Source: Alloalcanivorax marinus (GTDB taxonomy: Bacteria > Pseudomonadota > Gammaproteobacteria > Pseudomonadales > Alcanivoracaceae). Taken from it: a stretch of DNA of 64,000 nucleotides. The notes beneath the pieces are model-generated. The model searched no databases. It was not told where the DNA came from and saw only the letters and a program-made list of their open reading frames with translations. Where the stretch lies: NCBI RefSeq assembly GCF_016906305.1, contig NZ_JADDOL010000008.1, positions 1 to 64,000 of the forward strand, written 5' to 3'. Positions 1-64,000 of this stretch are shown piece after piece (within the stretch, counting starts at the first letter, position 1; each line of letters opens with the position of its first letter). A program made the position numbers and the translations under genes.

Positions 1-435
1 TGAACCCGTCCCTGGGGGCTCCCTTTCGAACGTCCTGTTCTCAAGGGTCCCGGAAAGGCGCCCCGCTGCCCCCTCGCTCGGCAGTGAGCCGCCGCCGCTT
101 TAGATGGGTTGGGGAAAGGAACCCTCCAGAAAGGATTGGCGGTTGGCTGAACCTCTCACCCCACTACGAAGCCGCCACCTCTATACCCACCGCGGCTGGC
201 TTTCGCTCGGGCGTTTCGGCGTGGTGGGCCCATCCCGGACCGTTGGAGGCAGGGATGCCGGAAACGAGCCCCCCACCCACAACCGCCGGGGGCTGGCGCC
301 ACCTGAGGGCCTTGGTGTTTGCCCCGGCCCGGACCGTTGAAGACATGGATGTCTGAAACGAGCCCCCAGGGACGGGTTCACGGCGTGTCCGGGCCGGGGC
401 AAACACCAAGGCCCGCCCCTCTGGAGAGCGGAACC
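1..435. repeat. Gene-free intergenic region built of dispersed inverted and direct repeats
   Basis: No convincing gene lies here; ORFs in several frames have no recognisable product. Bases 1-21 are the exact reverse complement of 360-380. Bases 308-334 and 387-413 form a perfect 27-bp inverted repeat around a 52-bp centre. Two 41-bp direct copies (234-274 and 328-368) share CCCGGACCGTTG at one end and GAAACGAGCCCCC at the other. Each encloses a small hairpin (248-251 with 256-259; 341-346 with 349-354) whose stems differ by a compensatory pair. This looks like a family of short intergenic repeats, perhaps a REP/MITE-type element, but no transposase is present. The chrA stop codon lies just inside the right edge. 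Confidence 0.7.
308..413. repeat. Perfect 27-bp inverted repeat with 52-bp centre
   Basis: The left arm is 308-334 and the right arm 387-413. The arms are exact reverse complements and include the core GCCCCGGCCCGGAC. The centre holds a second hairpin, AGACAT-GG-ATGTCT (341-354). The nested structure suggests a cruciform-forming or small mobile repeat. No protein-coding role is evident. Confidence 0.8.
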
Positions 436-1575
436 TCAAACCAACTCAACCACCAACCCGAACCCGGCCATGCCGACCACCAGGCAGACCAACGGCACCC
501 GCCCCCACCGTAATAACAAAAACCCCACCCCCACCATCACCAGATCCACGCCCCCCTGCACCGCCGAACGGAACACCGGGTCGTACAGGGCCGCCAGCAG
601 CAGCCCCACCACCGCCGCGTTGAGCCCCGCCACCGCGCCGGCCAGGGCCGGGCGGGCGGCCAGGCGCTGCCAGGCGTCCGCCAGGCCCAGCACCAGCAGA
701 AAGCCGGGCAGGAAGATCGCCAGGGTGGCGGTGAGCGCCCCCAGCCAGGCCGGCCCCGGCGCCAGCAGGGCGCCCAGGTAGGCGGCCAGGGAAAACATCG
801 GTCCCGGCACCGCCTGGGCGGCGGCGTAGCCTGTGATAAAGGCGTCCTCGGTGAGCCGCTCCCCCACCAGGCCCTGCAGCAACGGCAGCACCACATGACC
901 ACCGCCGAACACCAGGGCACCGGCGCTGTAGAAATCCCGCGCCAGCCCCGCCAGGCCCGCCCCGGGCAGCAGCCACAGCAGGCCGGCGATCAGCGCGAAG
1001 GCCAGCAGCGGTCCACGGCGCGGCGTGGCGGTGCCGTCGGTGGCGGGCGGCTCGCCGCCACGCCGCCAGGCCAGCCCGATCAGCGCCGCCGCCAGCAACG
1101 CCAGCAGTTGAGTGCCGATATCGGGCCAGGCCCACAGCAGCAGCGCGGTGGCCAGCGCCAGCGCCCGGGTCGGGCCGTCCCGGCAGAACTTGCCGCCGAG
1201 CGTCAGCACCGCGTCGGCCACCACCACCACCGCCAGCCATTTCAGGCCGCGCGCCAGCCCGTCCAGCACCGTGTCCGGCAGCCGGGCGGCGTACACCGCC
1301 AGGGCCAGCATCAGCAGGAAGGACGGCAGGGTGAAGGCGACAAAGGCGGCCACGGCGCCGGGCAGGCCGGCCCGGTGGCGGCCGATGGCGAAGCCCAGCT
1401 GGCTGGAGGCCGGCCCGGGCAGGAACTGGGTCAGCGCCATCAGACGGGCGAAGGTGGCCTCGTCCAGCCAGCCCAGGCCGGTGACGAAGCGGCGGTGGAA
1501 ATAGCCCACATGGGCCGCCGGCCCGCCGAAGCTGATGCAGCCCAACCACAGAAACTCCCGAAAGACCGTCCACAT
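436..1575 (-). CDS. chrA: Chromate transporter ChrA (CHR family)
   Basis: An inner-membrane transporter of the CHR family, which in characterised members exports chromate and gives chromate resistance. The protein is about 379 residues, the usual length of the two-domain (long-chain) CHR proteins. It opens with [20 protein letters not shown], the family signature, and a second copy of the pattern ([16 protein letters not shown]) starts the C-terminal half. Many hydrophobic helices are visible. I chose the ATG at 1575 because the conserved domain begins right there and GGAA lies upstream. A GTG at 1647 would add 24 residues unlike the family. It is divergent from recQ. No chrB regulator is adjacent, so actual chromate resistance is an inference from the family. 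Confidence 0.88.
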
Positions 1576-1670
1576 ACGCTGTTCCAAAATGCCCGTCGCG
1601 GTGTAGGAGATTAGCTCTTCTTCGTGTCCCGCGGATGTCAGGCCCACGGCGGGCGGGTATACTCGCCGCC

Positions 1671-3827
1671 ATGCAACGCGATCCCCTCTCCGTTTTACAG
1701 CACGTCTTCGGCTACCACGAATTTCGCGGCGAGCAGGCCGCCATCATCGACACCGTCGCCGGCGGCGGCGACGCCCTGGTGCTGATGCCCACCGGCGGCG
1801 GCAAGTCGCTGTGTTATCAGATTCCGTCGCTGGTGCGCGACGGCGTGGGCGTGGTGGTGAGCCCGCTGATCGCGCTGATGCAGGATCAGGTGGACGCCCT
1901 CAACGCCCTGGGCGTGCGCGCCGCCTTCCTCAATTCCACGCTCACCGGCGAGCAGAGCTTCGCCCTGCAGGAGCAGGTGCGGCGCGGCGAGCTGGACCTG
2001 CTGTACGTGGCGCCGGAGCGGCTGATCCAGCCGCGCACCCTGGAGCTGTTGCACCAATCGCCGCTGGCTCTGTTCGCCATCGACGAGGCGCACTGCGTGA
2101 GCCAGTGGGGGCACGATTTCCGCAGCGACTATCTGCAGCTGTCGCTGTTGCACCGGGAATTTCCCAAGGTGCCGCGCATCGCCCTCACCGCCACCGCCGA
2201 CCCGCGCACCCGCGCCGAGATCGCCGAGCGGCTGGACCTGGGCGAGGCCCGCCATTTCGTGTCCAGCTTCGACCGGCCCAATATCCAGTACCGGATCGAG
2301 CGCAAGGACGGCGCCCGCCGCCAGTTGCTGCGGCTGCTGCGCACCGAGCATCCCGGCGACGCCGGCATCGTCTACTGTCTGTCGCGCAACAAGGTGGACC
2401 AGACCGCCGACTGGCTCAACCAGCAGGGCATCAGCGCCCTGCCCTACCACGCCGGCCTGGACGGCCGCACCCGCGCCCACCACCAGCAGCGCTTCCTGCG
2501 CGAGGAAGGGCTGGTGATGGTGGCCACGGTGGCGTTCGGCATGGGCATCGACAAACCGGACGTGCGCTTCGTGGCGCACCTGGACATGCCCAAGAGCATC
2601 GAGGCCTATTACCAGGAAACCGGCCGTGCCGGCCGCGACGGTGAACCGGCCACCGCCTGGATGGCCTATGGTTTGGAAGACGCCATCCGCCACAAGCAGA
2701 TGCAGGCCCAGTCGGAAGGCGGCGAGCAGTTCAAGCGCCATGAGAACCAGCGCCTGGAAGCCATGCTCGGGCTCTGCGAGGTGACCCACTGCCGGCGCCA
2801 GGCGCTGCTGCACTATTTCGGCGAGGAGCTGGAAAAGCCCTGCGGCAACTGCGACACCTGCCTGAACCCGCCCAAGACCTTCGACGCCACCAAGGCGGCG
2901 CAGATGGCCCTGAGCTGCGTGTTCCGCACCGGCCAGCGCTTCGGCGTCAACCATCTGGTGGACGTGCTTACCGGCAACCGCAGCGACAAGGTGGCCTCCG
3001 CCGGCCACGACCATGTGTCCACCTGGAACATCGGCGGCGAGTTCTCCGCCGGCCAGTGGCGCGCCATCTACCGGCAACTGGTGGCACGCGGGCTGCTGGC
3101 GGTGGACGCGGAGGGCTACGGCGCCCTCAAGCTCACCGAGACCTGTCGCCCCTATCTGCGCGGCGAGCAGGTGCTGCACCTGCGCAAGGACACCGCCAAG
3201 GCCACCGAGCGCACCCGCCGCGACAAGCCCCAGGTGGCCGACGCCGACCGCACCCTGTGGGAAGCGCTGCGCGCCTGCCGCAAGCGGCTGGCCGAGGAGG
3301 AAGGGGTGCCGCCCTATGTGATCTTCCATGACGCCACCCTGATGGACATGCTCGCCCTGCGTCCCCGGGACCGCCACGAGATGGCCGCCGTCAGCGGCGT
3401 CGGCGACCGCAAGCTGGACGCCTACGGCGACGCCTTTCTGGCGGTGCTGAACGAAGGCTCCAAGGGACCGGAGGGCGGCGCCGCCGAGGTGCGCGACCCG
3501 CGCCGCGCCCCGGACGGCGATCAGGACGAACTGGAGGCCCTGGCCCGGGCCGGCATGGCCCCGGACGCCATTGCCCGCCGCCAGGGCCTGGGCGAAGCGG
3601 AAGTCTACCGGGCCCTGGCGGATCTGGTGGCGGACGGCCGCCTGGATCTGGAGCAGGCCCTGGGCCTGCCCCCGGCGGAGCTGGGCATCATCCAGGACGC
3701 CCTGCTGGCCCAGCCCAATCTGGGCGACGACACTTTCAGCTACCGCCAGGTGCGCGAGTTTCTCAGCGACGACTACCCCACCGGGGTGCTGCACTGCGTG
3801 CGTAGGGCGATCCTCGCCAGCCTGTGA
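1671..3827 (+). CDS. recQ: ATP-dependent DNA helicase RecQ with C-terminal extension
   Basis: A 3'-5' superfamily 2 DNA helicase of recombination and repair. The 718-residue product has Walker A TGGGKS at about residues 41-46, a DEAH box ([14 protein letters not shown]) near 137-150, the helicase C motif [10 protein letters not shown], a zinc-binding cysteine cluster (CEVTHC then CGNCDTC), a winged-helix RQC region and an HRDC domain ([10 protein letters not shown]). After HRDC about 110 further residues resemble a helix-turn-helix tail ([20 protein letters not shown]). This makes it longer than the roughly 610-residue E. coli enzyme. The ATG at 1671 was preferred over an upstream start at 1635 because [20 protein letters not shown] matches the usual N-terminus. 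Confidence 0.95.
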
Positions 3828-3874
3828 AGGGAACCCGGGGCGGGCTTTTCCTTTCCCGGGTCGGACCGGCTATC

Positions 3875-3885
3875 ATGTAATACAT
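3875..3885. promoter_or_regulatory. Candidate toxin-antitoxin operator palindrome
   Basis: ATGTA-A-TACAT is an 11-bp palindrome 28 bp upstream of the antitoxin start. It overlaps a possible -10 element (TATCAT, 3871-3876). Ribbon-helix-helix antitoxins normally bind short palindromes in their own promoter, so autoregulation here is a reasonable inference. Confidence 0.4.
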
Positions 3886-3913
3886 CGTAGTCAACGAAGC
3901 CGAGGGCTTACCC

Positions 3914-4192
3914 ATGAGTGTCACCACGGTTCGCTTGCAGAGCGAGATAGAGCAGCGCCTGGAAGCCATCGCCCAGCGGCTGCAGCGCAGCAAGGGCTGG
4001 GTCATCAACCAGGCGTTGGCCGAGTACATTGAAAAGGAACAACGTGAGCAGGAGCGCTGGCGGCAGACCCTGGAAGCCATGGAATCGGCGGCCCGGGGCA
4101 ACGTTGCCGAGGCCGACGAGGTGCATGGCTGGTTGCAAAGCTGGGGCACGGATCAGGAGCGGGAGGCACCCGACGCGGGGAACAAGGAATGA
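3914..4192 (+). CDS. Ribbon-helix-helix antitoxin (CopG/ParD-like)
   Basis: A 92-residue protein whose first 45 residues match the ribbon-helix-helix fold: a short strand (TTVRLQSEIEQRL) followed by two helices with the typical RSKGWVINQALAEYIE pattern. The C-terminal half is charged and helical, as expected for the segment that wraps and neutralises a toxin. It overlaps the downstream ParE/RelE-like toxin by 4 bp (ATGA), the standard arrangement of type II toxin-antitoxin pairs. It probably represses its own promoter through the palindrome just upstream. The exact antitoxin subfamily cannot be fixed from sequence alone. Confidence 0.85.
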   Translation: MSVTTVRLQSEIEQRLEAIAQRLQRSKGWVINQALAEYIEKEQREQERWRQTLEAMESAARGNVAEADEVHGWLQSWGTDQEREAPDAGNKE

Positions 4193-4470
4193 AGCTGGTT
4201 TACACGGATGTAGCCATTGCAGACTTAAAGCGACTCAGGACCTTCATCGAGACCCACGACCCTTCGGCGGCGGCCCGGGTCGCCGCCGAGCTGGTGGAAA
4301 AAATCCGCCGGCTGACGGACTTTCCCCACCTCGGCGCCCCGGTTCCGCTGGCGCCGGATCCGGAATCGATTCGCGACATGGTGTTCGGCCACTATGTGGT
4401 GCGCTATTCCGTCCATCCCAGCGTGGTGATCGTTCTGCGCATCTGGCATGGACGGGAAGGCGAGCGGTAG
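4189..4470 (+). CDS. ParE/RelE-superfamily toxin
   Basis: A 93-residue protein of the RelE/ParE toxin superfamily. The start (MKLVYTDVAIADLKRLRTFI), the central SAAARVAAELVEKIRRLTDFPHLG and the terminal strand RYSVHPSVVIVLRIWHGRE follow the family pattern, in which a C-terminal Arg/His strand carries the active or target-binding residues. Members either poison gyrase (ParE) or cleave ribosome-bound mRNA (RelE). The FPHLG and RIWHGRE motifs favour ParE-like annotation, but the target is not proven. It is translationally coupled to the antitoxin by the 4-bp overlap. Confidence 0.83.
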   Translation: MKLVYTDVAIADLKRLRTFIETHDPSAAARVAAELVEKIRRLTDFPHLGAPVPLAPDPESIRDMVFGHYVVRYSVHPSVVIVLRIWHGREGER

Positions 4471-4488
4471 CGACCACCAACCCCCTGA

Positions 4489-5271
4489 TCAGCTGCCGGT
4501 GCCGGTCAGCTTGATGATGTTGTTGGGAAACTCCCGCGACGCCACCTCACCGGAAAACGCCCGCGCCACATCGAGAATCGTGTCGCTGGCCCGCGCGTAT
4601 TGTTTCGAGAACGGCGGCCAGTAATCGCCCAGCCCCAGGGCGTCGTTGATCACCAGCACCTGACCGTCGCAATCCGGGCCGGCGCCGATGCCGATGGTGG
4701 AGATGCCCCGCTCGGCGGTGATGGCGCGGGCCAGGTCGTAGGGAATGTGTTCCATCACCATCATGAAGGCACCGGCCTCCTCGATGCCTTTCGCCTCCTG
4801 GCGAATCCGCTCGGCCTCCGCGTCACTGCGGCCGACCTTGGCGAACCCCTTGGCGGTCTGCGGCAGCAGACCGGTGTGACCGCACACCGGAATGTCGTGG
4901 GCCACCAGATGGCGAATCACCTCGTACTTGTCCCCTTCCAGTTTGACGCTGTCGGCGCCGGCGGCGATCAGACGCCGGGCGCTGGCCAGGGCGGTGTCCG
5001 CGTCGCGGTCGGTGCGGTACGGCAGATCACCGACGATGTGCGTGTCCGGGGCACCCCGGCGCACCGCGCCGATGTGGTACTCCATATGTTCCAGGGTGAC
5101 GTGGCGGGTGCTGTCGAAGCCCATCTCCACCATGCCCACGGTGTCGCCCACCAGAATCACCGGAATGCCGGCACGCTCCAGGGCGCGCGCCACCGGGCAG
5201 GTGTAGGCGGTGAGCATGGCAATCGGCTGGAGGCCCTTGCGGGCGACAAAATCGCTGGCTTGCAACTTCAT
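4489..5271 (-). CDS. panB: 3-methyl-2-oxobutanoate hydroxymethyltransferase PanB
   Basis: The first committed enzyme of pantothenate synthesis. It transfers a hydroxymethyl group from 5,10-methylenetetrahydrofolate to alpha-ketoisovalerate, giving ketopantoate. The 260-residue length is normal. Family motifs are AMLTAYTCPVARALERAGI, VILVGDTVGMVEMGFDST, the metal-site region DSVKLEGDKY, VCGHTGLLPQ and TIGIGAGPDCDGQVLVINDALGL. The ATG at 5271 has AGCGAGGA upstream. PanC, often the partner gene, is not adjacent. It converges with the toxin gene, whose stop lies 18 bp away. Confidence 0.95.
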   Translation of the reverse strand: MKLQASDFVARKGLQPIAMLTAYTCPVARALERAGIPVILVGDTVGMVEMGFDSTRHVTLEHMEYHIGAVRRGAPDTHIVGDLPYRTDRDADTALASARRLIAAGADSVKLEGDKYEVIRHLVAHDIPVCGHTGLLPQTAKGFAKVGRSDAEAERIRQEAKGIEEAGAFMMVMEHIPYDLARAITAERGISTIGIGAGPDCDGQVLVINDALGLGDYWPPFSKQYARASDTILDVARAFSGEVASREFPNNIIKLTGTGS

Positions 5272-5387
5272 GATCAGTCCTCGCTGAAGGTGTCAAGGAG
5301 CCCTTTCATAGCACGAGCGGCCTTCAAATAAAATTCATTTGGCGGTGATCGAAGTGTCGCTTTCCCCGGGCAAGCTGTGAGCGCTTT

Positions 5388-5407
5388 CAGGAGCGCTCGC
5401 GCTCCTG
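5388..5407 (+). promoter_or_regulatory. Terminator-like hairpin in the metallophosphoesterase leader
   Basis: CAGGAGCG-CTCG-CGCTCCTG is a perfect 8-bp stem followed by CTTTCTTTT. It lies 32 bp before the downstream ATG at 5440. It could be a weak terminator for read-through from the toxin-antitoxin operon, or a leader structure of the lipoprotein gene. panB runs the other way, so it does not terminate panB. Confidence 0.4.
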
Positions 5408-5439
5408 CTTTCTTTTACGGGTTTTACTGGGGAACAATA

Positions 5440-7395
5440 ATGAAGCTTTCTCTTCACGGGGCGGCCGCCATCGTCATGGCGCTGGCCCTGGCCGCCTGTG
5501 GCGGCGATTCGTCCGATAACGACGCCGTGGACAATGGCGGCGGCAACGGCGGCACGCCGCCGGCGGAACGCACCGCGGTGCGCATCGGCCTGCTGCCCGA
5601 TACCCAGGGCGGCGGCGACAACGTCTCCATCCATCCGATGAAGGCGGTGCTCGACAAGGAAGCCGAGCTCGGCGCCAACATCGTGATTCCGGTGGGCGAC
5701 CTCACCGACCACGGCACCACCCGCGAATTCCAGCAATGGACCTCGGTGGCGCAGAGCTACCGGGACGCCGGCATCGAGTTCCTGCCTTTGATGGGCAACC
5801 ACGAGGACAGCTACGCCTATTCCGTGGAATGGATCGAGAACATGAAGCACTACATCCCCGAGGACGCGGTGCACATGGCCGGCGCGCAGTACCTGAACTA
5901 CTACGTGATGCGCGGCAACGTGATGATCTTCCTGCTCAAGTACTACAACCTGCCGATCGCCTTCGATTGGATCAAGCAGGAAGTGGCCGCCCACGAGGGC
6001 GAGTTCGATCACCTGGTGATCGCCAGCCACGACGGCCTGATCGGCGCCAAATACGGCGAGACCCGCGAGATGATCGTGGAGGGCGTGGCCGGCGACGATC
6101 ACCTGATGAACAAGTGGGACGACATCCGCGCCTTCTTCTCCAAATACGACGTGATCTGGGTACAGGGCCACGAGCACATGTACCAGCGTTCGGTGATCAC
6201 CGCGCCGATCTGGGTGGACCCGACCTCCTGGACCGTGGAGGACGGCAACTACCGTCTGCCCCAGTACATGCAGATCATGTCCGGCAATGCCTCCTACAAA
6301 GGCTATGAGTTCCGCTATGGCGAACGGGAGCTGGTGCAGCGTATCGTCGCCCAGAAGATGAACACCCTGGACAATGGCTCCACCGCCTACGACGTGAACG
6401 CCTCGGTACTCAGCTTCGACGGCGACCGGGTGGATTATCAGTCCTGGTACACCGAACACACCATCGGCGCCAACGAAGACGGCGAGAAGGAGCTGGCCGA
6501 CCCGCAATGGAAGCTGATGGATCGCTTCTCCCGTACCCGCAACCGCTGCGAACGTCTGGTATACCCGACCTCGATTCCGGAAGGCACCCGTCCGGTGATG
6601 TATCTGGACAGCCAGTACATCAGCAACGATTGCCTGGCCCCGGACGGCAGCGTGGCGCGCATGGTGGGCGGCATCAACGACACCTTCAACCGGGTCGAGA
6701 GCCGCACCCGGGATATGGAAGTGACGCCGGGCTTCAGCCGCGCCGGCTCGGTCATCGAGCTGGCCCGCCTGGCCTATCAGTTCCTGTTCCAGATGAACGA
6801 GAGCTGGACGCCCAACCTGAACGCGGAAAACCGGGTGGTGCCCAACGCCGACGACGCCAACGTGCTCGACATTCCGGAAACCACCATCGACCTGAAGGAA
6901 CTGGTCACCATGAGCTGGCAGGCGGCCGGCGGCGACACCGCCTCCGACGTGCTGATCGTCAGCGGCACCCAGAACCAGACCGGCACCTACTCCAGTGCCT
7001 ACGGCGCCGCCAAGGACCTGGAAGCGGACACCGGCCTGCCGGGCAGCCAGCCGGACGGCTCCACCAAGCAGCCGCACACTCTGCCCGCCACCGCCAGCAA
7101 GAGCTGGGACCTGGCCACCGCCGTGTCCGATGCCTACGCCCTCACCTTTGACGCGCCCCAGGGCCGGGATCCCGGGACCCTGACGCTGGGCTGGCTCACC
7201 GATGAAGGCTGGCAGCCCATCGCCAGCGCCGACTGCGTCGTCGAGCAACCCTACGACGCCGGCGTGCTGACCAGCACCCCGACCCGTCCGGCCGGCTGTG
7301 ACGGCCAGCCCCTGGTGGGCTTCGACGCCGACCATGGCCACCGCTGGTGGGTGGTGCTTCAGCAGGACGCGGAACTGGCCCTGCTCCGCCGGTAA
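5440..7395 (+). CDS. Calcineurin-like metallophosphoesterase lipoprotein
   Basis: A predicted surface or periplasmic lipoprotein of about 651 residues. A signal peptide ends in a lipobox (LALAAC) followed by GG and an Asp/Asn-rich linker. The metallophosphoesterase signatures are in order: LLPDTQGG near residue 55, VGDLTDHG near 88, GNHED near 118, SHDG near 200 and GHEHMYQRS near 245. This is the canonical two-metal phosphoesterase set. The last 250 residues contain no domain I recognise. I chose the ATG at 5440 because it begins the signal peptide. The substrate is unknown. Three other phosphatase lipoproteins occur in the window. Confidence 0.8.
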   Translation: MKLSLHGAAAIVMALALAACGGDSSDNDAVDNGGGNGGTPPAERTAVRIGLLPDTQGGGDNVSIHPMKAVLDKEAELGANIVIPVGDLTDHGTTREFQQWTSVAQSYRDAGIEFLPLMGNHEDSYAYSVEWIENMKHYIPEDAVHMAGAQYLNYYVMRGNVMIFLLKYYNLPIAFDWIKQEVAAHEGEFDHLVIASHDGLIGAKYGETREMIVEGVAGDDHLMNKWDDIRAFFSKYDVIWVQGHEHMYQRSVITAPIWVDPTSWTVEDGNYRLPQYMQIMSGNASYKGYEFRYGERELVQRIVAQKMNTLDNGSTAYDVNASVLSFDGDRVDYQSWYTEHTIGANEDGEKELADPQWKLMDRFSRTRNRCERLVYPTSIPEGTRPVMYLDSQYISNDCLAPDGSVARMVGGINDTFNRVESRTRDMEVTPGFSRAGSVIELARLAYQFLFQMNESWTPNLNAENRVVPNADDANVLDIPETTIDLKELVTMSWQAAGGDTASDVLIVSGTQNQTGTYSSAYGAAKDLEADTGLPGSQPDGSTKQPHTLPATASKSWDLATAVSDAYALTFDAPQGRDPGTLTLGWLTDEGWQPIASADCVVEQPYDAGVLTSTPTRPAGCDGQPLVGFDADHGHRWWVVLQQDAELALLRR

Positions 7396-7402
7396 ACCGC
7401 CT

Positions 7403-7455
7403 ATCGCGACTGAAGTCGCTCCTACACCCCCCGTAGGAGCGGCTTTAGCCGCGAT
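7403..7455. repeat. REP-type hairpin repeat
   Basis: The left arm 7403-7425 (ATCGCGACTGAAGTCGCTCC...) and right arm 7433-7455 (GTAGGAGCGGCTTTAGCCGC...) are nearly reverse complementary around a C-rich loop. The GTAGGAGCGGCT core is typical of Pseudomonas-type REP elements. It sits between two genes read in the same direction. Confidence 0.8.
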
Positions 7456-7556
7456 CTCCCCCTTTCCCCACCGCAAAAACCCCTCGTACTCCGCTTCGCA
7501 ATCCGTTAGTCTGCACCGCCTTTCCTCCCCCTCGAGTTTTCGGAATACCCCTCTTT

Positions 7557-9002
7557 ATGGATTTTGCTTCCCTCGGTTTATCCGAACCCCTGCTGCGTGC
7601 GGTCGCCGAGCAGGGCTACAGCCAGCCGTCGCCGATTCAGGCGCAGGCGATCCCCGCCGTGCTGGCCGGCCGCGATGTGATGGCCGCCGCCCAGACCGGC
7701 ACCGGCAAGACCGCCGGCTTCACCCTGCCCATGCTGCAGCGGCTGGAGGGCGGCCGCCGGGCGCCCCGCCAGGCCCGGGCCCTGGTGCTGACCCCGACCC
7801 GGGAGCTGGCCGCCCAGGTGGGCGAAAGCGTCAGCGACTACGGCCGCTACCTGAACGTGCGCTCGGCGGTGGTGTTTGGCGGCGTCGGCATCAACCCGCA
7901 GATCGACCGCCTCAAGGGCGGCCTGGACGTGCTGGTGGCCACCCCCGGCCGGCTGCTGGACCTGCATCAGCAGGGCGCGGTGCGCTTCGATAACCTGGAA
8001 ATCCTGGTGCTGGACGAAGCCGACCGGATGCTCGACATGGGCTTTATCCATGACATCCGCAAAGTGCTCAAGCTGCTGCCGGCCAAGCGCCAGACGCTGA
8101 TGTTCTCGGCCACCTTCTCCAACGACATCCGCACCCTGGCCAAGAGCCTGGTGCACGACCCGGCGGAAGTGGACGTGAGCCCGCGCAACAGCACCGCCGA
8201 GCGGGTACGCCAGTGGGTGGTGCCGGTGGACCAGAACCAGAAGGCGGCGGCGCTCAGCCACCTGATCACCGACGAAAACTGGTTCCAGGTGCTGGTGTTC
8301 ACTCGCACCAAGCACGGCGCCAACCGGCTCGCCAAACAGCTGGTGGGCAACGGCATCGAAGCGGCGGCGATCCACGGCAACAAGAGCCAGAACGCCCGCA
8401 CCCGGGCGCTGGCGGACTTCAAGGACGGCAGCGTGCGGGCCCTGGTGGCCACCGACATCGCCGCCCGTGGCCTGGACATCGAACAGTTGCCCCAGGTGGT
8501 CAACTTCGACCTGCCCAACGTGCCGGAAGACTATGTGCACCGGATCGGCCGCACCGGCCGGGCCGGCGCCAGCGGCCAGGCCGTGTCCCTGGTGAGCGCC
8601 GACGAAAGCAAGCTGCTGTTCGATATCGAGAAGCTGATCCGCACGCCCATCGAGCGGCGCGCCCTGGACGGCTTCGAGCCCGGCGAACCGCTGCCCACCA
8701 AGGGCCCGGGCCGGGCCCCGGCCATGGGCGGCCGGGGTGGTAACGGTGGCCGTGGCGGCAACGGCGGCGGCGGTCGTGGTGGCAATGGTGGCGGTAATGG
8801 TGGCGGTCGTGGCGGTAATGGCGGCGGTCGCGGTGGCAACGCCGGTGGCGGCCGTGGCCGGGGTCAGGGCGGCGCCAGCGCCGCCGGCAAGGCCGACGGC
8901 AACCGTGGCGGCAACGCCGAGGGCGCCCGCCCCGGCAACGGCGACGGCCAACGCCGCCGCCGGCGTCGTCGGCCCTCCGGTAACCGCGACACCTCCCGGT
9001 AG
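7557..9002 (+). CDS. rhlE: DEAD-box RNA helicase RhlE with Gly-rich tail
   Basis: An ATP-dependent RNA helicase probably acting in RNA remodelling or decay. The 481 residues contain the Q motif ([14 protein letters not shown]), motif I AQTGTGKT, Ia PTRELA, TPGRL, DEAD ([13 protein letters not shown]), SAT, and motif [10 protein letters not shown]. From about residue 385 a tail of [10 protein letters not shown] repeats (bases about 8725-8870) leads into an Arg-rich end ([11 protein letters not shown]), as in RhlE proteins where the basic disordered tail binds RNA. The tail is encoded by near-identical short tandem repeats, so its length may vary between strains. Confidence 0.93.
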
Positions 9003-9010
9003 GCCCGGCG

Positions 9011-9067
9011 ATCGCGGTCGAACGACCGCTCCTACCACATCCCCGTAGGAGCGGCTTCAGCCGCGAT
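9011..9067. repeat. REP-type hairpin repeat
   Basis: Arms 9011-9035 and 9045-9067 share the GTAGGAGCGGCTTCAGCCGC core and can fold into a long stem. It lies between the convergent rhlE and transporter genes and overlaps the first base of the latter's stop codon, so it probably also acts as the shared 3' end. Confidence 0.8.
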
Positions 9068-10356
9068 CAGCGTCGGTAATCCTGGTCGCGGGTTTCCCGG
9101 GTGGCCAGCAGCGCCACCAGCGTCAGCAGGGCCGCCCCGGCCAGGTAATACCCCACCGCCTGCAGCCCGAACCGGGTGGCCAGGGCGGTGGCGATGTAGG
9201 GCGCCAGGGAGGCACCGAAAATCCCCGCCAGATTGAACGCCAGGGACACCCCGGTGTAGCGCACCCGGGTCGGAAAATACTCCGACAGCACCGTGCCCAG
9301 CGGCCCATAGGTCATGCCCATCAGGCCCAGCCCCAGGGCCAGGAACAGCAGCACCCCCGGCAGCGAGCCGCCGCCGAACAAGGGCTCGAACAGCAGCCCG
9401 AACACGGCGATGGCCACGGTCACCCAGATCAGGGTGCGGCGGCGGCCATGGCGGTCGGCGAACAGGGCGGCGAACGGAATGGTGGCGGCGAAGCACAGGA
9501 TCGCCAGCAGCTGGATGACCAGGAAGGTCTCCCGGGAGTAGCCCAGGGCGGTGGTGCCCCAGGTCAGCGCGAACACCGTGGTCAGATAGAACAGTACGAA
9601 GGTGGCGATGGCCACCACCGTGCCCAGAATCAACGCCTTGGTGTGGTGGGTGATGACCCGTGCCATCGGCACCTTGACCTGCTCCTGGGTATCCAGGGCA
9701 TGGCGGAACACCGGCGTCTCCTCGATCTTCAACCGCACGTACAGCCCCACCAGCACCAGCAGCGCGCTGAGCAGGAACGGGATGCGCCAGCCCCAGGCGA
9801 AGAACTGCGCGTCGCTGAGCACCTCGGTCAGAATCAGGAAGCAGCCGCCGGACAGCAGGAACCCCAGCGGCGCGCCCAGCTGCGGAAACATGCCGAACCA
9901 GGCCCGTTTGCCCGGCGGCGCGTTTTCGGTGGCGAGCAGCACCGCCCCACCCCATTCACCGCCCAGACCCAGCCCCTGACCGAACCGGCAAAGCGCCAGC
10001 AACAGCGGCGCCAGCACGCCGATCTGCGCGTAGGTGGGCAGCACCCCGATGGCCACCGTGGACACGCCCATGGTCAGCAGCGCCGCCACCAGCGTGACCT
10101 TGCGCCCCAGCCGGTCGCCGAAATGCCCGAACAGCGCCGAGCCCAGCGGCCGCGCGAAGAACGCGATGGCGAAGGTGGCCAGGGACTGCAGCATCCCCGC
10201 CGCCGGGTCGGCGCCGGGGAAGAACAGCGGCGGAAACACCAGCACCGCGGCGGTGGCGTAAATATAGAAATCGAAGAACTCGATGGTGGTGCCCGCCAGG
10301 CTGGCGAACAGAATACGGCCGGTGGAATTGGCCGGCGCGGCGGTCGGTCGGGGCAT
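9067..10356 (-). CDS. MFS transporter, metabolite:H+ symporter (MHS) family
   Basis: An inner-membrane proton-coupled transporter of 429 residues with about 12 hydrophobic helices. The MHS-subfamily pattern is clear: GTTIEFFDFYIYATAA in helix 1, FARPLGSALFGHFGDRLGRK (the A-type loop motif) after helix 2, GLGLGGEWGGAVLLATE in helix 4, and FADRHGRRRTL between the halves. The MHS family includes carriers of proline/betaine, shikimate, alpha-ketoglutarate and citrate, so the substrate cannot be named. It is divergent from the prpE-like gene; a short palindrome lies in the shared upstream region. Confidence 0.88.
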   Translation of the reverse strand: MPRPTAAPANSTGRILFASLAGTTIEFFDFYIYATAAVLVFPPLFFPGADPAAGMLQSLATFAIAFFARPLGSALFGHFGDRLGRKVTLVAALLTMGVSTVAIGVLPTYAQIGVLAPLLLALCRFGQGLGLGGEWGGAVLLATENAPPGKRAWFGMFPQLGAPLGFLLSGGCFLILTEVLSDAQFFAWGWRIPFLLSALLVLVGLYVRLKIEETPVFRHALDTQEQVKVPMARVITHHTKALILGTVVAIATFVLFYLTTVFALTWGTTALGYSRETFLVIQLLAILCFAATIPFAALFADRHGRRRTLIWVTVAIAVFGLLFEPLFGGGSLPGVLLFLALGLGLMGMTYGPLGTVLSEYFPTRVRYTGVSLAFNLAGIFGASLAPYIATALATRFGLQAVGYYLAGAALLTLVALLATRETRDQDYRR

Positions 10357-10433
10357 GGGTGAAGCTCTCGAAATGTGAAGCGGGCGGCAAGGATACCCTC
10401 TCGCCGCCGGGCCGACTATGGTCTACTGGTATG

Positions 10434-10447
10434 ACCCTTTGAAGGGT
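10434..10447. promoter_or_regulatory. Short palindrome in the divergent promoter region
   Basis: ACCCTT-TG-AAGGGT has perfect 6-bp arms. It is located between the divergent transporter and acyl-CoA synthetase genes, 65 bp upstream of the latter. It may be an operator; no regulator gene is adjacent. Confidence 0.25.
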
Positions 10448-10512
10448 GCTTGCATGGAGCGACGCGGTACAGAAACCGGACCGCATAAGAACAAAACAGC
10501 AAGGAGCGGGAC

Positions 10513-12423
10513 ATGAGCGATCGCAGTGCCTTTGACCGGGCGCGCCGGGACCCGGCGGCGTTCTGGGCGGAGCAGGCCCGTGAACTGGCCTGGCACCGGG
10601 CCCCGGAACGGACCCTGGAGACCCTTGAGGACGGCACCCACCGCTGGTTCGGCGACGGCGAGCTGAACACCAGCTACCTGGCCCTGGACCACCAGATCGA
10701 GCAGGGGCGCGGCGACCAGACCGCGCTGATTTACGATTCCCCGGTCACCGGCACCGTTCAGCGTTTCACCTTCCGCGAACTGCGCGGGCGGGTGGCGGAA
10801 CTGGCCGGGGCCCTGCGCCGGCTCGGCGTGGGCCGCGGCGACGGCGTGGTGATCTACCTGCCGATGGTGCCGGAGGCGGCCATCGCCATGCTGGCCTGCG
10901 CGCGACTTGGCGCGGTACACTCGGTGGTGTTCGGCGGCTTCGCCGCCCACGAGCTGGCGATCCGCATCGACGACGCCCGGCCCAAGGTGATTCTCACCGC
11001 GTCCTGCGGCATCGAAATCGACCGGGTGATCGACTACACCGCCCTGGTGCGCGGCGCGCTGGACAAGGCCACCCATCGGGTCGAACAGGTGCTGGTGTTG
11101 CAGCGCGAGCAGGGGCCGGCGGACCTGGCGGCGCTGGGGTTCGAGGACTGGCGCTCGGTGGTGGACGGCAGTGAACCGGCGGCGCCGGTGCCGGTGGCCG
11201 CCGGCGACCCGCTCTACATCATGTACACCTCCGGCACCACCGGCAAACCCAAGGGCATCGTGCGCGACAACGGCGGCCACGCGGTGGCCCAGCTCTACGC
11301 CCTGCGCGAAATCTACGGCATGAAGCCCGGCGAAGTGTGGTGGGGCTGCTCCGACGTGGGCTGGGTGGTGGGCCACTCGTTCATCGTTTACGCGCCGCTG
11401 ATCGGCGGCTGCACCACCGTGCTCTACGAGGGCAAGCCGGTGAAAACGCCGGACGCCGGCGCCTACTGGCGGGTGGTGGCGGAGCACGGCGTCAACGGCC
11501 TGTTCGCCGCGCCCACCGCGTTCCGGGCGATCCGCAAGGAAGACCCGGACGGCGCGCTGTTCCGCCGCCACGACGTGTCCAGCCTCAAGCATTTGTTCGT
11601 GGCCGGCGAGAAGCTCGACACCCCCACCTATCAGTGGCTCAGCGACCTCACCGGACGCCCGGTCTATGACCACTGGTGGCAGACCGAAACCGGCTGGCCG
11701 GTGACCGCGCCGCTGACCCGCCACGGCGAGGCGGAGGTGCGCGCCGGTTCCACCAACCGGGCGGTGCCCGGCTATGAAGTGGTGGTGCTGGATCCGGAGA
11801 CCGGCGAGGCGCTGCCGGCGGACACCGAGGGCGCCATCGCCCTGCGCCTGCCGTTGCCGCCGGGCTGCGCCCAGACCCTGTGGAACGACCACGACCGTTA
11901 CCTGGCCGCCTACCTGAACACCTACCCGGGCTATTACCACACCGGCGACGGCGGCTATCTGGACGCGGACGGCTTCGTGCACATCATGGGTCGCACCGAC
12001 GACGTCATCAATGTGTCCGGCCACCGCCTGTCCACCGGCGTCATGGAGGAACACATCGCCACCCATCCGGCGGTGGCGGAATCCGCGGTGGTGGGCATGC
12101 ACGACGAGGTGTGCGGGGAAGTGCCGGTGGGCCTGGTGGTGCTCAAGGACGGCGTCGATACCACCCCGGAACAGCTGGAGCCGGCGCTGGTGGCGCTGAT
12201 TCGTGAGCAGGTGGGCGCGGTGGCGCGCTTCCGCCGCGCCCTGGTGGTCAAGCGCCTGCCCAAGACCCGCTCCGGCAAGACCCTGCGCGCGGCCCTGCGC
12301 AAGATGGTCAACGGTGAGGATTTCCCGCTGCCCTCCACCATCGACGACCCCGCGATTCTCGACGAGATCGCCACCACGTTGAGGGAGGAAGGTCTGGTGC
12401 GCCAACCGGGCCGACCGAACTGA
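10513..12423 (+). CDS. prpE: Propionyl-CoA synthetase-like acyl-CoA ligase (PrpE family)
   Basis: An AMP-forming acyl-CoA synthetase of 636 residues, the length of PrpE/ACSS3-type enzymes that activate propionate. Adenylation motifs are YTSGTTGKPKGIVRDNGG near residue 240, WWQTETGWPVT near 391, and MGRTDDVINVSGHRLSTG near 495. The catalytic lysine motif KTRSGKTLR is near the end. A strong ribosome site (AAGGAG) precedes the ATG at 10513. The rhodanese gene starts 11 bp after it, so the two are probably co-transcribed. The methylcitrate cycle genes prpBCD are not in the window, and the choice of propionate over another short acid rests on family resemblance. Confidence 0.85.
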   Translation: MSDRSAFDRARRDPAAFWAEQARELAWHRAPERTLETLEDGTHRWFGDGELNTSYLALDHQIEQGRGDQTALIYDSPVTGTVQRFTFRELRGRVAELAGALRRLGVGRGDGVVIYLPMVPEAAIAMLACARLGAVHSVVFGGFAAHELAIRIDDARPKVILTASCGIEIDRVIDYTALVRGALDKATHRVEQVLVLQREQGPADLAALGFEDWRSVVDGSEPAAPVPVAAGDPLYIMYTSGTTGKPKGIVRDNGGHAVAQLYALREIYGMKPGEVWWGCSDVGWVVGHSFIVYAPLIGGCTTVLYEGKPVKTPDAGAYWRVVAEHGVNGLFAAPTAFRAIRKEDPDGALFRRHDVSSLKHLFVAGEKLDTPTYQWLSDLTGRPVYDHWWQTETGWPVTAPLTRHGEAEVRAGSTNRAVPGYEVVVLDPETGEALPADTEGAIALRLPLPPGCAQTLWNDHDRYLAAYLNTYPGYYHTGDGGYLDADGFVHIMGRTDDVINVSGHRLSTGVMEEHIATHPAVAESAVVGMHDEVCGEVPVGLVVLKDGVDTTPEQLEPALVALIREQVGAVARFRRALVVKRLPKTRSGKTLRAALRKMVNGEDFPLPSTIDDPAILDEIATTLREEGLVRQPGRPN

Positions 12424-12434
12424 AGGAGACCCCG

Positions 12435-12830
12435 ATGACCCTCAGAAAAACCGTCGCCGATCTGGTCGCCGACGCCGAGGCCCGCATCCAACGGCTCAGT
12501 CCCCAACAGGCCCGGGCCCTGGCCGACGACCCATCGGTGCGCTTCGTGGACATCCGCGATGTACGCGAACTCAAACGCGAAGGCACCCTGCCCGGTGCCC
12601 TGCACGCGCCCCGCGGCATGCTGGAATTCTGGGTGGACCCGGACTCGCCCTACCACAAACCGGATTTCGCCAGCGGCCAGCGCTTCGTGCTGTTCTGCGC
12701 CCTGGGCCACCGCTCCGCCCTGGCCACCGCCCAACTGCAGGACATGGGCTTCGGGCCGGTGTGCGATATCGAAGGGGGGTTCAAGGCGTGGCGGGAGGCC
12801 GGCGGGGAGGTGGAAGACAAGAGCCGTTAA
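12435..12830 (+). CDS. Rhodanese-domain protein
   Basis: A single-domain rhodanese of 131 residues, likely cytoplasmic, that may transfer sulfane sulfur. The domain spans about residues 20-125, with FVDIRDVRELKREGTLPGA at the start and the active-site loop FCALGHRSALA, which supplies the catalytic cysteine. The end pattern DIEGGFKAWREAGG is typical. It follows the acyl-CoA synthetase by 11 bp with its own ribosome site (AAGGAGA) and is probably in the same operon. No specific acceptor can be named. Confidence 0.88.
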   Translation: MTLRKTVADLVADAEARIQRLSPQQARALADDPSVRFVDIRDVRELKREGTLPGALHAPRGMLEFWVDPDSPYHKPDFASGQRFVLFCALGHRSALATAQLQDMGFGPVCDIEGGFKAWREAGGEVEDKSR

Positions 12831-12834
12831 AGGT

Positions 12835-13968
12835 TCAACTTCCCTGCCGCCGCCGGCAATCTTCCCGCACTTCCTCCAGCCCGTCCCGGGCGATGTAGCC
12901 GTGCTGGAAGGCGTGCTGGGCCATTTCCAGGCTGTCGTTGGCCAGCACCATGTCGCAGCCGCGGGCGGCGGTGCGTTCGGCCAGGGCCTGGATGGCCCGG
13001 TCGCGGTCGGTGCCCCGGTGTACGTGGCGAATGTAGATGGCGCGGATGCGGTCCGGGAATTCGTCCACCAGTTCGGCGTACACCTCCGGATCGCGCTGGC
13101 CGCTGTCGCCGATCAGCACGAACGGCACCCGGTCGTAGATCGCCAGCATGCGGCGGATCAGCCGGGCCTTATGGTCCTTGGCGCGGATCGGCAGCGGCCG
13201 CTGCAGGGTCACGCCCCATTCGCGCAGAAACAGGATCGGCCCGTGGGGAATGCGGTTGAGGTGGAAGAATTCCTCGAGCACGTCGTAGATGCTCCAGGGC
13301 CCCCGGGACACATACAGCATGGGCCGGCGGCGCTCGCCGGTGTCGCCGTGGAACAGCGCCCGGTAGAAGGCGGAGACACCGGGAAAGGCGGTGCGGTGGC
13401 GGGCCTTGAGCACGAACAGCTGATACATCATGGTCAGCTTGCTGGCCACGCCGGTGTAGATCACGGTGTCGTCGATGTCGCTGATCACCGCGCAGTCCAG
13501 CTCCCGGGGCGGAATATAGAGGTCGGCGCTGGCTTCCACCGGTTCCCGTTCGCCCTCCCGGTGCCCCGGGTGCAGCCGCAGGCGAGCCTGCTGCCAGAAC
13601 GCCTGGTCGGGCCAGTCCTGGTTGGCTTCCACGTCCAGGGTGACATGGAAATACCCGTCCCGGTCGGTGATCACGTCCACGCTCACCGCGCCGACGGTGA
13701 CGGTCAGGTGGGCATCGTGCACCCCCCAGCGCACCGTGCGCCGGATGATGTTGAGCACGTCGTCCAGCGGTCCCTCGCGCAGATTGAGACCCAGCCCGGG
13801 CTGGCGGAACACCCGCCCGATCAGAAACACCGAGCGCCGCGAGCCGTAGCCCCGGTAGGTCTGGATCACGCGGCCGGCACGGCGCCCTCCACGCCGCGCC
13901 GGCCGCGCCAGGAACCGCAGCATCTTGCGCAGGCCGCGATAAAGGCGGCGTGGGGTGGGCAGATTCAT
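12835..13968 (-). CDS. App1-family phosphatidate phosphatase-like protein (DUF2183)
   Basis: A 377-residue protein of the App1/DUF2183 family; the yeast member is a Mg-dependent phosphatidate phosphatase with a HAD-like catalytic motif. The motif SDIDDTVIYTG is near residue 168. Further on are MLYVSRGPWSIYDVLEEFF and PFVLIGDSGQRDPEVY, the expected HAD-like motifs. The N-terminus is very basic (RRGGRRAGR). I chose ATG 13968, which has GGAG five bases upstream, over a GTG at 13974. The gene converges with the rhodanese (4-bp gap). The substrate in bacteria is not established. Confidence 0.82.
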   Translation of the reverse strand: MNLPTPRRLYRGLRKMLRFLARPARRGGRRAGRVIQTYRGYGSRRSVFLIGRVFRQPGLGLNLREGPLDDVLNIIRRTVRWGVHDAHLTVTVGAVSVDVITDRDGYFHVTLDVEANQDWPDQAFWQQARLRLHPGHREGEREPVEASADLYIPPRELDCAVISDIDDTVIYTGVASKLTMMYQLFVLKARHRTAFPGVSAFYRALFHGDTGERRRPMLYVSRGPWSIYDVLEEFFHLNRIPHGPILFLREWGVTLQRPLPIRAKDHKARLIRRMLAIYDRVPFVLIGDSGQRDPEVYAELVDEFPDRIRAIYIRHVHRGTDRDRAIQALAERTAARGCDMVLANDSLEMAQHAFQHGYIARDGLEEVREDCRRRQGS

Positions 13969-13983
13969 CGACACTCCAGAAAC

Positions 13984-14112
13984 AAGTTCAAAGTTAAAAG
14001 TTCAAAGTTGAAACGCGGTGACCGACATCGCCGGCGGCATCGACGTGCCCGCGCTGAAGCACGGTGCCGTTACGGAGCCGCCCTTTTAACTTTTCACTTT
14101 CAACTTTTAACT
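13984..14112. repeat. AAAGTT-rich imperfect inverted repeat
   Basis: The left block 13984-14014 repeats the units AAAGTT and AAGTTC. The right block 14083-14112 is close to its reverse complement: 18 of 21 positions agree over GTTAAAAGTTSAAAGT and flanks. The 68 bp between them is GC-rich and non-coding. These low-GC arms stand out sharply from the surrounding sequence and resemble a small dispersed or MITE-like repeat. Confidence 0.65.
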
Positions 14113-14113
14113 G

Positions 14114-15166
14114 CTAAACAATCGGCGGTTCGCCGGCCAGACCCGGGCCCCGTTCAATGTCCGACGTGAACACCTCCAGGTTCTGGGCCACCTCGCGCAC
14201 TTCCTCGAAGCGGGCGATGTGGTACAGCGCCTCGCCCTCGTTGACCAGAGGCAGGTTGTTGCGGCCCACCAGAATGCCCGCGCAGGGGGACTCGATGGCC
14301 ACGTCGTCGCCGCCGAAGGGGCTGGAGATACGGCCGATCAGCTGCCCTTTCTTGAGCCAGGCGCCCAGCGCCACCAGCGGCAGGAAGACCCCGTCCCGTT
14401 CCGCCCGCACCCAGCTGGACGAGCGCGCGATGTGCGGTTCCAGCGGCGCGCGGGTCTTGCGCGGACCGGTCATGCCCAGGTGGTGGATGATATTGAGCAC
14501 GCCCTTGACCCCGGCGCGGATGCAGCTTTCCTCGAAGCGCAGCGCCTCGCCGGCTTCGTAGGTGATCACCGGAATGCCCTGGGCTTCGGCCACTTCCCGC
14601 AGGGTGCCTTCGCCGAGCACCGAGTTGATCACCACCGGCACGCCAAAGGCGGCGGCCATGGCGGCGGTGTCGCCGTTGGACAGGTCGGCGCGGATCTGCG
14701 GCAGGTTGGCGCGGTGAATGGCGCCGGTGTGCAGATCCACCGCGTGGGTGGCCCGGTCCAGCACCTGGGTCTTGAACTGCCAGGCCATGCGCGCGCCCAG
14801 GCTGCCGGTCTCGGAGCCCGGAAAGCTGCGGTTCAGATCGCGCCGGTCCGGCAGGTAGCGGGTTTTGTGGATGAACCCGAACACGTTCACCACCGGCACC
14901 GCCAGCAGGGTGCCGTTGAGCCGGCGCAAGGCCGAGTGACGCAGCAGCCGGCGGATGATCTCCACGCCGTTGAGCTCGTCGCCGTGAATGGCGGCGCTGA
15001 CCAGCAGCACCGGCCCGGGGCGGCGACCGTGAATCACGTGGATGGGGACGTTCAGGGGCGTCTGGGTATAGAGCTGCGCCAGCGGCAGCTCCACCTTGGC
15101 GCGGGTGCCCGGCTGCACGGTGACGCCGTTGATCTCGAACGGCGCGACTTTTTCGTTGCGGCTCAA
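14114..15166 (-). CDS. Succinylglutamate desuccinylase/aspartoacylase-family protein
   Basis: A zinc-dependent M14-like amidohydrolase of 350 residues. Zinc-site motifs are [18 protein letters not shown] (H and E ligands) and AVDLHTG (third ligand). [10 protein letters not shown] lies between them. The family includes aspartoacylase and succinylglutamate desuccinylase. The TTG start at 15166 overlaps the rimK stop (TTGA), with GGGAG upstream, so it is the third gene of a rimB-rimK operon. The context suggests it acts on an N-acylated or glutamylated product of RimK; this is inference. It is not adjacent to arginine catabolic genes, so I do not call it AstE. Confidence 0.85.
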
Positions 15167-16071
15167 CCCTTGGCTCCCTTGGTCTGGGTGCGGTTGGGCC
15201 GGGCGTTGGTCTCGATGAACTTGATCATCATACCGGCCACGTCCTTATTGGTGGCGTTCTCGATCCCTTCCAGTCCCGGCGAGGAATTCACTTCCATCAC
15301 CAGGGGCCCATGATTGGAGCGCAGGATGTCCACGCCGGCCACGTTGAGCCCCATGATGCGCGCCGCGCGCACGGCGGTGGCCCGTTCTTCCGGGGTGATG
15401 CGGATCAGACTGGCGCTGCCGCCCCGATGCAGGTTGGAGCGGAACTCGCCCGGCAGGGCCTGGCGCTTCATGGCGGCGATCACCTTGCCGCCCACCACGA
15501 AGCAGCGGATGTCGGCGCCGCCGGCTTCCTTGATGTATTCCTGCACCATCACCGACACGTTCAGGCCCATGAACGCCTCGATCACGGATTCCGCCGCCTT
15601 GCGGGTTTCCGCCAGCACCACGCCGATGCCCTGGGTGCCTTCCAGCATCTTGATCACCAGCGGCGCGCCGCCGACCATGCTGATCAGATCGGGAATGTCA
15701 TCCGGGGAGTGGGCGAAGCCGGTCACCGGCAGGCCCACGCCCTTGCGCGACAGCAGCTGCAGGGAGCGCAGCTTGTCCCGGGAGCGTGAAATCGCCACCG
15801 ATTCATTGACCGGAAATACGCCCATCATTTCGAACTGGCGCAGCACCGCGGTGCCGTACTGGGTGATCGAGGCGCCGATCCGCGGGATCACCGCGTCGAA
15901 GCCCTCCAGCACCTCGCCCTTGAAGTGAATCTCGGGCTTGTGGGACACCATGCTCATGTAGCAGCGCAGGGTGTCGATGACGTGCATCTCATGCCCCAGA
16001 TCCTGCCCGGCCTGCACCATGCGGCGGGTGGAATAGAGATGCTTGTTCCGGGACAGAATCGCAATCTTCAT
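15163..16071 (-). CDS. rimK: RimK-type alpha-L-glutamate ligase
   Basis: An ATP-grasp enzyme of 302 residues. In E. coli RimK adds glutamates to the C-terminus of ribosomal protein S6. The start [17 protein letters not shown] and the ATP-grasp segments [37 protein letters not shown] and [17 protein letters not shown] are those of RimK. The gene overlaps rimB by 4 bp (ATGA) and the aspartoacylase-like gene by 4 bp. A translationally coupled three-gene unit fits a ribosomal-protein modification system. Confidence 0.94.
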
Positions 16072-16502
16072 GGTTGACGCTCGTTACCGCCGAGTAGGAA
16101 AGACGCCTGGGGATGCACCACCAACTGATCCATGGCGGTGCGCCCAAGCAACATGCGGAATTTCATGGTTTCGCGGTCGGTGAGAGTGATCTCCACCGGC
16201 CAGCGGCGCCCGCCCAGGGCGAGCAAGGTGCGAATCACCGGCCGCTCCTCGCGGTGGCCGCCGGAGTCGGACACCACCCGCCGGTCCAGCAGCGGCGCCT
16301 CGCACTCACGCACCTGATCGGAATCCTGAAACGGGTGGATGCGAAAGCGAATCCATTCGCGACCGTCCCGTTCAAAACTGTTCACTTCGAACGCGTGCAG
16401 CGCGGAGGTCCGCGCGCCCGTATCCACTTTCAGCTTGATGGCCTTGATACCCAGGTCCGGGAGGCTGGCCCATTCGCGCCAGCCCACGGTGGTTTTATTC
16501 AT
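16068..16502 (-). CDS. rimB: RimB-like retropepsin-type protease (ATP-dependent zinc protease family)
   Basis: A 144-residue protein with the aspartic-protease-like signature [15 protein letters not shown] near residue 25 and the later motif [18 protein letters not shown]. Families annotated as ATP-dependent zinc protease, including RimB, share this; RimB is reported to trim the glutamate tail made by RimK. It is the first gene of the operon and overlaps rimK by 4 bp. Confidence in family is high; confidence in the exact role depends on the rimK context. Confidence 0.85.
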
Positions 16503-16601
16503 CCGGGGGTTCCTGTTCCCTGCTTTGGCTTACCGGCAGCCTACACAGGGAGCCAGGCCGGCGCTAGCCGCAACACGCGGCGGGCCGACGGAAGCGGTGG
16601 A

Positions 16602-16621
16602 TCGCGGTGGGACCACCGCGA
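16602..16621 (-). terminator. Hairpin after argG (REP-like or terminator)
   Basis: TCGCGGTGG-GA-CCACCGCGA is a 9-bp perfect stem starting 14 bp past the argG stop. There is no T-run. It resembles a half REP element, so it may be either a 3'-end stabilising hairpin or a REP remnant. Confidence 0.4.
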
Positions 16622-16634
16622 CCCGGCCATCGCG

Positions 16635-17858
<1,224 letters not shown>

Positions 17859-18026
17859 GCCACACTCCAGAACTGATGCGAGAAACACTGATAAAACGAA
17901 CGGGGCCGGGCGCGCGAAACGGCCCGCCCCGCGGGGCCGCGTATTGTACCCGTGGCGGTCCGCCGCCGTCACCTGTCCCGGCGCCGGGGAATGGGGTAGC
18001 ATGAGCGCGCTTTGATGGGAGATGGC

Positions 18027-18695
18027 ATGAGCGACAAGCACCCTTCCCTGGCGCTACGGTTCCGGGGCTTCCTGCCCGTGGTGGTGGATGTGGAAACCGG
18101 CGGCTTCGATGCCCGCACCGACGCGCTGCTGGAAATCGCCGCGGTTTTGCTGGATATCGATGCCCGCGGTTACCTGCGCCCCTCGACCCGGGTGCATTTT
18201 CATGTGGATCCCTTTCCCGGCGCCAACATCGAACAGGCGGCGCTGGATTTCACCGGCATCGACCCGCACAACCCGCTGCGCGGCGCCGTGGACGAGGACA
18301 CCGCCCTCAAGGGCGTGTTCGCGCCGGTGCGCAAGGCGGTCAAGAACCACGGCTGCAACCGGGCGGTGCTGGTCGGCCACAACAGCTTCTTCGATCAGGG
18401 CTTCCTGAACGCGGCGGCGGAACGCACCGACGTGAAGCGCAATCCGTTTCACCCGTTTTCCAGCTTCGACACCGCCACCCTGGCCGGGCTGGTGTACGGG
18501 CAGACCGTGCTGGCCAAGGCCTGCGAGGCGGCGGGCATCCCGTTCAGCCAGCGTGACGCCCATTCGGCGCTCTACGACGCCACCCGCACCGCCGAGCTGT
18601 TCTGTTCCATGGTCAATCGCTTCCGCGACCTGGGCGGCTGGCCGCCGCCGCCGGCCGGCGCCATGCCGCCGACCCTGGCCAACGCCCTGGATTAG
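18027..18695 (+). CDS. rnt: Ribonuclease T
   Basis: A DEDDh-type 3'-5' exoribonuclease that trims tRNA and other stable RNA 3' ends. It is 222 residues from ATG 18027 (GGGAG upstream). Exo motifs are [20 protein letters not shown] near residue 16, [15 protein letters not shown] near 115 and [15 protein letters not shown] near 175, supplying the D, E, D, H and D ligands. [20 protein letters not shown] is highly RNase T-like. Divergent from argG, with a bidirectional terminator after it shared with the glutaredoxin gene. Confidence 0.95.
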
Positions 18696-18700
18696 AAACA

Positions 18701-18727
18701 AAAAAGGCGCCGGATCGGCGCCTTTTT
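18701..18727. terminator. Bidirectional intrinsic terminator between rnt and grxD
   Basis: AAAAAGGCGCC-GGATC-GGCGCCTTTTT: the perfect stem has an A-run on one side and a T-run on the other, placed between two convergent stops (18695 and 18745). It can terminate both transcripts. Confidence 0.9.
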
Positions 18728-18744
18728 CGTGGGTGGCGGGACGC

Positions 18745-19074
18745 TCAGGCGTCGCCTTCCACCGCCGCGCCGTCCACCAGCTCCTTGAGCTGACCGGAGC
18801 GGTACATCTCCATCACGATGTCGCAGCCGCCCACCAGCTCGCCGCTGATCCACAGCTGCGGGAAGGTCGGCCAGTTGGCGAATTCCTTCAGGTTCTGCCG
18901 GATCTCCGGCGCTTCCAGAATGTTCACGTAGGCGAACGGCTTGCCCACGCTGGTCATGGCTTCCACCACCTGGGCGGAGAAACCGCACTGGGGAAACTGG
19001 GGGGTGCCTTTCATGTACAGCAGCACCGGGTTCTTCGCGATTTGGTCCTTGATGACCGCAATCACATCGTCCAT
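18745..19074 (-). CDS. grxD: Monothiol glutaredoxin GrxD
   Basis: A Grx4-type monothiol glutaredoxin of 109 residues that binds and delivers Fe-S clusters, often with BolA. The sequence has [20 protein letters not shown] with the single cysteine CGFS, followed by [18 protein letters not shown], the glutathione-binding region. ATG 19074 is preferred (AGGTGG upstream) over a GTG three codons earlier. Confidence 0.95.
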
Positions 19075-19176
19075 AGAAACCACCTGGGTCGGAATGTGTG
19101 TCGGAAACGGTAAAGTGTGCAGAGAATGGGGGTTCGACGCGGCCTTTACAAGGCCCGGCCCCTTACATCACCTCCA

Positions 19177-20733
19177 TCACGCCGCCCCATGGCCCCCACC
19201 GCCCGGGGAGGCCAGCCACAGCCGGTCGCCGGCCACCGCCCGCCCGGCGTGCTTGGGCGGCAGGGTCTCGCCGTTGAGCCGATTTTCGCCGGCGGCACCG
19301 GGCCCGCCGCCGGCCAGGCCCCAGGGCCGGTGCCGACGGCGTTCGGTGAGCAGGGTGAACCGGGCCGGTGCCAGAAATTGCAGTTCCCGTTCGATGCCGT
19401 CGCCGCCCCGGTGCCGGCCGGCCCCGCCGCTGCCGCGCCGCAGCGCGTAGCGCAGCACCCGCAACGGATAGTGCTCTTCCAGGCTTTCAATGGGCGTGTT
19501 CAGGGTATTGGTCATGTGGCTGTGCACCGCCGACAGGCCGTCGCCGCCGGCATGGGCGCCCTGCCCGCCGGCCATGGTTTCGTAATAGTCCCAGGGCCGC
19601 TCGCCACCCTCGCCCATGGCCAGATTGTTCATGGTGCCCTGGCTGGCCGCCGGAATCGCCGCCGGCAGCGCGCCGGCCAGGGCCCCCAGCACCACGTCGA
19701 CGATGCGCGAACTGGTTTCCACGTTGCCGGCGGCCACCGCCCCGGGGCGCCGGGCATTGACCAGGCTGCCCTCCGGGGCCGCCAGGGTCACCGGCCGGAA
19801 CAGCCCGGCGCAGGAGGGCGCGTCGTCGGGCAGCAGACAACGGAAGCAGTACCAGGCGGCGGCCGCCGCCACCGACAGCGGACAATTGATGTTGCCGGCC
19901 ACCTGCGCGGCGGTGCCGGTGAAATCCAGATGGGCCCGGTCACCGGTTACGGTGAGCGTCACGGCGATGGGGATGTCCCGCTGGCCCTGACCGTCGTCGT
20001 CCATCACATCGGAGAACCGGTAAACGCCGTCGGCCAGATCGGCAAGCCGTTGGCGCATGCGCCGTTCGCCGTAATCGTTGAGCGCGGTCAGGGCGGTGTC
20101 CAGGGCGTCGGCGCCGCGCTCGGCGACCAGCTCCGCCAGCCGCCGGGCGCCGGCCTGGCAGGCGCTGGCCTGGGCGGCGAAGTCGGCGAAGCGCGGCACA
20201 TCTAGCGGCGCCGCGTCGGCCCCGGGATCCTCCGCCAGCCCGGCCAGACGCCGGCAAAGCGGCACCTGCCAGGCGCCGGCGCGCTTCAGCCATTGCGGCG
20301 CGATCACCAGGCCTTCCTCGTCCAGGGTTCTTGATACCGGCATGGAGCCCGGGCTGCTGGCGCCGATGTTGGCGTGGTGGGCGCGGGTCACGGTGAACGC
20401 CACCAGGCGTTCGCCCAGGAACACCGGCGCCACCACGGTCACGTCCGGCAGATGGGTGCCGCCCAGATAGGGGTCGTTGACCACCAGCAGGTCACCGGGC
20501 CGCCAGTCGCGGCCCTCCACCAGGTCGGCCATGGCATAGGCCATGGACCCCAGGTGCACGGGAATATGGGCCGCCTGGGCGCACAGGCCGCCGCCGGCGT
20601 CGAAAATGGCGCAGGAAAAATCCAGCCGGTCCTTGATGTTCGGCGACAGGGCGCTGGCGCGCAGCAGGGCGCCCATTTCGTCGCAGATTCCGGACAGGCG
20701 GTTGGCGAAGATGCTCAGTTGGATCGGGTTCAT
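19177..20733 (-). CDS. Hydantoinase B/oxoprolinase-family protein (HyuB-like)
   Basis: A 518-residue member of the hydantoinase B/acetone carboxylase alpha/oxoprolinase family. Recognisable features are the start [65 protein letters not shown], and a late [17 protein letters not shown]. These enzymes are ATP-dependent amidohydrolases of 5-membered cyclic amides and usually need the HyuA partner. No hyuA lies next to this gene, as argD is divergent and glutaredoxin lies downstream. ATG 20733 was chosen over GTG 20739. The substrate is unknown. Confidence 0.85.
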
Positions 20734-20750
20734 GGTCACTCTTGAGCCAA

Positions 20751-20779
20751 TTGCGTCATATGCCGTCCACCAGTATTAT
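20751..20779 (+). promoter_or_regulatory. Candidate argD promoter
   Basis: TTGCGT (20751-20756), 17-bp spacer, TATTAT (20774-20779). The spacing is optimal and the -10 matches five of six consensus bases. Initiation near 20786 would put the terminator-like hairpin at the very 5' end of the argDF mRNA. Confidence 0.55.
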
Positions 20780-20784
20780 CCACA
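20776..20784 (+). promoter_or_regulatory. Perfect DnaA box overlapping the argD -10
   Basis: TTATCCACA matches the strong DnaA box consensus in all nine positions and overlaps the predicted -10 element. Another perfect copy lies upstream of nrdA (29384-29392). Function at argD is untested. Confidence 0.45.
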
Positions 20785-20791
20785 GTCCACC

Positions 20792-20814
20792 CGGCAGCCA
20801 AGGCTGCCGTTTTT
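20792..20814 (+). terminator. Intrinsic terminator in the argDF leader (attenuator candidate)
   Basis: CGGCAGCC-AA-GGCTGCCG has a perfect 8-bp GC-rich stem and is directly followed by TTTTT. It ends 17 bp before the argD ATG and lies downstream of the predicted promoter. No gene ends nearby on the + strand (hyuB is divergent), so it cannot be the 3' end of another unit. It may down-tune or condition argDF expression. Confidence 0.65.
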
Positions 20815-20831
20815 CGTTTGGTGAGAAAGCA

Positions 20832-22016
20832 ATGAGCGAGCAGTTCCTGATCCCCACCTATGCCCGGCAGCCGGTCGCCTTCGAGCGCGGCGAAGGGGTA
20901 TGGCTTTACGACCAGGCCGGCAACCGCTACCTGGACGCCGTCGCCGGCGTCGCCGTGTGCAACCTGGGCCACGCCCATCCGGCGGTGACCCGGGCGCTGT
21001 CCGAGCAGGCCGCGCGGCTGGTGCACACCTCCAATCTGTACCGGATTCCGGCCCAGGAAGCCCTGGCCGAGCGGCTGTGCCGCCTGGCCGGCATGAATAA
21101 GGTGTTTTTCGGCAATTCCGGCGCCGAGGCCAACGAGGCCGCCATCAAGCTGGCGCGGCTGCACGCCCGCCGCCGTGGCATCGAACACCCGGTGGTGCTG
21201 GTGATGGAAAACAGCTTCCACGGCCGCACCCTGGCGACCCTGTCCGCCACCGGCAACCGCAAGGTCAAGGAAGGCTTCGCGCCCCTGGTGGAAGGCTTCC
21301 GTACTCTGCCCTACAACGATCTGGCGGCGGTGGACGCCGCCGCCGACGACGCCAATGTGGTGGCGGTGCTGGCCGAGCCGATCCAGGGCGAAGGCGGCGT
21401 GCGGGTGCCGGACGACGGCTTCCTGGCCGGCCTGCGCGAGCGCTGCGACCGCCACGGCTGGCTGCTGATGCTGGACGAGATCCAGACCGGCAACGGCCGC
21501 ACCGGCGGCTACTTCGCCTGCCTCGAACAGGGCGTGCGGCCGGACGTGCTGACCACCGCCAAGGGGTTGGGCAACGGCTTTCCCATCGGCGCCTGTCTGG
21601 TGGCCGGCGCCGCCACCGAACTGTTCGGTCCGGGCAGCCACGGCAGCACTTTCGGCGGCAGCCCGCTGGGCTGCGCCACCGCCCTGGCGGTGGTGGAAAC
21701 CCTGGAGCGCGAAGTAGTGCCCACGGTCACCGCCAAGGGCGAGCGCCTGCGCGCCGCCCTGCGCGATCGGCTGGCGGACCTGCCGATGGTCCGGGAAGTG
21801 CGCGGCCGCGGCCTGATCATCGGCATTCAGTTGGACCGCGACGCCGGCGAACTGGTGGGCCGCGCCCGTCAGGCCGGCCTGCTGATCAACGTCACCGCCG
21901 GCTCGGTGGTGCGCCTGCTGCCGCCGCTGGTGATCGACGACCAGGAACTGGACTTTCTCGCCGACACCCTGAGCCGGGTGCTGGTCGAATTCGCCCGTGA
22001 TTCGGAGCGCCCATGA
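20832..22016 (+). CDS. argD: Acetylornithine aminotransferase ArgD
   Basis: A class III PLP aminotransferase of 394 residues for arginine (and possibly lysine) synthesis. Motifs are [44 protein letters not shown], the [15 protein letters not shown] segment that binds the cofactor ring, and [14 protein letters not shown] with the Schiff-base lysine. ATG 20832 follows GTGAGAAAG and gives the standard start ([20 protein letters not shown]). argF overlaps its stop by 4 bp (ATGA). A promoter and terminator-like hairpin lie just upstream. Confidence 0.94.
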
Positions 22017-22924
22017 GCACCCGTCACTTCCTCACCCTGATGGATCTGTCCCCCAAGGAACTGGGCTATCTGATTCAACGCGCGGTGGAGCTGAAAACCA
22101 TGCTGCACACCGGCCAGTTCCACGAGCCGTTGCGCGGCAAGACCCTGGGCATGATCTTCGAGAAGTCGTCCACCCGCACGCGGGTGTCCTTCGAGGTGGC
22201 CATGACCCAGTTCGGCGGCGCCAGCGTGTTCCTGTCGCCGCGGGACACCCAGCTGGGCCGCGGTGAACCGGTGGAGGATTCCGCCCGGGTATTGTCGCGC
22301 ATGGTCGACGCGGTGATGATCCGCACCTTCGATCACGACACCGTGGAGCAGTTCGCCGAGTACTCCCGGGTGCCGGTGATCAATGCCCTCACCGACGAGT
22401 TCCATCCCTGCCAGTTGCTGGCCGACATGCAGACCTACATGGAACACCGGGGCGCCATCCGGGGGCGCAAGGTGGTGTGGATCGGCGACGGCAACAATAT
22501 GTGCGCCAGCTACATCAACGCCGCCGAACAGTTCGACTTCTCCCTGACCGTGGCCTGCCCGGAAGGGTTCGATCCGCCGGCGGCGCTGATGGAGGAATTC
22601 GCCCACCGGGTGACCCTGGAGCGGGATCCGGTGAAAGCGGTGGCCGGGGCGCACCTGGTGTCCACCGATGTGTGGGCCTCCATGGGCCAGGAAGAAGAAC
22701 AGGCCGAACGGGCCCGCCAGTTCGCCGATTATCAGGTCAGCCCGGCGTTGATGGACCGGGCCGATCCGCAGGCCGTGTTCATGCACTGTCTGCCCGCCCA
22801 TCGCGGCGAGGAAATCAGCCACGACATGCTGGACGACCCCCGCTCGGTGGTCTGGGACCAGGCGGAAAACCGGCTGCACGCGCAGAAGGCACTGCTGGAG
22901 TTCCTGCTGGCCGGCCAGAGCTAG
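22013..22924 (+). CDS. argF: Ornithine carbamoyltransferase ArgF
   Basis: Forms citrulline from ornithine and carbamoyl phosphate. It has 303 residues, typical of the anabolic enzyme. The carbamoyl-phosphate site is [16 protein letters not shown] near residue 44. [12 protein letters not shown] and the ornithine-side [12 protein letters not shown] are present. The 4-bp overlap with argD indicates translational coupling. It converges with the diguanylate cyclase gene after only 3 bp. Confidence 0.96.
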
Positions 22925-22927
22925 CCC

Positions 22928-24043
22928 CTACGTCTCCTCCCGACACACCCGATCCCGCCCCCGGCTCTTGGCCAGATAGAGGGCGTGGTCGGCCCGGGCG
23001 ATCAACTGATCGATGCTCTCCCCCGGCCGGTAACAGGCCACCCCGGCGGACAGGCTGACCTTGGGCGGCCCGTTCTGGGCGCGGAAGTCCCGCTGCCCCC
23101 AGCCCTGCCGCAGACGCTCCGCCGCCAGCTCCGCGCCTTCTAGGTTGCTCTGCGGCAGCACCATGATGAATTCCTCGCCGCCCAGCCGGGCCAGGTAATC
23201 GCCGCCGCGCAGGTCGGCCAGGGCGAAATCCGCGAAGTCCCGCAGCACCCGGTCCCCCCAGCCGTGCCCGAAGGCGTCGTTGATCGCCTTGAAATAATCC
23301 AGGTCCACGTAGCACACCGAAAACGGATAGATACCGCCGTCGGCCAGGCCCTTCTGGTGCTCCAGCACCTGCAGGATGTGGCGCCGGTTGAACAGGCCGG
23401 TGAGATCGTCGCGGATCGCCAGGTCACGGACCTGCTCCAGCGCGTCGGCCAGGGCCTGGTTCTTCACCGCCAGGCGCCGGCGCAATCCGTTCACGCCGCT
23501 GCCGGTAACCGCGAAGCTCACGCTCACCAGGGTGAACACCAGCCATTGCAAGGCCTCCAGGGTGGGGCTCAGACGCAGGCCGTGGTAGCGCCAGGCCAGC
23601 GCCAGCATCAGCAGATAGCCGACGCTGGCCAGCAGCGCCAGGGCCAGCAGGCCGCCGGCGCCGAGCCGGAACGACACCAGCAGCAGCAGCGGAAAGAACA
23701 GCATCAGGGCACTGATGCGCGCCTCGTCCAGGCCGAAGCCGGTGATCAGAAAGGCGACCAGCAGAATCAGCGCCGCCGGCATCGACAGGCTCGGCTCCCG
23801 CCACTCGGCGGTGAGGCCCAGCTCGATCAATCCCAGGTAGACCAGGCCCGGCACCAGCAGCCCGATCACCACCGTCACCAGCGGCACCGGCGCCAGTTGC
23901 AGCACCCCCAGCCACCACAGCAGCAGGGTCAGCAGCACGTGCAGCGCCGCCACCGACAGCACCGCCCGCCCGTGACGGCGCAGCAGGCGCCGCTCACTGA
24001 CCGTCAGCCGCCGCACCCGGCGCCAGTCGTCCGGCGTCTTCAT
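22928..24043 (-). CDS. Membrane GGDEF diguanylate cyclase (with I-site)
   Basis: A 371-residue protein with about six hydrophobic helices in residues 30-190, then a GGDEF domain. The active loop is GGEEF (LARLGGEEFIMVLP). Five residues before it is RGGD, matching the RxxD product-inhibition site. AIRDDLTGLFNRRH marks the domain start. It should make cyclic di-GMP at the inner membrane. It overlaps the upstream paralogue by 4 bp (ATGA), so the two are one operon. Confidence 0.93.
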   Translation of the reverse strand: MKTPDDWRRVRRLTVSERRLLRRHGRAVLSVAALHVLLTLLLWWLGVLQLAPVPLVTVVIGLLVPGLVYLGLIELGLTAEWREPSLSMPAALILLVAFLITGFGLDEARISALMLFFPLLLLVSFRLGAGGLLALALLASVGYLLMLALAWRYHGLRLSPTLEALQWLVFTLVSVSFAVTGSGVNGLRRRLAVKNQALADALEQVRDLAIRDDLTGLFNRRHILQVLEHQKGLADGGIYPFSVCYVDLDYFKAINDAFGHGWGDRVLRDFADFALADLRGGDYLARLGGEEFIMVLPQSNLEGAELAAERLRQGWGQRDFRAQNGPPKVSLSAGVACYRPGESIDQLIARADHALYLAKSRGRDRVCREET

Positions 24044-25137
24044 GGCGGGCCCGCCGTCATCACCCGGTCACGGCCACCGGCCTTGGCGCGATAGAGCAGA
24101 TGATCGGCGCGCGCCATCACCTGGTCCGGCGTCTCGTTCTGGCCGACCACGGTGAGCCCCACGGAGGCGGTCACTTCCAGGGCCGGCGCCGCCATGAACC
24201 GCTGGGCGCGCAACGCATCGAGCAGGCCGGTGACGCTGTCCCGGGCCTGGGCCAGGTCGATCACCGGCATCACCAGCAGAAATTCCTCGCCGCCCAGCCG
24301 CGCCACGATGTCCTTTTCGCCCAGGTACCGGTGGGTGAGCTCGGCGAAGCGCACCAGCACCCGGTCGCCGAACTGGTGGCCATGGCGGTCGTTGATGCGT
24401 TTGAAATGGTCCAGGTCGACGAACGCCACCGCCAGCAGAAAGCCGCCCCGGCGCGACTGCCGGCACGCCTTGTCGAGCAGTTCCATGGCGTGACGGCGGG
24501 CGTACAGGCCGGTGAGTTCATCGCGAATCGCCAGGTCCTGGATGCGCTCCAGCAGGTCGGAGAGCTGCCGGTTACGCTCGCGCAAACGCAGACGGATGCT
24601 GGAAATCTCGCTGGCCAGCAGCACCATGGCCAGGGTGATCAGGGCAAACAGCAGCCACTGGCTCCACTCCGCCACCGGCCGTGGCAGCGCGCCGTTCAGT
24701 TGCAGATGGAGCAGCACCAGCGCGTAGCCGGCCACGGCGCTGGCCGCCGCCCGCGCCACCCGCCGGCGCCGTACCCGGAACACGCCCTGATGAAGAATCG
24801 CGAAGAAGAAGGTCATCACCGCCAGCCGCAGTTCCTCGACGAAGGCCACGGACAGCAGCAGCGCCGCCGTGGACCAGACCATCAGCGGCTCGGTCATGGA
24901 AGGGTCTTCCAGGCGCCGGTTGAAGCGCAGCCCGGCGAACCCCAGCAGCGCCAGGTGGCCTCCCCAGATCAGCAGGAACAGCGCGGCGAAGGCGGCGTCA
25001 CCGCCCCGGAAGAAACCCCATTGCAGAATCAGCCAGCAGACCAGCGTATGGGCACCGCCGCCCACCAGCAGAGCGAAGGCAAGGCGCTGCAAATAAAGAT
25101 CCTGGCGTTCGCCGGACACGGCGTGCCAACCACGCAT
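24040..25137 (-). CDS. Membrane GGDEF diguanylate cyclase (no I-site)
   Basis: A 365-residue paralogue of the next gene, with the same plan: several membrane helices then AIRDELTGLYARRHAMELL and GGEEF (VARLGGEEFLLVMP). At the I-site position it has GEKD, so the RxxD inhibition motif is lost. The ATG at 25137 is chosen because a strong ribosome site (GGGGGAAGGA) sits right before it; GTG 25185 and ATG 25158 lack one. The pair probably arose by duplication and may differ in product feedback. Confidence 0.92.
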   Translation of the reverse strand: MRGWHAVSGERQDLYLQRLAFALLVGGGAHTLVCWLILQWGFFRGGDAAFAALFLLIWGGHLALLGFAGLRFNRRLEDPSMTEPLMVWSTAALLLSVAFVEELRLAVMTFFFAILHQGVFRVRRRRVARAAASAVAGYALVLLHLQLNGALPRPVAEWSQWLLFALITLAMVLLASEISSIRLRLRERNRQLSDLLERIQDLAIRDELTGLYARRHAMELLDKACRQSRRGGFLLAVAFVDLDHFKRINDRHGHQFGDRVLVRFAELTHRYLGEKDIVARLGGEEFLLVMPVIDLAQARDSVTGLLDALRAQRFMAAPALEVTASVGLTVVGQNETPDQVMARADHLLYRAKAGGRDRVMTAGPP

Positions 25138-25264
25138 ACGATCCTTCCCCCAGGCCATCGACACGGACGCGAACGGTGCTGCCACGGAGTGCCCCCGGGC
25201 CGCGCGGGGCGGGGACTTGGATTATGGGTCAGCAGAACACCGGTTACCCGAAGGAATGATAGTT

Positions 25265-25291
25265 AAAAATGTGAGGCGATTCACATTTTTT
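25265..25291. terminator. Intrinsic terminator after glpK
   Basis: AAAAATGTGA-GGCGAT-TCACATTTTTT is a 10-bp perfect stem ending in T/A runs on both strands, 11-37 bp past the glpK stop. It is suited to ending the rstA-rstB-glpK transcript. Confidence 0.8.
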
Positions 25292-25301
25292 GGTCGACTT
25301 T

Positions 25302-26792
25302 TCAGGACCGGTTATCCGAACAAACGCGCTTCACGGCGTCGCGCCAGCCCCGGTAACGGCGTTCACGCTCGTCCTCGTCCAGGGCCGGTTGAAAGGCCCG
25401 GTCCCGCTGCCAGTGGCTGGCCACCGCGTCCAGGTCCTCGAACAGGCCCACGCCCAGCCCGGCCAGATAGGCGGCGCCCAGGGCGGTGGTCTCGGTGACC
25501 CGGGGCCGGTCCACGCGCACCCCGAGTACGTCGGCCAGGGTCTGGCCGAGCCAGTTGTTGACCACCATGCCGCCGTCCACGCGCAGTGCCGTGGGCCGCT
25601 GACCGCAATCGGCGGCCATCGCCTCGAGCAGATCCCGGGACTGATAGCAGACCGCTTCCAGGCCGGCGGTGACCACCTCGGCGATGCCGGTGTCGCGGGT
25701 CAGGCCGAGCAGCGCGCCACGGGCATGGGGGTCCCACCAGGGCGCGCCCAGGCCGGTGAACGCCGGCACCAGATAGACGCCGCCGGCGGAGCCCACCCGC
25801 CGCGCCAGCGCTTCGGTCTCGCTGGCATGGGAAATCAGATTGAGGCCATCGCGCAGCCATTGGATGGCGGCGCCGGCGACGAAGATCGAGCCCTCCAGCG
25901 CGTAGGTGGTGCGGCCGTTGAGCCGGTAACCGACGGTGGTCAGCAGGCGGTTTTGCGACGTCACCGCCTCGCCGGTGTTCATCACCATGAAGCAGCCGGT
26001 GCCGTAGGTGCTCTTGACCATGCCGGGTTCGAAACAGGCCTGCCCCACCAGCGCCGCCTGCTGGTCGCCGGCGATGCCGGCCACCGGCACCGGCGCGCCC
26101 AGCAGGGCGCTGTCGGTGCGCCCGAAGTCGCCGGCGCTGTCACGCACCTCCGGCAGCAGGGAGGCGGGAATGTCGAACATCGCCAGCAGGTCCTCGTCCC
26201 ATTGCTGGGTGTGGATGTTGAACAGCAAGGTGCGCGAGGCATTGGTGGCGTCGGTGGCGTGCACGCGCCCGTGGGTCAGTTTCCAGAGCAGCCAGCAATC
26301 GATGGTGCCGAACGCCAGCTCGCCGTCGCGGGCCCGCTGGCGGGCGCCGTCCACGTGGTCCAGCAGCCAGGCCAGCTTGGTGGCGGAGAAATAGGGGTCG
26401 AGCAGCAGACCGGTGCGCTCGCGCACCAGGGCTTCGTGGCCGTCGTCCTTGAGCCGCTGGCAGGTATCGGCGGTGCGCCGGTCCTGCCAGACAATGGCGC
26501 GGGCCAGGGGCTCGCCGGTGCGCCGGTCCCACAGCACCGTGGTTTCGCGCTGGTTGGTGATGCCGATGGCGGCCAGGTCGGCGGCTTCCACGCCGGCGTT
26601 GCGCAGCGCCAGACGACACAGGGTCAGGGCGTCGTTCCAGATTTCCTGGGCGTCGTGCTCCACCCAGCCGTCGCGGGGAAAGTGCTGCCGGAATTCCTTC
26701 TGCGCCTGCCCCAGGGTTTCACCGTCGTGATCGAACACGATGGCCCGGGAGCTGGTGGTGCCCTGGTCGATGGCGAGAATAAAGGACGACAT
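25302..26792 (-). CDS. glpK: Glycerol kinase GlpK
   Basis: A FGGY-family kinase of 496 residues that makes sn-glycerol 3-phosphate. Signatures are [20 protein letters not shown] at the N-terminus, [32 protein letters not shown] and [17 protein letters not shown]. It begins 39 bp after the sensor kinase gene with no visible terminator, so it may share that transcript. glpF and glpD are not nearby. Confidence 0.96.
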
Positions 26793-26831
26793 CGTGCCTC
26801 CGCTGCAAATCCAGGGGGAACCCGGCAGACG

Positions 26832-28463
26832 CTACTCCGGCGTCACCTGGCCGCGCCCCAGTACGTGTTGTTGTCGTTGATGCCGGGGCAGGATGACACG
26901 AAAGCGCGCGCCGCCCCAGTCGCTTTCGGACACCCGGATGTCGCCGCCGTGCCACTCGATGATGCGCTTGACGATGGACAGGCCCAGCCCGTAACCGCCG
27001 CTGGCCCGGTGGCGGCTTTTGTCGAGCCGCGCGAACGGCTTGAACACGCGCTCGCGCTGATGTTCGGGAATGCCCTTGCCGTCGTCGTCCACATCCAGCA
27101 CCCGGTAGTCGCCCTCCTCGCGCAGGGTCATGCGCACCCGCGAGGCGGCGTAGCGCAGCGCGTTGGTGACCAGATTCTGCAGAATGCGGTGCAGATAGCG
27201 CGGATCGCCGTCCACGGTCAGGTCCGGGTCGCCGGTCACCTCGATGGCGATGTCGCCACGGATGCCGTCCAGTTCGCCGGCCAGCTGCTCGCAGATCTCA
27301 CGCAGATAAACCGGCTGGAACTCGATGTTCGGGGTGCCCTCCTCCAGCCGCGCGTAGGTAAGGATTTCGTCGATCAGCTGGTCGAGCTGCTCGATGTCCC
27401 GGTCCAGGGCGTTGAGTTTGTCCCGGCGCTCCTCGGCGGATTCGCAGTCGGCCAGCATCTCCAGGCCGAAGCGCAGCCGCGCCACCGGGGTGCGCAGCTC
27501 GTGGGACACCGCCCGGGTCATTTCCCGCTGGGCCTCGATCAGACGCCGGATGTGCGCGGTCATGCCGTTGAAGGTGGAGGCCACCTGGCCGATTGGATCG
27601 TTGCCGCGCACGTCCGCGTAGGCGGCCAGATCGCCGCCGCCCAGACGCTTCACGGCGCGCCCCAGACGCCGCAGGCGGGTCTGCAGCGGGCGCACCTGAA
27701 GGTAGGTGGACACCGCCACCAGCAACAGCGCCAGCACGCCGGCGATGGCCAGCAGCTGCCAGGGGAAAGGATCGAACAGGTACATGGGGCCGAGCACCAG
27801 CACCCGGGGCACCGCGTCGGCGCCGCCGTCCACCGGCATCAGCACCCGCACGCTGGCGTCGCGGCTGGTGCTGTCGGAGAGGCTGAACACCGCCTCGCCG
27901 CGCAGCAGCCGCTGACGCTGCTCGCCGTCCAGTTGCAATTCCGAGGCCGATTGAAGCCGCAGGGGGTAGCCAAAATGCTCGCGCAGCCCGGCGAGCGCCG
28001 CGTCGCCGCCGCCCCGCTCGCTCAGATAATCCAGCACCAGCCGGGCGGTGGCCCGGGCCTGTTGCTCGGACAGGCGGTTGAGGCGCGCGCGCAGATAGAG
28101 GGGCGCGTCCGGCAGGGCGTAGAGCACGTCCACGGTGGCGGCGTCACCGTTGCCGCGCAAGACCACGCGGCCTTCGTCCAGATGCAGCGCCTCACGATAG
28201 GAGAGCTGCAGGCCGGCGCGGTCGTCCACCGCCACCGGCGCGCCGAACAGCCGGCTCAGGTGCAGCGACCAGGCCTGACGGCCGGCGGTGTCCTGCCCCC
28301 GGTAGCCCTCGGCCATCAGGTAGAAGGTGCCCTTGGCCATGCGCTCCCGGTACAACAGTGCGCGGTAGTCGTTGACCAGCTCCACGCCGGCATAGGTGAG
28401 CGCGCCGATGATCAGCAGCGCCACCAGGATACCGCCGTAGATACGGACGAAGATGCTGCTCAA
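26832..28463 (-). CDS. rstB: Sensor histidine kinase, RstB-like
   Basis: A 543-residue inner-membrane sensor. The order is a membrane helix at about 7-29 (GGILVALLIIGALTYAGVEL), a long periplasmic region to about 235, a second helix (WQLLAIAGVLALLLVAVSTY), a HAMP domain, the phosphoacceptor box SHELRTPVARLRFGLEML, and ATPase boxes (NALRYA, DDDGKGIP, GGYGLGLSIVKRI). The H-box and surroundings resemble E. coli RstB, and the partner regulator resembles RstA. The start is TTG at 28463 with GGAG upstream; the next ATG would remove the first helix. Ligand unknown. Confidence 0.85.
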   Translation of the reverse strand: MSSIFVRIYGGILVALLIIGALTYAGVELVNDYRALLYRERMAKGTFYLMAEGYRGQDTAGRQAWSLHLSRLFGAPVAVDDRAGLQLSYREALHLDEGRVVLRGNGDAATVDVLYALPDAPLYLRARLNRLSEQQARATARLVLDYLSERGGGDAALAGLREHFGYPLRLQSASELQLDGEQRQRLLRGEAVFSLSDSTSRDASVRVLMPVDGGADAVPRVLVLGPMYLFDPFPWQLLAIAGVLALLLVAVSTYLQVRPLQTRLRRLGRAVKRLGGGDLAAYADVRGNDPIGQVASTFNGMTAHIRRLIEAQREMTRAVSHELRTPVARLRFGLEMLADCESAEERRDKLNALDRDIEQLDQLIDEILTYARLEEGTPNIEFQPVYLREICEQLAGELDGIRGDIAIEVTGDPDLTVDGDPRYLHRILQNLVTNALRYAASRVRMTLREEGDYRVLDVDDDGKGIPEHQRERVFKPFARLDKSRHRASGGYGLGLSIVKRIIEWHGGDIRVSESDWGGARFRVILPRHQRQQHVLGRGQVTPE

Positions 28464-28485
28464 AGGGGGTACTCCGCCCCGGCGC

Positions 28486-29208
28486 TCAGCCGGTGCTCAT
28501 TTCCCGGACGAACAGATAGCCCTTGGAGCGCACGGTCTTGATGCGCTTGGGATTCTCCGGGTCGTCGCCCACCTTGGGGCGGATCCGCGAGATGCGCACG
28601 TCGATGGAGCGGTCCTGGCCGTCGTACTGGATGCCGCGCAGCTTCTCGAAGATGGTTTCCCGGGACAGCACCGTGCCGGCGTTGGAGGCCAGCAGCCAGA
28701 GCAGGTCGTACTCGGCGCTGGTCAGATCCACGGACTCACCGCGCAGGGTCACTTCCCGGGCAGAGTTGTCGATCACCAGGGCACCGAACTCCAGGCGCGA
28801 CGGGGAGCTGTCCCGCTCGTTGTCGGTTTCCACCCGCCGCAGCAAGGCGCGGATGCGGGCCAGCAGCACCCGCGGCTTGACCGGCTTGGCCACGTAATCA
28901 TCGGCGCCCATCTCCAGGCCCAGCACCTGGTCCATGTCGTCGGTGCGCGCGGTGAGCATCAGGATCGGGTTCTTGAAGGCGCCGCGCACTTCGCGGCACA
29001 CCGTGAGCCCGTCGGCGCCGGGCAGCATCAGGTCGAGCACCACCAGATCCGGCTGCTCGGAGCGGATACGACGGATCGCTTCCTCGCCGTCGCTCACCAC
29101 GGTGACGTCGAGGCCGTTGGACTGAAGATATTCACAGGTAAGATCGGCGAGACGCTCGTCGTCTTCCACGATCATGATGGTCGGCGGGTTATCCTGCACG
29201 GTGGTCAT
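28486..29208 (-). CDS. rstA: OmpR-family response regulator, RstA-like
   Basis: A 240-residue two-domain regulator. The receiver domain has VEDDERL, the phosphorylation aspartate in LVVLDLMLPGADGLTVCREV, and the conserved lysine in DDYVAKPVKP. The C-terminal winged helix includes EYDLLWLLASNAGTVLSRE and GIQYDGQDRSIDVRISRIR, followed by RIKTVRSKGYLF. This C-terminus is strongly RstA-like. The gene is 22 bp upstream of the sensor gene. Targets are unknown. Confidence 0.88.
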   Translation of the reverse strand: MTTVQDNPPTIMIVEDDERLADLTCEYLQSNGLDVTVVSDGEEAIRRIRSEQPDLVVLDLMLPGADGLTVCREVRGAFKNPILMLTARTDDMDQVLGLEMGADDYVAKPVKPRVLLARIRALLRRVETDNERDSSPSRLEFGALVIDNSAREVTLRGESVDLTSAEYDLLWLLASNAGTVLSRETIFEKLRGIQYDGQDRSIDVRISRIRPKVGDDPENPKRIKTVRSKGYLFVREMSTG

Positions 29209-29305
29209 CCCGTCCTTGTCCTTATCAATTATGTATTGTGGGCCGTTCGCATTCTTTTATACGCATACCGGTGCGCCCCGGCAACCGAAACGGCGCGCCC
29301 GCGCG

Positions 29306-29321
29306 GCACAATATATAGGGT
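29306..29321. promoter_or_regulatory. NrdR box 1
   Basis: GCACAATATATAGGGT agrees at 14 of 16 positions with the known NrdR consensus acaCwAtATaTwGtgt, including all six invariant bases. NrdR is the ATP/dATP-sensing repressor of ribonucleotide reductase genes. Confidence 0.55.
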
Positions 29322-29383
29322 TTGTGGGGCCGGCCCAAGCGCCCCGCGGACCGGCCCCCGGATTGCCCACAAAACCCCACAAA

Positions 29384-29392
29384 TTATCCACA
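29384..29392 (+). promoter_or_regulatory. DnaA box upstream of nrdA
   Basis: TTATCCACA is a perfect strong DnaA box. DnaA control of nrdAB is known in E. coli, so regulation here is plausible. Confidence 0.5.
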
Positions 29393-29607
29393 GGATTTCC
29401 CCAGCCGGAAAGGTTGCAAATGGCCCGTCTCACCTATAACTTGTAGCCGTATCGGGCAGCGACCCCAAGATATTGGGTTTTGGAACCTTTTTTCGGGATG
29501 CCGGGCCGATTCTTTTCCGCCCCCGAAAAAACGCCGCCGGATCAGCCGCTTACGGCTCCCGCGGACGCCCAGGGCCGTCCCGCCCGATCCGCGAAGTACG
29601 AATCGAG

Positions 29608-29623
29608 ATACTACATATGGTGT
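29608..29623. promoter_or_regulatory. NrdR box 2
   Basis: ATACTACATATGGTGT agrees at 13 of 16 positions with the NrdR consensus and keeps all six invariant bases. It lies 156 bp before the nrdA ATG. The distance to box 1 is about 300 bp, unlike the usual closely spaced pair. Confidence 0.45.
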
Positions 29624-29779
29624 TTGCGCCGCCGGACCGCATTCCCGGCCCCCGCCATCGCCGACCGGAGACCGGCGGCGCGAGCACCCGCCGGACGGCC
29701 ATTGGCCGTCCGGCAAACGGACGAAGCAGTACCCGACAGACATAAGCACAGCCAAAAGCACACAGACGGAGAGGGCATC

Positions 29780-32689
<2,910 letters not shown>

Positions 32690-32718
32690 CGCACTGAACG
32701 AATCGGAAGGAGACACAC

Positions 32719-34032
<1,314 letters not shown>

Positions 34033-34069
34033 GTCCTGGGACCGGGTCCCGGCCTGGTGTGCCCGAAGC

Positions 34070-34099
34070 GACGGCGGCGGGGTTTTCCCCGCCGCCGTC
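34070..34099 (+). terminator. Terminator after nrdB
   Basis: GACGGCGGCGGGG-TTTT-CCCCGCCGCCGTC has a perfect 13-bp stem followed by CTTT. It lies 38 bp past the nrdB stop and closes the nrdAB unit. Confidence 0.8.
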
Positions 34100-34136
34100 C
34101 TTTGGCACCATAACCGGACCCCTTCACGGAGGCCCC

Positions 34137-34367
34137 ATGAGCCAGTATCAAGACGACGACTTCCAGAACGACCTCCACGAGGAAGCCCGCGATCTTCTCT
34201 CCGCCATCGAGCAGGTGGAAGAAACCCTGGCGATGATGACCACCGTGGTCGGCCGGCTCAAGGAGCAGGTCAGCGCCCACCTCGACGGCGAAGACGACGA
34301 CACCATCGAAATGAGCGCCGAGGAATTTCTCGAACAATGCGAGAACACCGAGGGCACCTGGCACTGA
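34137..34367 (+). CDS. Small acidic hypothetical protein
   Basis: A 76-residue protein I do not recognise. It starts MSQYQDDDFQNDLHEEARDL and continues with a helical segment (IEQVEETLAMMTTVVGRLKEQ) of coiled-coil character, then an acidic end (DGEDDDTIEMSAEEFLEQCE). The charge is strongly negative. The ATG at 34137 has ACGGAGG seven bases upstream. It lies alone between the nrdAB terminator and the next gene. It is probably a cytoplasmic protein. Confidence 0.7.
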   Translation: MSQYQDDDFQNDLHEEARDLLSAIEQVEETLAMMTTVVGRLKEQVSAHLDGEDDDTIEMSAEEFLEQCENTEGTWH

Positions 34368-34526
34368 GCCACGCCTTCCCGCGCCCTTCACTTCACGCCG
34401 CCGTCACCGGCGCGCGTCCGTACTTTCCGTATCCCCGCGCCTCGCAGGCGCGTTATAGTGACCTCACTTCACACACCGACCTGAAAGCCCCGGGTGCCTC
34501 CGTCGCGCGCCGGTAAGGAGAGCTGC

Positions 34527-36170
34527 ATGAAAGCTTCTGATTTGTTCGTCAGGGCGCTGGAGGCGGAGGGCGTCGAATACGTCTTCGCGATTCCCGGCGA
34601 GGAGAACCTGGATCTGCTGGAGGCGCTGCGCGGCTCCCGGTCCATCAAACTGGTGATCACCCGTCACGAACAGGCCGCCGGCTTCATGGCCGCCACCTAC
34701 GGCCGCCTCACCGGCAAGGCCTGCGCCTGCCTGTCCACCCTGGGCCCCGGCGCCACCAACTTCGTGACCGCCGCCGCCTACGCCCAGCTCGGCGCCATGC
34801 CGATGGTGATGATCACCGGTCAGAAGCCGATCAAATCCAGCAAGCAGGGGCAGTTCCAGATCATCGACGTGGTCGACATGATGCGCCCCCTGACCAAGTT
34901 CACCAAAACCGTGGTCAGCGGCGATACCATCCCCGCCCGGGTGCGCGAGGCGTTCCGGCTGGCCCAGGAGGAGCGCCCCGGCGCCACCCACCTGGAACTG
35001 CCCGAGGACATCGCCCGGGAACACTCCACCATGCCGGTGCTGGAGCCCAGCCTGACACGCCGGCCGATCGCCGAGGACAAGGCCATCTGCCGCGCCGTGG
35101 AGGCGATCAGCGGCGCCCGCAAGCCGCTGATCGTGGTGGGTGCCGGCGCCAACCGCAAGCTCACCAGCAAGATGCTGCGCCAGTTCATCGAGAAGCTGGG
35201 CATCCCGGCCATCACCACCCAGATGGGCAAGGGCGTGGTGGACGAAACCGGCGCTCACTTCCTGGGCAACACGGCGCTGTCCGACGGCGACTTCGTGCAC
35301 CGCGCCATCGACGCCGCCGACCTGATCATCAACGTGGGCCACGACGTGGTGGAGAAGCCGCCGTTCTTCATGCAGCCCGGCGGCGCCACCGTGGTGCACA
35401 TCAACTTCAATTCCGCCCAGGTGGACCCGGTCTATTTTCCGCAGATCGAAGTGGTCGGCGACATCGCCAACAGCTTGTGGCAGCTCAAGGAGCGGCTGGA
35501 ACCCCAGGAGCACTGGGGCTTCGCCGACTTCCACCGGGTCCGCGACGCGCTGCAGAAGCACATCGCCGAGGGCGCCCGGGACGACCGTTTTCCGATCCTG
35601 CCGCAACGTCTGGTCCATGAGATCCGCAAGGTGATGCCCAGCGACGGCATCATCGCCCTGGACAACGGCATGTACAAAATCTGGTTCGCCCGCAACTACC
35701 CGGCCACCCACCCCAATACCGTGCTGCTGGACAATGCCCTGGCCAGCATGGGCGCCGGCCTGCCCTCCGCCATGGCCGCCAAGATGGTGCACCCGGAGCG
35801 CCGCGTGATGGCGGTGTGCGGCGACGGCGGCTTCATGATGAACTCCCAGGAACTGGAAACCGCCGTGCGCCTGCGTCTCGATCTGGTGATCCTGATCCTG
35901 CGCGACGACGGCTACGGCATGATCAAGTGGAAACAGAAGCAGATGGATTTCCACGACTTCGGCCTGGACTTCCACAACCCGGACTTCGTGGCCTACGCCA
36001 AGGCCTACGGCGCCCAGGGCCACCGGGTGGAAAGCACCGAGGGCCTGGTGCCGCTGGTGGAGGAATGCTACGGCGCCGGTGGCGTGCACGTGATAGATGT
36101 GCAGGTGGACTATTCCATGAACGACCGCATTCTCAACCAGGAAATCCGCGAGCTCAGCAGCAAGGTGTGA
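34527..36170 (+). CDS. Acetolactate synthase-type TPP enzyme (large subunit)
   Basis: A thiamine-diphosphate enzyme of 547 residues. The catalytic glutamate is in TRHEQAAGFMA (residue 48). The FAD/substrate middle domain and the C-terminal TPP motif GDGGFMMNSQELETAVRL (GDG...N) are present, along with NDG-like DDGYGMIKWKQKQ. It probably condenses pyruvate to acetolactate, but no regulatory small subunit (ilvH/ilvN) is adjacent and no other branched-chain gene is near, so a catabolic or broader-specificity role is possible. ATG 34527 follows AAGGAGAGC. Confidence 0.82.
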   Translation: MKASDLFVRALEAEGVEYVFAIPGEENLDLLEALRGSRSIKLVITRHEQAAGFMAATYGRLTGKACACLSTLGPGATNFVTAAAYAQLGAMPMVMITGQKPIKSSKQGQFQIIDVVDMMRPLTKFTKTVVSGDTIPARVREAFRLAQEERPGATHLELPEDIAREHSTMPVLEPSLTRRPIAEDKAICRAVEAISGARKPLIVVGAGANRKLTSKMLRQFIEKLGIPAITTQMGKGVVDETGAHFLGNTALSDGDFVHRAIDAADLIINVGHDVVEKPPFFMQPGGATVVHINFNSAQVDPVYFPQIEVVGDIANSLWQLKERLEPQEHWGFADFHRVRDALQKHIAEGARDDRFPILPQRLVHEIRKVMPSDGIIALDNGMYKIWFARNYPATHPNTVLLDNALASMGAGLPSAMAAKMVHPERRVMAVCGDGGFMMNSQELETAVRLRLDLVILILRDDGYGMIKWKQKQMDFHDFGLDFHNPDFVAYAKAYGAQGHRVESTEGLVPLVEECYGAGGVHVIDVQVDYSMNDRILNQEIRELSSKV

Positions 36171-36289
36171 GCGGCCCGCCGGCGCCTTCCGTCGGCGGCC
36201 CGCCGTTCGTCGGAAATCGCTGCGCGGCGATCCCCGGGCGGGTGTAGAGTGGCGCCGACATCCACCTGCCCCCCGGGGACTCTCCGCTT

Positions 36290-37093
36290 ATGCCCGCCTC
36301 CCTGTTCACTCTGCTCACCAGCCTGCTGGGCAGCGCCGCCGCCCCGGTGCCCGCCATTACCCCCACCACCGGTCATTATCAACCACCGGCGGATGTGACC
36401 TGGCAGGTACAATTGCAGGGCACGCCGAATACCGGCTATGACGCGGCCCTGTACGTGCTCGACCTGTTCGACACCGACCCGGCCGTGATCACCGACCTGC
36501 ACGCCCAGGGCCGGCGCCTGATCTGCTATTTTTCCGCCGGCACCTTCGAGAACTGGCGCGACGACGCCAGCCGGTTCACCGCCGCGGACAAGGGCCGGCG
36601 GTTGGGCGACTGGCCCGGCGAACGCTGGCTCGACATCCGCTCCGCCAACGTGCGCGCGATCATGACCGACCGCCTGGACCTGGCCGTCCAGAGGGGCTGC
36701 GATGGCGTCGACCCGGACAACGTGGACGGTTACTCGAACCGCACCGGCCTGCCACTGACCTACCAGGATCAGATCGACTACAACACCTGGCTGGCCACCG
36801 AGGCTCACCAGCGCGGACTGGCGATTTCCCTGAAAAACGATCTCGGCCAGATCGACGACCTGGTGGCGCACTTCGACTTCGCCATCAACGAGTCCTGTCA
36901 TCAATGGGACGAGTGCGAACTGCTCACTCCCTTTATCGCCGCCGGCAAGCCGGTACTGCACATCGATTATCTGTACGCCGGCGACGCCCAGGGCCGCCAG
37001 CAACTGTGCCAGCAAACCGGGGCACTGGGGTTCCGCACCCTGACCCTGCCGCCACTGCTGGACGGGAGCTTCCGGTACAGTTGCGCGCCCTGA
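36290..37093 (+). CDS. Secreted GH114-type endo-alpha-1,4-polygalactosaminidase-like protein
   Basis: A 267-residue predicted exported protein; an N-terminal hydrophobic stretch (SLFTLLTSLLGSAAAPVPA) is likely a signal peptide. The barrel motifs fit the GH114/DUF297 family: CYFSAGTFENWRDD, ERWLDIRSANVR, GCDGVDPDNVDGYSNRTG and FAINESCHQWDEC. The Asp in VDPDN and Glu in INESC are likely catalytic. Fungal members hydrolyse galactosaminogalactan, an exopolysaccharide; bacterial substrates are less clear. A terminator follows. Confidence 0.8.
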   Translation: MPASLFTLLTSLLGSAAAPVPAITPTTGHYQPPADVTWQVQLQGTPNTGYDAALYVLDLFDTDPAVITDLHAQGRRLICYFSAGTFENWRDDASRFTAADKGRRLGDWPGERWLDIRSANVRAIMTDRLDLAVQRGCDGVDPDNVDGYSNRTGLPLTYQDQIDYNTWLATEAHQRGLAISLKNDLGQIDDLVAHFDFAINESCHQWDECELLTPFIAAGKPVLHIDYLYAGDAQGRQQLCQQTGALGFRTLTLPPLLDGSFRYSCAP

Positions 37094-37101
37094 GCCCCCG
37101 A

Positions 37102-37133
37102 TGACGCCGCGCCCGGCGCGGCGTCACTGTTTT
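37102..37133 (+). terminator. Terminator after the GH114-type gene
   Basis: TGACGCCGCGC-CCG-GCGCGGCGTCA is an 11-bp perfect stem followed by CTGTTTT, 8 bp past the stop codon. Confidence 0.85.
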
Positions 37134-37240
37134 GTCCTTGCCATATTTCCGACCGATTTCGGTCACCGGCGATTCATCCCGCCCTGCTTTCCTGAGGTTC
37201 GCTGACCAAGTCGAACGAACGTCAATGGAAGGGTTTGCCG

Positions 37241-39280
37241 ATGAACACCCACGCTTTCGGAACGCTGACCGCCGCGATGCTGGCGGCCTTCGCCCTCACC
37301 GCCTGCGGTGGCGATAACGACAACGATACGGCGCCGCCGGCGCAAGACAGCGGCTTCCAGCTGCAGCTGCTGCACTTCGCCGACATGGACGGCGCCACCG
37401 GGGCGCTGCAGAACGTGCGGCCTTTCTCCGCGGTGCTCGCCGCCCTGCGCGCCCAACACCCGGAGCACACCCTGGTGCTGAGTTCCGGCGACAACTACAT
37501 CCCCGGCCCCCGTTACTTCGCCGCCGCTGACGACGCCATGAACCCGGTACCCGGCGTGGCGGTGGCGGGCAACGGCCGCGCCGACATCGCCATGCTCAAC
37601 GCCATGGGCCTGCAGGCCAGCGCCGTGGGCAACCACGACCTGGACGGCGGCACCGAGGAATTCGCCGCCATCCTCGGCGCCGAGGGCAACTACCCGGGCG
37701 CCCGCTTCCCCTACCTGAGCACCAACCTGGATTTCACCACGGACGCCAATCTGGCCGGCCTGGTGCAACAGAACGGCCAGGCCCTGAGCAGCCTCCCCAA
37801 CGGTCTGGCCGGCTACGGCACCCTGGAAGTGGCCGGCGAGCGCATCGGCGTGATCGGCGCCTCCACGCCGTCCCTGGGCAACATCACCAGCACCGGCGGC
37901 ATCACCGTGAAACCCGGCGGCGGTGGCGTCCCGGCCCTGGCCGCGGAACTGCAACCGGCGGTGGACGCCCTCACCGACGACGGCATCGACAAAATCATCC
38001 TGCTGGCGCACATGCAGACCATCAGCATCGAAAAGGAACTGGCCACCTTGCTGGAAGGCGTGGACATCATCGTCGCCGGCGGCTCCAACACCCTGCTTGC
38101 CGACGACAATGACCGGCTGCTGGACGGCGACAGCGCCGCCGACGAGTATCCGCTGAGTTTCATGTCCGCCGCCGACGAGCCGGTGCTGGTGGTCAACACC
38201 GACGGCGACTACAAGTACGTGGGTCGCCTGGTGGTGGCCTTCGACGACCAGGGGGTACTGATGACCGACCGCCTGGACACTTCCGTCAACGGCGCCTACG
38301 CCGCCGACGACGCCATGGCCGCCAGCCTCCAGGGCACTGTGAACAGCGACGTGGACACCATCGCCAACGCCCTGGAGCAGGTGCTTGCCGAGCGCGACGG
38401 CAATATCCTCGGCCGCACCGACGTCTACCTGGACGGCCGCCGTGGTCAGGTGCGCACCCAGGAAACCAACCTGGGCAATCTGACCGCCGACGCCAATCTG
38501 TGGCTGGCCCGCCAGTACGACGCCAGCGTGCAAATCTCCATCAAGAACGGGGGCGGCATCCGCGACGACATCGGCTATTTCGTCTATCCCCCGGGCTCCA
38601 CCTCCGAGGACGAGCTGGCGTTCTACCCGCCGGCGGCCAATGCCAACGCCGGCAAACAGGAAGGCGACATCTCCCAGTTCGACCTGGAAGGTTCCCTGCG
38701 CTTCAACAACAGCCTGACCATCGGCGACGTCACCGCCCAGGAGCTTTACGGCCTGCTGGAGCACGGCGTGGCCAAGGTGGAAAACACCGCCGGCCAGTTC
38801 CCGCAAGTGGCGGGTCTGCGCTTCAGCTTCGACCCGGCGCGCCCGGGCCTGCGCAGCCAGGCCAACGGCGATGACACCGACCAAGCCGGCGAGCGGGTAC
38901 GCAATCTGGCGGTGGTGGACGACAATGGCGCCGTCATCGACACCGTGGTGCGAAACGGTGTGCTGCAAGGTGATCCGACCCGCACCTTCCGGCTGGTGAC
39001 GCTGGGCTTCCTGGCCACCGAGAACGCCAGCAGCGGCCTGGGCGGCGACGGCTACCCGTTTGAATTCCCGGTGGAAAACCGCCTGGACCTGGAATCGGAG
39101 CCGGTGACCGGCCCCAACGCCGCCACCTTCGCCGCCCCCGGCACCGAGCAGGACGCCCTGGCGGAATACCTGATCGCCCGCTTCGGCGACAACTCGCCCT
39201 ACGATCAGGCGGAAACGGACACTGACCAGGACATCCGCATCCAGAACCTGGCGGACCGCGCCGACGGCGTGCTGCCCTGA
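37241..39280 (+). CDS. 5'-nucleotidase/metallophosphatase lipoprotein
   Basis: A 679-residue UshA-type enzyme with a lipobox (FALTACGG) after a signal peptide, so probably membrane-anchored in the periplasm. The metallophosphatase domain has VLSSGDNYIPG, AVGNHDLDGGTEEF, ILLAHMQ and GGSNTLLADD. The C-terminal 5'-nucleotidase domain has ETNLGNLTADANLW and SIKNGGGIRDDI. The first metal motif is LLHFADMDG, not the usual D-x-H, so the site may differ. ATG 37241 is used, with GGAAGGG upstream. It may salvage nucleoside phosphates. Confidence 0.88.
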   Translation: MNTHAFGTLTAAMLAAFALTACGGDNDNDTAPPAQDSGFQLQLLHFADMDGATGALQNVRPFSAVLAALRAQHPEHTLVLSSGDNYIPGPRYFAAADDAMNPVPGVAVAGNGRADIAMLNAMGLQASAVGNHDLDGGTEEFAAILGAEGNYPGARFPYLSTNLDFTTDANLAGLVQQNGQALSSLPNGLAGYGTLEVAGERIGVIGASTPSLGNITSTGGITVKPGGGGVPALAAELQPAVDALTDDGIDKIILLAHMQTISIEKELATLLEGVDIIVAGGSNTLLADDNDRLLDGDSAADEYPLSFMSAADEPVLVVNTDGDYKYVGRLVVAFDDQGVLMTDRLDTSVNGAYAADDAMAASLQGTVNSDVDTIANALEQVLAERDGNILGRTDVYLDGRRGQVRTQETNLGNLTADANLWLARQYDASVQISIKNGGGIRDDIGYFVYPPGSTSEDELAFYPPAANANAGKQEGDISQFDLEGSLRFNNSLTIGDVTAQELYGLLEHGVAKVENTAGQFPQVAGLRFSFDPARPGLRSQANGDDTDQAGERVRNLAVVDDNGAVIDTVVRNGVLQGDPTRTFRLVTLGFLATENASSGLGGDGYPFEFPVENRLDLESEPVTGPNAATFAAPGTEQDALAEYLIARFGDNSPYDQAETDTDQDIRIQNLADRADGVLP

Positions 39281-39300
39281 CAGCCCCCCACCCCATCTCA

Positions 39301-39320
39301 AGGGCGCCCTGGGGCGCCCT
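39301..39320. terminator. GC-rich hairpin after the 5'-nucleotidase
   Basis: AGGGCGCCC-TG-GGGCGCCCT is a perfect 9-bp stem 20 bp past the stop. There is no T-run, so termination is uncertain. Confidence 0.4.
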
Positions 39321-39405
39321 CGTGGCCCGGAGCAAAGCAAGCGGACGTTCGTTTCCGCATGCCGTTGCATTACAGTAGGCCCATCGAGATAACGGGGACC
39401 TTTCC

Positions 39406-39903
39406 ATGTGGCGGGATCACTATGCGCATCTGGCGCGCTACAACCACTGGCAGAACGGCCAGATCCTGGCGGCCTGCGCCACCCTCGACGACGGTGAGCG
39501 CAAGGCGGACCGGGGCCTGTTCTTCCATTCCATCCACGGCACGCTCAACCATCTGCTGCTCACCGACCGGATGTGGCTGGGCCGCTTCACCGACCGACCG
39601 TTTCCGGTGGACCGCCTGGACCAGGAACTGTACGCCGACTTCGCCACCCTGGAGCGCGAACGGCGGCTCACCGATCAAGCGCTGCTGGACTATACCGCCA
39701 CCCTGGACGAGGCGCGTATCGATGGCGAACTGAGCTATGTGTCCGCGTCCACCGGCCAGGCCCGGCGCTATCCGATGCGCCTGTGTCTGACCCATCTGTT
39801 CAACCATCAGACCCACCACCGTGGCCAGCTCACCGCCGCGCTCAGTCAGCTGGGCCGGGACTTCGGCACCACGGATCTGATCTTCATGCCCGCCGACGCC
39901 TGA
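39406..39903 (+). CDS. DinB-family metal-dependent protein
   Basis: A 165-residue four-helix-bundle protein of the DinB/YfiT group. The likely metal ligands are the first His in FHSIHGTLNHLL and the pair in HLFNHQTHHRGQL, which match the family pattern. Bacterial DinB-like proteins include thiol-dependent transferases and DNA-damage-induced proteins of unknown role. Its stop is followed after 2 bp by the antiporter gene, so the two may be co-transcribed. Confidence 0.85.
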   Translation: MWRDHYAHLARYNHWQNGQILAACATLDDGERKADRGLFFHSIHGTLNHLLLTDRMWLGRFTDRPFPVDRLDQELYADFATLERERRLTDQALLDYTATLDEARIDGELSYVSASTGQARRYPMRLCLTHLFNHQTHHRGQLTAALSQLGRDFGTTDLIFMPADA

Positions 39904-39905
39904 CC

Positions 39906-41864
39906 ATGCACGATTCCCTGACTCTGGTGGTGATCCTGCTGACCACGGCGGTGTTCGCCGTGGTGGTGTTTCGCCGTCTGCATCTGCCCCCGATCCTGGC
40001 CTACCTGGGCGCCGGCGTGCTCGCCGGCCCGGGCGGCTTCGGCTGGGTGGGCGACACCTCCGGCATGCAGCATCTGGCCGAGTTCGGCATCGTCTTCCTG
40101 CTGTTCTCCCTGGGCCTGGAATTCTCCATCCCGCGTCTGCTGGCCCTGCGAAGGGTGGTGTTCGGCGCCGGCCCGCTGCAGGTACTGCTCACCGCCCTGC
40201 CGGTGATCGCTCTGTTGTGGTGGCTGGCGCCGACCCCGGCGGTGGCGCTGATCGGCGGCGCCGCCTTCGCGCTCTCCTCCACCGCCATGGTGATCCGCGA
40301 CCTGATCGCCCGGGGCGCGGTGAACACCGGCTATGGCCGGGCCGCCACCGGCGTGCTGCTGTTCCAGGATCTGGCGGCGGTGATTCTGCTGGTGCTGCTG
40401 CCGGTGCTGGCCGACCCGGGCACCGGCAATCCCCTGACCACCGCCGCCGCCACCCTGGGCAAGGCGGTGCTGCTGTTCGCCGGCATCTACGTGATCGGCA
40501 AATGGGTGCTGCCCCGGGCTCTGGAGGAGACCGGCCGCACCCGCTCCGACGAAGTGTTCGTGATGACCGCCCTGCTGCTGGCGCTGCTGGCCGCCTGGGT
40601 GACCCATGCCCTGGGCCTGTCCATGGCGCTGGGCGCTTTTCTCGCCGGCATGATGCTGGGCGAGAGCCATTTCCGGCACCAGATCGAGGCCGACATCCGG
40701 CCGTTCCGGGATCTGCTGCTGGGCCTGTTCTTCATGGGCGTGGGCATGCTGGTGTCGCCGGCCCTGTTCGTCGATTACTGGTACTGGATTCTGATCGGCG
40801 CCAGCCTGCTGATGGTGCTCAAGCTGGCGGTGGTCACGGCGGTGCTGCGGCTGCTGGGCGAGCGCCGGGAAACCGCCCTGCGCACCGGCGTGCTGCTGGC
40901 CCAGGGCGGCGAGTTCGGCTTCGTGCTGATGGCCCTGGCGGTCACCCACGGTCTGATCAGCAACGAGCAGGCCGGGGTGCTGGTGTCGATCACCGTGCTG
41001 ACCATGGCGGTGACCCCGGCGCTGCTGGAACACAGCGGCACCCTCACCCGCCGCCTGCTGCGGCAGTGGGAACAGGAACCGGACACCCCGGCGGTGGACG
41101 AGGCCACCACCGGCCATGTGCTGCTGTGCGGCTACGGCCGGGTGGGCCAGAACCTGATGCGCTATCTGCACCGTTTCCATCATCAGGCGGTGGCCATCGA
41201 CACCGACCTGGTGCGCATCCAGGAAGCCAGCCAGGCCGGCGAGCGTATTCTCTACGGCGACGCCACCCGCAAGGAAATCCTGGAACGGGCCGGCATCCAC
41301 CGGGCCAGCCTGCTGGTGGTGACCTTCGACGACGCGCGCCAGGCGGAGCGCATCCTGCACACCGCCCATCAACTGTGCCCGGACCTGCGCGTGCTGGTGC
41401 GCACCCGCGACGACGCCCACCTGGACGAACTGCTGGCCGCCGGGGCGGCGGAAGTGGTGCCGGAAGTGCTGGAAGCCTCGCTGATGCTGGTGGCCCATGC
41501 CCTGATGATGCTGGAGACGCCGTTCGGCAAGGTGCTGGCCATGCTGCGCCAGAGCCGCCGCGAGCGCTACAAGCTGCTGCGCGGCTACTACCACGGCGAA
41601 TCGCTGCCCACCGCCGACCGGGCCGGCAATCCCTACCGGCTGCTGCATGCGGTCACCGTGCACGGCCAGGCCGCCGCCATCGGCAAACGCCTGGGCGACC
41701 TGGGTCTGGCCGGCGGCAAGGTGGAAGTGCAATCGCTGCGCCGGGAAGACCGCACCCTGGCCCACCCGGACGACGATACCGTGCTGCTCGACGGCGACAT
41801 CCTGATTCTCTACGGCCCCCTGGAGGCGGTGGAAGCGGCCGAGGAACAGCTGCTCGGCGGCTAA
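39906..41864 (+). CDS. CPA2-family cation:proton antiporter with RCK domains (KefB/KefC-like)
   Basis: A 652-residue inner-membrane protein. The first 380 residues have about 12 helices, with VVVFRRLHLPPILAYLGAGV and ALSSTAMVIRDL. The RCK/TrkA-N domain follows (VLLCGYGRVGQNLMRYLHRF, then YGDATRKEILERAGI), and a TrkA-C-like end. KefB/C efflux K+ in exchange for H+ under glutathione-linked control; the ion preference here is not shown. The start is ATG 39906. It forms a possible operon with the DinB gene. Confidence 0.9.
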   Translation: MHDSLTLVVILLTTAVFAVVVFRRLHLPPILAYLGAGVLAGPGGFGWVGDTSGMQHLAEFGIVFLLFSLGLEFSIPRLLALRRVVFGAGPLQVLLTALPVIALLWWLAPTPAVALIGGAAFALSSTAMVIRDLIARGAVNTGYGRAATGVLLFQDLAAVILLVLLPVLADPGTGNPLTTAAATLGKAVLLFAGIYVIGKWVLPRALEETGRTRSDEVFVMTALLLALLAAWVTHALGLSMALGAFLAGMMLGESHFRHQIEADIRPFRDLLLGLFFMGVGMLVSPALFVDYWYWILIGASLLMVLKLAVVTAVLRLLGERRETALRTGVLLAQGGEFGFVLMALAVTHGLISNEQAGVLVSITVLTMAVTPALLEHSGTLTRRLLRQWEQEPDTPAVDEATTGHVLLCGYGRVGQNLMRYLHRFHHQAVAIDTDLVRIQEASQAGERILYGDATRKEILERAGIHRASLLVVTFDDARQAERILHTAHQLCPDLRVLVRTRDDAHLDELLAAGAAEVVPEVLEASLMLVAHALMMLETPFGKVLAMLRQSRRERYKLLRGYYHGESLPTADRAGNPYRLLHAVTVHGQAAAIGKRLGDLGLAGGKVEVQSLRREDRTLAHPDDDTVLLDGDILILYGPLEAVEAAEEQLLGG

Positions 41865-41869
41865 CGCGC

Positions 41870-41889
41870 ATCGCGACTTCAGTCGCGAT
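41870..41889. repeat. Half-REP palindrome
   Basis: ATCGCGACT-TC-AGTCGCGAT has perfect 9-bp arms related to the left half of the REP hairpins. It lies across the end of the AraC-type gene, between it and the convergent antiporter stop. It probably works as a shared 3' hairpin. Confidence 0.6.
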
Positions 41890-42904
41890 CACCGCCGCCC
41901 ATCATCGCCTCTGAAGCGGAGCGCCGGGCCCGCGCCGGCGTGCGCCCGGTCCACTGTCGGTAGGCCCGGCTGAAGGCGCTGTGCTCCGAGTAACCCAGCA
42001 ACAGGGCGATCTCCCCCAGGCTCAGGGACCGGTCCGCCAGGTACTGGTCGGCCAGCTGTTCCCGGGTGCGATCCAGCAGGGTGCGCCAGTTGAGACGCCG
42101 CTGTTGCAGCCGCCGCTGCAGCGTGCGCACCGACATATGCAGCCGCGCAGCCACCCGCTTCAGGCTCACCTGTCCGTCCGGCAACAGCGCCACCATGGCC
42201 TGCTGCAGGGCGCGGTCGAAACCGTCGGACTCCGGCAGCGCCCGCAGCAGCGCCCGGGCCTGGCGGTCCAGCAGGGCCCGCGAGCCGGTATCGCTGCGCG
42301 GCAGGCTCAGTTCCAGGAAGGCCAGCGGAAACGACACACTGGTGTGCTCGGCGCCAAAGGTCACCGGACAGCCAAAGAAATCCCGGTAGGCCCGTCGCCC
42401 GGCGGCCTCCGGCGCCGCGAACACGAAACTCACCCGGGCCGGCGCCAGCCGCTGTTGCAGCAGGTGGCGCAGAAAGGTGACCAGGGCGGCGATGGCGACA
42501 CTGTCCGCCAACGCCCCGGTGGACACCGAGGCCGGCCAGCGCACCGTCATGCGCTCCCCGTCGGCCACCACCTCCACCAGATCACGGCCATAGAACAGGC
42601 TCTCGTAGCGCTGGTAGGCCAGCATCGCCTCCCCCAGGGTCTGGCAGGTCAGCGTCAGGTAGCCGAGCACCCCCACATGGCGGGGCCGGGCCAGGGCGCC
42701 GATCTCCAGGCCCGGCGCCGCCCGTCCCGGGCGCAGCGCCACCGCCCGGGCCAGCAGTTCCCGCCACAGCGGCAGCGCCACGATGTCCGCCGGCCCGCGG
42801 CTGTCGAGAATTTCGCGCAACTCCGGCGCCGGCAGGTTTTCCTTGTCCAGCCAGTCGCTGAGCAACTGCACCCAGGCGCCGGTGACGCGCATGGCCGTGG
42901 CCAT
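41879..42904 (-). CDS. AraC-family regulator, OruR/ArgR-like
   Basis: A 341-residue regulator with an N-terminal arabinose-binding-like domain (PF12625 type: GYLTLTCQTLGEAMLAYQRY) and C-terminal AraC HTH (LKRVAARLHMSVRTLQRRLQ, then EIALLLGYSEHSAFSRAYRQ). ATG 42904 follows AGGGGAAG. It is divergent from the sterol-hydroxylase-like gene, which is a likely target. GTCAA direct repeats 21 bp apart lie in the spacer. Inducer unknown. Confidence 0.9.
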   Translation of the reverse strand: MATAMRVTGAWVQLLSDWLDKENLPAPELREILDSRGPADIVALPLWRELLARAVALRPGRAAPGLEIGALARPRHVGVLGYLTLTCQTLGEAMLAYQRYESLFYGRDLVEVVADGERMTVRWPASVSTGALADSVAIAALVTFLRHLLQQRLAPARVSFVFAAPEAAGRRAYRDFFGCPVTFGAEHTSVSFPLAFLELSLPRSDTGSRALLDRQARALLRALPESDGFDRALQQAMVALLPDGQVSLKRVAARLHMSVRTLQRRLQQRRLNWRTLLDRTREQLADQYLADRSLSLGEIALLLGYSEHSAFSRAYRQWTGRTPARARRSASEAMMGGGDRD

Positions 42905-42938
42905 GGTCTTCCCCTGTTTGACGGCGATGGCGTGAATT

Positions 42939-42964
42939 GTCAAAAACACGGCATCTTTCGTCAA
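42939..42964. promoter_or_regulatory. Direct-repeat candidate operator
   Basis: GTCAA occurs at 42939-42943 and 42960-42964, exactly 21 bp (two helical turns) apart, within an AT-rich stretch between divergent genes. This is the usual layout of AraC-family half-sites. It is short and only suggestive. Confidence 0.3.
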
Positions 42965-43037
42965 TACCGGTGATGCCGGCCGGGGTCACAATGACCTTCA
43001 TCCTCACTGCCACCACCTGCAACAGGAGGCAAGGGTC

Positions 43038-43964
43038 ATGGCCCTGATGGAAATGTTCCGCGATGTCTGGCGCGACAGCGGCCTGGCGCCGCTCTGGCAG
43101 ACGGTCTCTCCGTGGCTGGCCCTGGACGAGCGGCAGATGATTTTCGTGGTGGCCACGCCGGTGTTCATCGGCGTGTTCCTGTGGGAATACCTGCGCATCC
43201 GCCATGATCCGGTGCGCGTGGACCCCCGCGAATCCCTGCGTAACTTCCTGCTCGGCGCCGGCTACCAGACCACCGAGCTGCTGTTCGCCGGGATCATTTC
43301 CTTCCCGGTGTTCGCCCTGGCCTACCACCACCGGCTGCTGGACATCCCCCTGAACCCGGGCACCGCCGTCCTGCTCTGGGTGCTCACCGATTTCTGCTTC
43401 TACTGGTTTCACCGGGGTTCCCATCGGGTGCGCTGGCTGTGGGCCGCCCACGTCACCCACCACTCCTCCGAGCGCATGAACTTCTCCACCGCCATGCGCC
43501 AGAACGCCACCAATATCTTCAACGGCGGCTGGCTGGTCTATGTGCCGCTGGCGCTGATCGGCTTCAACCCGGTGTGGATCGGTGTCTGCTACGCCCTGTC
43601 CCTGGTCTACCAGTTTTTTATTCACACCACCCTGGTGGGCCGGCTGCATCCGTGGATCGAGTGGGTCTTCAACACCCCCAGCCACCACCGCGTGCACCAT
43701 GCCCGCAATCCGGACTACATCGACCGCAACTACGGCGGCGTCTTTATCGTCTTCGACCGCCTGTTCGGCACCTTCACCGAGGAACGGGACGATGAACCGG
43801 TGGAGTACGGCATCACCCGCCCGGTGTACAGCCGCAGTCTGATCGTCAACTGGTGCCACGAATACCGGGATATGTTCCGCGACATGGCCCGCCGCGGCCC
43901 CGCGGGCCAGCGGCTCAAGCACCTGTGGAAGCCGCCGGAGTGGCGCCGCGACGGAAACCGCTGA
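43038..43964 (+). CDS. Sterol desaturase/fatty acid hydroxylase-superfamily protein
   Basis: A 308-residue membrane enzyme with several hydrophobic helices. The eight-His di-iron pattern is complete: HRGSH (HX3H), HVTHH (HX2HH) and HRVHH (HX2HH), in WFHRGSHRVRWLWAAHVTHH and NTPSHHRVHHARN. The family oxidises or desaturates lipid-like substrates. GGAGG precedes the ATG. It is divergent from the AraC regulator, which probably controls it. The substrate (fatty acid, sterol, ether lipid or hydrocarbon) is not determined. Confidence 0.88.
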   Translation: MALMEMFRDVWRDSGLAPLWQTVSPWLALDERQMIFVVATPVFIGVFLWEYLRIRHDPVRVDPRESLRNFLLGAGYQTTELLFAGIISFPVFALAYHHRLLDIPLNPGTAVLLWVLTDFCFYWFHRGSHRVRWLWAAHVTHHSSERMNFSTAMRQNATNIFNGGWLVYVPLALIGFNPVWIGVCYALSLVYQFFIHTTLVGRLHPWIEWVFNTPSHHRVHHARNPDYIDRNYGGVFIVFDRLFGTFTEERDDEPVEYGITRPVYSRSLIVNWCHEYRDMFRDMARRGPAGQRLKHLWKPPEWRRDGNR

Positions 43965-44088
43965 CGGTTACAAAACAAAACGAATCAAAACATTTACCCC
44001 GTACGACGCCGCAACCCCCCGTGCCCCGGGGATTTTCCCCGTTGCACAGCAACGCCATCCATAACCGGAACCGGGTCGGTGCCGAAAA

Positions 44089-44106
44089 CTGTCATATTCG
44101 AATCAT
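44089..44106 (+). promoter_or_regulatory. Candidate Pho box
   Basis: CTGTCAT-ATTC-GAATCAT has a perfect first half-site and a 4/7 second half-site at the correct 11-bp repeat spacing for PhoB. It is 47 bp upstream of the phosphatase gene. The downstream genes are phosphatases, which supports the call. Confidence 0.45.
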
Positions 44107-44152
44107 GACCGCGCCGTAGCGTGCCGCCTGATTTTCCCTATCGAGGCAGGTC

Positions 44153-45865
44153 ATGAAACGACGCGAATTCCTCACCCGCTCCGCCACCGCCGGGCTGTCC
44201 CTGGGCGTCTTGTCCGCCTGCGGCGGCGGCGGTGGCTCCAACGCCGGCGGCGACGACCGCCCGGACCGGCCCGACGGCACGCCGAACGCCCCGGAAATGC
44301 CCGCCTACGACGGTCCGGACCCGTTCCAGCACGGCGTCGCCAGCGGCGACCCGCTGGCCAATCAGGTGATTCTCTGGACCCGGATCACCGCCGCCCCTCT
44401 GGACGAGATCCCGGTGGTGGTGGAAGTGGCCCGGGACCCGGCCTTCGCCTCGCCGGTGTACCAGGGCGTCGGCTACGCCCGCTCCCAGAACGATTTCACC
44501 GTCAAGCTGGACCCGCTGCTGCCCGATCCGGAGACCACCTATTTCTACCGCTTCCACAGCCTCGGCTTTACCAGCCCGGTGGGGCGCACGCGGACCGCTC
44601 CGGCCCCCGGCGCCCGGGTCGATCACCTGCGCCTGGCGGTGATGTCCTGTTCCAACCTGCCCCATGGCTGGTTCAACGCCTACGGCCGGGTGGCGCGACG
44701 CGCCGATCTGGACGCCGTGCTGCACCTGGGCGACTACCTCTACGAATACGCCCAGGGCGAGTACAACGACCCGGACCTGGCGGCCCTGCGCCCGGTGGAC
44801 CCGCCCCACGAGATCATCACGCTGGAGGACTACCGCCGTCGCTATGCCTGCTACCGCCGCGACCCGGACCTGCGGGAGTGCCACCGCCAGCACCCCTTCA
44901 TCTGCGTGTGGGACGATCACGAGATCGCCAACGACGCCTGGATGCACGGCGCCGAAAACCATAATGAGGGCGAGGGAGACTTCGCCGAGCGCAAGCGCGC
45001 GGCGGTGCGCGCCTATTACGAATGGATGCCCATCCGCATGGGTTTTCCGGACCGGGCCATGCGCATCTACCGGCGCTTCGATTACGGTGACCTGCTCACC
45101 CTGATGATGCTCGACACCCGTCTGATCGGCCGCGACGAACAGGTCAGCAGTCCTTCGGCGGCCCGCGACCGGGACCGTCAGTTGCTTGGCCAGGATCAGC
45201 GTGAATGGCTGTTCGAACAACTGGAATACTCCCGTGGCCGCGGCGCCCGCTGGCACCTGATCGGCCAGCAGGTCATGCTCGCGCCGCTGACCCTGGGCAC
45301 CCTGCCGGACATGCCCAACTGGGACCTGGGCGGCGGCGCCCAGCTCAACTACGACCAGTGGGACGGCTATGAAACCAGCCGCCGTGCCCTGCTTGGTCGC
45401 ATCGAGGCCATGGCGCTGGACAACACCGTGGTGCTCACCGGCGACATCCACAGCTCCTGGGCCATGGACCTGAGCAGCGATCCGGGCAATGCCCTGGTGT
45501 ACAACCGCTTCACCGGCGAGGGCTCCCTGGCGGTGGAGTTCGTGACCCCGGCGGTGACCTCCCCGGCGGCCCCCACCCAGGGACTCTCCGACCTGGCCCG
45601 CGCCGCCCTCGTGCCGCTCAACCCGCATCTGAAATGGGTGGACCTGTTCCACCGGGGCTATCTGGTTCTGGACCTGACCGCCGAGCACTGCAAGGCGGAC
45701 TGGTTCCACCTCGACACGGTCAGCGAACCGGACGACAGCGAGTTCTTCGCCCGCTCCTACCTGACCCGCGATGGCCGGAACCGGGTGGAGCGGGCTTCCC
45801 AGCCCAGCGCCCCGAAAGCCGACGCGCCACCGCTGGCGCCTTCAACCCAAGGGATCAAGCCATGA
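44153..45865 (+). CDS. phoD: PhoD-like alkaline phosphatase, Tat lipoprotein
   Basis: A 570-residue phosphatase. The N-terminus MKRREFLTRSATAG is a twin-arginine motif and SACGG a lipobox, so it should be exported folded and lipid-anchored. The PhoD core includes FQHGVASGDPLANQVILWTR, HLGDYLYEY, WDDHEIANDAWMHG and LTGDIHSSWAMDL. PhoD enzymes release phosphate from phosphodi- and monoesters using Fe/Ca. Overlaps the next phosphatase by 4 bp (ATGA). Confidence 0.92.
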   Translation: MKRREFLTRSATAGLSLGVLSACGGGGGSNAGGDDRPDRPDGTPNAPEMPAYDGPDPFQHGVASGDPLANQVILWTRITAAPLDEIPVVVEVARDPAFASPVYQGVGYARSQNDFTVKLDPLLPDPETTYFYRFHSLGFTSPVGRTRTAPAPGARVDHLRLAVMSCSNLPHGWFNAYGRVARRADLDAVLHLGDYLYEYAQGEYNDPDLAALRPVDPPHEIITLEDYRRRYACYRRDPDLRECHRQHPFICVWDDHEIANDAWMHGAENHNEGEGDFAERKRAAVRAYYEWMPIRMGFPDRAMRIYRRFDYGDLLTLMMLDTRLIGRDEQVSSPSAARDRDRQLLGQDQREWLFEQLEYSRGRGARWHLIGQQVMLAPLTLGTLPDMPNWDLGGGAQLNYDQWDGYETSRRALLGRIEAMALDNTVVLTGDIHSSWAMDLSSDPGNALVYNRFTGEGSLAVEFVTPAVTSPAAPTQGLSDLARAALVPLNPHLKWVDLFHRGYLVLDLTAEHCKADWFHLDTVSEPDDSEFFARSYLTRDGRNRVERASQPSAPKADAPPLAPSTQGIKP

Positions 45866-47010
45866 GCCTGAAACGACGTGACTTTATTCGTAACCTGTTG
45901 ATCGGCGGCGCCAGCGTACCGGTGCTCAGCGCCTGCGGAGGCGGCGGCGGAGGTGGCGAGCCCGCCCCCACCCCCGCGCCGGGCGGCGGCGAGACCGGCA
46001 ACACCCCCGACACACCGGACGCGCCAAGAACGCTGCGCTTTATCGCCGTCGGTGACACCGGCAGCGGCGGCCAGGGCCAGTATCAGGTGGCCGCCGCCAT
46101 GGAGGCGGTGGTGGCCGAACGCGGCTGCGACCTGGTCCTGCTCACCGGCGACAACATTTACGAGGCCGGCGTCACCGCCGTGGACGACCCCCAGTTTCTG
46201 GAAAAATTCGAGTATCCCTACCAGAACCTGGATCTGCCGTTCTTCCTGTGCCTGGGCAATCACGACTGCGCCAGCACCGTGTTCGGCGGCGGCTCCGACA
46301 ACCAGCGCGGTGACTACCAGGTCCTGTACCACTACAGCCGCGAGCGCTATTCCAACAAGTGGCACATGCCGGCCCGCTTCTACAGCCAGGCCTTCGACAC
46401 CTCTCGGGACACGCCCTTTCTGGAACTGTTCGTGGTGGATTCCAATCCGCTCACCAGCTTCTATCTGGACCACAACGAGGACTTCAACTGGACCCACTAC
46501 GGCTACCCGCAACAGACCTGGATGAAGCGCGCCGTGAATAAAAGCCAGGCCCACTGGAAAATCGCCATGAGCCATGTGCCCTACCGGTCCAACGGCAAGC
46601 ACGGCAACGCCGGCGATCTGGACGCCCATCTGCGCTGGTTGTTCAACAACCCGGACGCCGACGGCCTGCGCTACAAGGCGTTTCTGGAAGAGTGCTTCGC
46701 CGACCGCGCCGACCTGCTGCTCACCGGCCACGATCATTCCCTGCAATGGCTGCAACCGGCCCGGGCCATGGGTCGCACCGAGCTGATCGTGTCCGGCGCC
46801 GGCGCCAAGACCGACGACTTCAAGGACGCCACGCGCAATCCCGTGCGCTACCAGAACGACAGCGACTACGGTTTTGTGTGGGTGGAGCTGAACGAGGACA
46901 GCATGACCACGGTGTTCTATCAGGTCTCCCCGGAGGACGGCAGCGTGCGCATCGGCCACCAGGCAACCCGCGCCAAGCCGGTGACCGCCCAGGTTTTGGA
47001 ACCGGCCTGA
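45862..47010 (+). CDS. Purple-acid-phosphatase-like metallophosphoesterase, Tat lipoprotein
   Basis: A 382-residue exported phosphoesterase. The leader MSLKRRDFIRNLLIGGASVP carries a twin-arginine motif, and LSACGG a lipobox, followed by a Gly/Pro linker. The metal motifs VGDTGSGG, LTGDNIYEAG, LGNHDCA, SHVPYRS and GHDHSLQW match the tartrate-resistant acid phosphatase group. The 4-bp overlap with phoD shows coupled expression. Likely a partner in phosphate scavenging; substrate not shown. The TRAP transporter operon converges 16 bp beyond. Confidence 0.88.
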   Translation: MSLKRRDFIRNLLIGGASVPVLSACGGGGGGGEPAPTPAPGGGETGNTPDTPDAPRTLRFIAVGDTGSGGQGQYQVAAAMEAVVAERGCDLVLLTGDNIYEAGVTAVDDPQFLEKFEYPYQNLDLPFFLCLGNHDCASTVFGGGSDNQRGDYQVLYHYSRERYSNKWHMPARFYSQAFDTSRDTPFLELFVVDSNPLTSFYLDHNEDFNWTHYGYPQQTWMKRAVNKSQAHWKIAMSHVPYRSNGKHGNAGDLDAHLRWLFNNPDADGLRYKAFLEECFADRADLLLTGHDHSLQWLQPARAMGRTELIVSGAGAKTDDFKDATRNPVRYQNDSDYGFVWVELNEDSMTTVFYQVSPEDGSVRIGHQATRAKPVTAQVLEPA

Positions 47011-47026
47011 GCGGCGAGCCGGCGGC

Positions 47027-48352
47027 TCAGGCCGCCGGCAACAGCCATAAGGACAACGCCGGCACCGCCACCAGCAGCGCGATGCGCACCAGGTCCGCGC
47101 CCAGGAATGGCAAGATGCCCCGGCTCACCGCTCCCAGGGAGGTACGCTCGCTGAACTTCTGAACGATGAACAGGTTCATGCCCATGGGCGGCGTGATCAG
47201 GCCGATTTCCACCACCATCAGGGCGATGATGCCGAACCAGATGGAAATCTGCGTCTGCGTAAGGTCGAAGAACGGCAGGCCCACCACGATCGGATAGAAG
47301 ATCGGCACGGTGAGCAGAATCATGGACAGGGAATCCATCACGCAGCCCAGCAGCAGGTAGATCACCAGAATCGACAGCAGCACAGCGAACGGCGCCATGC
47401 CGCTGGCCTGCACCCAGTTCGCCAGTTCCACCGGCATCCGGCTGAGCGCCAGGCCGCTGTTGAGCAGGTCGGCGCCGATCACCACCAGGTAGATCATGGC
47501 GGACGCCTCGGCGGTGCCGATCAGGCTTTTCACCAGACCCTCGCCGCGCAGACCGCCGCGCACCACGGCGAACAGACCGCAGGCGCCGGCGCCGATGGAC
47601 GCCGCCTCGGTGAGATTGGCCCAGCCGCCATAGATACCGAAAATCACCACCAGAAACACCAGCAGTACCGGTGAGACTTCCGCCAGCGCACGCAGGCGAG
47701 TGCGCCACGCGGCTTTGGGAATACGCGGCGCGGCGCGCATGGTGCGCATGGCCACCAGACGAATCACGATCAGATAGCCGAGCATGGCCACCAAACCGGG
47801 AATGATCGCCGCCACGAACAGCTTGCCGATGGATTCCTGGGTCAGCACCGCGTAGACGATCAGCGGCACGGACGGCGGGATCAGAATGCCCAGGGTGCCG
47901 CCGGCGGCGATGGTGCCGGCGGCCAGCTTGTTCGGGTAGTGGTGCTTTTCCAGCTCCGGCAGCGCCACCTGGCTCATGGTGGCGGCGGTGGCCAGGGACG
48001 AACCGCAAATGGCACCGAAGCCGGCGCAAGCGCCGGCGGCGGACATCGCCAGCCCGCCCCGCCAGTGGCCGATGAAGGCGGAAGCGGCGCGGAACAGCGC
48101 CCGGGACAAACCACCATGGATGGCGAACTGACCCATCAGCACGAACAGAGGAATCACCGCCAGGTCGTAATCGGACACCCGCGCGTAGACCAGATTATTG
48201 ACGGTGAAGAGCAGCGCGTTGAGGTCACCGTGATTGACCAGCACGTAGCAGAGGATACCGGCCAGGAACATGCCGATGCCCACGTGCACGCGCAGCGCCA
48301 GCAGGCCCATCAGCACCGCCAGCACCAGCAGGCCGGTTTCCATGCCGCTCAT
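47027..48352 (-). CDS. dctM: TRAP transporter large permease (DctM)
   Basis: A 441-residue inner-membrane protein of the TRAP large-subunit family with about 12 helices. Features include VHVGIGMFLAGILCYVLVNH, GAICGSSLATAATMSQVALP and PMGMNLFIVQKFSERTSLG. It forms the Na+-driven channel with DctQ. ATG 48352 overlaps the dctQ stop by 4 bp (ATGA). The context (aromatic-acid catabolic genes next door, shared operator) suggests a hydroxyphenylacetate-type substrate; this is inference. Confidence 0.93.
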   Translation of the reverse strand: MSGMETGLLVLAVLMGLLALRVHVGIGMFLAGILCYVLVNHGDLNALLFTVNNLVYARVSDYDLAVIPLFVLMGQFAIHGGLSRALFRAASAFIGHWRGGLAMSAAGACAGFGAICGSSLATAATMSQVALPELEKHHYPNKLAAGTIAAGGTLGILIPPSVPLIVYAVLTQESIGKLFVAAIIPGLVAMLGYLIVIRLVAMRTMRAAPRIPKAAWRTRLRALAEVSPVLLVFLVVIFGIYGGWANLTEAASIGAGACGLFAVVRGGLRGEGLVKSLIGTAEASAMIYLVVIGADLLNSGLALSRMPVELANWVQASGMAPFAVLLSILVIYLLLGCVMDSLSMILLTVPIFYPIVVGLPFFDLTQTQISIWFGIIALMVVEIGLITPPMGMNLFIVQKFSERTSLGAVSRGILPFLGADLVRIALLVAVPALSLWLLPAA

Positions 48353-48819
48353 GATCCGATCTCCCGGGCCGCCCGGTACAGTCCGCAAACGGCGAGCAAT
48401 GCCAGGCTCGGCACCATCAGCCCCTGGGGCCACCAAAGCGGTACGCCCAGCATGGTGGAGGTGGAACCGTAATCCTGGCTGTTCTGCATCAGCAGAAAGG
48501 TGCGCCAGCCCATCAGTGCCGCCACCGCGGCCAGCAGCAGATGGCCAAAGGCGAGCAGCGCCCGGTTCACCGGCGCCGGCAGAAAGCCCGCGATCAGGTC
48601 CACCCGAATGTGGTTGTCGGTGATTTCGCACAGCGGCAGGAACGCCGTCACCGCCACGGCGATGGCCATTTGCAGCACTTCGATATCACCGGGAATGGGC
48701 GCGGAAAACAGCTTTCGCCCCACCAGTGACACCAGCGACATGAGGATCAGCACCAGGACGATGGCGCCACCGGCCAGGGCAAAGCCCAGCGACAATCGAC
48801 GCAGAATAACGCCCGCCAT
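48349..48819 (-). CDS. dctQ: TRAP transporter small permease (DctQ)
   Basis: A 156-residue protein with four hydrophobic helices (GGAIVLVLILMSLVSLVG, MAIAVAVTAFLPLCE, LLAFGHLLLAAVAALMGW, LMVPSLALLAVCGLYRAA). The length and topology fit DctQ. It lies between dctP and dctM with a 29-bp gap to dctP and a 4-bp overlap with dctM. Confidence 0.9.
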   Translation of the reverse strand: MAGVILRRLSLGFALAGGAIVLVLILMSLVSLVGRKLFSAPIPGDIEVLQMAIAVAVTAFLPLCEITDNHIRVDLIAGFLPAPVNRALLAFGHLLLAAVAALMGWRTFLLMQNSQDYGSTSTMLGVPLWWPQGLMVPSLALLAVCGLYRAAREIGS

Positions 48820-48848
48820 TGTTCACTCCGCTCGCAGGGAGGCGCGCT

Positions 48849-49913
48849 TCAGCGCGCCAGTTCCGGGATGTATTGCTTGACCGTTTTCTGAAGGCCGTCG
48901 AACAGGGCCTGGCGGTCCAGGCCGCCGTCATCGTTGGCCACCCAGTCATCCACCACGCTTTGCGACGCCTCCAGCATGGCCTGATAGGCGGCGGCGTCCA
49001 GGGTGATGATGGTGTGCGCGTCATCGCCGGCGATGCGGTTTTTTACCTGATCGATGGCCTTGTCCCAGGCCTTGCCGAAGCGCACGGTGAGTGCCTCGCC
49101 GCTGTACTCGTCGACGATTTTCCTGAGGTCATCCGGCAGGCCCTGATAGCGCTGACGGTTCATCAGCATGGCCAGGGTGGTCACCGTGGTGGTGGCCTGA
49201 TCCGGCCCGGTGGTGGTGTGGTAGAAGGTGGTTTCGTCCAGTTTGGTGGGCGGTACCACCTCCCACACCGCCAGGGCGCCGTCGATCACGCCCTTGGAGA
49301 GGGTGTCGGCGATCTGCGAGGGCGGCATGCTCACCGGGGTGGCGCCCACGGAGGTCAGGAAGCGGGACGCCAGCCGGGTGGACGCGCGCACGCGCAGGCC
49401 CTTCATGTCGTCCAGATTGCGCACCGCCTTGCGGGCGGTGTGCAGGGTGCCGCCACCGTCGCTGTAGACCGCCAGTACCTTGTAATCTTTGAAGTCGTCC
49501 TTGGCGTAGGTCGTGGAATAGTCCCAGATAATGCGGCTGGCGGTTTCACCGCCGGCCGGCAGCACGAACGGCAGCTCCAGCGCCTCGCTCCGCGGGAAGC
49601 GGCCGGCGGAATAACCCAGCGCCGTCCACACCACATCCACCACACCGTTGCGCGCCAGGTCCGCCAGCTGTCCGGGGGTACCGCCGAGCTGCATGGAAGG
49701 ATAGATCTCGCACTTGATACGGCCGTCCGACGCCGCCTTCATATCCTCGCACCAGGGCTCGATCACATTCTGCTGGGCGTTGGAATTGGCCGGCAGGAAA
49801 TGCTCGATGCGCAGCGTGACGCTGTCGTCGGCGTGGGCAGCGCCGAGGCTCAGGATCAGGCCCAGGGCGGTGCCGGCGATTCGGAGGGGGAGGTTTCTTA
49901 TACGGGTTTTCAT
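48849..49913 (-). CDS. dctP: TRAP transporter substrate-binding protein (DctP)
   Basis: A 354-residue periplasmic binding protein. The signal peptide ends at AHA before DDSVTL. The DctP fold is seen in RIEHFLPANSNAQQNVIEPW, RVRASTRLASRFLTSVGATP (with the family's ligand arginine) and MPPSQIADTLSKGVIDGALA. It is the first gene of the dctPQM unit, divergent from the monooxygenase. The shared intergenic region holds a CATTAA-N4-TTAATG palindrome identical to one before the hpa operon, so it is likely induced together with it. Confidence 0.93.
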   Translation of the reverse strand: MKTRIRNLPLRIAGTALGLILSLGAAHADDSVTLRIEHFLPANSNAQQNVIEPWCEDMKAASDGRIKCEIYPSMQLGGTPGQLADLARNGVVDVVWTALGYSAGRFPRSEALELPFVLPAGGETASRIIWDYSTTYAKDDFKDYKVLAVYSDGGGTLHTARKAVRNLDDMKGLRVRASTRLASRFLTSVGATPVSMPPSQIADTLSKGVIDGALAVWEVVPPTKLDETTFYHTTTGPDQATTTVTTLAMLMNRQRYQGLPDDLRKIVDEYSGEALTVRFGKAWDKAIDQVKNRIAGDDAHTIITLDAAAYQAMLEASQSVVDDWVANDDGGLDRQALFDGLQKTVKQYIPELAR

Positions 49914-50224
49914 GGCGACCTCTCGCTGTCTTTGTTTGTTGTTTTCGGTGGCGACACAGGGCGTCCAGCGCGCCACAATCCATTAATTTGTTAATGAATA
50001 CTAAACAGGCTCCGAGCGGCCGGTCAATGCGCCGGCCCGAATAAAATCGCTTCGACCAGTGCGGGTATACATTCGCGGATGCAGCCGTTGAAAAGTGCAA
50101 TTTTTCCTCCGGAAAACACCTGGGACTGGCGACGGGGCTCACCGATGATGAAAAAAGCAACGCGATCACATCCACCCCGATCGCCCAAAAAAACGCTCAT
50201 CAGAACAAAAAGGGAGAAGTCGCA
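49914..50224. other. 311-bp divergent promoter region, dctP / monooxygenase
   Basis: Gene-free, AT-richer than its surroundings. It contains the palindrome CATTAATTTGTTAATG (49981-49996). Short ORFs in it have no conserved content. The monooxygenase ribosome site (GGGAG) is at its right end. I cannot assign -35/-10 elements with confidence. Confidence 0.6.
49981..49996. promoter_or_regulatory. Candidate HpaR operator 1
   Basis: CATTAA-TTTG-TTAATG is a perfect 6+4+6 palindrome, 68 bp upstream of dctP. Its arms are identical to those of the site at 53056-53071. MarR-type regulators such as HpaR bind palindromes of this size. Confidence 0.65.
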
Positions 50225-52135
50225 GTGCAGTTCCATCACCACGGCTATGTATCCAGCGATCCCCGCATCGAGGACGCCGCCGGCACCGGCATCAACCGAC
50301 CGGAGGACCTGCCCGAGCGAGTCGATGTGCTGATCGTCGGCAGCGGACCGGCGGGCATGATCGCCGCCGCCCAGCTGGCCAAATACCCCGACATCACCAC
50401 CCGCATCGTGGAACGCCGTCCGGGCCGCCTGAAACTGGGCCAGGCCGACGGCATCCAGGCACGCAGCGTGGAAACCTTCCAGGCCTTCGGCTTCGCCGAA
50501 CGCATTACCGCCGAGGCCTACCGCATTACGGAGATGGCGTTCTGGTCGCCGGACCCGGCCAACCCCGAGCACATCGCCCGCGCCTCGGTGGCGCTGGATG
50601 ATGGCACCGGCGAGATCAGCGAATTCCCACACCTGATCGTCAACCAGGCCCGGGTGCTGGATTACTTCGCGGAATGTGCTCGCAACGCCCCGGCACGCAT
50701 TGAGCCGGACTACGGTCTGGAATTCATCGGGCTGAGCATTGATCGGAGCGCCGAGTATCCGGTCACCGTGACCCTGCGCCAGGTGAGCGGCGAACGGGAA
50801 GGTGAGACGCGCACCGTGCACGCCAAATACGTGATCGGCTGCGACGGCGCCCACAGCAAAGTGCGCGAAGCCATTGGCCGCCAGCACCTGGGCAAGGTGG
50901 CCAACCACGCCTGGGGCGTGATGGACGTGCTCGCCACCACCGATTTCCCGGACATTCGCACCAAGTGCGCGATCCAGTCCTCCAGCGGCGGCAGCATCCT
51001 GCATATTCCCCGCGAAGGCGGCCACCTGTTCCGCATGTACGTGGACCTGGGCGAGGTGTCCGCCGACGACAACCGCCAAGTGCGTCAGACCACCCTGGAG
51101 ACCACCGTGGCCAAGGCCAATCGCATCCTCCATCCCTATACCCTGGAGGTGAAGGACTGCGCCTGGTATACGGTTTACGAGGTGGGCCACCGGGTCACCG
51201 ACAAGTTCGACGACGTGGACCCGGGGGACGAGGGCCGGGTCGCGCCGCGCGTGTTCATCGCCGGCGACGCCTGCCACACCCACAGCGCCAAGGCCGGCCA
51301 GGGCATGAACGTGTCCATGCAGGACGGCTGGAACATCGCCTGGAAACTGGGCCAGGTACTGTCCGGCCAGGCGCCGCCGGAACTGCTGGCCACCTATTCC
51401 GAGGAGCGCCAGGAAGTGGCGCAGAACCTGATCGACTTCGACCGCGAATGGTCGAGCCTGATGGCCAGGCCCACCGAGGAATTCGAGGACCCCAGGGAAC
51501 TGGCGGACTTTTATGTGAAAACCGCGGAATTCCCCGCCGGCTTCATGACCGAGTACCGCCCTTCAATGATCACCGGCGACACCCGTCACCAGGCTCTCGC
51601 CACGGGTTTTCCAGTGGGCAAACGCTTCAAGTCGGCGCCGGTGATGCGAGTGTGCGACGGCAATGATGTGCACCTGGGCCACCACGCCACCGCCGACGGT
51701 CGCTGGCGCCTCTACGCCTTCGCCGACGCCGGGGCCGAGCGACTGAACCGCTGGGCCGAATGGATGCTCGACGATGCCGCCTCGCCGGTGGTGCGCTTCA
51801 CCCCGGACGGCGCCGACCTGGACAGCCTGTTCGACATCAAGGTGATCTATCAGCAAACCCACGGCGATGTGGAGTTCGGCCCGTCCATCCCACCGCTTTT
51901 CCAACCCCGCGTGGGCCCTTTCCAGCTCATCGACTACGAAAAGGTCTACGCCATCGATCCGCGACAGGACATCTTCGAGGCACGCGGCATCGACCGAGGC
52001 GGGGCCGTGATCGTGGTACGGCCGGACCAGTACGTTTCCCTGGTACTGCCGCTCGGGGCGGTGGACGAGCTGGCGACGTTCTTCGAGGCCAATACACGTG
52101 AGCCCGCTCAGCCGCGGCGGTGTCGGCGGCGATAA
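50225..52135 (+). CDS. MobA-like FAD aromatic monooxygenase (candidate hydroxyphenylacetate hydroxylase)
   Basis: A class A flavoprotein of 636 residues. It has the FAD fingerprint VDVLIVGSGPAGMIAAAQLA near residue 33, the second motif YVIGCDGAHSKVREAIG, and RVFIAGDACHTHSAKAGQGM with the GD site, followed by a C-terminal thioredoxin-like domain ending VVRPDQYVSLVLPLG. Start, length and motifs closely resemble MobA, 3-hydroxybenzoate 4-hydroxylase. It begins at GTG 50225 (GGGAG upstream). It lies by hpaA and the homoprotocatechuate operon, where HpaBC is absent. By analogy it may hydroxylate 3-hydroxyphenylacetate at C4 (or 4-HPA at C3). Confidence 0.87.
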   Translation: MQFHHHGYVSSDPRIEDAAGTGINRPEDLPERVDVLIVGSGPAGMIAAAQLAKYPDITTRIVERRPGRLKLGQADGIQARSVETFQAFGFAERITAEAYRITEMAFWSPDPANPEHIARASVALDDGTGEISEFPHLIVNQARVLDYFAECARNAPARIEPDYGLEFIGLSIDRSAEYPVTVTLRQVSGEREGETRTVHAKYVIGCDGAHSKVREAIGRQHLGKVANHAWGVMDVLATTDFPDIRTKCAIQSSSGGSILHIPREGGHLFRMYVDLGEVSADDNRQVRQTTLETTVAKANRILHPYTLEVKDCAWYTVYEVGHRVTDKFDDVDPGDEGRVAPRVFIAGDACHTHSAKAGQGMNVSMQDGWNIAWKLGQVLSGQAPPELLATYSEERQEVAQNLIDFDREWSSLMARPTEEFEDPRELADFYVKTAEFPAGFMTEYRPSMITGDTRHQALATGFPVGKRFKSAPVMRVCDGNDVHLGHHATADGRWRLYAFADAGAERLNRWAEWMLDDAASPVVRFTPDGADLDSLFDIKVIYQQTHGDVEFGPSIPPLFQPRVGPFQLIDYEKVYAIDPRQDIFEARGIDRGGAVIVVRPDQYVSLVLPLGAVDELATFFEANTREPAQPRRCRRR

Positions 52136-53007
52136 CGTCCCGGCGTGGTGCCGGTCTCGCGGGTAAAGAAGCGTGAGAAGTAAGCCGGATCGTTGAATCC
52201 GAGCCGGTAGCCGATCTCATTAATGGAGGCGGCGGTGAAGATCAGCAGCCGTCGCGCCTCCTGGACCTGACGGTCGAACACCAGCCGCTTGCTGGGTTTG
52301 CCGGCGGTGCGCCGACAGATCTCGTTGAGCCGGTTTTCGGTCACATCCAGCGCCTCGGCGTACTGAAGCAGGGTCCAATGCTGGGCGTGATGCGCCTCGA
52401 TCAGCATCTGGAAACGCTGAAACACGGCCAGGTCCTCGTGGCGGGCCGGTTGCGACGGCAGCGCGCTGCTGGATAACCGGAACAGGCGGATAAAGATCAG
52501 TCGCGCCAGGCTGCGCACCGCCACCTCGCGGCCGGCGCCGTCACTGGCGGCCTCGTCGCCGAGCGCGTCGAACAGGCGCTCCAGACGATCCAGCTCGGGG
52601 TGCCGGTGCGGTTCCAATTGCGCGCGGGCCACGCACAGCGGCCGTACCTCGGCGGGGTCGGCCAGGTCACCACTCTCCTCCAGCAGGCTCCACACCAACT
52701 GCTGGCGCACGGTGAGTACATGCCCGTCGGCGTCCGCCTGGGTCACGAAAGCGTGGGTCACGGTGGGCGGCGTCAGGAAAAACAGGGGCCCGTGCTGGTG
52801 ATGCTGGCGCTCGTCCAGATAAACGCGCACCAGGCCGCTTTTGACGAAGTGCACCTGAAAGAAGCGGTCGTGACGGTGGGCCGGCATATTGCGGCCGAAG
52901 AAATCCGCCATCGGTCCCAGGGCGTCGTAGTGCACCTCCGCATCCGCGTAGCGCTGGTCGTAGACCTGACCGATGTTGATGTTGGGAATCGGTTCGTTGT
53001 TGTTCAT
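52108..53007 (-). CDS. hpaA: AraC-family activator HpaA
   Basis: The 4-hydroxyphenylacetate catabolism activator, 299 residues. The cupin sensor part has HYDALGPMADFFGRNMPAHR, HDRFFQVHF and LTPPTVTHAFVT. The C-terminal HTH part has YAEALDVTENRLNEICRR and INEIGYRLGFNDPAYFSRFF. These match E. coli HpaA closely. ATG 53007 follows GGAGGG. Its 3' end overlaps the convergent monooxygenase gene by 28 bp. It is divergent from hpaG1 and next to the candidate HpaR operator. In E. coli it activates the hydroxylase genes, so here it may activate the monooxygenase. Confidence 0.92.
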   Translation of the reverse strand: MNNNEPIPNINIGQVYDQRYADAEVHYDALGPMADFFGRNMPAHRHDRFFQVHFVKSGLVRVYLDERQHHQHGPLFFLTPPTVTHAFVTQADADGHVLTVRQQLVWSLLEESGDLADPAEVRPLCVARAQLEPHRHPELDRLERLFDALGDEAASDGAGREVAVRSLARLIFIRLFRLSSSALPSQPARHEDLAVFQRFQMLIEAHHAQHWTLLQYAEALDVTENRLNEICRRTAGKPSKRLVFDRQVQEARRLLIFTAASINEIGYRLGFNDPAYFSRFFTRETGTTPGRYRRRHRRG

Positions 53008-53048
53008 AGGGCCCTCCGGGACCCAGCATAACCGATCGCGTCGGCCGC

Positions 53049-53077
53049 TTGAATTCATTAACATCTTAATGTACAAA
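53049..53077 (+). promoter_or_regulatory. Candidate hpa operon promoter
   Basis: TTGAAT (53049-53054), 17-bp spacer, TACAAA (53072-53077). The palindromic operator 53056-53071 fills the spacer, which is the classic position for repression. Confidence 0.55.
53056..53071. promoter_or_regulatory. Candidate HpaR operator 2
   Basis: CATTAA-CATC-TTAATG has the same arms as 49981-49996. It lies between the divergent hpaA and hpaG1 starts, within the promoter spacer of the hpa operon, whose last gene encodes HpaR. Confidence 0.7.
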
Positions 53078-53105
53078 ATCCGGCAAAGAACAAACAGGAG
53101 TTCCC

Positions 53106-53885
53106 ATGCGCCACGCCCTCGTGGAAATCAACGGCGAACCGACCGCCGTCACCATGGACGGTGAGCGGTTGCGCCGGGTCGACGGCGAGACCCTCGCCGC
53201 GGCCCCGGCCCGCTGGCTGCCACCGGTATCCGGTGTCGTATTCGGCATCGCCCTCAATGACCGGGCCCTGCTGGAGTCCCACCTGGAAAGCTTCAAACAG
53301 CCCCCCTACGAAAAGCCGCCCACCAGGCCGGTGCTGTTCATCAAGACCCCGAATACCCGCAACGGCCATCTCGGATCGGTGGCGCGGCCCGCTGTCGAGC
53401 GTCTGCAGCCGGGCCCGTCGCTGGGCGTGGTGATCGGTAAAACCGCCAGCCGGGTGAACGAAGAGGATGCCCTGGCCCATGTGGCCGGCTACACCGTGGT
53501 CAACGAGTTCAGCCTGCCGGAGGACAGCTACTACCGCCCGGCGGTGAAGGCCAAATGCCGCGACGGCTTCTGCCCCATCGGCCCCTGGGTCACCGACGCC
53601 GCCGACGTCGGCGACCCGGCCGGCCTGGGCGTGCGCCTCACCGTCAATGGTGAGCTCAGACAGGAGGGCAACACTGGCAACTTCGTGCGCCCGGTGGCGC
53701 GACTGATCGCCGAGCTCAGCGAATTCATGACCCTGCACGAAGGCGACGTGCTGATCGCCGGCGTGCCGGCCGGCCGCGTGGACGTTCAGCCCGGCGACGA
53801 AGTGGCGGTGGAGATCGACAAGGTCGGCACCCTGGTGTCGTTGGTGACGGAAGAAGATACCACCCGGGAAGGAGACCGCTCATGA
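53106..53885 (+). CDS. hpaG1: HpaG1, N-terminal half of homoprotocatechuate isomerase/decarboxylase
   Basis: A 259-residue FAH-superfamily protein corresponding to the first half of E. coli HpaG. Typical segments are VVFGIALNDRALLESH, KPPTRPVLFIKTPNT, PAVKAKCRDGFCPIGPWV and LSEFMTLHEGDVLIAGVPAG. It lacks the ExE metal pair seen in HpaG2 (SLGVVIGK replaces ECELVAVIGK); the same is true of the E. coli N-terminal half. Expected to isomerise 2-hydroxyhepta-2,4-diene-1,7-dioate. AGGAG precedes the ATG. It is first in the operon and overlaps hpaG2 by 4 bp. Confidence 0.9.
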   Translation: MRHALVEINGEPTAVTMDGERLRRVDGETLAAAPARWLPPVSGVVFGIALNDRALLESHLESFKQPPYEKPPTRPVLFIKTPNTRNGHLGSVARPAVERLQPGPSLGVVIGKTASRVNEEDALAHVAGYTVVNEFSLPEDSYYRPAVKAKCRDGFCPIGPWVTDAADVGDPAGLGVRLTVNGELRQEGNTGNFVRPVARLIAELSEFMTLHEGDVLIAGVPAGRVDVQPGDEVAVEIDKVGTLVSLVTEEDTTREGDRS

Positions 53886-54661
53886 AACACGCTCGCATCC
53901 AGCACCGGGGCCAGGTGCTCGACGTCACCGTCAATGACGACGGCGATATCCTGATGGCCGACGGCACGCCGCTCGACGCCGGCGAGGTGACCTGGCTGCC
54001 GCCGGCCACCGGCACCATGTTCGCCCTGGGCCTCAACTACGCCGACCACGCCGCCGAGCTGAGCTTCAAATCGGCGCCCAAGGAACCGCTGGTGTTCGTC
54101 AAGGCGCCCAACGCCTACACCGGCCACGACGGTTACAGCTGGCGCCCGGACAACGTGGATTACATGCACTACGAGTGCGAGCTGGTGGCGGTAATCGGCA
54201 AGGCCGCGCGCAACGTCCGCCGCGCCGACGCCCTGGAGTACGTGGCCGGCTACACGCTCTGCAACGACTACGCCATCCGCGACTACCTGGAAAACTACTA
54301 CCGGCCCAACCTGCGCGTGAAAAACCGTGACAGCACCACCCCGGTGGGCCCCTGGATCATCGACAGGAGCCAGGTTCCAGAACCCAACAACCTGACCCTG
54401 CGCACCTACATCAACGGCGAGCTGAAACAGGAAGGCACCACCGCCGACATGATTTTCGACGTGCCCTTCCTGATCGAATACCTGTCCGGCTTCATGACCC
54501 TGCGGCCCGGCGACATGATCGCCACCGGCACGCCCAAGGGCATGGCGGACGTGCAACCCGGCGACGTGGTGGACGTGGAGATCGAGGGCATCGGTCGGCT
54601 GCGCAACACCATGCTCAGCGAAAGTGAATTCTTCAAGAACGCGAAGGAGCAGTCATCGTGA
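53882..54661 (+). CDS. hpaG2: HpaG2, 5-oxopent-3-ene-1,2,5-tricarboxylate decarboxylase
   Basis: A 259-residue FAH-superfamily protein, the separate counterpart of the C-terminal half of E. coli HpaG. It carries the metal ligands in YMHYECELVAVIGK (ExE) and AGYTLCNDYAIRDYLENYY, then RVKNRDSTTPVGPW and MTLRPGDMIATGTPKGMADV. It decarboxylates the product of the earlier steps. It overlaps hpaG1 (ATGA) and hpaE (GTGA), so translation is coupled on both sides. Confidence 0.93.
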   Translation: MKHARIQHRGQVLDVTVNDDGDILMADGTPLDAGEVTWLPPATGTMFALGLNYADHAAELSFKSAPKEPLVFVKAPNAYTGHDGYSWRPDNVDYMHYECELVAVIGKAARNVRRADALEYVAGYTLCNDYAIRDYLENYYRPNLRVKNRDSTTPVGPWIIDRSQVPEPNNLTLRTYINGELKQEGTTADMIFDVPFLIEYLSGFMTLRPGDMIATGTPKGMADVQPGDVVDVEIEGIGRLRNTMLSESEFFKNAKEQSS

Positions 54662-56118
54662 TCAAGCACTGGATTAACGGCCGGGAAGTGGAAAGCCCGG
54701 AAACGTTCGACAACATCAACCCGGCCACCGGCGAAGTGATCGGCCCGGTAGCCAGCGGCACCGAGAAGGAAGTGAACGAAGCGGTGGCCGCCGCCAAGGC
54801 CGCCTTCCCCGGCTGGGCCAACACCCCGGCCAAGGAACGGGCCCGTCTGATGCGCCGCCTCGGCGAGTTGATCGACGAGAACGTGCCGCGCCTGGCGGAG
54901 CTGGAGACCCTGGATACCGGCCTGCCTATCCATCAGACCAGGAACGTGCTGATCCCGCGCGCCTCGCACAACTTCAATTTCTTCGCCGAAGTCTGCACGC
55001 GCATGAACGGCCACACCTACCCGGTGGACGACCAGATGCTCAACTACACCCTGTACCAGCCGGTAGGGGTGTGCGCGCTGGTGTCACCGTGGAACGTGCC
55101 GTTCATGACCGCCACCTGGAAAACCGCCCCCTGCCTGGCGCTGGGCAATACCGCCGTGCTCAAGATGTCCGAGTTGTCGCCAATGACCGCCGCCGAGCTG
55201 GGCAAGCTGACCAAGGAGGCGGGCATTCCGGATGGCGTGTTCAACGTGATTCAGGGCTACGGGTCCACCGCCGGCGACGCCCTGGTGCGCCACCCAGACG
55301 TGCGCGCGGTGTCCTTCACCGGCGGCACCGCCACCGGTCGCAAGATCGTGCAGAACGGCGGCATGAAGAAGTACTCCATGGAACTGGGCGGCAAGTCGCC
55401 GGTGCTGGTGTTCGAGGACGCGGACCTGGATCGCGCCCTGGACGCCGCCCTGTTCACCATCTTCTCCCTGAACGGCGAGCGTTGCACCGCCGGCAGCCGC
55501 ATCTTCATTCAGGAAAGTGTCTATGACGAGTTCGTCAAGAAATTCGCCGAACGCGCCAAGAAGCTGAAGGTGGGTGACCCGGAGAACCCGGACACCCAGG
55601 TCGGTTCCATGATCACCCGGCAGCACTACGAGAAAGTCACCGGCTACATCCGCATCGGCATCGAGGAAGGCGCCAAACTGGTGGCCGGCGGCCTGGAACG
55701 CCCGGAGGGCCTGCCCGACCGGGTCGCCAACGGCCAGTTCATCCAGCCCACGGTGTTCGCCGACGTGGACAACAAAATGCGCATCTGCCAGGAGGAAATC
55801 TTCGGCCCGGTGGTGTGCCTGGGCAAGTTCACCGATGAGGCACACGCCCTGGAGCTGGCCAACGACGTGCAGTACGGCCTGGCCTCCTACGTCTGGACCG
55901 AGAACCTGGCCAAGGCCCACCGCATGGCGCGGGGCATCGAAGCGGGCATGGTGTTCATCAACAGCCAGAACGTACGCGACCTGCGCCAGCCGTTCGGCGG
56001 CATCAAGCAATCCGGCACCGGCCGCGAAGGCGGTGAATACAGCTTCGAGGTGTTCACCGAGGTGAAGAACGTCTGCGTCGCCATGGGCCACCATCACATT
56101 CCGCGCTGGGGCGTCTGA
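54658..56118 (+). CDS. hpaE: 5-carboxymethyl-2-hydroxymuconate semialdehyde dehydrogenase HpaE
   Basis: An NAD-dependent aldehyde dehydrogenase of 486 residues that oxidises the ring-cleavage semialdehyde. It starts at GTG 54658, overlapping hpaG2. Motifs are VSPWNVPFMTATWKTAP, FTGGTATGRKIVQN, MELGGKSPVLVFED with the catalytic Glu, and LNGERCTAGSRIFIQ with the catalytic Cys. The sequence IKHWINGREVESPETFDNIN is typical of HpaE. It is followed by hpaD after 28 bp. Confidence 0.95.
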   Translation: MIKHWINGREVESPETFDNINPATGEVIGPVASGTEKEVNEAVAAAKAAFPGWANTPAKERARLMRRLGELIDENVPRLAELETLDTGLPIHQTRNVLIPRASHNFNFFAEVCTRMNGHTYPVDDQMLNYTLYQPVGVCALVSPWNVPFMTATWKTAPCLALGNTAVLKMSELSPMTAAELGKLTKEAGIPDGVFNVIQGYGSTAGDALVRHPDVRAVSFTGGTATGRKIVQNGGMKKYSMELGGKSPVLVFEDADLDRALDAALFTIFSLNGERCTAGSRIFIQESVYDEFVKKFAERAKKLKVGDPENPDTQVGSMITRQHYEKVTGYIRIGIEEGAKLVAGGLERPEGLPDRVANGQFIQPTVFADVDNKMRICQEEIFGPVVCLGKFTDEAHALELANDVQYGLASYVWTENLAKAHRMARGIEAGMVFINSQNVRDLRQPFGGIKQSGTGREGGEYSFEVFTEVKNVCVAMGHHHIPRWGV

Positions 56119-56146
56119 CCCCGGCGCGGCGATAAGGAGAAAAACA

Positions 56147-57010
56147 ATGGGAGAGGTCGTTCTCGCCGCCAAAGTCTGCCATGTGCCGTCCATGTACCTG
56201 TCCGAATTGCCGGGCCCCCATCAGGGGTGCCGGCAGGCGGCCATCGACGGCCACAAGGAAATCGGCCGCCGCGCCCGCGAGCTGGGCGCCGACACCGCCC
56301 TGGTGTTCGACGTGCACTGGCTGGTCAACAGCGGCTACCACATCAACTGCGGTGAACGGTTCGAGGGCATCTACACCAGCAACGAGCTGCCCCACTTCAT
56401 CAAGGACATGCACTACCAGTACGACGGCGCCCCGGATCTGGGCGAACTCATCGCCGAGCAGGCCAACGCCGCCGACGTGCGCACCCGGGCCCACAATATT
56501 CCCAGCCTGCATCTGGAGTACGGCACCCTGGTGCCGATGCGCTACATGCACATGGACGTGCCTCGGGAGCAGCATTTGAAGGTGGTGTCGGTGGCGTCCT
56601 GGTGCGCCTGGCACCGGCTGGAGGACAGCTTTGCCTTCGGCGCCGCCGTGCGTCGCGCCATCGAGGCGAGCGACCGCAAGGTCATGGTGCTGGCCTCCGG
56701 CTCCCTGTCGCACCGTTTCTCCGACGACCGGCTGGCCGACCAGAACCTGCACAAGTGGAGCCGGGAGTTCGACCGGCAGATGGATCTGCGCGTGGTGGAA
56801 CTGTGGAAGCAGGGCCGCTTCAGGGAATTCTGCGCCATGCTGCCGGACTACGCCGAGCACTGCTATGGCGAGGGCGGCATGCACGACACCGCCATGCTGC
56901 TGGGGCTGCTTGGCGGCGAGGATTACGACCGGCCGGTGGAAGTGCTCACCGATCTGTACGCCAGTTCCGGCACCGGGCAGATCAACGCCGTCTTTCCCCT
57001 GCCCTGGTGA
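56147..57010 (+). CDS. hpaD: 3,4-dihydroxyphenylacetate 2,3-dioxygenase HpaD
   Basis: A class III (LigB-type) extradiol dioxygenase of 287 residues that opens homoprotocatechuate. It closely resembles E. coli HpaD. Likely Fe ligands are His12 (KVCHVPSMYL) and His57 (VFDVHWLVN). YTSNELPHFIKDMHYQYDG, IPSLHLEYGTLVPMRYMH, VLASGSLSHRF and SSGTGQINAVFPLP are conserved. AAGGAG precedes the ATG. A REP hairpin separates it from hpaF. Confidence 0.96.
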   Translation: MGEVVLAAKVCHVPSMYLSELPGPHQGCRQAAIDGHKEIGRRARELGADTALVFDVHWLVNSGYHINCGERFEGIYTSNELPHFIKDMHYQYDGAPDLGELIAEQANAADVRTRAHNIPSLHLEYGTLVPMRYMHMDVPREQHLKVVSVASWCAWHRLEDSFAFGAAVRRAIEASDRKVMVLASGSLSHRFSDDRLADQNLHKWSREFDRQMDLRVVELWKQGRFREFCAMLPDYAEHCYGEGGMHDTAMLLGLLGGEDYDRPVEVLTDLYASSGTGQINAVFPLPW

Positions 57011-57024
57011 ACCCTTCGCGGCCC

Positions 57025-57087
57025 ATCGCGGCTAAAGCCGCTCCTACGAGGCTCTGTATATCGCTGTAGGAGCGGCTTAGCCGCGAT
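57025..57087. repeat. REP hairpin inside the hpa operon
   Basis: Arms 57025-57047 and 57066-57087 (GTAGGAGCGGCTTAGCCGC core) form a long stem between hpaD and hpaF. It may protect the upstream mRNA or reduce downstream expression. Confidence 0.8.
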
Positions 57088-57108
57088 CAACATTCAAGGA
57101 GAACTCTC

Positions 57109-57498
57109 ATGCCCCACTTTATCGCCGAATACAGCGGCAACCTGGAAGGCGACGCGGACTTTCCCGCCCTGTTCGAAACCGTGCATAACGTGCTCGGCGA
57201 CTCCGGCGTGTTCCCGCTGGGCGGCATCCGCAGCCGTGCCATCCGTCACGACACCTACCGCATCGCCGACGGCGAGCACGACTACGCCTTCGTGCACATG
57301 AGCCTGAAGGTGGGCAGCGGGCGCGACCTGGCCACCCGCAAAAAAGTCGCGGAAACCCTGTTCGAGGCGATCAAGGCGCACTTCGCGCCGCTCCAGGAAA
57401 AACGCCTGCTGGCGGTGTCCTTCGAGATGACCGAACTGGACCCGGACCTGAACTTCAAACACAACAACATCCATGCCTTTCTCAAGGGGGAGCGCTGA
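57109..57498 (+). CDS. hpaF: 5-carboxymethyl-2-hydroxymuconate isomerase HpaF
   Basis: A 129-residue tautomerase-superfamily enzyme. Proline follows the initiator Met ([14 protein letters not shown]), giving the catalytic N-terminal Pro after Met removal. [18 protein letters not shown] and [20 protein letters not shown] match HpaF. It isomerises the HpaE product. AAGGAG lies upstream, and its stop overlaps the hpaH start by one base. Confidence 0.94.
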
Positions 57499-58301
57499 TG
57501 CTCGACGACGCTTTCATCCGCCAGGCCGTGCAACGGCTCGACGACGCCGAACGGCAACGCACCCAGATCCGCCAGTTTTCCCTGGAACAGCCGGACATTA
57601 CCATCGAGGACGCCTACGCCATCCAGCGTGCCTGGGTGGACAGAAAAATCGCCGACGGGCGCAAGCTGATCGGCCACAAGATCGGCCTGACGTCACGGGC
57701 CATGCAGGTGTCGTCCAACATCGACGAGCCGGACTACGGCGCGCTGCTCGACGACATGCTGTTCGACGAAGGCACCGACATTCCCATTGATCGCTTTATC
57801 GTGCCGCGTCTGGAGGTGGAGCTGGCGTTTATCCTCGGCAAGCCGCTGAAGGGCCCCAACTGCACCGTTTTCGATGTCTACGACGCCACCGAGTATGTGA
57901 TTCCCGCCCTGGAGATCATCGACGCGCGTATCCAGCAGGTGGACCAGGACACCGGCGTCACCCGCAAGGTGTTCGACACCATCTCCGACAACGCCGCCAA
58001 CGCCGGCGTGGTCCTGGGTGGCCGGCCGATCCGGGCCATGGATCTGGACCTGCGCCGGGTGTCGGCGATTCTCTATCGCAACGGGGTGATCGAGGAATCC
58101 GGCGTCGCCGCCGCGGTGCTCAACCACCCGGCCAAGGGCGTGGCCTGGCTGGCCAACCGCCTGGCCCCCTATGACGTGGGCCTGGAGGCCGGCCAGTTGA
58201 TCCTGGGCGGCTCCTTCACCCGGCCGGTGGCGGTGCGCCCCGGCGACACCTTCCACGTGGACTACGACGACCTGGGCGCCATCGCCTGCCGGTTCGTTTA
58301 A
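57498..58301 (+). CDS. hpaH: 2-oxo-hept-4-ene-1,7-dioate hydratase HpaH
   Basis: A 267-residue hydratase related to MhpD/Xyl[36 protein letters not shown] (ExE metal site near residue 107) and [18 protein letters not shown] are diagnostic. It adds water to the linear oxo-diacid to give 4-hydroxy-2-oxoheptanedioate, the HpaI substrate. It is overlapped by hpaF (one base) and followed by hpaI after 10 bp. Confidence 0.95.
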
Positions 58302-58311
58302 GGATTAACGG

Positions 58312-59118
58312 ATGGACATGCCCGTCAACACCTTCAAACAGGCCCTCGCCGAGGGCCGCCCACAAATCGGCCTGTGGCTGGGACTGTGCGACGCCTACTG
58401 CGCCGAGCTGGCCGCCAACGCCGGCTTCGACTGGCTGCTGATGGACGGCGAACACGCCCCCAACGATCTGCGCTCTCTGCTGGCTCAGCTGCAGGCGGTG
58501 GCGCCCTACCCGGCCCGGCCGGTGCTGCGCCCGCCGGTGGGCGACACCGCCCTGATCAAGCAGTACCTGGACATCGGCGCCCAGACCCTGCTGGTGCCGA
58601 TGGTGGACAGCGCCAACCAGGCCCGCCAGCTGGTGCGCGCCCTGCGCTACCCGCCGGACGGCGTGCGCGGCGTGGGCAGTGCCCTGGCCCGCGCCTCGCG
58701 TTGGAACAGCGTGCCCGACTACCTGGACCGGGCCGATGAGCAGATGTGCCTGCTGGTGCAGATCGAAAGTGCCGAGGCCCTGAACAACCTGGACGAGATC
58801 GCCGCCGTGGAAGGGGTGGACGGCGTCTTCATCGGACCGGCGGACCTGAGCGCCTCCCTGGGCCACCGGGGCAACCCGGCACACCCGGACGTGCAGGCGG
58901 CCATCGAGAACGCCATCGCGCGTATCCGCCGGGCCGGCAAGGCCGCCGGGATTCTCAGCGCCAACCGGGACCTGGCAAGGCGCTATCTGGAATTGGGCTG
59001 CCTGTTCGTGGCCGTGGGTGTGGACACCAGCCTGCTGATGGGCGCGCTCAAGGGCCTCGCCGCCGAGTTCAAGGGCGACGACGCCCCGGCGGCCTCCGCC
59101 GGCCCGTCCGTTTACTGA
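58312..59118 (+). CDS. hpaI: 4-hydroxy-2-oxoheptanedioate aldolase HpaI
   Basis: A class II (metal-dependent) aldolase of 268 residues that splits the seven-carbon acid into pyruvate and succinic semialdehyde. The catalytic His lies in [15 protein letters not shown] near residue 47, with metal ligands in [15 protein letters not shown] and [21 protein letters not shown] precedes the ATG (a second ATG two codons later is possible). The succinic semialdehyde dehydrogenase gene follows after 31 bp. Confidence 0.95.
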
Positions 59119-59149
59119 GCCGCGCCCTGATCGGAACCAAGGAACCTTC

Positions 59150-60619
59150 ATGACCGACTCTCCCCTGGCCCTGGCCGACGCGGGCCTGCTGCGCGCGCAA
59201 AGCTACATCGACGGCCACTGGCGGGACGCCGACGGCGGCGCCCGCTTTCCGGTGCGCGACCCGGCGGACCGGAGCCTGATCACCCAGGTGGCGGACGCCG
59301 GCGCCACGGACACCGACCGCGCCATCGACGCCGCCGCCCGGGCCCTGCCCGCCTGGCGCCAACGGCCCGCCAAAGAACGCTCGCGGATCCTGCACCGCTG
59401 GTTCGACCTGATGCTCCAGCACAAGGAAGACCTGGCGCGGCTGCTCAGCCGCGAACAGGGCAAGCCGCTGGCGGAAAGCCGGGGCGAAATCGACTACGCG
59501 GCCGGCTTTATCGAGTGGTTCGCCGAGGAGGCCAAACGCGTCAACGGCGAGCTGCTGGCCGGCGACCGGCCAGGCCGGCGGCTGGTCACGCTCAAGCAGC
59601 CGGTGGGCGTGGTAGCGGCCATCACCCCCTGGAACTTCCCCTGCGCCATGGTCACCCGCAAGGCGGGCCCGGCCCTGGCGGCGGGCTGCACCCTGGTGCT
59701 CAAGCCGGATCCGGAAACGCCGCTGTCGGCGCTGGCCCTGGCCGAGCTGGCCCGGCGCGCCGGCCTGCCCGCCGGGGTGTTCAACGTGGTGCCCGGCCGC
59801 GACGCCGCCGCCATCGGCGCCCGCCTCACCGGCGACCCGAGGGTGCGCAAGCTGTCGTTCACCGGCTCCACGGCGGTGGGCAAACGGCTGATGGCGCAAT
59901 GTGCGGACACGGTGAAGAAGCTGAGCCTGGAGCTGGGTGGCAACGCCCCTTTCATCGTGTTCGACGACGCCAACCTGGACGCCGCCGTTGAAGGCGCCCT
60001 GGCCTCGAAGTTCCGCAACAGCGGCCAGACCTGCGTGTGCACCAACCGTTTTCTGGTCCAGGACGGCATCCACGATGCCTTCTGCGAGAAACTGGCGCGG
60101 GCGGTGGAGGCGTTGAAGGTGGGCCCCGCCGGCGACGAGCACGCTCGGCAGGGCCCGTTGATCCACGCCGGCGCCCTCGACAAGGTGCAAACGCACGTGG
60201 ATGACGCCCTGGCGGGCGGCGCCCGGCTGTTGTGCGGCGGCGGCCCCCATGCGTTGGGCGGCGGCTTCTTTCAGCCCACCGTGCTCAGCGGTGTCACCCC
60301 GGCCATGCGCGTGGCCCGGGAGGAGACCTTCGGCCCCCTGGCGCCGGTGTTCCGCTTCCACGACGAGGCCGAGGCGCTGGCCCTGGCCAACGACACGCCC
60401 TCCGGGCTGGCCGCCTATGTGTACAGCGGCGATCTCGGGCGTGCCTGGCGGCTGGCGGAGGCGCTGGAATATGGCATGGTCGGCGTCAACGAAGGTATCA
60501 TCTCCACCGAACTGGCCCCCTTCGGCGGCATCAAGGAATCCGGGCTGGGCCGCGAAGGCTCCCGCCACGGTATCGATGACTATCTGGAACTGAAATACCT
60601 GTGCGTGGCGGATCCGTAA
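59150..60619 (+). CDS. gabD: Succinate-semialdehyde dehydrogenase (GabD-like)
   Basis: An NAD(P)-dependent aldehyde dehydrogenase of 489 residues. VVAAITPWNFPCAMVTRKAG, FTGSTAVGKRLMAQC, LELGGNAPFIVFDDAN and NSGQTCVCTNRFLVQ (catalytic Cys) match GabD. Located after hpaI, it should oxidise the succinic semialdehyde to succinate and so complete the pathway. AAGGAA lies before the ATG. Confidence 0.93.
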   Translation: MTDSPLALADAGLLRAQSYIDGHWRDADGGARFPVRDPADRSLITQVADAGATDTDRAIDAAARALPAWRQRPAKERSRILHRWFDLMLQHKEDLARLLSREQGKPLAESRGEIDYAAGFIEWFAEEAKRVNGELLAGDRPGRRLVTLKQPVGVVAAITPWNFPCAMVTRKAGPALAAGCTLVLKPDPETPLSALALAELARRAGLPAGVFNVVPGRDAAAIGARLTGDPRVRKLSFTGSTAVGKRLMAQCADTVKKLSLELGGNAPFIVFDDANLDAAVEGALASKFRNSGQTCVCTNRFLVQDGIHDAFCEKLARAVEALKVGPAGDEHARQGPLIHAGALDKVQTHVDDALAGGARLLCGGGPHALGGGFFQPTVLSGVTPAMRVAREETFGPLAPVFRFHDEAEALALANDTPSGLAAYVYSGDLGRAWRLAEALEYGMVGVNEGIISTELAPFGGIKESGLGREGSRHGIDDYLELKYLCVADP

Positions 60620-60657
60620 ACCTTCACCGCGCCGCATCCGAGGAGCACCCCGACCGC

Positions 60658-61086
60658 ATGGCCAAACCCACGCCTTCTTTGACCGTGGCCCTGCTTCAGG
60701 CCCGCGAGGCCGCCATGGGCTTTTTCCGTCCCCTGCTCAACGAGCACGGCCTTACCGAGCAGCAATGGCGCGTGATCCGCATCCTCAAGGAGGTCCCGGA
60801 CCACCAGTTGGAGAGCCGCGAACTGGCGGAAATCGCCTGTATCCTGCGTCCCAGCCTCACCGGCGTGCTGGTGCGTCTGGAGAAAACCGGCTACGTGAAA
60901 CGCTGGAAGCCCGCTAATGACCAGCGCCGGCTGTGCGTGGCCCTGACCGAGGCCGGCCATCGCCTGTTCGATACCATGAGCGGCGATATGCACAAGCAAT
61001 ACCGCCGCATCAAACGCCAGCTCGGCGCCGACAACTACAAGACCCTGATGACGCTGCTCGAACAATTGCAGCGCGTGGAACCCTAG
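60658..61086 (+). CDS. hpaR: MarR-family repressor HpaR
   Basis: A 142-residue MarR-type winged-helix regulator. MGFFRPLLNEHGLTEQQWRV, RELAEIACILRPSLTGVLVR (recognition helix region) and ANDQRRLCVALTEAG fit HpaR. It is the homoprotocatechuate operon repressor, relieved by pathway aromatic acids. ATG 60658 is chosen (GAGGAG upstream). It is the last gene of the operon; candidate operators are 49981-49996 and 53056-53071. It overlaps the convergent terC gene by 4 bp. Confidence 0.92.
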   Translation: MAKPTPSLTVALLQAREAAMGFFRPLLNEHGLTEQQWRVIRILKEVPDHQLESRELAEIACILRPSLTGVLVRLEKTGYVKRWKPANDQRRLCVALTEAGHRLFDTMSGDMHKQYRRIKRQLGADNYKTLMTLLEQLQRVEP

Positions 61087-61820
61087 GGTTTGCTCACACT
61101 GCTTTTGCGTTTGGCGCGCACGCGCAGGTTGAGCATCTCCACGCCGAAGCTGAACGCCATGGCGAAGTAGATATAGCCCTTGGGAATGTGGAATTCCAGG
61201 CCGTCGGCGATCAGCGCGGTGCCCACCAGCACCAGGAACGACAACGCCAGCATCTTGAGGGTCGGGTGCTCGGTGATGAAGCGGCCGATGGCGTTGGCGA
61301 AGGCCATCATGAAGCCCACCGCGATGATCACCGCGATCACCATCACCTCGATGTGGTTGGCCATGCCCACGGCGGTGATCACCGAGTCCAGCGAGAACAC
61401 CATGTCGAGCACGGCGATCTGAATCAGGATCGCGATGAACGACGCCCCCGCCTTGGGCTTGGCCAGCTCCGGCTGCTCATCGGCGTCCTCGATGGAGTGG
61501 TGGATTTCCAGCACCGACTTCGCCAGCAGGAACAGGCCGCCAAGGAGCAAAACCAGATCACGCCCGGAAATGCCCTGCCCCAGCACGGTGAACAAATCCG
61601 CGGTGAGCTTGGTGAGCCAGGCCAGGGAGGCCAGCAGCAGCAACCGCATCACCATGGCCATGGACAGCCCGATAAAGCGGGCCTTGGGGCGCTGCTTCTC
61701 CGGCAGCCGGTCCACCAGGATGGACAAAAAGATAATGTTGTCGATGCCCAGTACGATCTCCAGGGCGGTCAGGGTGGCCAGGGCAATCCAGGCCTCCGGC
61801 GAGGTCATCCATTCCAGCAT
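61083..61820 (-). CDS. TerC-family integral membrane protein
   Basis: A 245-residue membrane protein with about seven helices. The TerC motifs are present: LEIVLGIDNIIFLSILVDRL (with the conserved ExxxGxDN) and VLDMVFSLDSVITAVGM. The family includes the tellurite-resistance TerC and manganese exporters such as Alx; the function here is not certain. It converges with hpaR. Confidence 0.88.
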   Translation of the reverse strand: MLEWMTSPEAWIALATLTALEIVLGIDNIIFLSILVDRLPEKQRPKARFIGLSMAMVMRLLLLASLAWLTKLTADLFTVLGQGISGRDLVLLLGGLFLLAKSVLEIHHSIEDADEQPELAKPKAGASFIAILIQIAVLDMVFSLDSVITAVGMANHIEVMVIAVIIAVGFMMAFANAIGRFITEHPTLKMLALSFLVLVGTALIADGLEFHIPKGYIYFAMAFSFGVEMLNLRVRAKRKSSVSKP

Positions 61821-61873
61821 TTCGGGTCTCCGTTAAGGCCGCCGGGCCCGGTGGCGCGGCGGCGTCGTGAAAT

Positions 61874-63355
61874 TTACACCAGTGCCCGGGCCAGACGCGC
61901 GGCCACGTCGCGATCCAGGTAGCCCAGCCGCACCCGCCGCTTGGTCAGGCCGCCACCGGCGGTGTCCACCTCCAGGGCGGTCATGCGGTAGCGGCGGTCG
62001 AACGGGGAGCGGGTCAGGCGCACGGTCTGGATGCGGTTGCGCGGCACCACCGCCAGTCGCCGCCACAGCCAGCCACGATGAAACAGCAACAGGTCCGGGG
62101 TCAGCGCCCAGCGCGTATAGCGGGCGTACAAGTGGCCGTGCAGCAAAGCCACCGGCAGCCCGGCGGGCAGCACCGCCAGGCCCGGCCAGCCCCACCACCA
62201 CAGCGCCGGCGGCAGACTCAGCAGCGCCCAGCACCACAGCCAAAGGCGGGTGAGCCGGTAGCGGGTGCGCGCCGACAGCGGCCGCCATTGCGGCTCGCGG
62301 CGAGCCAGCCCGGGCAAGGCCCGGTCGATCAACGCCGGGGCCCGGTCCGCCGGGCAGATCGGCGCCAGCGGTCGGGCACCGTCGCCACGATCCGTGTCGC
62401 CGGCCCCGCCGGCCAGGTCCACCTGCAGAGCCACGCGGCCGAACAGGCGGTGCAGCGGCGTGGCCAGCTGGTGTACCACCTGCACCCGCGCCAGCCTCAG
62501 TGTCACCGCATGGCGGGTAAAGAGCCCGTGGCGGGCACGCAGGTCGCCCCCGGCCTGTTCCAGCACATAGCCGTGGTAGCGGACCAGGGCGCTGAGCACG
62601 GACAGCGCCTTGCCCACCAGCAGCACGCCGATCACGGTGCCCACCACCAGCAGCACCTTGAGCATCAGGCCCAGCTCGCTCACATAGCGCAGGCCGGCGT
62701 CCCGCAACGCCGGGCCCACCAGCCGTTCCAGCAGGTCCACCCCCAGCACCTGGATCAGGGAGCCGAGCACCGCGCCCAGCCAGAACAGATTGCGGTTATC
62801 GATCAGGCCCATGCGGATCAGTTCGCCCGGCGGCAGCCGCAGTAGCACCTCGGTCTCCGCGGCGGGCGGCGCGTCGCCCGCCTCCGCGCCGGCGTCCGCC
62901 TCCAAGGCCCGGCGGCGGGCGAATACCGCCTCGCTGAGGCGCGCCGCCTGCGCCAGCGACAGTACCCGCAGCGTGGCCTCGGCGCCGCCGCCGCTGGAGG
63001 TCTCCACCTTCACATCGGCCACGCCCAGCAGGCGGTGCAGCGGATTGCGCCGGGTGTCCAGGTTTTCGATGCGGCGGTAATCGATCTGCCGCAGGTTGCG
63101 GAAGATCAGACCTTCGCGGATCACCAGCCCGTCCGGACCGGTGTCGTAGCGGTACACCCATTGGTGCCAGAGCCCGGCCAGCGGGCCGATCAGGATCAGC
63201 GGCAGCAGCGCCCACAGGCCGCCGCCCCACTCGGCGCCCAGCGCCAGGGCGGCCAGGGCGGGCAGCGCCGCGCCCAGCCCGCCGGAGAGGTAAAACACCC
63301 AGCTGAGCGGATGCAGGCGCTGTTCGGGAATCGGATGGCCGTCTTCATACCGCAT
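61874..63355 (-). CDS. PH-domain membrane protein, YdbT-like
   Basis: A 493-residue protein with several membrane segments and repeated bacterial PH (bPH2) domains. DGLVIREGLIFRNLRQIDYR (near residue 65) and LFTRHAVTLRLARVQVVHQL (near 300) are the two clearest copies, and a third lies near 415 (HRGWLWRRLAVVPRNRIQTV). Function unknown. ATG 63355 has GAGGGCG upstream and overlaps the preceding gene's stop by 11 bp. Confidence 0.85.
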   Translation of the reverse strand: MRYEDGHPIPEQRLHPLSWVFYLSGGLGAALPALAALALGAEWGGGLWALLPLILIGPLAGLWHQWVYRYDTGPDGLVIREGLIFRNLRQIDYRRIENLDTRRNPLHRLLGVADVKVETSSGGGAEATLRVLSLAQAARLSEAVFARRRALEADAGAEAGDAPPAAETEVLLRLPPGELIRMGLIDNRNLFWLGAVLGSLIQVLGVDLLERLVGPALRDAGLRYVSELGLMLKVLLVVGTVIGVLLVGKALSVLSALVRYHGYVLEQAGGDLRARHGLFTRHAVTLRLARVQVVHQLATPLHRLFGRVALQVDLAGGAGDTDRGDGARPLAPICPADRAPALIDRALPGLARREPQWRPLSARTRYRLTRLWLWCWALLSLPPALWWWGWPGLAVLPAGLPVALLHGHLYARYTRWALTPDLLLFHRGWLWRRLAVVPRNRIQTVRLTRSPFDRRYRMTALEVDTAGGGLTKRRVRLGYLDRDVAARLARALV

Positions 63356-63818
63356 CGCCGTCGCCCTCATCGAGCAGCTGGCGGCGCAGCGCCCGCGCCC
63401 GGTCGTCGGCGAGTCCCGGCAGGCTGTTGACGGTGAAGCGGCTGCCGGCGGTGTAGAGTCTCAGGGTGGCGACGCCGAAGGCGCGCTGCAGCGGGCCCTG
63501 GCTGATGTCGGAGTGCTGAACACGCACCCGCGGCACGATGATACGGTGGCGCCACAGAATGCCGTGCTCGATGGTCAGGCCGTGCTCGTCCAGGCGGTAG
63601 CGCAGGCGGGCGTGGGCCTTCGCGGGCAGCCACAGGGCCAGCCCCGCCGCCACCGCCAGCAGCCCGCCCACCAGGGCGAGCACCGGCCCCAGCCAGGCAC
63701 CACCGGCCAACAGCGGCACCGTCACCCCCACCATCACCAGGGCGGCCACCGCCACCCCGGCCAGGGCCTGCAGGCGCCAGACCGCTACCGTGCCCCGGTC
63801 CACCGATTGAAACCCCAT
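63345..63818 (-). CDS. PH-domain membrane protein, YdbS-like
   Basis: A 157-residue protein with two membrane helices (LAGVAVAALVMVGVTVPLLA, LGPVLALVGGLLAVAAGLAL) and one bPH2 domain (LTIEHGILWRHRIIVPRVRV, HSDISQGPLQRAFGVATLRL). It pairs with the YdbT-like gene through an overlap, as in other YdbS-YdbT pairs. Function unknown. Confidence 0.85.
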   Translation of the reverse strand: MGFQSVDRGTVAVWRLQALAGVAVAALVMVGVTVPLLAGGAWLGPVLALVGGLLAVAAGLALWLPAKAHARLRYRLDEHGLTIEHGILWRHRIIVPRVRVQHSDISQGPLQRAFGVATLRLYTAGSRFTVNSLPGLADDRARALRRQLLDEGDGDAV

Positions 63819-63862
63819 GCGTGCGTCCCCGTCGCCGTCGCGAAAGGGCCCATTACAGCGGA

Positions 63863-64000
63863 TTATTGATCGCCCGCCAATTGCTCCCGGCGCAGGGACT
63901 CCATCATCTTGCGCAGACGGCGGCGGTCCAGGCGGCCGGCCATGCGGCGGCTGTCCCAGGTGGCCGGCACCAGACGGTGTCCGTTCTCGACATGCTCGAT
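63863..64000 (-). CDS. C-terminal fragment of an unrecognised gene, cut by the window edge
   Basis: An open frame from the window edge to TAA at 63863. The visible 45 residues end RLRKMMESLRREQLAGDQ and are Arg-rich and helical; upstream is HVENGHRLVPATWDSRR. Codon use is genome-like, and the gene ends 44 bp before the YdbS-like start, so it could be the upstream member of the operon. I cannot identify it. Confidence 0.55.
   Translation of the reverse strand: MEHVENGHRLVPATWDSRRMAGRLDRRRLRKMMESLRREQLAGDQ

Follow-up and report, generated by a model that had tools for sequence, protein, structure and literature searches.

In Escherichia coli and Yersinia pseudotuberculosis the hpaGEDFHI genes are controlled by HpaR. 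Footprinting in Yersinia places HpaR on sites with the core TTAA-N4-TTAA, which the authors of that work liken to E. coli W (PMC7180172). The hpaBC promoter of E. coli is activated by HpaA (PMC4468947). The locus described here is like these systems in its regulator families, in the operator core and in the position of that core before hpaG. Unlike them, it would carry a second HpaR operator, on the predicted promoter of a TRAP transporter, and in place of the HpaX permease and HpaBC of the E. coli cluster there are the TRAP genes and a MobA-like enzyme.

The features of the window, the whole stretch of 64,000 nucleotides of Alloalcanivorax marinus that was analysed, are given in Table 1. The MarR-type HpaR that the initial annotation had placed at the end of the cluster scores above the cut-off of its model, its product matches structure 7el2, named HpaR, at 1.5e-36, and its stretch ACILRPSLTG is identical in E. 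coli (alignment A2, which includes one HpaA protein entered mistakenly; alignment A1 was made without L121).

Table 1. Coordinates of the hpa cluster, the TRAP genes and their candidate regulatory sequences
Feature	Position	Strand	Evidence or reading
dctM, TRAP large permease	47027..48352	-	ORF in 47027-48631, start chosen by the authors; name from tblastn relatives and from a gene order kept with dctQ and dctP
dctQ, TRAP small permease	48349..48819	-	ORF; name from position and relatives
dctP, TRAP solute-binding protein	48849..49913	-	PF03480 3.6e-48
Palindrome 1	49981..49996		exact CATTAA-N4-TTAATG; probable HpaR operator of dctPQM
Promoter-like pair TTGACC-18-TAGTAT for dctP	49998..50027	-	consensus scan 9/12; consensus match only
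Second conserved block, possible HpaA site	50090..50126	+	conserved in 8 genus genomes; before monooxygenase
MobA-like single-component FAD monooxygenase	50225..52135	+	PF01494 and PF07976; 2dkh 3e-205
hpaA, AraC-type activator	52108..53007	-	TIGR02297 386.4 bits, cut-off 274.65
Promoter-like pair TTGAAT-17-TACAAA for hpaG1	53049..53077	+	by sequence reading; 8/12 consensus
Palindrome 2	53056..53071		exact copy; probable HpaR operator of hpaG1, perhaps hpaA too
hpaG1	53106..53885	+	TIGR02305 above cut-off
hpaG2	53882..54661	+	TIGR02303 above cut-off
hpaE	54658..56118	+	TIGR02299 above cut-off
hpaD, ring-cleavage dioxygenase	56147..57010	+	TIGR02298 above cut-off
hpaF	57109..57498	+	ORF; name from position and relatives
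hpaH	57498..58301	+	TIGR02312 above cut-off
hpaI	58312..59118	+	PF03328
gabD-like succinate-semialdehyde dehydrogenase	59150..60619	+	TIGR01780 above cut-off
hpaR, MarR-type repressor	60658..61086	+	TIGR02337 166.6 bits, cut-off 121.2; start by homology within ORF 60601-61086

The palindrome CATTAA-N4-TTAATG is present without mismatch at 49981-49996 (CATTAATTTGTTAATG, site 1) and 53056-53071 (CATTAACATCTTAATG, site 2), exactly where the initial annotation had seen it, and both copies sit in short intergenic DNA. These remain the only matches in the window when up to two mismatches are allowed; 100 dinucleotide shuffles of the window, searched in the same way, gave a mean of 0.14 matches, and one of the 100 reached two. 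In the whole genome (4,054,516 bases) there are no other exact copies, both of these being around hpa genes, and there are none of the reversed control pattern, with approximately 0.007 exact copies expected from composition alone (window GC 67.1%). Allowing up to two mismatches gives 15 places in the genome, being the two exact copies, none with one mismatch, and 13 with two, against 10 for the control, so the palindrome has no halo of near-copies. The core TTAA-N4-TTAA, which both palindromes contain, occurs seven times in the genome (control, three), and the five cores outside the window are without the CAT and ATG flanks. A large HpaR regulon is not supported by these numbers.

Exactly two copies of the palindrome, in the same two places, are present in 8 of the 13 genus genomes, the arms being identical and the centre variable. 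HpaD is found above cut-off in 8 of the 46 family genomes, which are the same eight (hypergeometric 3.4e-8, with relatedness ignored), and in all eight the palindromes occur together with HpaR and the hpa genes. In E. coli REL606 an exact instance, CATTAATATGTTAATG, is located just upstream of hpaG. Across the order, 28 of the 31 stretches with at least four meta-cleavage genes have the core, the exact core being missing from L127, L131, and L135, and the 31 together have 81 cores, where shuffles give 8.1 and the control pattern occurs 3 times. Stretches with fewer than four meta-cleavage genes, some of which are cluster fragments, have 24 cores against 8.6 expected; the count, made over 60 stretches, left out L128 (a 6 kb piece with one core) and L151-L153. 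Loci with a different gene order (L129, L145, L147, L254) likewise have the core upstream of dctP. There is no query protein match in the two stretches searched around the two palindromes of genome G030, neither an hpa gene nor a core in the 20 kb searched at the HpaR of G005, and no query protein match or core at the HpaB genes of G005, G006, G007, and G010 (L141-L144). Because of their rarity, their conservation with HpaD in eight genomes, the instance before hpaG in E. coli, and the footprinted core in Yersinia, the two palindromes are read as very probable, indeed almost certain, HpaR operators.

Site 2, whose centre lies 42 bp ahead of hpaG1 and 56 bp from where hpaA starts, overlaps the predicted promoter of the meta-cleavage operon. 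It does occupy the whole of the 17 bp spacer between TTGAAT (53049-53054) and TACAAA (53072-53077), as first proposed, although the pair that had been called good is here rated as fair, because it has 8 of 12 consensus bases and the promoter scanner listed no promoter at this position, the promoter being a consensus guess. Site 1 begins one base downstream of the minus-strand -10 of the pair TTGACC-18-TAGTAT (50027-49998), which points toward dctP. Measured from the centre of site 1, dctP starts at a distance of 75 bp and the monooxygenase at 236 bp; the promoter-like pair that the site overlaps is one for TRAP uptake, not for the monooxygenase. The pair directed toward dctP is absent from the initial annotation.

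The second conserved block, 5' of the monooxygenase, has a 15-base head with a single exact copy in the genome. Similar blocks precede hydroxylases of the C2-type and the MobA-like type, which are unrelated, in other hpa clusters. The block model recovered all nine sites left out of its training, where HpaA is in the same or an adjoining stretch, and it was positive at L114 and L254 as well; at the hydroxylases of genomes with no HpaA match the block was found in none of five. It was not recovered in L125 (p 0.13), where the HpaA of the genome is just below cut-off, or in L127 (p 0.06). A related block may precede hpaB in enterics: the region upstream of E. coli hpaB gave p 0.067–0.072 with the first block model, the site there scoring 3.2 bits, a value exceeded at six or more other places in the 49 kb stretch (6.6–11.6 bits), and Klebsiella was negative with both models. 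The occurrence of similar blocks before unrelated hydroxylases, and at none of the five in genomes without an HpaA match, suggests that HpaA may control hydroxylation through this block; uptake and ring cleavage would be under HpaR. The link between HpaA and the block is weaker than that between the palindromes and HpaR. This is like the control of hpaBC by HpaA in E. coli in that the regulator is of the HpaA family, and unlike it in that the downstream gene is MobA-like, not HpaB, and the tie of HpaA to the block is a predicted one.

The reading preferred here, for which there is a good probability from sequence comparison, is that HpaR acts at both palindromes, turning off uptake and ring cleavage together, and that HpaA is the main driver of the hydroxylase through 50090-50126. 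When no substrate is present, an HpaR dimer would lie in the -35/-10 spacer of hpaG1 and just downstream of the dctP -10, such that dctPQM uptake and the homoprotocatechuate ring-cleavage operon would be silent together, and hpaA may be repressed from site 2 as well. HpaR would then be released by the pathway substrate or an intermediate, and the divergent hydroxylase gene would be driven mainly by HpaA at its separate element. In this scheme the binding of HpaR and of HpaA, the direction of control, and the inducer are all inferred. The initial annotation had proposed one HpaR regulon including uptake, hydroxylation, and ring cleavage. Joint HpaR control of dctPQM uptake and of ring cleavage from hpaG1 onward is strongly supported by the sequence evidence, but the inclusion of hydroxylation needs correcting because site 1 overlaps the dctP pair and a separate conserved block, the relatives of which go with HpaA and not with HpaR, precedes the monooxygenase. 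HpaR could act on both of the divergent genes, dctP and the monooxygenase, as site 1 is within the region they share, and an HpaR core is found before the C2 hydroxylase at 225 bp in L099 and at 39 bp in L129. Equal repression of dctPQM and the hydroxylase from site 1, with HpaA adding little, is nonetheless rather unlikely given the distance of that site from the monooxygenase and the presence of the separate block.

The palindromes might instead be read by HpaA, the gene for which lies between them, with site 2 in the gap between hpaA and hpaG1. This is disfavoured and very improbable, since the core persists in hpa stretches with no HpaA match (L129, L132, L134, L137). Of these genomes or their near kin, two were searched whole, G173 (L129) and M. 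orientalis (L194), and both have cores but no HpaA match. The HpaR footprints contain the same core (PMC7180172). It is equally hard to credit another MarR-family protein as the main reader: there are nine matches to the HpaR model in the genome at E 0.001 or better, but only one of these is above cut-off, and both sites are found only around hpa genes and match the known HpaR sites. Chance likeness between two AT-rich intergenic stretches, to which the short intergenic setting and the single shuffle with two matches would lend something, is ruled out for practical purposes by the rarity of the palindrome in the genome, its identical arms around a variable centre in eight genomes, its co-occurrence with HpaD, and the excess of cores over shuffles.

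The monooxygenase is homologous over its full length to 2dkh, which is MobA, the 3-hydroxybenzoate 4-hydroxylase of Comamonas. Asp75, His135, Lys247, and Tyr271 of 2dkh, which have a role in substrate binding, are kept in the alignment and are invariant in nine relatives. The sole NCBIfam model above cut-off for this protein is named phenol 2-monooxygenase. Unlike MobA, the family is found in hpa clusters, with at least two of hpaG2/E/H/I within 10 kb of 59 out of 80 MobA-like loci among the matches listed. The step expected of it is that of HpaBC and of the C1/C2 4-HPA 3-hydroxylases, of which the C2-type genes carry similar upstream blocks; in contrast to those systems, the search of this genome returned no HpaB-family (PF03241) or C2-type (NF045920) oxygenase match. 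The pathway substrate would be 3- or 4-hydroxyphenylacetate. There is perhaps an even chance that the MobA-like enzyme is an unrecognised and widespread hydroxyphenylacetate hydroxylase, which replaces the unrelated HpaBC and C1/C2 enzymes and is wired to the HpaA element, and that HpaR has acquired the TRAP uptake genes, giving one regulatory grammar with unrelated enzymes and transporters.

In the portion of the literature searched, HpaR is nowhere described as controlling TRAP transporter genes, no HpaA site is mapped, and no MobA-like enzyme is assigned the role of a hydroxyphenylacetate hydroxylase. The comparisons made here give a sequence-based prediction of which of uptake, hydroxylation, and ring cleavage obeys which of two regulators, and the monooxygenase family gains a predicted function that can be tested. 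If the prediction is true, the two DNA signatures could aid annotation of hydroxyphenylacetate pathways in the proteobacteria despite their differing enzymes.

The palindrome CATTAA-N4-TTAATG is exact at both places described in the initial annotation, between dctP, a TRAP uptake gene on the minus strand, and the gene for a MobA-like monooxygenase (site 1), and between hpaA and hpaG1 (site 2). The genome-wide scan proposed there finds no exact copies beyond these two and none of the reversed control pattern, where composition alone would give about 0.007 in the genome. With two mismatches permitted there are 13 further places, which scarcely exceeds the 10 of the control, and the genomic signal is therefore the two sites. 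Site 2 does fill the 17 bp gap of a TTGAAT/TACAAA pair 5' of hpaG1, but the pair, previously called good, is only moderate and is not listed by the scanner. Site 1 starts one base past the -10 of the minus-strand pair TTGACC-18-TAGTAT, its centre being separated by 75 bp from the start of dctP and by 236 bp from that of the monooxygenase. Protein bound at such positions would, as at repressor sites in general, block initiation, and both sites appear to be placed where this would happen.

Predicted regulatory features in the window and in four related stretches (L091, L092, L097, L098)
Feature	Position	Location	Remark
Site 1	49981-49996	dctP-monooxygenase gap	CATTAA-N4-TTAATG
Site 2	53056-53071	hpaA-hpaG1 gap	CATTAA-N4-TTAATG
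Second block, GAAAAGTGCAATTTTT...CACCTGGG	50090-50126	dctP-monooxygenase gap	conserved in eight genus genomes
Paired cores	L091:10523 and 10543		
Paired cores	L092:7635 and 7655		
Paired cores	L097:10907 and 10927		
Paired cores	L098:7412 and 7432		

Eight of the 13 genus genomes have the exact palindrome twice and no more, with 3.1 to 3.4 kb between the copies, and it is absent from the other 5. Across the family, copies occur in 9 of 46 genomes, these eight and G030, where the stretches surrounding the two copies have no query protein match. HpaD is over the cut-off in the same eight of the 46 and HpaR in nine, the ninth being G005, which has no HpaD match and, in the 20 kb examined, neither an hpa gene nor a site. 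In an alignment of both intergenic regions from the eight genomes, a comparison also suggested initially, the arms of both palindromes are invariant, and variation falls in the four bases between the arms and in many flanking columns. These genomes were picked by pattern, yet they make up the whole HpaD-positive set of the family, and the invariance of the arms is therefore not an artefact of selection. In four of the eight, a second, weaker TTAA-N4-TTAA core accompanies the hpaG1 operator at a distance of 20 bp, possibly making a tandem operator two helical turns apart. Five other stretches (L094, L100-L103) have an HpaR-family gene without another hpa query match in 20 kb; there are three cores in L100, one in L103, and none in L094, L101, and L102.

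The hpaG-hpaR gap of E. coli REL606 contains ATCATTAATATGTTAATGAT, an exact instance of the same pattern, and the HpaR proteins of the window and E. coli, 49% identical, share the stretch ACILRPSLTG, which we take to be the recognition helix. The core is also in the hpaR-hpaG gap of plasmid-borne clusters from Erwinia, Klebsiella, Providencia, and Pantoea. Two HpaR sites with the core TTAA-N4-TTAA are described upstream of hpaG1 in Yersinia pseudotuberculosis and termed similar to those of E. coli W (PMC7180172), and HpaR of Acinetobacter baumannii is said to bind before hpaA and the meta-cleavage operon (PMC12718150). In the hpa cluster of an Azotobacter plasmid, an HpaR core is about 80 bp 5' of an OprD-family porin gene (L255:16387), and porin uptake may belong to the HpaR regulon of that plasmid.

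HpaR is over the cut-off in 48 of 390 genomes of the order, 6 in this genus and 42 others. One stretch from each of the 42 was taken, together with extensions and with stretches from the remaining genus members that carry hpa genes or HpaR, and 60 stretches were scored, L128 and L151-L153 being excluded. At least four meta-cleavage genes are present in 31, and 28 of these 31 have the core, with 81 cores in all, where approximate dinucleotide shuffles give 8.1 and the control pattern 3. The remaining 29 have 24 cores (in 15 of the 29) against 8.6 shuffled and 11 control, although the contrast between the two sets is rough, since some genomes contribute two stretches, L110 and L147 overlap, and cluster fragments are among the 29. 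There is no exact core in L127, L131, and L135, each of which has an HpaR-family gene as well as five or six meta-cleavage genes; here the operator may have diverged. In 10 of the 31, a core is within 350 bp 5' of dctP: the eight genus members, L145, and L129, where the DctP relative is distant (29%) and the core is closer to a C2 gene. Two further dctP-associated cores are in L147 and the Pseudomonas frederiksbergensis plasmid L254. The link of HpaR to the TRAP genes is thus found in more than one gene order. An extra core is present past dctM, at a distance of about 2.4 kb (L154:4366 and L155:4379), and a gene resembling those for aldehyde dehydrogenases follows 1.4 kb downstream of it; no third core was found on the contig of the window.

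The monooxygenase has full-length homology to 3-hydroxybenzoate hydroxylase 2dkh (3e-205). The genome of the window has no HpaB-family match, such matches being present in 4 of 13 genus genomes and, among the eight bearing hpa genes, only in G006; it has no C2-type hydroxylase match either, nor is one over the cut-off in any of the 13. Since both are lacking, the monooxygenase is the best candidate for homoprotocatechuate formation. The analogy to MobA makes 3-hydroxyphenylacetate the substrate to consider first for it; E. coli HpaBC is reported to accept both isomers (PMC7201708). Relatives were sought in one genome per species (84,980 species), with at least 538 stretches confirmed and the best 80 examined. 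At 59 of these best 80 loci at least two of hpaG2/E/H/I are within 10 kb; the 66 that are actinobacterial by genus name comprise 45 with at least two such genes, 1 with a single gene, and 20 with none. In one Marinobacter genome (L121:14162-16078) the range matching the monooxygenase carries an in-frame stop.

The genome contains the 15-base head of the second block once exactly and twice with two mismatches, the control matches being 2 and 3. Comparable blocks are found 160 to 187 bp upstream of C2-type hydroxylase genes (L099, L104, L109, L116, L120), 166 and 170 bp upstream of the MobA-like gene in Marinobacter (L161, L162), and, also in Marinobacter, before an hpaD-monooxygenase pair. The first and second parts of the nine blocks used to build a model match best at a 21-base offset (mean 49%, against 21-37% at six other offsets), like the direct repeats of AraC-family sites. 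This nine-block model was run on 330 bases upstream of hydroxylase genes with 200 mononucleotide shuffles. All nine untrained sites with HpaA are positive (p 0.015 or less), HpaA being in the same stretch (L108, L111, L112, L119, L130, L131, L145, L146) or an adjoining one (L147, with L110), although the signal is weak at L119 and L131, and a loose pattern had already picked out L130 and L131. L114, whose HpaA is outside the stretch, and the C2 gene of plasmid L254 are also positive. L125 is negative (p 0.13) despite an HpaA slightly below the cut-off in its genome, as is L127 (p 0.06), a distant MobA relative (42%). The block is found at none of five hydroxylase loci, two of them Salinisphaera, from genomes without an HpaA match at 1e-20 (L129, L168, L194, L198, L199). 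One of these, Marinobacter orientalis (L194), keeps HpaR cores and has an HpaA-type block before neither hpaD nor the monooxygenase, a possible natural experiment. The block is a likely candidate for an HpaA site.

The E. coli hpaBC promoter is activated by HpaA (PMC4468947), and in REL606 GAAAAGTACCAGCCATTGTC, at -123 before hpaB, is similar to the L112 and L114 blocks. The nine-block model gives p 0.072 and 0.067 in two runs for this upstream region, which is only suggestive, with 0.013 for Pantoea, 0.070 for Providencia, 0.037 for Erwinia (at a different place), and 0.317 for Klebsiella. With five left-out blocks added and 300 shuffles, E. coli and Pantoea are reached by 0/300, with 0.010 for Erwinia, 0.013 for Providencia, and 0.120 for Klebsiella. 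In the 49 kb REL606 stretch the hpaB upstream site is outscored at six or more other places, evidence against HpaA having a strong signal there. It is for this reason that the case as a whole, a MobA-like hydroxylase replacing HpaBC and C1/C2 under an HpaA element, with HpaR having gained the TRAP genes, is rated lower, our judgement being evenly divided.

Reports based on genetics and biochemistry name 4-HPA and 3,4-HPA as ligands of HpaR, but a calorimetry study detected neither of them bound to HpaR, while 4-HPA was bound by HpaA (PMC10364317). The single HpaR regulon first proposed is supported for uptake and ring cleavage, with sites at the putative dctP and hpaG1 promoters, but hydroxylation would fall to HpaA instead. 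HpaR would repress uptake and ring cleavage jointly until a ligand frees it from its operators, and HpaA would detect the substrate and then activate the hydroxylase gene.
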